A DNA stretch of 23,673 nucleotides, taken from IMG/VR virus record IMGVR_UViG_3300021185_000505, positions 1 through 23,673 of that record; one strand, 5' to 3'. A program made the position numbers and the translations under genes. Shown piece by piece: positions 1 through 23,673 of the stretch. The notes under the pieces are model-generated. The model searched no databases. It was not told the DNA's origin and saw nothing but the letters and a program-made list of their open reading frames with translations. The first letter of the stretch is position 1, and each line of letters begins with the position of its first letter. Source of the DNA: a virus.

Positions 1-2170
1 TCAGGGTGCTATTGCTACTTTCTCGCGACCTTCTACAAGTTATATAAGAGCATCTGATGTTTCTGGCTCTTTAAGATTTGACGCAGGTGGAAGCCTTGCA
101 AGGCTTAACATAGCCTCCAACGGCGACATTAGCTTCTACGAAGACACTGGCACAACTGCGAAGTTCTTCTGGGATGCCGCTGATGAGTCTTTGAGAGTTC
201 CACTATCTTTATACGATAATTCTGTAAACGCTTTTCCATCAGAAGGCTATGCGTCTGTTTATTCGACAGGGGCAGGAGGTTCTGCACCTTTTAATGAAGC
301 AGGTCATTTAGTATTACAGGCACGGTCTTCTGGTGCATTGCGTGACATTATCTTTGCCACTGGAAACGGCGCCACAGAACGCATGCGCGTCGATGCTAGC
401 GGGAATGTTGGAATCGGCACGGACGACCCATTACAGGCCTTGCATGTTAATTCAGGCACTGGTAATAGCGCCGCTATCTTTGAAAGCACAGATTCTACAT
501 CTCAGATATGGCTTAAAGACTCTGCTTCTTCTTCTACATATCAAACAGGCATTGGTTGCTTTGGAGACAATCTGCTGTTTAACAACGGCGGTGAGAAGAT
601 GCGCATAACCTCAGACGGCTCGGTTGGAATCGGCACGGACAACCCAGCTTCCTTGCTTCAATTATTAGGGTCGCCTGTAGCAACATCAGGTGCGCTGGCT
701 ACATTTAGAAACTCAGATGCAACCGCAAGCAACACTACTTTTGGCGGTATTTTATTCAACTCAAGTCCGGGCAGTGACTTCTCAATAGGGAAGTCTAATG
801 TAAACGCTGTTACTACATTAAGTTTCCGAAATGGTAACACTGGCGCTTCCTATATGGACATCGCCTCAGACGGCAAGGTTGGAATCGGCACGGACGACCC
901 GTCAGAAACTCTCACTGTCTCTGGCAATATTCAAATCGAAGATAACGACGGTTATTTGCAGTTCAAAGACGCGAATGGCGGGACTAACAACAAGTTTAGA
1001 CGCATATATAACTCAGCGCAGGATTTGTTTATCTCTCGTAGAAATGACGATGGGTCTTTAGAAGCTAACGATTTAGTCATCGACTCTAGCGGGAATGTTG
1101 GAATCGGTACGTCCACGCCTAACTTCTACGGAAAAACTGCGATTAAAGGTGGTAAAGCTGGTAATGCTGACTCCAACCTTTCGCTTCTTACAAGTGGGGA
1201 TGCGCAAGGCGAGGATGCAAACTTAGCATTTTATGGAACTTTTGTAGGTACAGCAGACAATGGCCCACGAAGAACAGCAGATATTACGTCTGGTTTTGAA
1301 GGCGGGAATTGGGGGACAGAGTATCTTTCTTTTAGCGTAGGCAAATCAGGCTCTAGCAATGACACTCGTGCTTTAACAAATGAAGCCATGCGCATTGATG
1401 GCTCGCAGAATCTGCTTGTTGGTAAGACGTCTGCGTCTGTTGGAACAGACGGTGCTCAGCTCCTAGCTGGTGGCTACTCAGGTGTCTCCGCTACATCTAC
1501 TACAGCGTTTTTCGCTAACCGTAACACTACAGATGGTGACGTTGTAGAAATTGGCAAGAATGGAGTTAAAGTCGGCTCCATTGGTACTCAAAACGGCATT
1601 CAATACATTGCAGGTGCTAGTAAAGGTTTACGCTTTGATTCGACGCAGTTGATTCCGACAGACAGCACAGGAACCAACTCAGACGCCTCGTTTGATTTAG
1701 GCAACTCAGGTGTCCGCTTCAAAGACCTCTACCTGTCAGGCGGTGCGTACCTCGGCGGTACTGCGGCGGCGAACAAGCTGGATTCGTATGAAGAAGGGAC
1801 GTGGACTCCTACAATTATAGGTTCAACAAGTGGTTCAGCGTCTTTAACCGTGTCAACCAATTCCTACACAAAAATAGGCAACACTGTCCGTGCTGATTGC
1901 TATATATCTGCGGCAGATGTTACTGGTTTAAGCGGGGGGGTGCGTATCAATGGCCTACCGTTTAGTGTTGTTGGTTACGCTCCTGTATCAGTAACCTACT
2001 GTAATCTGTTTAGCTTTGATGAAGCTGACGGTGTCGGTGGTTTTACAGAATCAGGTAATACCTACGTTAATCTAGTTTTTGGTTCTTCAAAATCTTTAAT
2101 ACAAGGCACGAGCGCAAACGCAACTAGTGGAACAGTAATGTTATCCGTTGTTTACAAGACAAGCGCATAA
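1..2170 (+). CDS. Tail fibre protein, 5' end outside the window
   Basis: The reading frame is open from base 2 to the TAA at 2168-2170, so the gene runs in from the left and the first internal TTG (191) is not its start. The visible 722 codons are Ser/Thr/Gly/Asn-rich and contain spaced copies of the collar motif GNVGIGT-DP (near 398, 614, 869 and 1088), each following a short beta-rich block. This is the usual build of long trimeric phage fibres that bind host surface receptors. Near 1753-1811 comes the module YLGG-AAANKLD-YEEGTWTPT, which often precedes a beta-sandwich tip in marine phage fibres. I see no recognisable S74 self-cleaving chaperone after it. The gene leads the tail module and is followed by small proteins. 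Fibre role is confident; receptor unknown. Confidence 0.85.
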   Translation, partial: QGAIATFSRPSTSYIRASDVSGSLRFDAGGSLARLNIASNGDISFYEDTGTTAKFFWDAADESLRVPLSLYDNSVNAFPSEGYASVYSTGAGGSAPFNEAGHLVLQARSSGALRDIIFATGNGATERMRVDASGNVGIGTDDPLQALHVNSGTGNSAAIFESTDSTSQIWLKDSASSSTYQTGIGCFGDNLLFNNGGEKMRITSDGSVGIGTDNPASLLQLLGSPVATSGALATFRNSDATASNTTFGGILFNSSPGSDFSIGKSNVNAVTTLSFRNGNTGASYMDIASDGKVGIGTDDPSETLTVSGNIQIEDNDGYLQFKDANGGTNNKFRRIYNSAQDLFISRRNDDGSLEANDLVIDSSGNVGIGTSTPNFYGKTAIKGGKAGNADSNLSLLTSGDAQGEDANLAFYGTFVGTADNGPRRTADITSGFEGGNWGTEYLSFSVGKSGSSNDTRALTNEAMRIDGSQNLLVGKTSASVGTDGAQLLAGGYSGVSATSTTAFFANRNTTDGDVVEIGKNGVKVGSIGTQNGIQYIAGASKGLRFDSTQLIPTDSTGTNSDASFDLGNSGVRFKDLYLSGGAYLGGTAAANKLDSYEEGTWTPTIIGSTSGSASLTVSTNSYTKIGNTVRADCYISAADVTGLSGGVRINGLPFSVVGYAPVSVTYCNLFSFDEADGVGGFTESGNTYVNLVFGSSKSLIQGTSANATSGTVMLSVVYKTSA
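407..1110 (+). repeat. Near-identical short DNA repeats encoding VGIGTD in the fibre gene
   Basis: The 18-mer GTTGGAATCGGCACGGAC occurs exactly at 407-424, 623-640 and 878-895, with a diverged fourth copy beginning at 1097. The copies at 407 and 878 extend identically through CGACCC. They encode the same VGIGTD segment with the same codons and lie 216, 255 and 219 bases apart. Identity at the DNA level, not just the protein level, suggests recent duplication or recombination between modules. Confidence 0.8.
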
Positions 2171-2177
2171 CCCTATA

Positions 2178-2197
2178 GCCTCAGTGGACTCTGAGGC
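2178..2197 (+). other. Intercistronic hairpin without a U-tract
   Basis: A perfect 7-bp stem (GCCTCAG/CTGAGGC) with a 6-base loop lies between the fibre stop codon and the next gene. It is followed by CAGACTAACAGG rather than a run of T, so it does not look like an intrinsic terminator. It may stabilise or delimit the fibre mRNA, or be a processing site. Confidence 0.55.
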
Positions 2198-2217
2198 CAG
2201 ACTAACAGGAGACAACA

Positions 2218-2445
2218 ATGTCATTAACTAAAGAAGTAACAGCAGACAAAATCGAAGTAGTTACAGGCTATGACGAGGACGGCAACGCCACTACCTCTGT
2301 TCAAGTACGGACTGCTACTCGTGTACTAGAAGACGGCGCTGTAATTTCACAGTCGTATCACCGTCATGTAATTCAGTCAGGTGACGACTACTCAGCTGAA
2401 CCCGCTAACGTACAGGCTATTTGTGTAGCCGCATTTGGAGAATAA
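2218..2445 (+). CDS. Small conserved-type phage protein downstream of fibre
   Basis: This encodes 75 residues from ATG with a good ribosome site (AGGAGA, 2208-2213). The protein is acidic and probably beta-rich (alternating Val/Thr runs, as in KIEVVTGYDEDGNATTSVQVRTATRVLEDG), with no signal peptide or membrane segment. I do not recognise the family. It sits between the fibre and another small protein, with only two bases before the next start, so it is probably co-translated with it. A fibre-associated or virion-accessory role is suggested only by position. Confidence 0.75.
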   Translation: MSLTKEVTADKIEVVTGYDEDGNATTSVQVRTATRVLEDGAVISQSYHRHVIQSGDDYSAEPANVQAICVAAFGE

Positions 2446-2447
2446 AA

Positions 2448-2765
2448 ATGACTACATGGACTATTGCAACACTTGAGCGAAACTTGGCAGATGGCGGTGT
2501 AACCGTTGCACACTGGCGAGCTAACGCATCTGAAACCGTAGGTACTGGCGACGACGCTGTTACTTACACTGCTTCTTCATACGGCACTGTAGGCTTTACG
2601 CCTGACGCAGACGCTGACGGCTTTGTAGCTTATGACAGCCTAACAGAGGCAGCCGTACTAGCATGGGTACACGAGTCAGTAGATCAAGACGCTACTGAAG
2701 CGGCGCTGACAGCTAAGATCGCAGCGGATAAGAATCCTGTTACTGGCTCTGGAATGCCTTGGTAA
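2448..2765 (+). CDS. Small conserved marine-phage protein (WTIATLER...GMPW family)
   Basis: This encodes 105 residues. I chose ATG 2448, just after the preceding stop, over an upstream TTG at 2421 inside the previous gene, because the protein family as I remember it begins MTTWTI-LER. The N-terminus (WTIATLERNLADGGVTVAHWRA) and the ending NPVTGSGMPW resemble small proteins found after tail fibre genes in many cyanophage and marine phage genomes (I believe one such family is DUF7936, not verified). No catalytic motif is visible. Its stop codon overlaps the start of the next small gene (TAATG). Function unknown; probably a virion or tail accessory protein. Confidence 0.8.
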   Translation: MTTWTIATLERNLADGGVTVAHWRANASETVGTGDDAVTYTASSYGTVGFTPDADADGFVAYDSLTEAAVLAWVHESVDQDATEAALTAKIAADKNPVTGSGMPW

Positions 2766-2926
2766 TGGGTATGCTTATGGACGTTGCGAACATCGCAACA
2801 TCAGTTATTGCGGTATGTTCATTAATTGCCGCCATGACGCCCACACCGAAAGATGATGTGTGGATTGGGAAGGCGTACAAGTTCTTGGAGATCTTGGCGC
2901 TTAATATAGGTAAAGCTAAAAACTAA
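2765..2926 (+). CDS. 53-residue single-pass membrane protein
   Basis: The ATG at 2765 overlaps the preceding stop (TAATG), the classic coupling arrangement. The frame encodes MGMLMDVANIATSVIAVCSL and then IAAMTPTPKDDVWIGKAYKF before ending in EILALNIGKAKN. Residues about 7-24 form a hydrophobic helix, followed by a conserved-looking polar tail ending NIGKAKN. I have seen this tail style in small proteins of marine phages, but I cannot name a verified family. Internal ATGs at 2771 and 2777 are alternative starts. It could be a pinholin-like or membrane-targeting protein; the main holin candidate is at 20274. Existence is supported by fit in the operon and the membrane segment. Confidence 0.75.
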   Translation: MGMLMDVANIATSVIAVCSLIAAMTPTPKDDVWIGKAYKFLEILALNIGKAKN

Positions 2927-2938
2927 GGAGTAGCGACG

Positions 2939-3187
2939 ATGGGAAAAAATGAAAAGACCCTAATCACCGTGAACGAAAAAGAGTATTACGTTGAAGATTT
3001 TAATGATCAGCAACGCGTGCTTTTAAACCATGTGAATGATCTAGACCGCAAGTTATCAAGCGCTAGATTTAATGTCGATCAACTCGCAGTAGGCCGTGAG
3101 CGTTTTATTGAATTGCTAGATGAAGCACTTCAGCAAGAAGCAGTCACAGATGCCGACTACGATGAGGTTCCTGATCAGGAGGATTAA
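2939..3187 (+). CDS. Small helical phage protein (DUF6447-like)
   Basis: This encodes 82 residues from ATG with a strong AAGGAG site eight bases upstream. An N-terminal beta segment (TLITVNEKEYYVEDF) is followed by a coiled-coil-like helix (residues about 22-65, with QQRVLLNHVNDLDRKLSSARFNVDQL pattern) and an acidic tail. The layout, a short 'G-KEY-VED' beta part then a helix that pairs, resembles small phage proteins grouped as DUF6447; I am unsure of the match. The stop overlaps the next ATG (TAATG), and its last codons carry an AGGAGG that serves the next gene. Role unknown; a structural or assembly accessory is likely from context. Confidence 0.75.
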   Translation: MGKNEKTLITVNEKEYYVEDFNDQQRVLLNHVNDLDRKLSSARFNVDQLAVGRERFIELLDEALQQEAVTDADYDEVPDQED

Positions 3188-4662
3188 TGCCTCTCATAAC
3201 GCTAGATATCCCGCCAGGGGTTGTAAGGAACGGAACGGACTTAGAGTCTGCCGGTCGATGGAGAGATGCGAGCCTAATCAGATGGCGAAACAACTCTTTA
3301 CGGCCTATTGGCGGCTGGGATACCAGGAAAGCTGCGGCGGCGTCACAACCGCCCCGTGGCGCTGTTACGTGGCTTGATAACTCTGGAAACATTCATTATG
3401 CCTTTGGTACGGCTGACGGTCTATTTACGTCTATTGACTCCAACACGATTATTGATATTACGCCTGCCGGCCTTACTAGCGGAAACGTCAATGCTGTTGA
3501 GAACCTTGGTTATGGCGGTAACTTCTACGGTAAAGAATACTACGGTACGGCCCGTATTGCTGGAGTACCACAGGAGTGCACAACCTGGTCGCTCGACAAC
3601 TGGGGCGAGTATCTAGTTGCGTGTTCTAGTGATGACGGCAAGCTTTACCAATGGCAGTTAAATAACGCAGCCAATGGTGTGCTCGTATCAAACGCGCCTA
3701 CCGGAAATACATCTATCATGGTGACCGAGGAGCGGTTTGTATTCTGCCTTGGTGCCGGCGGCAACCCACGCAAGGTTCAATGGTCTGATCGCGAAGACAT
3801 TGATACATGGACGCCTTCAGCTACTAATGAGGCAGGTGACTTAGAATTACAGACCTCTGGCAAGATTATGCAAGGCGTTCGCATTCGTGGCCGCGCGTTA
3901 ATTATTACGACGACTGATGCTCACGTAGCATCCTACTCAGGGCCGCCCGTGGTCTACGGTTTTGAGCGTGCGGGGACTGCGTGTGGCGGGATTTCTCGGC
4001 AGTCTGCCGTAGCAGTCGATGAGGGCGCGTTCTGGATGGGACAAAAGTCGTTCTTTCTTTATAACGGCTCATCGGTGCAAGAGCTTCCTTGTGACGTTGC
4101 TGATTACGTGTTTGATGATATTAACAACTCGCAAGCATCAAAGGTATGCGCAGTTCATAACTCGCAATACGGAGAGGTGTGGTGGTTTTACCCGTCTCGG
4201 GACTCGCAAGAAAACAACCGCTACGTCTCTTACAACTACCAGCAAAATTATTGGATGATTGGTAACTTAGCTCGTACAGCAGCAGTTGACCGAGGTGTGT
4301 TCCGATACCCAATGTGGTTCGATCCAAGTGCAAATATCTTTGATCACGAGGTGTCTTTATCGCATGACGGTGATGACATCTTTGTAGAGAGTGGTCCGAT
4401 ATTCGTAGGTGAAGGCGAGAACGTGGTACGAGTTACTGAGCTTATCCCTGATGAAAAAACACAGGGCCAAGTTACGGCTACTTTTAAGACAAGGTTTTAT
4501 CCTAACGCCACAGAAAGCTCACACGGGCCATTTACTATGGCAAGCCCTACTAGCGTAAGATTTACCGGTAGACAGCTTCGTATGAGGCTTACAGGCTCTG
4601 ATCTGACTGACTTCCGCGTAGGGAACATGAGGCTGGATGTTAAAACTGGGGGAAGACGGTGA
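3187..4662 (+). CDS. Virion tail-hub protein, P22 gp10-like beta-propeller
   Basis: This encodes 491 residues, close to the 472 of P22 gp10 (packaged DNA stabilisation protein). The N-terminus, PPGVVRNGTDLESAGRWRDA then LRPIGGW, matches a phage structural family in which a 'describe the surface, then propeller' order is used. The middle has repeated short Gly/Trp/Asp-rich blades (for example WGEYLVACSSDDGKLYQW, WSDREDIDTWTP, VYGFERAGTACGGI). The C-terminus GRQLRMRLTGSDLTDFRVGNMRLDV resembles the final strand block of gp10-type proteins. The role would be a tail-tube/hub part closing the head after packaging. There is no signal peptide. ATG 3187 has AGGAGG upstream and overlaps the previous stop. 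Structural role is strong; gp10 equivalence is inferred from pattern and length. Confidence 0.75.
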   Translation: MPLITLDIPPGVVRNGTDLESAGRWRDASLIRWRNNSLRPIGGWDTRKAAAASQPPRGAVTWLDNSGNIHYAFGTADGLFTSIDSNTIIDITPAGLTSGNVNAVENLGYGGNFYGKEYYGTARIAGVPQECTTWSLDNWGEYLVACSSDDGKLYQWQLNNAANGVLVSNAPTGNTSIMVTEERFVFCLGAGGNPRKVQWSDREDIDTWTPSATNEAGDLELQTSGKIMQGVRIRGRALIITTTDAHVASYSGPPVVYGFERAGTACGGISRQSAVAVDEGAFWMGQKSFFLYNGSSVQELPCDVADYVFDDINNSQASKVCAVHNSQYGEVWWFYPSRDSQENNRYVSYNYQQNYWMIGNLARTAAVDRGVFRYPMWFDPSANIFDHEVSLSHDGDDIFVESGPIFVGEGENVVRVTELIPDEKTQGQVTATFKTRFYPNATESSHGPFTMASPTSVRFTGRQLRMRLTGSDLTDFRVGNMRLDVKTGGRR

Positions 4663-5324
4663 GCATAGGGGCATTCCCTCCGCCGCCTGGCGGCCCTGAG
4701 TGGAAGCCTTGGGGTGAGCGCCTTAATGACTACCTAAGACGGGTACGGTCGCAGCTCGCATACTTTGAGACCGGTGATAGTGCAAAAGACGATGGGATTA
4801 TCTTGTGGGACTCCACAGGCTACCCAGTTGTTAGTAGTAACGGTGAGTTTAGGCAAATTGTTTTGGCCGATGGGCATGGTGATTTTTCACTGTCTAGTGA
4901 CTTCACTTATCCGGCATCTAATACTGGTTATGCAATCACTTATGCAGCAGGCTCAGGAAATCAAGGGCTAACACAAAGCGGGTCACGGATAATTTTTGAA
5001 GAAAGTGGTCATTTTTTAATCACATTTACAGCTCAAATTTATTCATCTGCCGCCAGTACTGCAAATTTTGTATTTTGGCCGAAAGTTAATGGCGTAAACG
5101 TAACAAACGGATCGACAATACGAGCAGCGCTACACCAAAACGCATCGACTACCGTTGTAAGCAGGTCTGCCATATTTTATTTAACCGCCAATGACTATCT
5201 TGAAGTGTTTACTGCAACCGATAATCACACGCAAGGAAGCTTGAAAGGCTTTGCTGCAAGCAGCATCGCAACAGAGTCTTTATGTCCATCGACGACACTA
5301 ACGATTATCAGAGTCCAGAGGTGA
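4659..5324 (+). CDS. Virion protein with C-terminal C1q/TNF-like domain
   Basis: This encodes 221 residues from GTG overlapping the preceding stop (GTGA). Residues 1-75 are a Pro-rich start (FPPPPGGPEWKPWGERLNDYLRRV) and a small attachment region. Residues about 85-221 show the jelly-roll pattern common at tips of marine phage spikes: N-GYAITY, QGLTQSGSRIIFEESGHFLI, SSAASTANFVFWPKVNGVNV, then SRSAIFYLTANDYLEVF and a final TTLTIIRV. Such domains trimerise and bind host surface structures or decorate the particle. It sits just after the tail-hub gene, so a short tail spike or hub-attached fibre is likely. Domain call is good; receptor and exact location are not knowable here. Confidence 0.75.
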   Translation: MSIGAFPPPPGGPEWKPWGERLNDYLRRVRSQLAYFETGDSAKDDGIILWDSTGYPVVSSNGEFRQIVLADGHGDFSLSSDFTYPASNTGYAITYAAGSGNQGLTQSGSRIIFEESGHFLITFTAQIYSSAASTANFVFWPKVNGVNVTNGSTIRAALHQNASTTVVSRSAIFYLTANDYLEVFTATDNHTQGSLKGFAASSIATESLCPSTTLTIIRVQR

Positions 5325-5329
5325 TATAA

Positions 5330-5698
5330 TTGGCGACTATAGTAGAAGAATTGGTGCGCTGTGAGCCTTGGTTACAAGCAGCATTAGAAAGATCGGGCGG
5401 CACCCATACTATTACTGACGTCGTTGAAGCTATAGCTGAAGGCCGTATGCAGTTCTGGCCAGCGCCAAAAGGGTGCGCGGTAACGGAGATCATTAAGTAC
5501 CCAGGCAAGAAAGTATTGCACATATTTCTTGCTGGTGGAGAGTTAGAGCAGATCGTAGAGATGGATAGTTCTGCGGCTGAGTTTGCACGAATGAACGGTT
5601 GCACTGCAATGACCATCGCAGGACGCAAAGGCTGGGCTAAGGTGCTGAAGGATAAGGGCTACGAAGTAGCGCACACAGTATTAGCAAAGGAACTTTGA
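5330..5698 (+). CDS. GNAT-like small phage protein (T7 gp13-like class)
   Basis: This encodes 122 residues from TTG, placed five bases after the previous stop, with AGAGGTGAT just upstream. Its alternating strands and helices (WPAPKGCAVTEII, KKVLHIFLAGGELEQI, then FARMNGCTAMTIAGRKGWAKVLKDKGYE) resemble the compact GNAT-fold proteins encoded next to internal virion genes in T7-like and marine podophages, the class represented by T7 gp13. The usual acetyl-CoA loop (Q/RxxGxG/A) is only weakly suggested by GRKGWA, so enzymatic activity is doubtful. The next gene starts two bases after its stop. A role in head maturation or virion assembly is inferred from this class and position. Confidence 0.65.
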   Translation: MATIVEELVRCEPWLQAALERSGGTHTITDVVEAIAEGRMQFWPAPKGCAVTEIIKYPGKKVLHIFLAGGELEQIVEMDSSAAEFARMNGCTAMTIAGRKGWAKVLKDKGYEVAHTVLAKEL

Positions 5699-5699
5699 T

Positions 5700-8600
5700 A
5701 TGTCAGGTGGAAAAGGCGGCAGTCAGACTACACAGGTAGAAATACCTAAGTTTATTGAAGACGCTGCAAGACAGAACTTAGGGCGCGCTCAAGCCACGGC
5801 TCGCATGGGATACCTTCCCTATTATGGGCCAGAGGTTGCGGCTTTTTCTCCTTTGCAAACACAAGCAATGCAAAGCGCAGGTACGGCGGGTCAAGCATTT
5901 GGACTAGCGGGGCCAGGGTTTGATGCTACGGCATCCATACCTACACCTGATTTGTTATACCGCGGTATGCAAGGGTACGGCTCTGGTGAGCTATTCGAGC
6001 AACAACTAAAAGACCTGCAAACAAAAAGCCCCGCGCAATTTAGTCAATACACTTCCTTGCCAACGATGGTTCCAAATTTTGATGGCTACTTCATGCCAGT
6101 GCCGGGACAGGATGCCGGCTATATGCCTGGCACAGATGAAAACGTGGCGTTCGGTACGGATACTCCTTTATTTGATGTGCCATCGCTTGATTTCACTGAC
6201 CCCATGTACGACATCCAGCGCGACCAGTTCTCAATGGGCGGAGATCCAAGCGACCCAACTAGCATTGCGGGCCAAATGGCGGCAATGCAACGGTCAATAG
6301 ACGAGAATCGAGGATTCATTGATCAGGGGAACATCTACAACCCACAGTACGACAATAAATTCCAAGACCTAGAAGCTCAAATATCGGGCTTCCAACAATT
6401 TGACCCCTCTGACTTACAGAACCAATTAACAGCTCTACAAGGGCGAGAGCAATTTGATCCGTCCGGTATGCAGCAAAGACTTGCCGGGCTAGAAGGTCAA
6501 TTTAGTCAATTTCAACCATTCGACCCAAGTGACTTGCAAAACCAGCTTTCTGAATTGCGTGGACGTGAAGCATTTGATCCTACTGACTTAACTGCTCGAC
6601 TTGCTGGGCTTGAGGGGCAAGTTGGTGGCATGACGCCATTTGATCCTACCAACATACAAAACCAATTAGCGGAGCTTCGAGGCAGAGACCCATTTGATCC
6701 CTCTGGCATACAGCAACGCTTGGCGGGGTTAGAGGGTCAAGTCGGGGGAATACAACAATTCGATCCAAGTAACTTACAGCAGCAAATAGCAGAGCTGCGC
6801 GGTGTGGAAAGGTTTAATCCATCCGCCTTACAAAATCAAATTGCAGGCATTGAAGGTCGATTGAGCGGCATGACGCCTTTTGATCCGAGTGGTTTAGCGG
6901 GACAAATTGAAGGCTTGCAGAATCAGTTTGGTGGATTGCAAAATCAATTTGGCAGTATGGAAGGATTCGACCCTAGCGGCTTGCAAAGCCAGATTCAGGG
7001 ATTGCAGAATCAGTTTGGTAACATCGAAAGGTTTGACCCATCCGCATTACAAAACCAAATTTCTGGCATCGAAGGTCGATTGGGAAGCATGACGCCATTT
7101 GACCCCAGCGGCCTAGCGGGTCAACTGGAAGGTTTGCGGGATCAGTTTGGTGGATTACAAAACCAATTCACAGGGATAGAAAGATTTGATCCATCATCAA
7201 TTCAACAGCAAATTGCAGGTATCGAAGGACGGCTAGGGGGCATGACTCCCTTTGACCCAAGTGACATACAAAACCAGTTGTCCGAGCTTCGCGGTCAAGA
7301 TCAGTTCGACCCAACTGCTATTTACGAGCAGCTTGGAGATATAAGGGGCAGAGTAGAAAGTTTCTCACCGTTTGATCCTACTGGTTTGCAACAGCAGATA
7401 TCTGATTTGCGTAATGTAGAAGGATTTGATCCTTCATCTTTGCAAAACCAAATTGCCAACTTGCAAGGCCAGATAGGTGGAATGACGCAGTTTGATCCTT
7501 CAAATCTGCAAGCTCAAATACAAGATTTGCAAGGACGCAGTGCATTTGATCCATCGGGTATCCAGCAAAGAATCGCCGGGCTTGAAGGGCAGTTCAGCCA
7601 ATTCCAGCCTTTTGATCCAAGCGATATCCAAGCTCAACTAAGAGACCTGAGCGGAAGAGATACGTTTGATCCAAGCGCCTTACAGTCTCGCTTATCCGGC
7701 TTGGAAGGCCAGATTGGCGGTATGCAACAGTTTGATCCTAGTGGTTTGCAACAGCAAATTTCGGGCCTACAAAACCAATTCGAAGGAATGACTCCGTTTG
7801 ACGCTTCAGGATTGCAAAATCAAATAGCAGCAAACCAACAGAGGCTGGAAGGAATTAGGGGCTTCGACCCAACTAGCTTACAACAACAAATACAAGGATT
7901 AGAGCAGCAAGTAGGCGGAATAACGCCATTTGATCCTAGCGGCCTTATGGGACAGATAGGTGGTTTGCAAGAGCAAATAGGTTCTTTGCAGACACGTCCT
8001 GGCTTTGATCCAACTGGATTGCAAAACCAGATTTCTGCATTGCAGCAACAACCCGGCTTCGACCCATCGGGCTTGCAGTCACAGATATCCTCTTTGCAAC
8101 AACAGCCTGGCTTTGACGCATCAGGCATTTTAGGCCGGCTCGGAGCATTAGAGTCTACGCCAGGGTTCGATTCGTCTGGACTGCAAAACCAGATAAGCGG
8201 ATTGCAACAACAGTTTTCTGGCCTTCAGCCGTTTGATCCATCGGGCTTACAATCACAAATAAGCTCATTGCAACAAACGCCAGGGTTTGACCCTTCTGGC
8301 TTGCAGTCTCAAATTAACGCGCTTCAGCAGACGCCAGGATTTGATGCGTCAGGATTACAAAACCAGATAAGCGGATTGCAACAACAATTTGCTGGATTCC
8401 AGCCGTTTGATTCATCTGGCTTGCAATCACAGATAAGCTCATTGCAACAAACACCAGGCTTCGATCCTACTGGCCTACAGTCTCAAATCAGCGCACTGCA
8501 ACAAGCTCCGGGCTTTGATGCATCGGGCATATTAGGTCGATTGGGCGCATTAGAAACAGCGCCTGGTTTTGACGCCTCTGGATTTCAATCACGTATTAGC

Positions 8601-8900
8601 GCCCTCGAAACGGCACCAGGTTTTGACGCAAGCGGCCTTCAACAGCAAATTAACGCGCTTCAGCAGACGCCAGGATTCGATCCTACAGGACTCCAACAAC
8701 AAATAGCGGCTAATCAATCAGCCATAGGTCAAGTGCCTCAGTTTGACCCGTCAGGGCTGGCAGGCCAGATAGCAGCTCTACAAAACCAATTAGTAGGATT
8801 GCAGACATCATACAACCCGCAGGTAACAGGTGGTTTTGACCCTGCTGGCGGTCCAATTAACGTGGGCGCTGTACGCGGTCCAATCAAGATAAAAGGTTGA
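5700..8900 (+). CDS. Giant repeat protein, probable virion/ejection protein
   Basis: This encodes 1066 residues from ATG with AAGGA eight bases upstream. Residues 1-75 (MSGGKGG...YLPYYGPEVAAFSPLQTQAM) match the start of a common marine-phage virion protein family. Residues 75-233 are Pro/Asp-rich. Residues 234-1045 are 39 tandem units beginning FD(P/A/S)(S/T), mostly FDPSGLQ-QI--L, with Gln/Leu/Gly-rich helical bodies. They contain no Lys, Cys, Trp or His. Residues 1046-1066 are a GGFDPAGGPINVGA tail that recurs in the next gene. There is no signal peptide or membrane segment. Hydrophobic residues spaced 3/4 suggest a segmented coiled coil. Placed among ejection-type genes upstream of portal, it may form a conduit or ruler inside the virion; an extended external fibre is the alternative. 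Family unproven beyond the N-terminus. Confidence 0.85.
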   Translation: MSGGKGGSQTTQVEIPKFIEDAARQNLGRAQATARMGYLPYYGPEVAAFSPLQTQAMQSAGTAGQAFGLAGPGFDATASIPTPDLLYRGMQGYGSGELFEQQLKDLQTKSPAQFSQYTSLPTMVPNFDGYFMPVPGQDAGYMPGTDENVAFGTDTPLFDVPSLDFTDPMYDIQRDQFSMGGDPSDPTSIAGQMAAMQRSIDENRGFIDQGNIYNPQYDNKFQDLEAQISGFQQFDPSDLQNQLTALQGREQFDPSGMQQRLAGLEGQFSQFQPFDPSDLQNQLSELRGREAFDPTDLTARLAGLEGQVGGMTPFDPTNIQNQLAELRGRDPFDPSGIQQRLAGLEGQVGGIQQFDPSNLQQQIAELRGVERFNPSALQNQIAGIEGRLSGMTPFDPSGLAGQIEGLQNQFGGLQNQFGSMEGFDPSGLQSQIQGLQNQFGNIERFDPSALQNQISGIEGRLGSMTPFDPSGLAGQLEGLRDQFGGLQNQFTGIERFDPSSIQQQIAGIEGRLGGMTPFDPSDIQNQLSELRGQDQFDPTAIYEQLGDIRGRVESFSPFDPTGLQQQISDLRNVEGFDPSSLQNQIANLQGQIGGMTQFDPSNLQAQIQDLQGRSAFDPSGIQQRIAGLEGQFSQFQPFDPSDIQAQLRDLSGRDTFDPSALQSRLSGLEGQIGGMQQFDPSGLQQQISGLQNQFEGMTPFDASGLQNQIAANQQRLEGIRGFDPTSLQQQIQGLEQQVGGITPFDPSGLMGQIGGLQEQIGSLQTRPGFDPTGLQNQISALQQQPGFDPSGLQSQISSLQQQPGFDASGILGRLGALESTPGFDSSGLQNQISGLQQQFSGLQPFDPSGLQSQISSLQQTPGFDPSGLQSQINALQQTPGFDASGLQNQISGLQQQFAGFQPFDSSGLQSQISSLQQTPGFDPTGLQSQISALQQAPGFDASGILGRLGALETAPGFDASGFQSRISALETAPGFDASGLQQQINALQQTPGFDPTGLQQQIAANQSAIGQVPQFDPSGLAGQIAALQNQLVGLQTSYNPQVTGGFDPAGGPINVGAVRGPIKIKG
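6399..8834 (+). repeat. 39-unit tandem protein repeat (54/66-bp periods)
   Basis: By my count there are 18 units of 18 residues, 17 of 22, one of 25, two of 29, and a last one of 31 that runs into the tail, totalling 812 residues. Units 1-8 and 14-21 alternate strictly 18/22. Units 29-31 (8166-8339) and 32-34 (8340-8513) are a 22/18/18 triplet duplicated in tandem (174 bp). Units keep the protein motif but vary their codons: FDPS appears as many different synonymous strings. Confidence 0.9.
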
Positions 8901-8910
8901 GGTAAATAAC

Positions 8911-9885
8911 ATGGCAGGAGCAGGAACAGGATCGCCAATGCAAGGCGGTGGATTTGCAGGCGCTACCGGAGGGTTTAATCCTGCCGGAGGACCAATGAAT
9001 GTAGGCGCACCTGGCACTACTAAAGCACAGGCACCTATAGGCGCTCCCATACAGCCAGTTAAGCCCTTGCCCGGCCAAGTGCCACAGCCAGTCGCCCCTT
9101 CATCTATGGCACCTCCTGCCGCCCCACAGGGTGACATTTTCCAGCAAGCCTCTGCCGGTATCGGTCAAGCAATGGGTGGCGCACAACGAGAGCTAGGGTT
9201 TATGCCGTCGCAGGTTCGGGGCATGGGATACCGCGCTCCTGACATTGCAAGCCAAATACAAGCATTTCAAAACCCGTATGAACAGCAAGTTGTTCAAGGC
9301 GCGATGGGTGATATCGAGCGTCAACGCCAAATGCAGGCCAATCAATTGGCGGCGCAGTTCCAAGGTGCTCGTGCTTTTGGTGGCTCACGAGAAGCCATTC
9401 AGCAAGCAGAGCTAGGGCGTCAAGCACTAGAGCAGGGAGCAAGCACATCGGCGGCGTTAAGGCAGCAAGGCTTTGGTCAGGCTTTACAAGCTGCACAAGC
9501 TCAAGCCGGCATGGGTCAACGCGCTCAAGAGTTTGGTCTTGGCCAAAGTATGCAGGCACAGCTTGCTAACCAAGCGGCACGTCAGGCAGGATCACAACAG
9601 AGATTAGGCGCTGCGGCCCAACTAGGATCGCTTGCTAACTTAGGCTTCGGTATGGGCCAGACAGTACAACAGCAGATGGCCGAGCAGGGAGCATTACAGC
9701 AGCAACTGCAACAGCAGGTCATGAATGCGGCACGTCAGCAGTTTGAAGGCTTCCGTAACTATCCAGCACAAGCGCTTGGTTACTACGCTCAGGCATTGGG
9801 TGCAACACCAACGCCACAGTCTAGTACAACGTCGAAGCAGCCAGGGTTGTTTGATTACCTGACTCTTGGCGCGTCGATGTTCTAA
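8911..9885 (+). CDS. Probable internal virion protein, Gln/Ala-rich
   Basis: This encodes 324 residues from ATG following GAGG at 8898-8904. The first 100 residues are Gly/Pro-rich, include GGFNPAGGPMNVGA (residues 20-33), and look disordered. Residues about 100-300 are a long Gln/Ala helix with the recognisable block FQNPYEQQVVQGAMGDIERQ, then QLAAQFQGARAFGGSREAI. This block typifies marine-phage virion proteins, where it usually follows a GGKGG...YYGP head in the same chain. Here that head is on the preceding gene. Such proteins are annotated as internal or tail structural proteins. It lies 10 bases after the repeat gene and 12 before the next. Structural role likely; exact location in the particle uncertain. 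Confidence 0.75.
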   Translation: MAGAGTGSPMQGGGFAGATGGFNPAGGPMNVGAPGTTKAQAPIGAPIQPVKPLPGQVPQPVAPSSMAPPAAPQGDIFQQASAGIGQAMGGAQRELGFMPSQVRGMGYRAPDIASQIQAFQNPYEQQVVQGAMGDIERQRQMQANQLAAQFQGARAFGGSREAIQQAELGRQALEQGASTSAALRQQGFGQALQAAQAQAGMGQRAQEFGLGQSMQAQLANQAARQAGSQQRLGAAAQLGSLANLGFGMGQTVQQQMAEQGALQQQLQQQVMNAARQQFEGFRNYPAQALGYYAQALGATPTPQSSTTSKQPGLFDYLTLGASMF

Positions 9886-9897
9886 CGGGATAAAGAT

Positions 9898-10203
9898 ATG
9901 GTTGCAACAGACTCACAGGCTCCGCAACAAAAACAAGCTTTCAAAGGCTTGCTTGATTTGCTGATGAAAGACGAGGAAATGCGCAAGCGAATTAGTCAGG
10001 TAGGTGCGGCGTCTGCACAAATTGCCCAACCGTTTGCTGTTCAACAACCACAGGCTTTAGGGTTTAGCGGAGGCTTACTACAGCAACCGCAAGTTGCCCC
10101 TATGGCGCCAGGGGCGGGTATTATGGGCATTAATCCAAGTCAGGGTGACGGTGTCGATATAGAAAAAATTCAAAAATTTATGAAAATATTGGGCATGGGT
10201 TAA
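9898..10203 (+). CDS. Small unknown protein in the ejection-gene cluster
   Basis: This encodes 101 residues from ATG with a modest GGGA site. Residues 10-40 are helical and charged (KQAFKGLLDLLMKDEEMRKRISQVGAA), the middle is a flexible Gln/Pro/Gly stretch, and the end is a short amphipathic helix (DIEKIQKFMKILGMG). There are no cysteines and no signal peptide. I do not recognise it. Tight spacing on both sides (12 and 11 bases) places it in the same operon as the putative internal virion proteins, so it may be a minor virion component or chaperone for them. Confidence 0.7.
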   Translation: MVATDSQAPQQKQAFKGLLDLLMKDEEMRKRISQVGAASAQIAQPFAVQQPQALGFSGGLLQQPQVAPMAPGAGIMGINPSQGDGVDIEKIQKFMKILGMG

Positions 10204-10214
10204 AGGGTAAAATT

Positions 10215-11399
10215 ATGTCGGGGATGATGACTGGTCAACCTGTAACACCAAAAGCATCAGCGCGTGATGATGAAGAGCGCAGAATGATGCAAATGATGGA
10301 GCAGATACAACAACGTCGCGCACCAAACGCAAAGGTTGCTATGACGCCTCAAGCTCAACAGCAAATGCAAAACTTTGAGGCCGCTCGCGCACAAGCTATG
10401 CAGCCGGCAAGGTCTGTTAGTGGAGGCTCTACTACTGCCAAACCAGAGCAAGCTGGATTGTTAAGCCGGTTAGGGCGAGGTGCTTTGGATGCGCTGCAAG
10501 ACCCTGTTCAGAATGCGCGAATTGTAACTGCCCTTAACTCTATGCGCTTACAGCCTGATCAAGGCTTGTCTCGGGCCGTACAAGAACGCGCCGCAGGCGT
10601 GCAACAAAGACGTCAGTTGGCCGGACAAGCAAACAGAACGGTAGAGTATTTAAGAAGCCGAGGAAGACCTGATTTGGCTTCAGCTGTTGAAGCAAATCCG
10701 GCGTTAGCACCAGAAGCCTTAAAGGCTGTTATAGGGGTGGCTGGAGACACGTTTGCAACAAAAGGTTTTGCACCACAAGTAGATCCTGCAACTGGGCAAA
10801 TGTATGGCGTCCAATATGACCCTAATACTCAGACATATAAAAGAGTAGATGTCCCAGGAGCGGTTGGAGAAACACCAAGTGAAATTGCCACGAGAGAGCG
10901 TGCAGCAGAGTTAGAAACCGCTGATTTTACGCGCGCAATGAAAGCCGGCCAAGAAGCATTTGTTGCGGCTGAAAGAGCCACTGGAACAATAGACACCTTA
11001 AACAGAGCTTTATCTGCGATAGATAGAGGTGGAGAATCTGGATTTGTAAGGGCTTATCTCCCATCGTTTAACGAAGCAACTACTACTTTGCGACAAGCAG
11101 CAACTGAAATGGGTATCGATTTGATACAAAGCGCAACTTTTGGCGCATTGAGTGAGTCGGAGTTAAAGTTAGCGCTATCGAGTACAATTGATTTAAACCT
11201 ACCAGAGCCGGAACTCAGAAGGCTTTTGAACAACAAGATACGAGTTCAAAGAATTTTGCGTAATGAGTTAATGAAAAAAGCACGAGAGTTAAGCGCAGGT
11301 CGCGTTAAGTACAGCGATCACGTTGAATCTTATAAGATACCTGGCGGCACTGAGCCGATGAACGTGACGCAAGTCTCACCAAGAGATTTAGGCCGATGA
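10215..11399 (+). CDS. Probable internal virion / ejection protein
   Basis: This encodes 394 residues from ATG with AAAGGG upstream. Residues 1-85 are low-complexity, Met/Gln-rich and probably unfolded. Residues 85-215 include the helical segment LLSRLGRGALDALQDPVQNARIVTALNSM. Residues 215-380 are mostly helical and contain the block GIDLIQSATFGALSESELKLAL followed by PEPELRRLLNNKIRVQRIL. This 'FGALSESEL' block recurs near the C-terminus of phage internal or tail-associated proteins. There is no signal peptide. The gene ends in an ATGA overlap with the next large gene. An ejection role is inferred from composition and its position beside the portal. Confidence 0.7.
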   Translation: MSGMMTGQPVTPKASARDDEERRMMQMMEQIQQRRAPNAKVAMTPQAQQQMQNFEAARAQAMQPARSVSGGSTTAKPEQAGLLSRLGRGALDALQDPVQNARIVTALNSMRLQPDQGLSRAVQERAAGVQQRRQLAGQANRTVEYLRSRGRPDLASAVEANPALAPEALKAVIGVAGDTFATKGFAPQVDPATGQMYGVQYDPNTQTYKRVDVPGAVGETPSEIATRERAAELETADFTRAMKAGQEAFVAAERATGTIDTLNRALSAIDRGGESGFVRAYLPSFNEATTTLRQAATEMGIDLIQSATFGALSESELKLALSSTIDLNLPEPELRRLLNNKIRVQRILRNELMKKARELSAGRVKYSDHVESYKIPGGTEPMNVTQVSPRDLGR

Positions 11400-13342
11400 T
11401 TAGGCAGGGTCCGGACGGGAAACCGTATAATTTTCCTGATGACGCGACAGAGCAAGAAATACAAAATTACTTTGCACGCTCAATACCCGTTGCACCACCA
11501 GTTGAAAAACAAAAAGGTCGAGCATTTGCTCAAGGCGTTACTTTTGGGTTTGGGGAAGAGATTGAGGCCGCAGGTAGTGCGGCATTAAGCGCAGTAGGGC
11601 TGTCAGAAGATGATCGCGGGTATAAAGAAATACGTGATGAGCTTCGTGAAAAATTAGAATCTTATAGGGCGGAGTATCCTGGCGAGGCTATTACTGCCGA
11701 GTTGGCAGGGGCTATTATTCCAAGTCTTGTAACATTGGGAGCAGGAGCAGCGCTCAGTGCGGGAACTACAGGGGCGAGAATAGCTCCAACTTTAGCAAGA
11801 ACCACCAAGATTGGTGCTGTCGAAGGTGGATTGGCATCCGCTGGGTTTAGTGAGCGTGAAGGCTTGGAAAGGCTAAAAGACGTACCGGGTGGCGCGGTCA
11901 CTGGTGCGGCATTCAGTGCAGTAACAGCTCCTGCGGGAGATCTTCTTAAACGCTTTGCTTCTCGTACGCTGGGTGAGCGACCAGCAACAATAGTTCAAGC
12001 AGAGTTACAGCGATTAGCTGACGCTACAGGCAAAAATACAGATGAAATTGTAGCCGATCTAATGGAAGGCCGGCTAATGTCTGAGAATCGAACTTTGATG
12101 GCAACCCTTCGCGCATACAAAGCTCAGATGGGAGAGCCTGGAGCGGTGATTACGGAGCGCTTACCGCAGCGCGCTAAACAGACAAAAGAAGAAGCCATGT
12201 CTGGGTTGCAAGCGGGATTAACGCCTCGCATGGGTGATCGCAATGTTATGCGAGCAATGCAGGCCTCAGACGACGAGCTTTTAGACTTAGAGAGGCAAGG
12301 ATATAAAGCTGCATTTGAAACTGTGCCAGAAGTTACGCCAGAAATTTCACGTAATCTAGAAAGCATTCTCCAACGGTTTGGCCCAGCCAGAGTAGAGCTT
12401 CAACAAATTTATGCAGAAAGTGACCGACTTGTACCGCTATTCGCAGAAGATCAGTCTGGGCGCATAGTGCTAAGTAGAATGCCTACACTAGAAGACGCTG
12501 AAATTATCCGTAGAGCTTTACGGGATGAGGCAAGCGGGTTATATCAAGCTGGAAAAGGAACTCGCGCAGAAGGATTTGCTGAAACTGAAAAAGCATTAAA
12601 AGCACAACTCGATACGGCATACCCAGGGCTTGGTGAAATTAGAGCGCTTGCATCTACTCGCCGCATGGTTAGAGATCAATTTGAAGAAGGCCGTAAAGCG
12701 TTAGGAAAAGACGCTGACGAAATAGAAATACTGTTTAGTCGTCTTGTAGATTATTCGCCAGAAGCGGCAGAAGCCTATCGGGCTGGTGTTATGGCGGCAG
12801 TTAATAATCGAATGCGCAGGTCTCCATCGCTTATGGGGCGGCTTGCTGACCCAGATCGTCAAGAAGGCGCAGTGTTGCGCGCAGTATTCCCGGATGAAAG
12901 CATGGAAGAAGTGGCTCGCAAGCTTGATATTGCAGGTGGGGCAAAAGAAGCAGAGCAACAAGTTATATTTGGCAGTCAAACTGCTCCGCAACAAGCGGCT
13001 GCCTCTCAAATTGGCACGCGAACATCGGCAGAAGATATGCTTAGAATGACGCAATTAGACCCAATTGCAATTGCTCAACAAGGGGCAAGATTGATCGCTC
13101 AAGCAACTCCTCAATTAAATGAAAAACAACGCTTACAAGTAGTAAATGTGTTGATGTCAGAAGATCCGGTTCTTGTCCGAAAAGCACTTACTGATCGCGA
13201 TGCCCTTGGTAAACTTTATGATCGAACAGCGCAAATATTAAATGCCGCCGGTTACGCTGGTCGCGGTGCAGCAGTGCAGCAGATCGCTCCTGTAACAGGA
13301 AGTGCGGCAGGCGGGTTGTTTAACTTTGGAGAACAGCAATGA
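11396..13342 (+). CDS. Large internal virion / DNA-ejection protein
   Basis: This encodes 648 residues from ATG overlapping the upstream stop. The N-terminus IRQGPDGKPYNFPDDATEQEIQNYF is a short beta/helix motif often seen at the front of large phage ejection proteins. Residues about 40-60 (GRAFAQGVTFGFGEEIEAAG) and 95-185 (including AELAGAIIPSLVTLGAGAAL) are Gly/Ala-rich, could insert in a membrane, and would fit a protein that crosses the host envelope. The rest is a long helical body. No lytic transglycosylase motif is evident, unlike T7 gp16. It overlaps the portal start by four bases, so the two are translationally coupled. Ejection role is inferred; virion association is likely. Confidence 0.7.
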   Translation: MIRQGPDGKPYNFPDDATEQEIQNYFARSIPVAPPVEKQKGRAFAQGVTFGFGEEIEAAGSAALSAVGLSEDDRGYKEIRDELREKLESYRAEYPGEAITAELAGAIIPSLVTLGAGAALSAGTTGARIAPTLARTTKIGAVEGGLASAGFSEREGLERLKDVPGGAVTGAAFSAVTAPAGDLLKRFASRTLGERPATIVQAELQRLADATGKNTDEIVADLMEGRLMSENRTLMATLRAYKAQMGEPGAVITERLPQRAKQTKEEAMSGLQAGLTPRMGDRNVMRAMQASDDELLDLERQGYKAAFETVPEVTPEISRNLESILQRFGPARVELQQIYAESDRLVPLFAEDQSGRIVLSRMPTLEDAEIIRRALRDEASGLYQAGKGTRAEGFAETEKALKAQLDTAYPGLGEIRALASTRRMVRDQFEEGRKALGKDADEIEILFSRLVDYSPEAAEAYRAGVMAAVNNRMRRSPSLMGRLADPDRQEGAVLRAVFPDESMEEVARKLDIAGGAKEAEQQVIFGSQTAPQQAAASQIGTRTSAEDMLRMTQLDPIAIAQQGARLIAQATPQLNEKQRLQVVNVLMSEDPVLVRKALTDRDALGKLYDRTAQILNAAGYAGRGAAVQQIAPVTGSAAGGLFNFGEQQ

Positions 13343-15435
13343 GTTTAAAACCAATGACAGAGCAGGACATTGAGGGCATTGCACGCGAGGCAATACAAGA
13401 CGCCGTTGATTTCTGTGAATCTGAGATTGCTGAAGACCGAATAAAGGCACAGCGTTACTTTGATGGTGAAACCGATATCGGTGAAGAAGATGGCCGGTCT
13501 AAGGTCGTTTCTACAAAGGTACGGGATACCGTACGGGCTATTAAGCCGTCTTTGATGCGCGTATTTCTGTCTACTGACAAGCCGGTAGAGTTTGTGCCAC
13601 GTAACCAAGAAGACGTACAGATGGCTGAACAGGCCACTAAGTATATGCACTATCAGTTCAATGAGCTAAACGGCTATAGGGTGCTTAACGATGCAATACA
13701 CGATGCGCTCATTAAAAAGGTCGGTGTCGTCAAGGTTTACTGGGATACTTACCAAGAGCAAGAAATATACGATTTCCAAGATCTTAACGACATGGAGTTT
13801 TCTGTGCTCGTTAATGAAGACGACGTTGAGGTATTGGAGCACACAACTCAAATGGTCATGGAAATGGACCAAATGGGTATGGAGATGGAAGCTCCGCGCC
13901 ATGACCTCAAGATCGCTCGCACGGTCGAGAAAGGCAAGATGTGCGTTGAAAGCGTACCTCCAGAAGAATTTTTCATTGATCGTAACTCGCGCTCTATCGA
14001 TGACTATTACGTTGTTGCTCATCGTACAGAGATGCGTGTGGGCGATCTGGTGGCTATGGGTTACGATTACGAAGAAGTCTACGATTTAGGCGGCCTACAA
14101 CACTCTGATACGTTCTCTGAGGTTGAGGAATACCAGCGTAGGGGGTACGAAGAAGATTATTCTGACGAGGACGTACAAGACCCCTCAATGCGTTTAGTAG
14201 CCGTCACAGAGGCATACATGAAGATTGACGTAAACGGCACTGGGGTAGCGCAGTTACACAAGGTCACATTAGGCGGCAATCAGTATAAGTTATTGGACTA
14301 TGAGCCATGCGGTCAAATTCCGTTTGCTGTATTTGAGGTAGACCCTGAGCCACACACATTCTATGGCCGGTCGGTAGCGGACCTTATCTTGAATGACCAA
14401 GACGCGGCTACAGCCATGCTTCGCGGTGTACTGGATAACGTCGCACTGACTAACAACCCTCGCGTAGAGATTGTAGACGGCGCAGTAAACGTCGATGACC
14501 TATTAAACAATGAGATTGGCGGAATCATCCGCGTTAAGCAGTCAGGCGCTATTCAGCCACAGGCTGTCCCGTTCGTCGCAGGTCAGACCCTTTCTGCCTT
14601 ACAATATTTTGATCAACAGGTAGAAGATAAGACTGGGGTTACAAAAGCGTCTACTGGCTTGTCACCTGATGCACTGCAAAGCACAACGGCTACTGCTGTC
14701 GCGGCGACTATGCAGGCTCAGGCGGCGCAGATTGAAGTGATGGCTCGGAACCTTGCTGAAGGCGGTATGCGTCAGATGTTTAGGCTGATGTTGAAGGTCA
14801 TGGTAGAAAACGTCGATGAAGAGCAGATGATGCGGTTACAGGGCCAAAGCTACATTCCTGTCGATCCTCGCTCATGGAATACCGGCATGGACGTATCCAT
14901 TAACGTAGGTCTTGGAACGGGCAGAGAAGACCAGAAGGTCGCTGTCCTTAACCAGGCGTTACAGATGCAGATTCAAATTTTCCAGTCGTATGGCCCTGGC
15001 AATGGCATGGTTTCACTGTCAAACATAAGAAACACTTTGTCGGACATATTGGCTATCAATGGCGTCCGCAACTCTGAGCGCTACTTTATGCCTCTCAATC
15101 CGGCTATGGAACAGCAGATGATGATGCAACAGCAGCAACAGGGTCAGCAGCAACAAGGAGATCCTAATGCGGCTTACTTGCAGGCAGAGCAAATGAAGGC
15201 CCAAGCTAAGATGCAGTCAGACCAAATGAAGGTTATGGCTAAGTCTCAATTAGATCAGCAGAAGATGATGCTGGATGCACAGCAGGCTATGGCCAATGAT
15301 GACTTAAAACGCGATGAGCTAGATCAAAATCTATTGATTAGCGCGGCAGAAATTATTGGAAAGTACGGCACAGCCGTAGATGTAGAACGAATTAAACAGC
15401 TACAAAACGCACCTAGAAACCCTATGGGTATGTGA
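13339..15435 (+). CDS. Portal protein, P22-like family
   Basis: This encodes 698 residues, near the 725 of P22 gp1. The start (EQDIEGIAREAIQDAVDFCESEIAEDRIKAQRYFDGE) and the block SKVVSTKVRDTVRAIKPSLMRVF are characteristic of this portal group. DGR-KVVST and later YGRSVADLILNDQDAATAMLRG also fit. The C-terminus has a Met/Gln-rich segment (about residues 590-660, including a Q/M run) that would form the barrel helix pointing into the head. Twelve copies form the ring through which DNA is pumped and later ejected, at one capsid vertex. It starts ATG in an ATGA overlap with the ejection gene and is followed by a linker gene and the scaffold. A terminase is expected but lies outside the window. 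Confidence 0.9.
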   Translation: MSLKPMTEQDIEGIAREAIQDAVDFCESEIAEDRIKAQRYFDGETDIGEEDGRSKVVSTKVRDTVRAIKPSLMRVFLSTDKPVEFVPRNQEDVQMAEQATKYMHYQFNELNGYRVLNDAIHDALIKKVGVVKVYWDTYQEQEIYDFQDLNDMEFSVLVNEDDVEVLEHTTQMVMEMDQMGMEMEAPRHDLKIARTVEKGKMCVESVPPEEFFIDRNSRSIDDYYVVAHRTEMRVGDLVAMGYDYEEVYDLGGLQHSDTFSEVEEYQRRGYEEDYSDEDVQDPSMRLVAVTEAYMKIDVNGTGVAQLHKVTLGGNQYKLLDYEPCGQIPFAVFEVDPEPHTFYGRSVADLILNDQDAATAMLRGVLDNVALTNNPRVEIVDGAVNVDDLLNNEIGGIIRVKQSGAIQPQAVPFVAGQTLSALQYFDQQVEDKTGVTKASTGLSPDALQSTTATAVAATMQAQAAQIEVMARNLAEGGMRQMFRLMLKVMVENVDEEQMMRLQGQSYIPVDPRSWNTGMDVSINVGLGTGREDQKVAVLNQALQMQIQIFQSYGPGNGMVSLSNIRNTLSDILAINGVRNSERYFMPLNPAMEQQMMMQQQQQGQQQQGDPNAAYLQAEQMKAQAKMQSDQMKVMAKSQLDQQKMMLDAQQAMANDDLKRDELDQNLLISAAEIIGKYGTAVDVERIKQLQNAPRNPMGM

Positions 15436-15436
15436 T

Positions 15437-15697
15437 TTGAACATCAAAGATCGGGCGGCGCACGTAAAGCGTCTTCAGGGTGATGAATCGTTCAATATGC
15501 TGTTAGATGAAATTAGAGAAGACACAGCCAATGTCTTCCTAAACCCGCACTCTTCTTCGGAAGACCGGGAAGACGCCCATCAAATTGTAAGGGCATTAGC
15601 GAAGATTGAAGATCGCATGGCAGTCATCCTCACGGATGAAGCTATCTTCGATAAACAACAAAGGAGATCAGTACCGTGGAAACGACTGATGAAGTAA
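15437..15697 (+). CDS. Small conserved-type protein between portal and scaffold
   Basis: This encodes 86 residues starting TTG one base after the portal stop, with no strong ribosome site, which suggests re-initiation. The protein is helical and charged (RAAHVKRLQGDESFNMLLDE, then SSSEDREDAHQIVRALAKIEDRM), with two helices that probably pair. Similar short proteins, pattern L-R-E--AH-IVRAL-KIE, lie between portal and scaffold in many podophages; their function is unknown to me. The last 22 bases overlap the scaffold gene in another frame. A role in head assembly is inferred from the neighbours. Confidence 0.75.
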   Translation: MNIKDRAAHVKRLQGDESFNMLLDEIREDTANVFLNPHSSSEDREDAHQIVRALAKIEDRMAVILTDEAIFDKQQRRSVPWKRLMK

Positions 15698-16623
15698 CAT
15701 TCGATGGCAGCATCGAATCAGCAGTAGACCTTCTCGTTCAAAACGAGGAGCCAGAGCAGGAAGAAGCGCCCGAGGTAGCAGAAGTCGAGGAACCTGAAGA
15801 GGACTTAGACGAGGAGACTGAGGAGCAACCCGATCCTGACGTTGATGAAGAAGAACCGGAAGTAGCAGAGGAAGAGCAGCCTCAAATTTTCACCGTCAAG
15901 GTAGACGGAACGGAAGTCGAGGTCACGCTAGATGAGCTACAGCGCGGTTATAGTGGTCAACAATACATTCAGAAGGGTATGCAGGAAGTCGCTGACCTGC
16001 GAAAGAAAGCTGAAACCGCTAATGCGACGCTGGCGAATGCTGGTGAGGCCGTACTGTCTTTGTATCAACAGATGCAAAACCCCGGCTTTGCAAAAGCACC
16101 AGTGGCACCGGACGAGGCTTTGATTGAGTCTGACCCTATTGGGTACACGCAAGACAAAGCTCGTTACGATAAAGAAATGCAGAAATATCAGACCGATATG
16201 ATGCAAATGAAACAGACGTTTGCTTACCAGAAACAAGCTCAACAGCAAGCACAACAAGCCTATCTAGAACGAGAGATGGAAACGCTACGTCAGGTTGATC
16301 CTGATTTTGCCGACCCAGAAAAGGCGACCACAGTCCGAGACACTATGCTGCGCATGGGGTCAGAGGTATATGGTTATTCAGCCGAAGAAATCTCATCTGT
16401 CATGGACCACCGAGCAATCCGAGTATTGCGAGACGCCATGCGGTATCAAGAGATTAAAGATGGAAAGGAAAGGGCTGTACAAAAAGCCAAGCCAAAGCCA
16501 TCAAAGGTCGTTAAAGCTGGATCAAAGAAGACGTCTTCTAATCGCAATCAAGGCAGGCAAGCTCGATCTAAACTTAAACGCTCAGGAAGCATCAATGATG
16601 CTATGAGCTTAATTCTTGAATAG
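15676..16623 (+). CDS. Scaffolding protein
   Basis: This encodes 315 residues from GTG, chosen because AAGGAG (15661-15666) lies nine bases upstream. Residues about 15-75 are extremely acidic (long Glu/Asp runs). Next comes the block FTVKVDGTEVEVTLDELQRG then QQYIQKGMQEVADLRKKAE, typical of podophage scaffolds. The middle is a Gln-rich helix, and residues about 270-305 are a basic segment (KPKPSKVVKAGSKKTSSNRN) that would contact the coat protein, as in P22 scaffold. It directs coat assembly inside the procapsid and then exits. It is flanked by portal and major capsid genes, as expected. No protease domain is seen. Confidence 0.85.
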   Translation: METTDEVTFDGSIESAVDLLVQNEEPEQEEAPEVAEVEEPEEDLDEETEEQPDPDVDEEEPEVAEEEQPQIFTVKVDGTEVEVTLDELQRGYSGQQYIQKGMQEVADLRKKAETANATLANAGEAVLSLYQQMQNPGFAKAPVAPDEALIESDPIGYTQDKARYDKEMQKYQTDMMQMKQTFAYQKQAQQQAQQAYLEREMETLRQVDPDFADPEKATTVRDTMLRMGSEVYGYSAEEISSVMDHRAIRVLRDAMRYQEIKDGKERAVQKAKPKPSKVVKAGSKKTSSNRNQGRQARSKLKRSGSINDAMSLILE

Positions 16624-16634
16624 AGGTATTTATC

Positions 16635-17591
16635 ATGGCACAGCCATCCAACACTTTTGACAGCTATGATGCTGTCGGTATCCGGGAAGATCTTTCTGAC
16701 GTCATCTATGACGTGTCACCAGAAGAGACTCCTTTTTACACTGCTTGCGCGAAAGTAAAGGCAGCTAACACTTTGCACGAGTGGCAAACAGATGCACTTC
16801 GTTCTTCAGCAGCTAACGCTCACATTGAAGGCGATGCAACTACTGCTTCTGCGCGTACTGCGACTTCACGTCTCGGCAACTACACGCAAATCTTTAAGAA
16901 CGCGGTAGTAATTCCTGACACAGACGAAGGTCTGAAGAAGGCAGGTCGTGCAGCTGAAATCGCTTACCAAATGCTCAAGACTGCGAAAGAGCAGAAGCTT
17001 GACATTGAGAAGGCGCTTTTCGACAACAACGCACGAGCGGCTGGTAACAGCACTACAGCTCGTGAGCTTGCTGGCGCTCCTGCGTGGATGATCACTAACG
17101 TGAACTCACAATCAGGCAACTCTGGTGCTGACCCAACTGGTGACGGATCTGACGCACGTACAGATGACGGCACTCCAACTGCTTTCTCACAGGCTAAGTT
17201 TGACGATGTCATGCAGTCTATCTGGGAGCAGGGCGGAAATCCTGACACTTGCTACTTGTCAGCTTTCCAAATGAACGTAGCCCTCGGCTTTGCTGGTAAC
17301 AACAACCAGCGTTCTACCGTTAAGGCAGAAGACGAGCGCGTCATCAAGCACATGGATGTCTACGTTACTCCTTGGGGTACAGTAGAGTTTGTTCCTTCGC
17401 GTGAGAACCGTTCGCGTGATGTGTTCGTTATGCAGTCTGATATGTGGTGTGTTGGCGTATTGCGTCCAACTAAGAACATCGCTCTCGCCAAGACTGGAGA
17501 TGCGACTACACGTCAGGTGACAACTGAGCTTACTCTTGTTTGTAAGAACGAGAAGGCATCAGGTATCATTGCTGACAACACTACTTCGTAA
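16635..17591 (+). CDS. Major capsid protein, SU10-like (DUF5309) family
   Basis: This encodes 318 residues from ATG with AGAGGT upstream. The start MAQPSNTFDSYDAVGIREDLSDVIYDVSPEETPFY and the following 'TPF...HEWQTD' block match the SU10 major capsid group (HK97 fold). Later landmarks include VVIPDTDEGLKKAGRAAEIAYQ, CYLSAFQMNVALGF and PWGTVEFVPSRENRSRDVFVM. The coat shell is made from several hundred copies. Its codons lean towards a few preferred forms (ACT, GCT, AAC, CGT) more than in its neighbours, as expected for the most abundant virion protein. A strong terminator follows within 12 bases of the stop. Confidence 0.92.
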   Translation: MAQPSNTFDSYDAVGIREDLSDVIYDVSPEETPFYTACAKVKAANTLHEWQTDALRSSAANAHIEGDATTASARTATSRLGNYTQIFKNAVVIPDTDEGLKKAGRAAEIAYQMLKTAKEQKLDIEKALFDNNARAAGNSTTARELAGAPAWMITNVNSQSGNSGADPTGDGSDARTDDGTPTAFSQAKFDDVMQSIWEQGGNPDTCYLSAFQMNVALGFAGNNNQRSTVKAEDERVIKHMDVYVTPWGTVEFVPSRENRSRDVFVMQSDMWCVGVLRPTKNIALAKTGDATTRQVTTELTLVCKNEKASGIIADNTTS

Positions 17592-17601
17592 ATGAGTGGT
17601 T

Positions 17602-17625
17602 GGGGGCTTCGGCCCCCTTTTTTTT
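17602..17625 (+). terminator. Rho-independent terminator after the capsid gene
   Basis: GGGGGC (17602-17607), loop TTCG, GCCCCC (17612-17617), then eight T (17618-17625). This is a GC-rich stem with a UUCG tetraloop and a long U-tract. The T-run is directly followed by GGAGG, the ribosome site of the next gene. Some transcripts must pass it, or a promoter lies within it, since there is no room for a separate promoter downstream. Confidence 0.9.
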
Positions 17626-17634
17626 GGAGGTACT

Positions 17635-17814
17635 ATGTATAAAGTAGTAATTGGCACTTTGTTCATTGACGGCAAGAGGCACGTCCGGGGCGATATGGTT
17701 GATCTAACAGATAGCCAAGCTGTTCCACATGGAACAAATTTAGAATTTGTGCCGGCACCACCAAAACCAAAGCGCGCACCGCGCAAGAAGAAGGTAGAGA
17801 CTAGTGAAGACTAA
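17635..17814 (+). CDS. Small basic-tailed protein after the capsid gene
   Basis: This encodes 59 residues. I chose ATG 17635, five bases after GGAGG, rather than a codon at 17596, which would place the start upstream of the terminator. The first 45 residues alternate hydrophobic and polar (MYKVVIGTLFIDGKRHVRGDMVDL), suggesting a small beta barrel, and the end is Lys/Arg-rich (PPKPKRAPRKKKVE). It could bind DNA or the coat protein, like a head decoration or head-completion protein, but I do not recognise the family. It overlaps the next gene by 11 bases. Confidence 0.7.
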   Translation: MYKVVIGTLFIDGKRHVRGDMVDLTDSQAVPHGTNLEFVPAPPKPKRAPRKKKVETSED

Positions 17815-18091
17815 AGAGAAGTTTCACAACAATAACGACGGCACGTTTACAGTCGAAAAGCAGTTCGATAACACGCCATATCTTGAGCGCACGCAGATGC
17901 TTCGCTCTATGGGTGCAGGCAAGTTGCCTGAGTCTTGGTGTGTTGGATCGATTCCTATGCACTTACTGGCGCAGTGGATGAAAGAAGAAAAGGTAGCGTG
18001 GAACGATATTGATGGTCGGCGCAAGCTAATCATGCGCAAACTGAATGATCCTGATTTTAAAAAGTTGCGGATTGTTGAAGGGAAGATCTAA
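17804..18091 (+). CDS. Small unknown protein near capsid genes
   Basis: This encodes 95 residues from GTG inside the end of the preceding gene, with AAGGTAG upstream. It begins KFHNNNDGTFTVEKQFDNTPYLERTQMLRSMG and then has GAGKLPESWCVGSIPMHLLAQWMKE, and ends in a Lys-rich helix. 'Pesw.vgsiP' plus 'wlkE' and 'K-L-D---K-LR' is a pattern I have seen in small phage proteins beside SU10-type capsid genes, but I cannot give a family. There is no signal peptide and one Cys. Its TAATG end overlaps the start of the exported protein gene. Possibly a head-tail or completion factor. Confidence 0.7.
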   Translation: MKTKEKFHNNNDGTFTVEKQFDNTPYLERTQMLRSMGAGKLPESWCVGSIPMHLLAQWMKEEKVAWNDIDGRRKLIMRKLNDPDFKKLRIVEGKI

Positions 18092-18729
18092 TGCGTTGCG
18101 CCTTATTGTTATTGCTATTGGCATTACCTGTAGGCGCGCAAGAAATACGCATTGATCAAGACGGTCCAGACAATCTTCCAGAGTCGCCTGACAACAACTT
18201 GGAAGGTGATCTTTCACAGCAAAACTCCAATAATAACAATTCAACCACCACCTACAACGGCAACGCTCCAAGGTCTATGCCGACCAGCACTGCCGTAGCT
18301 CCTAGCCTAATAAGCACTGGCGTCCAATCATGCTTAAAAAGCACGTCTAATGGCGTGCAAGGGTTTAGCTTCGGACTATCTCGTGGCACTTATCAGCAAG
18401 ACCCTTTCTGTAATCGAAGAGCAAACGCTTTAGTTCTGAGCCAATTAGGACTAAAGATCAGTGCCGTATCCTTGATGTGCCAAGACCCAGATGTTTATAA
18501 GGCTATGATGGTATCGGGTAGTCCATGTCCACTAGTAGAACGTGGTAAAATTGTGGTTGGACGTCGGAGTTATTTAAAGCTTAAAGAAAATCCAGAGCTA
18601 CATATTCCGATGTATGCAGAAAACAAGGCATATTACAATGCCATTTTGGGCGTAGGGGAGGAGGTTGATGTCGAAGAAGTGGATACTGGCAATCTGTCTG
18701 ATCGCTTCCGCGCAAGCGAAATCGAATGA
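18091..18729 (+). CDS. Exported protein with Sec signal peptide, unknown
   Basis: This encodes 212 residues. Residues 1-16 (MRCALLLLLLALPVGA) are a typical signal peptide cut before QEIRI, with no lipobox cysteine at the site. An Asn/Ser-rich low-complexity segment (about 40-60) follows. The core (about residues 74-150) has four Cys (SCLKS, PFCNRR, LMCQDP, SPCPL), enough for two disulfides in the periplasm. I have the impression of similar proteins in marine phages (CNRRANA-LSQLG and CQDP---AMM--G-PCP) but no known function. ATG overlaps the previous stop, with GAAGGG upstream. Its last 62 bases overlap the next gene. An envelope or superinfection role, or a host-surface change during infection, is possible. 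Confidence 0.75.
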   Translation: MRCALLLLLLALPVGAQEIRIDQDGPDNLPESPDNNLEGDLSQQNSNNNNSTTTYNGNAPRSMPTSTAVAPSLISTGVQSCLKSTSNGVQGFSFGLSRGTYQQDPFCNRRANALVLSQLGLKISAVSLMCQDPDVYKAMMVSGSPCPLVERGKIVVGRRSYLKLKENPELHIPMYAENKAYYNAILGVGEEVDVEEVDTGNLSDRFRASEIE

Positions 18730-19525
18730 GCTAAGTTCACTCGTCGATGCAAGCACTGCGTTACGTCAAACTTTTGCAAACGGAATTATTGCGGTAGGCG
18801 GAATGATGGAGTCAGCTCCTAACGGAGGGATTCCTGGCAACGACATTCTTGCTAACAAAGACGCTTACATAACCGCACAAAAACAACTTGCTTACAACTC
18901 AGCTGTTCAAGCCATGCAGGCCGGATCGTTTACCAACATGGGCGCGCAAGATTTTTTTGAGCAGCAAGCCTCTGACCAAATGGACCAGTTAAACGACGCC
19001 GTAGACAACTACGTAGAAGCCGCCACCGCACTAATCGAGGTTGCAACGCTGTCAAACCTTGCAGAGCAAAACCAAGATAGCCCAGACGACTCTGGCGCGC
19101 TCGAAGTTCAGAACTACATCAATGACAACCAAGAATCCGTAGTCTTAACCGATGAGGAGGTTGAGTCATACAACCAATCAATGGATGACGTTGCATCAAT
19201 TGCACAACAAGCCGCTAGTTTTTTTGCAGTTGCAAGCGATGAAAACCTAATTGCTGAAGCCAATAGTGCCGCAGCAGAATATACGGCGAGCTATAGTGAT
19301 GCCGGTGACGCGTTTTTTAATAACGCAACTGGAATCGTCAGTGTGGATTTTGAGTCGTACAGCATGAGCGTAATGCTTGATGTAAATTCTTACTTTATGC
19401 AAGACGCTGAGATTATGTCCGTAGGTGCAGAATCAGTTTTCTACTATACAAGCCCCCAAGGTGGTTGTTGGTTTGCTCAAGACCAAGAGGTTTGTTTGTC
19501 GGAGTTAGGTGTTTATGGCCCTTGA
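18668..19525 (+). CDS. Second exported protein with signal peptide, unknown
   Basis: This encodes 285 residues. I chose ATG 18668 over the TTG at 18665 because AGGAGG lies just upstream. Residues 1-17 (MSKKWILAICLIASAQA) form a signal peptide cut after AQA. The mature part is acidic, Ala/Ser-rich and mostly helical (about 20-215), ending in a beta-like segment with two Cys (GGCWFAQDQEVC) that could pair. There is no membrane anchor after cleavage and no lipobox. The whole signal-peptide region is encoded over the 3' end of the preceding gene in another frame. The partner arrangement suggests the two exported proteins act together. I do not recognise the family; a spanin seems unlikely. Confidence 0.75.
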   Translation: MSKKWILAICLIASAQAKSNELSSLVDASTALRQTFANGIIAVGGMMESAPNGGIPGNDILANKDAYITAQKQLAYNSAVQAMQAGSFTNMGAQDFFEQQASDQMDQLNDAVDNYVEAATALIEVATLSNLAEQNQDSPDDSGALEVQNYINDNQESVVLTDEEVESYNQSMDDVASIAQQAASFFAVASDENLIAEANSAAAEYTASYSDAGDAFFNNATGIVSVDFESYSMSVMLDVNSYFMQDAEIMSVGAESVFYYTSPQGGCWFAQDQEVCLSELGVYGP

Positions 19526-20042
19526 AGACATAGAAGTTAATGTTGGCGGGACGCAGATTAAAGGCGTCTGGATCGCTATTTTGCTTACAGCGGCGTCAAC
19601 GATTGCTGGCGGAATTTACGCAAGCGCAGAATTCTTTGGCCGTCTTGACGCTCTAGAAGGCTCCGTAACGAAGGCTACGTCTGAGACTGCCGTTGTACAG
19701 GGTCGCTTTGAAGACTTGCGTGATTCGCAATCTGAGCGCTTGCAGGGCTATCAAGTAGCCATATCGAACATGGAACAACAGCTATCTGATAACAATATTT
19801 CAGAATTGCAAGGCAAGTTGGCCGAGCTAGGAACTAATTTAGAGGCTATAATGAAGGCACAGCAAGATCTGTTAGATTTGCGTGATCGGATAGCCGCTGT
19901 AGAGAAGTCAAATGCAGAGGCTGTACTTACGGTAAACAACCGGGTCCAGTCATTAGATAAAACAGAGCGCGTTTTAAGGCGCGTTGATACGGAGATCGAG
20001 AACTTGTGGCAGGCTCTCGATTCGTTGCCATTCAGTAGGTGA
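19515..20042 (+). CDS. Membrane-anchored coiled-coil protein, lysis cassette
   Basis: This encodes 175 residues. I favour ATG 19515, with a GTG at 19509 as the alternative; both follow GGAG at 19501. Residues about 17-37 (GVWIAILLTAASTIAGGIYAS) are a transmembrane helix, and residues 42-165 are a long charged coiled coil (heptad Leu/Ile: RLDALEGSV, MEQQLSDNNISELQGKLAEL, LLDLRDRIAAVE). A membrane anchor with a long coiled arm is the shape of spanin-like or holin-regulating proteins, but spanins usually have a proline-rich or signal/lipoprotein feature that is missing. It is placed before two more membrane proteins and the endolysin. Role in lysis inferred. Confidence 0.7.
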   Translation: MALEDIEVNVGGTQIKGVWIAILLTAASTIAGGIYASAEFFGRLDALEGSVTKATSETAVVQGRFEDLRDSQSERLQGYQVAISNMEQQLSDNNISELQGKLAELGTNLEAIMKAQQDLLDLRDRIAAVEKSNAEAVLTVNNRVQSLDKTERVLRRVDTEIENLWQALDSLPFSR

Positions 20043-20046
20043 GGCT

Positions 20047-20277
20047 ATGGACGTTGGAAGCGAAGCATTAATCAAGCTAGAGGCACACGAAAAAGAGTGC
20101 TTAGTGAGATATACAAATATTCAAAAGACGCTTGATGATCACCATGATCGCTTTGACAAGCTAGAAAACAAAGCCGAGTCTGGGTTTAAGCGCATTGAAA
20201 ATTTGTTAATGTACGGCGGCACTTTTGTTCTTACGGCCATTGGCGTTCTTATTACTTTGTTAGGGTTCATGCGTTGA
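20047..20277 (+). CDS. XhlA-like small coiled-coil/membrane protein
   Basis: This encodes 76 residues from ATG 20047, four bases after the previous stop. Residues 1-50 are a charged coiled coil (LEAHEKECLVRYTNIQKTLDD...KLENKAESGFKRI) and residues 54-74 a hydrophobic helix (LMYGGTFVLTAIGVLITLLGF). This order is that of XhlA-type proteins, which work with a holin at the membrane. It is coupled to the holin gene by a TTGA overlap and is mirror-like to the preceding protein (coil then anchor versus anchor then coil). Function in hole formation is inferred from family shape and position. Confidence 0.75.
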   Translation: MDVGSEALIKLEAHEKECLVRYTNIQKTLDDHHDRFDKLENKAESGFKRIENLLMYGGTFVLTAIGVLITLLGFMR

Positions 20278-20651
20278 TACTACAAGCCCTTATAGGACCA
20301 CTTACTGGACTTGTCGGCGACCACTTCAAGCGCAAGGCTGAAGAAAAGAAAGCCACTCACGAGCGAAAACTACAGGTTATTCAAAACGACGCCTCTTGGG
20401 AAAACAAGATGGCCGATGCAAGCAGTAATAGTTGGAAAGACGAATTTTGGACCCTTTGTCTAGCCGCGCCCATTTTTATGATTGGCTACGCCATAGCCAT
20501 GAATGATGTCGCCGTAATAGAGCGTGTAGACATGGCGTTCGCTGCACTCGACACCCTACCTGAGTGGTATCAATACCTGTTATTCTTGGCTGTTAGCGCT
20601 TCGTTTGGCATACGCGGAGCTGACAAATTGATGAACCTACGGAAAAAATGA
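20274..20651 (+). CDS. Holin, GTA-type 3TM family
   Basis: This encodes 125 residues from TTG overlapping the preceding stop (TTGA), with a weak ribosome site. An N-terminal segment (LQALIGPLTGLVGDHF) is followed by a charged linker (KRKAEEKKATHERK), the motif DASWENKMADASSNSWKDEFW, and two hydrophobic helices at about 58-76 (FWTLCLAAPIFMIGYAIAM) and 98-115. 'Gln/Glu-rich linker - SWKDEFWTL - two helices' is characteristic of the 3TM holins of phages and gene transfer agents, which open the inner membrane for the endolysin. It ends in an ATGA overlap with the endolysin gene. Confidence 0.8.
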   Translation: MILQALIGPLTGLVGDHFKRKAEEKKATHERKLQVIQNDASWENKMADASSNSWKDEFWTLCLAAPIFMIGYAIAMNDVAVIERVDMAFAALDTLPEWYQYLLFLAVSASFGIRGADKLMNLRKK

Positions 20652-21004
20652 TGCTAACTTACTTCAGAGTAGAAGAATTTAACTGCACACACACAAATGC
20701 TAACTCCATGGATGAGGCGTTTTTACATAAGCTAGATGAGCTACGAGAAAAATGCGGGTTTCCGTTTAAAATTACCTCTGGCTACAGAGATGCAAGCCAC
20801 CCCAGCGAGGTCGTTAAGGCCGCCCCAGGCACGGGAATGCACTGCCAGGGCCGCGCTGCCGACATAGCTGTATCGAATGGCGTTGAAAGAATGAACATTG
20901 TTCATGAAGCCTTGAAGATGGGCTTTTCTATCGGTGTCGCACGGACGTTTATACACGTCGACGATAGAACAACCACTCCCGTCTTATGGGCGTATAGTAG
21001 CTGA
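20648..21004 (+). CDS. Endolysin, peptidase M15 family
   Basis: This encodes 118 residues from ATG (ATGA overlap with the holin). SGYR (44-47), HxxGxAxD at H65-D72 and FIHVD (H103, D105) are the signature of zinc D-Ala-D-Ala peptidases (M15_3-like); H65, D72 and H103 should bind zinc. It would cut the cross-linking peptide of peptidoglycan. Length matches the small single-domain type, with no signal peptide, so it needs a holin to reach the wall. One odd feature is that it lacks a separate wall-binding domain, common for Gram-negative hosts. Well supported. Confidence 0.9.
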   Translation: MMLTYFRVEEFNCTHTNANSMDEAFLHKLDELREKCGFPFKITSGYRDASHPSEVVKAAPGTGMHCQGRAADIAVSNGVERMNIVHEALKMGFSIGVARTFIHVDDRTTTPVLWAYSS

Positions 21005-21018
21005 AACCCATATAACTA

Positions 21019-21054
21019 ATAACAAGGGTTGTTATATATAACATAGGCTGTTAT
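21019..21054. promoter_or_regulatory. Two tandem 17-bp palindromic operators
   Basis: ATAACAAGGGTTGTTAT (21019-21035) and ATAACATAGGCTGTTAT (21038-21054) share ATAAC-N7-GTTAT and are identical at 14 of 17 positions. They are separated by two bases, with centres 19 bases apart. A further half-site, ATAAC at 21012, precedes them. TATAAC (21037-21042) and TATTGT (21052-21057) are possible -10 boxes overlapping the sites; no good -35 is evident. Repeated dyads at a gene-block junction are typical of repressor binding; the likely binder is an HTH protein encoded nearby (see 22697). Confidence 0.7.
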
Positions 21055-21063
21055 TGTTTCTCC

Positions 21064-21079
21064 TGTGCAATGTCGCACA
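21064..21079. promoter_or_regulatory. Inverted repeat in the leader of the early block
   Basis: TGTGC (21064-21068) and GCACA (21075-21079) form a perfect 5-bp inverted repeat with a 6-base centre, ending just before the ribosome site AAGGGAG (21081-21087). It could be a leader hairpin or another operator. It is short, so chance is possible. Confidence 0.4.
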
Positions 21080-21094
21080 CAAGGGAGACTTACA

Positions 21095-21427
21095 ATGCTA
21101 AGAACAGTGGATGTAATGTATGACGCGGTTGACCTCTATGACCAAATAGATGGTGACCTGGATCGAATCGAAGAGTTTAGCCCTGAAGATCGCGGCTACT
21201 TAATTCTTGAGATAGAAAATCAAACCGGTGAAATACTTTCTGAGGCAATGTTACGTGCTAACAACCCAGAAGAGTTCATCGTAAACCTCTTTGCGCCAGA
21301 GCGCGCTTCTGACCCGTTCATCGACAATATGCGTGAGGCGCTATGGTATTACGCACGCCCGATTGTTGAGCAAAACCTCGAGCGTCAGTTTGACATCATC
21401 ATTAACGCACGCGCATACGGAGGCTAG
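21095..21427 (+). CDS. Unknown acidic early protein
   Basis: This encodes 110 residues. I chose ATG 21095 with AAGGGAG seven bases upstream over a codon at 21065, because the earlier start lies inside an inverted repeat and has no ribosome site. The protein is mostly helical and acidic (AVDLYDQIDGDLDRIEEFSPEDRGYLILEIENQ), with no motif I recognise, no Cys and no membrane segment. It is the first gene after the operators, so it belongs to the early block. It is followed by another unknown gene two bases later. Small acidic first genes in such operons often act on host proteins, but that is only context. Confidence 0.7.
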   Translation: MLRTVDVMYDAVDLYDQIDGDLDRIEEFSPEDRGYLILEIENQTGEILSEAMLRANNPEEFIVNLFAPERASDPFIDNMREALWYYARPIVEQNLERQFDIIINARAYGG

Positions 21428-21429
21428 AG

Positions 21430-21684
21430 ATGTCGGCTAATTACGAAGCAGTTATGTCTAAAGGGTGGAAAGAAATATCTTTAGTGTTGGCTAGGGAGTA
21501 CCGGCATGGTTTTGAGTGTGGTTATTACGGTCGTTACATGGAGCTAAAGCCACGCATGAGTGACGCCTACTCGCAAGGTTATGCGGCAGGTGATGAGCTG
21601 GCACGACAGGAGTATGCATTGAGTGCGGCTCCACAACAGGGTTACGAAGACGTGACCTACGAAGAAATGGCAAAGGGAGCTTAA
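21430..21684 (+). CDS. Unknown small early protein
   Basis: This encodes 84 residues from ATG with GGAGG (21419-21423) six bases upstream. It has several Tyr/Gly/Arg residues (EYRHGFECGYYGRYMEL, then SDAYSQGYAAGDELARQEY) and an acidic C-terminus. I do not recognise a family or motif. It is the second gene of the early block, placed directly before the recombination gene with two bases between stop and start, so it is probably in the same transcript. Confidence 0.7.
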   Translation: MSANYEAVMSKGWKEISLVLAREYRHGFECGYYGRYMELKPRMSDAYSQGYAAGDELARQEYALSAAPQQGYEDVTYEEMAKGA

Positions 21685-21686
21685 TT

Positions 21687-22424
21687 ATGGAAAACACCTT
21701 TAAATTCTTGTCGCAAGTAGACTGCGGCGAGTTTATCGAGAAGAAAGGAAACCTGTCTTACATTAGCTGGGCGTCTGCTTGGCAGAAGTTGTGTGAGCAT
21801 TGCCCTGACGCGACGTACGAGCATCATGATTGGATCACAACGCCAAACGGTGAGGTTATGGTGTTCTGCACTGTCACTGTCGGCGGCGTGTCTCACAAGG
21901 CTCATTTGCCGGTCTTGGACCATAAGAATAAGCCGATTCAAATTCCAAACGTGTTTCAACTAAACACATCAATGCAACGCTGTTTTGCAAAAGCTATCAG
22001 TATGCACGGATTGGGTTTGTACGTTTATCGCGGTGAGGATTTGCCGCCGGCTGAAGAGATCGATCACACAGCTATGTACGAGGAGTTCTTGCGTCAACAT
22101 GAAGAGAACAAGCATAACTGCGCCGTTTGGTATAGCCAGCTTAGTGAAGAGGAGATGAACGCCGTTAAAGAAGGATCTCCGAAAGGCAAGAAGACTGCAA
22201 CGCATCAGCTTACTCGTGATTTAGTAACGCAGATGCACGCTAACTTTGACGACTACGCTGAGAAGCTAACAGAGGCCGTTCACAATGGCGATGTGGTGTT
22301 TATCGAGCAGTTGCAGGGTGAGTTAGAGGACTATGAAAGGGCGTGCGTAAAAGATCGTCTTTCAAGCGAAGTAAAGTCGCAGTACAAGCAAGTAATGATT
22401 AACGCAAAAGCAAATAAGGAGTAA
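21687..22424 (+). CDS. Single-strand annealing protein, Sak3/DUF1071 family
   Basis: This encodes 245 residues from ATG with AAAGGGAG upstream. LSYISWASAW (residues 23-32) and the block MQRCFAKAISMHGLGLYVYRGEDLP (96-120) are the two hallmark regions of DUF1071 proteins, which include Sak3 of lactococcal phage p2, a recombination protein. It would bind single-stranded DNA and promote annealing in phage recombination and replication. Residues about 150-245 are a charged helical tail (LSEEEMNAVKEG, DDYAEKLTEAVHNGD), which may interact with the partner protein downstream. That partner gene starts four bases after this stop. Confidence 0.85.
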   Translation: MENTFKFLSQVDCGEFIEKKGNLSYISWASAWQKLCEHCPDATYEHHDWITTPNGEVMVFCTVTVGGVSHKAHLPVLDHKNKPIQIPNVFQLNTSMQRCFAKAISMHGLGLYVYRGEDLPPAEEIDHTAMYEEFLRQHEENKHNCAVWYSQLSEEEMNAVKEGSPKGKKTATHQLTRDLVTQMHANFDDYAEKLTEAVHNGDVVFIEQLQGELEDYERACVKDRLSSEVKSQYKQVMINAKANKE

Positions 22425-22428
22425 GACA

Positions 22429-22713
22429 ATGCCGTATGAAAACAAGCCGCGCGAGGGCGCACTGTTTAAAAACAAAGAGAAGGCCGCTGAGACCGATCCT
22501 GATTACAAGGGCAGTTATAAGCACGCAGATGGCACTGAGGATGGTCTTAATGTATGGATTAACACCAGCAAGAGCGGTGATAAGTACATGAAGATCAGTG
22601 GATGGAGTAGGGCCGAGGCAGCCGCAAAAGGAGTTCAACAAGCAAAACAAGCCTTAGCACCTCAACCTGAGCCGCAACCACAAGGATTTCCAGAAGATGA
22701 CATCCCATTTTAA
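22429..22713 (+). CDS. Small ssDNA-binding-like partner with SSB-type acidic tip
   Basis: This encodes 94 residues from ATG with AAGGAG overlapping the preceding stop. Residues 1-60 (REGALFKNKEKAAETDPDYKG, then VWINTSKSGDKYMKISGW) look like a small beta-barrel of the kind seen in phage proteins listed as DUF736-like. A Gln/Pro-rich linker follows, and the chain ends EDDIPF. That ending matches the acidic tip of bacterial SSB, which recruits repair and replication proteins. Directly after an annealing protein, the likely job is to coat single strands or hand them to it. No homology is proven; an OB-like fold is a guess. Confidence 0.75.
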   Translation: MPYENKPREGALFKNKEKAAETDPDYKGSYKHADGTEDGLNVWINTSKSGDKYMKISGWSRAEAAAKGVQQAKQALAPQPEPQPQGFPEDDIPF

Positions 22714-22915
22714 GGTAGGAGATCAGCTCACTGAGTTGCTTAAATCGTGTGGCGATCCAGCAGGTCAAGTAATGGCTGAAAAGATGGGCGTCACACCAAT
22801 GACCATTCACCGATGGAAAAAGTCTGAGGACATGAGGCTGGGTCGTATAGTCGAAATAGCCGAATATTTTGGCATGGACTTAGAAGAGTTTTTATCTTGG
22901 GAGGAAAAACTATGA
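22697..22915 (+). CDS. Cro/CI-type HTH transcription regulator
   Basis: This encodes 72 residues from ATG inside the end of the preceding gene (17-base overlap). Residues about 21-60 form a helix-turn-helix (AGQVMAEKMGVTPMTIHRWKKSE) followed by LGRIVEIAEYFGMDLEEFLS, the usual XRE layout. It is small, with no second domain, like Cro or an anti-repressor-type regulator. It is the best candidate in the window to bind the 21019-21054 dyads. The ribosome site is poor (AGAAG), so it may depend on translation of the upstream gene. Its stop overlaps the next start (ATGA). Confidence 0.8.
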   Translation: MTSHFKVGDQLTELLKSCGDPAGQVMAEKMGVTPMTIHRWKKSEDMRLGRIVEIAEYFGMDLEEFLSWEEKL

Positions 22916-23115
22916 GCCAGAAGAAGCGGTTGTTGTCATACCTTAATAGTGGCAAGAAGCTAACGCGATTGAATGCATGGGATGAGCTTGGGATTATAGA
23001 GACCCCGGCTCGTATCTGTGAGTTGCGTGCAGACGGCCACAAGATTCGATCTGAGCTGAAAACCGTAATGAACAGGTACGGTGACGCAGTAACGATTGCA
23101 GAGTGGTCTATCTAA
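22912..23115 (+). CDS. Small HTH protein (HTH_39-like)
   Basis: This encodes 67 residues. I chose ATG 22912 (ATGA overlap, GGGAGG upstream) over a codon at 22897 that lies inside the preceding gene. SGKKLTRLNAWDELGIIETPARICELRADGHKIRSEL has the pattern LT-L-AW-ELGI--- ARI-ELR--GH-I, characteristic of winged-helix proteins grouped as HTH_39 and common in phages. It may bind DNA to control early genes or replication. It is the last gene before the non-coding region at 23116. Confidence 0.8.
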   Translation: MSQKKRLLSYLNSGKKLTRLNAWDELGIIETPARICELRADGHKIRSELKTVMNRYGDAVTIAEWSI

Positions 23116-23142
23116 AAGTAAAAAGCCCCTCGATTGAGGGGC
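23115..23142 (-). terminator. Leftward Rho-independent terminator
   Basis: The stem GCCCCTC/GAGGGGC (23125-23131 and 23136-23142) has a 4-base loop. On the + strand it is followed by CAAAGG, so it is a poor + terminator. Read on the - strand it is followed by TTTTTACTTTTA, a proper U-tract. It may end transcripts coming leftward from the non-coding region, and may also shield against convergent reading. Confidence 0.65.
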
Positions 23143-23151
23143 CAAAGGGAG

Positions 23152-23179
23152 TCACTTGAACCGTGGCGGTTTTAAGTGA
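23152..23179. repeat. Stem-loop with two-part stem
   Basis: TCACTT (23152-23157) pairs with AAGTGA (23174-23179), and AACCG (23159-23163) with CGGTT (23167-23171), around a TGG loop. An unpaired G and TT separate the two stems. There is no U-tract. It could be an RNA element or protein site. Confidence 0.6.
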
Positions 23180-23267
23180 TAGTCTTATCTCGACCAAGAA
23201 AAAAGACATGGGTAGTATACACGACGGGACGTCCTTGGACACCCCTAGACACCCCAAGACTACTCAT
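23172..23267 (-). CDS. Possible 31-residue leader or mini-ORF, uncertain
   Basis: On the - strand an ATG at 23267 opens 31 codons (MSSLGVSRGVQGRPVVYTTH and on) to TAA at 23172. AAGGAGG lies upstream, but only one base separates it from the ATG, which is unusually close. A leftward terminator follows at 23142-23115, so ATG, frame and terminator make a plausible small transcript unit. It also falls inside the long inverted repeat, so it may instead be a by-product of that structure. Confidence 0.25.
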   Translation of the reverse strand: MSSLGVSRGVQGRPVVYTTHVFFLGRDKTIT

Positions 23268-23283
23268 GCCTCCTTTTTTAGTC
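23192..23283. repeat. Long imperfect inverted repeat, 25-base arms
   Basis: Arms 23192-23216 and 23259-23283 align without gaps. I count 19 Watson-Crick pairs and one G-U pair out of 25, including a continuous 10-bp block CATGGGTAGT/ACTACTCATG (one G-U). The loop of 42 bases carries an inner stem, CTTGG (23234-23238)/CCAAG (23254-23258), and a GACACCCC direct repeat (23238-23245 and 23248-23255). It could be a structured RNA or a protein-binding region. Confidence 0.65.
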
Positions 23284-23303
23284 AGAGATTACCGGGCGTT
23301 AGG

Positions 23304-23325
23304 CCGAGGAACATAAGAACCTCGG
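23304..23325. promoter_or_regulatory. CCGAGG-N10-CCTCGG dyad next to a promoter-like site
   Basis: A perfect 6-bp inverted repeat (CCGAGG 23304-23309, CCTCGG 23320-23325), 10-base centre, lies 19 bases upstream of TATAAT. It is well placed for a repressor or activator site. Confidence 0.5.
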
Positions 23326-23344
23326 AGACAGAGTTGACCCTCTC

Positions 23345-23355
23345 TATAATGCGCC
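23345..23355 (+). promoter_or_regulatory. rrn-like -10 and GC discriminator
   Basis: TATAAT (23345-23350) is followed by GCGCC, preceded by CTCTC, close to E. coli rrnB P1, where CTCCC precedes TATAATGCGCC. A TTGACC (23334-23339) sits only 5 bases upstream, so it is not at normal spacing. The hexamer at the normal position (TCGGAG) is poor. It could be activator-dependent. It would transcribe the gene at 23476. Confidence 0.5.
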
Positions 23356-23439
23356 TCCCTGTGCCGAGAGCTGGTAAAGGGAATAGATGTCAAGATTCGA
23401 TACGGTAATCAAAGCTCGTCATTACTAATTAACTAATTT

Positions 23440-23457
23440 GCTGGAGCTTGCTCCGGC
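23440..23457 (+). other. Leader hairpin before the last gene
   Basis: GCTGGAG, loop CTTG, CTCCGGC (7 bp with one G-U). It ends just before the ribosome site AAAAGGG (23461-23467) of the gene at 23476, so it may limit or stabilise translation of that gene. Confidence 0.5.
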
Positions 23458-23475
23458 ATTAAAAGGGAAGTGTGG

Positions 23476-23673
23476 ATGATAATTTTAATTGATGGTACTT
23501 ACTACGAACCCGATGATGCCCAGATTATTTACTGGCAGAATGCTTTTCCAAAAGTGGATGTGTTTGCTGAATTAAGCGCAATGGCTGCTTGGTGTGACGC
23601 TAATCCGAAGAAGAGAAAGAAGGATGGAAAGCGATTTGCGGCAGGATGGATATCTAGGGCATCACAGCAAGAA
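23476..23673 (+). CDS. Probable replication protein, 3' end outside the window
   Basis: ATG at 23476 with AAAAGGG eight bases upstream; the frame is open to the window end (66 codons). Visible text is MIILIDGTYYEPDDAQIIYW, then QNAFPKVDVFAELSAMAAWCD and ANPKKRKKDGKRFAAGWISR. The pattern W-N-FP-VDV-AEL--MAAW-DANP-KRK---RF---WI-R is one I know from phage replication initiators and helicase-loader-type proteins, usually nearer their C-terminus. Coming first, it suggests a short protein or a rearranged one. Placed after the Sak3 module, a DNA replication role fits. The rest of the gene is needed to decide. Confidence 0.6.
   Translation, partial: MIILIDGTYYEPDDAQIIYWQNAFPKVDVFAELSAMAAWCDANPKKRKKDGKRFAAGWISRASQQE

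Follow-up and report, generated by a model that had tools for sequence, protein, structure and literature searches.

The window (the whole stretch of viral DNA analysed here, 23,673 nucleotides of IMG/VR record IMGVR_UViG_3300021185_000505) carries a long repeat-bearing open reading frame between a nozzle-type gene and the gene of an SU10-type portal protein; besides the portal, an SU10-type capsid protein is encoded (Pfam). The features referred to below are the following.

3187..4662, plus strand: nozzle/tail-tube homologue, marker of the module (phrog_3287; PDB 'nozzle gp16', 3e-8)
4659..5324, plus strand: putative tail-needle gene directly after the nozzle gene, assigned by position and appearance only
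5700..8900, plus strand: whole ORF of 1066 aa, with N-domain, variable linker, 39-unit array and short tail
5700..6059, plus strand: conserved N-terminal domain, about aa 1-120, corresponding to the N-terminal part of the phrog_4287 family
6060..6398, plus strand: linker that differs by subclade and ends in a degenerate repeat-like stretch (NPQYDNKFQDLEAQISGFQQ), from alignment and sequence reading
6399..8834, plus strand: 39-unit array of capped helices, motif F-D-P/A/S-S/T-x-L-x3-I/L-x2-L..., unit lengths 18/22/25/29
6399..6878, plus strand: first block of eight alternating 18/22 units
7251..7730, plus strand: second block of eight alternating 18/22 units
8166..8513, plus strand: duplicated 22/18/18 triplet (8166-8339 and 8340-8513; TRF period 174 bp, 86% matched)
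8829..8870, plus strand: C-tail motif GGFDPAGGPINVGA, which appears again close to the beginning of the gene 8911-9885
8911..9885, plus strand: second half of the putative split ejection protein (NPY...AFGGSR domain; DB2 gp18 4e-30, phiM5 gp27 3e-11)
8968-9009: shared motif GGFNPAGGPMNVGA within the gene 8911-9885
10215..11399, plus strand: neighbour in the ejection cluster, partly homologous to DB2 gp19 (Hydrolase_2 protein)
11396..13342, plus strand: neighbour in the ejection cluster, phrog_5880 (function unknown)
13339..15435, plus strand: SU10-type portal protein (Pfam SU10_portal, 2.5e-200)

Around these genes the sequence is uneven. The C-terminal part of the gene at the needle position (4886-5292) could not be aligned to close relatives, its flanks being about 85-93% identical, and swapping of a tip domain is possible there. 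A small acetyltransferase-like gene at 5330-5698 lies between the nozzle and ejection genes in the window and in Octadecabacter virus DB2 (gp16), and one is found at the same place in MW202879 by annotation and position. The two ejection-cluster genes at 10217-13338 gave no DNA alignment to the related contig L009, with flanks 94-96% identical, and form a mosaic stretch adjoining the array gene.

Cutting the ORF 5700-8900 at F[DN][PAS][ST] placed the first unit at nt 6399 and yielded 39 units, 18 of them with 18 residues, 17 with 22, one with 25 and two with 29; the final unit starts at 8742 and has 31 residues if it is ended at 8834. The original prediction had described this array, its position and unit lengths, two eight-unit blocks of alternating 18/22 units, a duplicated 22/18/18 triplet and a lack of Lys, Cys, Trp and His. 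Parsing confirmed the array and both blocks, TRF recovered the triplet duplication, and the four amino acids were indeed absent from all 812 residues. It had also let each unit open with FDPS or FDPT, which holds for 30 of the 39; the other nine open with FDAS (six), FDSS (two) or FNPS (one). The helix-capping turn proposed for this opening was supported, FDP[ST]xL being a textbook N-cap with hydrophobic staple in which F is N', D the N-cap, P N1 and L N4. No exact repeat of at least 35 bp was found and, for that reason, an assembly artefact is an unlikely source of the unit count.

Positions 1, 6 and 10 were hydrophobic in every unit and position 13 in 36 of 38; sites lying between these core sites almost never were, which places the unit pattern far beyond chance. 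Core sites 6, 10 and 13 are present in all unit lengths, sites 17 and 20 are added in the 22-, 25- and 29-residue units, and 24 and 27 in those of 29. From the last core site of a unit to the first of the next, the gap was 11 after 18- and 25-residue units and 8 after 22- and 29-residue units, in 38 of 38 cases. The core spacing together with the two gap values shows that the helices lengthen by whole heptads; in the window, unit length is thus a number of whole heptads plus one of two junction types.

The proposal that the unit lengths serve to keep coiled-coil phase, as sums of heptads and hendecads, did not survive comparison with relatives, some of which break the 7/11 series, an outcome named beforehand as refuting it. 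The arithmetic by itself is weak, since 7a+11b can express six of the 12 lengths in the 18-29 range, so that half of the possible lengths fit (four distinct lengths all fitting, p ~0.03), and since the units are also related by descent. Among distinct units, 108 of 114 fitted in the window clade and 129 of 133 in the L016-L022 group, both sets being related by descent; in other array phages the proportions were 54/67 and 47/78. In the wider relatives, units of 20 residues (gap 13) and 24 residues (gap 17) are common, the latter with proline-rich linkers such as NVQPVAPTPA. Further units outside the series have 27 residues (L013), 48 residues (L010) or 20 residues (L016, L017, L019), and 30 distinct 20-residue units were found. 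Gaps of 13 and 17 disrupt coiled-coil phase, and we therefore rejected heptad/hendecad phase as the design rule. What is conserved is the short N-capped helix, not phase.

AlphaFold2 run on the single chain gave a separate helix for each unit, which begins directly behind FDP and ends before the next, at low confidence: pLDDT was 39 for both a 160-aa piece and the whole protein, with shallow alignments and the monomer as the only state modelled. Since the helix restarts at each FDP in these models, a continuous coil through the array appears unlikely. The solenoid named beforehand as a competing structure was not found either, in that no confident single-chain fold of the array was obtained. 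Models of such low confidence do not discriminate an oligomer from a solenoid; the narrow hydrophobic stripe argues against an alpha-solenoid. A Foldseek search with the full low-confidence model returned no match at E<1, and no solved structure matching the N-domain or either ejection half was found. The P68 'inner core protein/tail fibre protein' 6iac was matched at E=0.022, across about one unit only. Pfam matches of the array (Phage_scaffold 7e-18, HemX, Wbp11, HMMR_C) were set aside as coil composition, no single stretch passing alone.

Unit number differed between phages, in support of the predicted length variation: 39 in the window, 26 in L009, 34 in L010, 26 in L011 and 30 in L012. 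In alignable DNA the window is 93-98% identical to L009 (about 94% as an overall figure), yet the two have 39 and 26 units. Orthologous array blocks compared with L010 and L012 gave dN/dS values of 0.03-0.04. Pairs of units within the window were synonymously saturated (pS 0.82) and not saturated at nonsynonymous sites (pN 0.36). The units are thus old and constrained, and their number is labile.

The carrier protein was linked to the ejection family phrog_4287 through its N-domain and through the gene that follows. The N-domain matched phrog_4287 at E=5e-4 in the window and at 7e-6 to 9e-6 in the relatives L031/L024, and it matched the N-terminus of phiM5 gp27 (BLAST 1e-8, HHalign 96%). The product of the gene 8911-9885 matched DB2 gp18 (4e-30) and the C-terminal part of phiM5 gp27 (3e-11); a direct search of PHROGs with the same product gave no match. 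phiM5 gp27 belongs to phrog_4287 (6.5e-91), has been detected in the particle proteome according to its annotation and holds both the N- and the C-part in a single protein. DB2 gp18 aligns to positions 87-387 of the phrog_4287 profile, and DB2 gp17 carries this N-domain but lacks the array, within the same gene order, DB2 gp16-gp19 being collinear with the window genes at 5330, 5700, 8911 and 10215. The window gene follows the nozzle/tail-tube gene among internal virion proteins, as in the phrog_4287 setting, and for the same lineage a published survey also lists candidate ejectosome genes behind the one for the tail tube (PMC10386132). SU10 gp21 and gp22, established ejection proteins, are strong members of phrog_4287, and SU10 gp20-24 are present in virions and absent from the genome-release intermediate (PMC9509320). 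A home-made HMM of the ejection domain did not match SU10 gp21/gp22, and homology of the N-domain to the P22 pilot protein gp7 was not found (HHalign probability 0.3%).

Because both parts occur in phrog_4287 members and the gene order is alike, we conclude that the genes at 5700 and 8911 are probably the two halves of one split ejection protein. The original proposal of a virion protein linked to the ejection apparatus is thereby supported by homology to a family that includes SU10 gp21/gp22. The window protein resembles phrog_4287 (SU10 gp21/gp22, phiM5 gp27) in its N-domain, which corresponds to the N-terminal part, in the next gene, which corresponds to the C-terminal part, and in its place after the nozzle gene near internal virion proteins; it differs in that two genes encode it and that a 39-unit helix array sits where they join. 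The motif GGF[DN]PAGGP[IM]NVGA stands both at the end of the array protein and near the start of the next gene, in the same way in L009-L012. As read from the sequence, the seam between the two genes looks as if duplicated, and the motif pair is possibly a relic of the split or a docking motif common to both proteins.

A search with the array matched 57 viral loci with at least five protein architectures by reading, and all array-bearing genomes found are uncultured; no array was found in the bacterial genomes or in the named phages searched. The claim that no described protein has this design thus stands as far as these bacterial genomes and named phages go, but 57 viral contigs match the array. 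In L107-L133 the array lies N-terminal to an ejection-type domain in one chain, and the motif [AG]FGGS[RQ] was present in 16 array ORFs, several of these contigs being near-duplicates. In 11 of these ORFs, within L109-L133, an ejection-domain HMM also matched C-terminally of the array (E 2e-7 to 3e-10), with no hits among reversed decoys. In the window clade, the same motif is found 0.4-1.1 kb downstream of the array and not in the same chain. The array gene of L118 is flanked by nozzle and phrog_4287 genes. In L095 it adjoins scaffold and capsid genes and in L130 it stands between portal and capsid genes, no ejection domain being found in either. The units also occur in mixed company, together with DLSGYATT units in L077 and, in L122, L130 and L131, within a single protein that also has GGYGG-rich stretches and collagen-like (GAT)n tracts. 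In L025 (3031-4616) the N-domain ORF ends after 133 residues and the array goes on in another frame, which may reflect a frameshift or a sequencing error.

Taken together, we read the protein, with somewhat more confidence than doubt, as an ejection-module protein with a modular helix chain, namely the first half of a split pilot protein plus the array, in an SU10/LUZ24-like podophage. The ejection link is supported by homology; a role of the array as conduit or tether, and with it threading, packing and length-setting, is what we infer. The protein would be packaged in the head and would exit with the other ejection proteins, and a chain of helices of about 10 to 23 residues without a tertiary core could thread the narrow portal/tail channel bead by bead. 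Outside, each helix might use its one-sided hydrophobic stripe to pair with its counterpart in adjacent copies or with a different ejection protein, and the paired helices would form a segmented coiled-coil sheath or tether along a trans-envelope channel, the reach of which would be altered by unit number. A straight rod across the periplasm is unlikely, and the virion rod first proposed is doubtful at full length, because 812 residues as a single helix would span about 122 nm, far more than the width of a periplasm; slack, a zigzag course or partial use of the chain would have to be assumed.

Several findings speak against a role in ejection. The N-domain match of the window to phrog_4287 is weak (5e-4), and the array proteins of L095 and L130 lie near portal, scaffold or capsid genes. 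The array is dispensable for ejection as such, most N-domain relatives having none: the N-domain is present in 320 viral contigs, and most of the best 80 of these carry short complete proteins, mostly of 115-330 residues, without it. Moreover, both phiM5 gp27 and DB2 gp18 have at their C-terminus the S74 chaperone domain, which is typical of trimeric tail fibres and spikes. These domains, known from annotation for phiM5 gp27, are one of the reasons why the main rival reading is an external one, in which the array is the stalk of a trimeric fibre or spike on the tail, a parallel, segmented three-stranded coiled coil of T4 fibritin-like or alpha/beta type. The (GAT)n tract within the L130 array protein favours this as well, as do weak fibritin matches (phrog_1056 5e-13; PDB 0.0015 by phmmer) and the likeness of the DLSGYATT-type units of L077 to MATKDD, the beta-layer motif found in trimeric alpha/beta coiled coils (PMC4786415). 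Both halves of the window protein, however, match the ejection family, whose SU10 members leave the particle upon DNA release (PMC9509320), Pfam detected no S74 domain in either gene of the window pair, and the fibritin matches look like coil composition. Homology to fibritin was not supported by the array profile, which finds no fibritin. We consider a stalk of this kind rather unlikely.

T4 fibritin and other segmented trimeric coiled coils share short coiled-coil-like helices with loops between them, yet the window units are near-periodic and more numerous, and the profile detects no homology. Alpha/beta coiled coils share a recurring N-cap residue that is followed, four positions on, by a core residue, and DLSGYATT units stand alongside array units in L077; the window gaps of 8 and 11 are, in contrast, not the 2- or 6-residue insertions of beta-layers, although the gap of 13 in relatives would be. 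phiM5 gp27 differs from the window protein in possessing the S74 domain and lacking the array. Among the T7 ejection proteins we know of no comparable repeat chain. The T7 gp14/gp15/gp16 ejectosome, in which ejected helical proteins build a trans-envelope channel, serves as a working analogy only (PMC8954989).

Less probable still is a flexible, mostly solvent-exposed spacer of the head or neck, similar to a scaffold, tape or DNA-packing protein and placed outside the ejection channel. The gene positions in L095 and L130, the prediction of helices with no fold and the labile unit number would suit it, but in the window clade and in L107-L133 the array lies in or beside an ejection domain, and the strict hydrophobic stripe implies packing of helix against helix. 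That the array is a functionless, neutral by-product of repeat recombination, as the fast change in copy number and the array-free DB2 protein might suggest, is highly improbable and already disfavoured by the selection test, given the dN/dS of 0.03-0.04 across orthologous units and core positions that are nearly invariant among synonymously saturated units.

Returning to the ejection-module protein, a further step may be put forward tentatively, namely that the ejectable helix chain would act as an evolvable ruler. Recombination of units would resize a trans-envelope channel or tether to the host envelope or capsule, and distinct phage groups would have joined the same unit to one or the other flank of the ejection-domain seam.

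The design is common to many uncultured phages, and its carrier here is a marine short-tailed phage with a DNA-injection-type protein to which 39 helices have been added. Few components of short-tailed phages are as poorly understood as their ejection proteins, and the array protein may be a length-variable tether or sleeve for DNA crossing the cell envelope. A module multiplied about 17- to 39-fold, with each unit conserved and the number variable between near-identical phages, provides a natural length series suited to asking what sets the span of a DNA-delivery channel. The family also hints at a function for those arrays of uncultured phages that so far have no assigned role or that match scaffold or fibre families through their composition.
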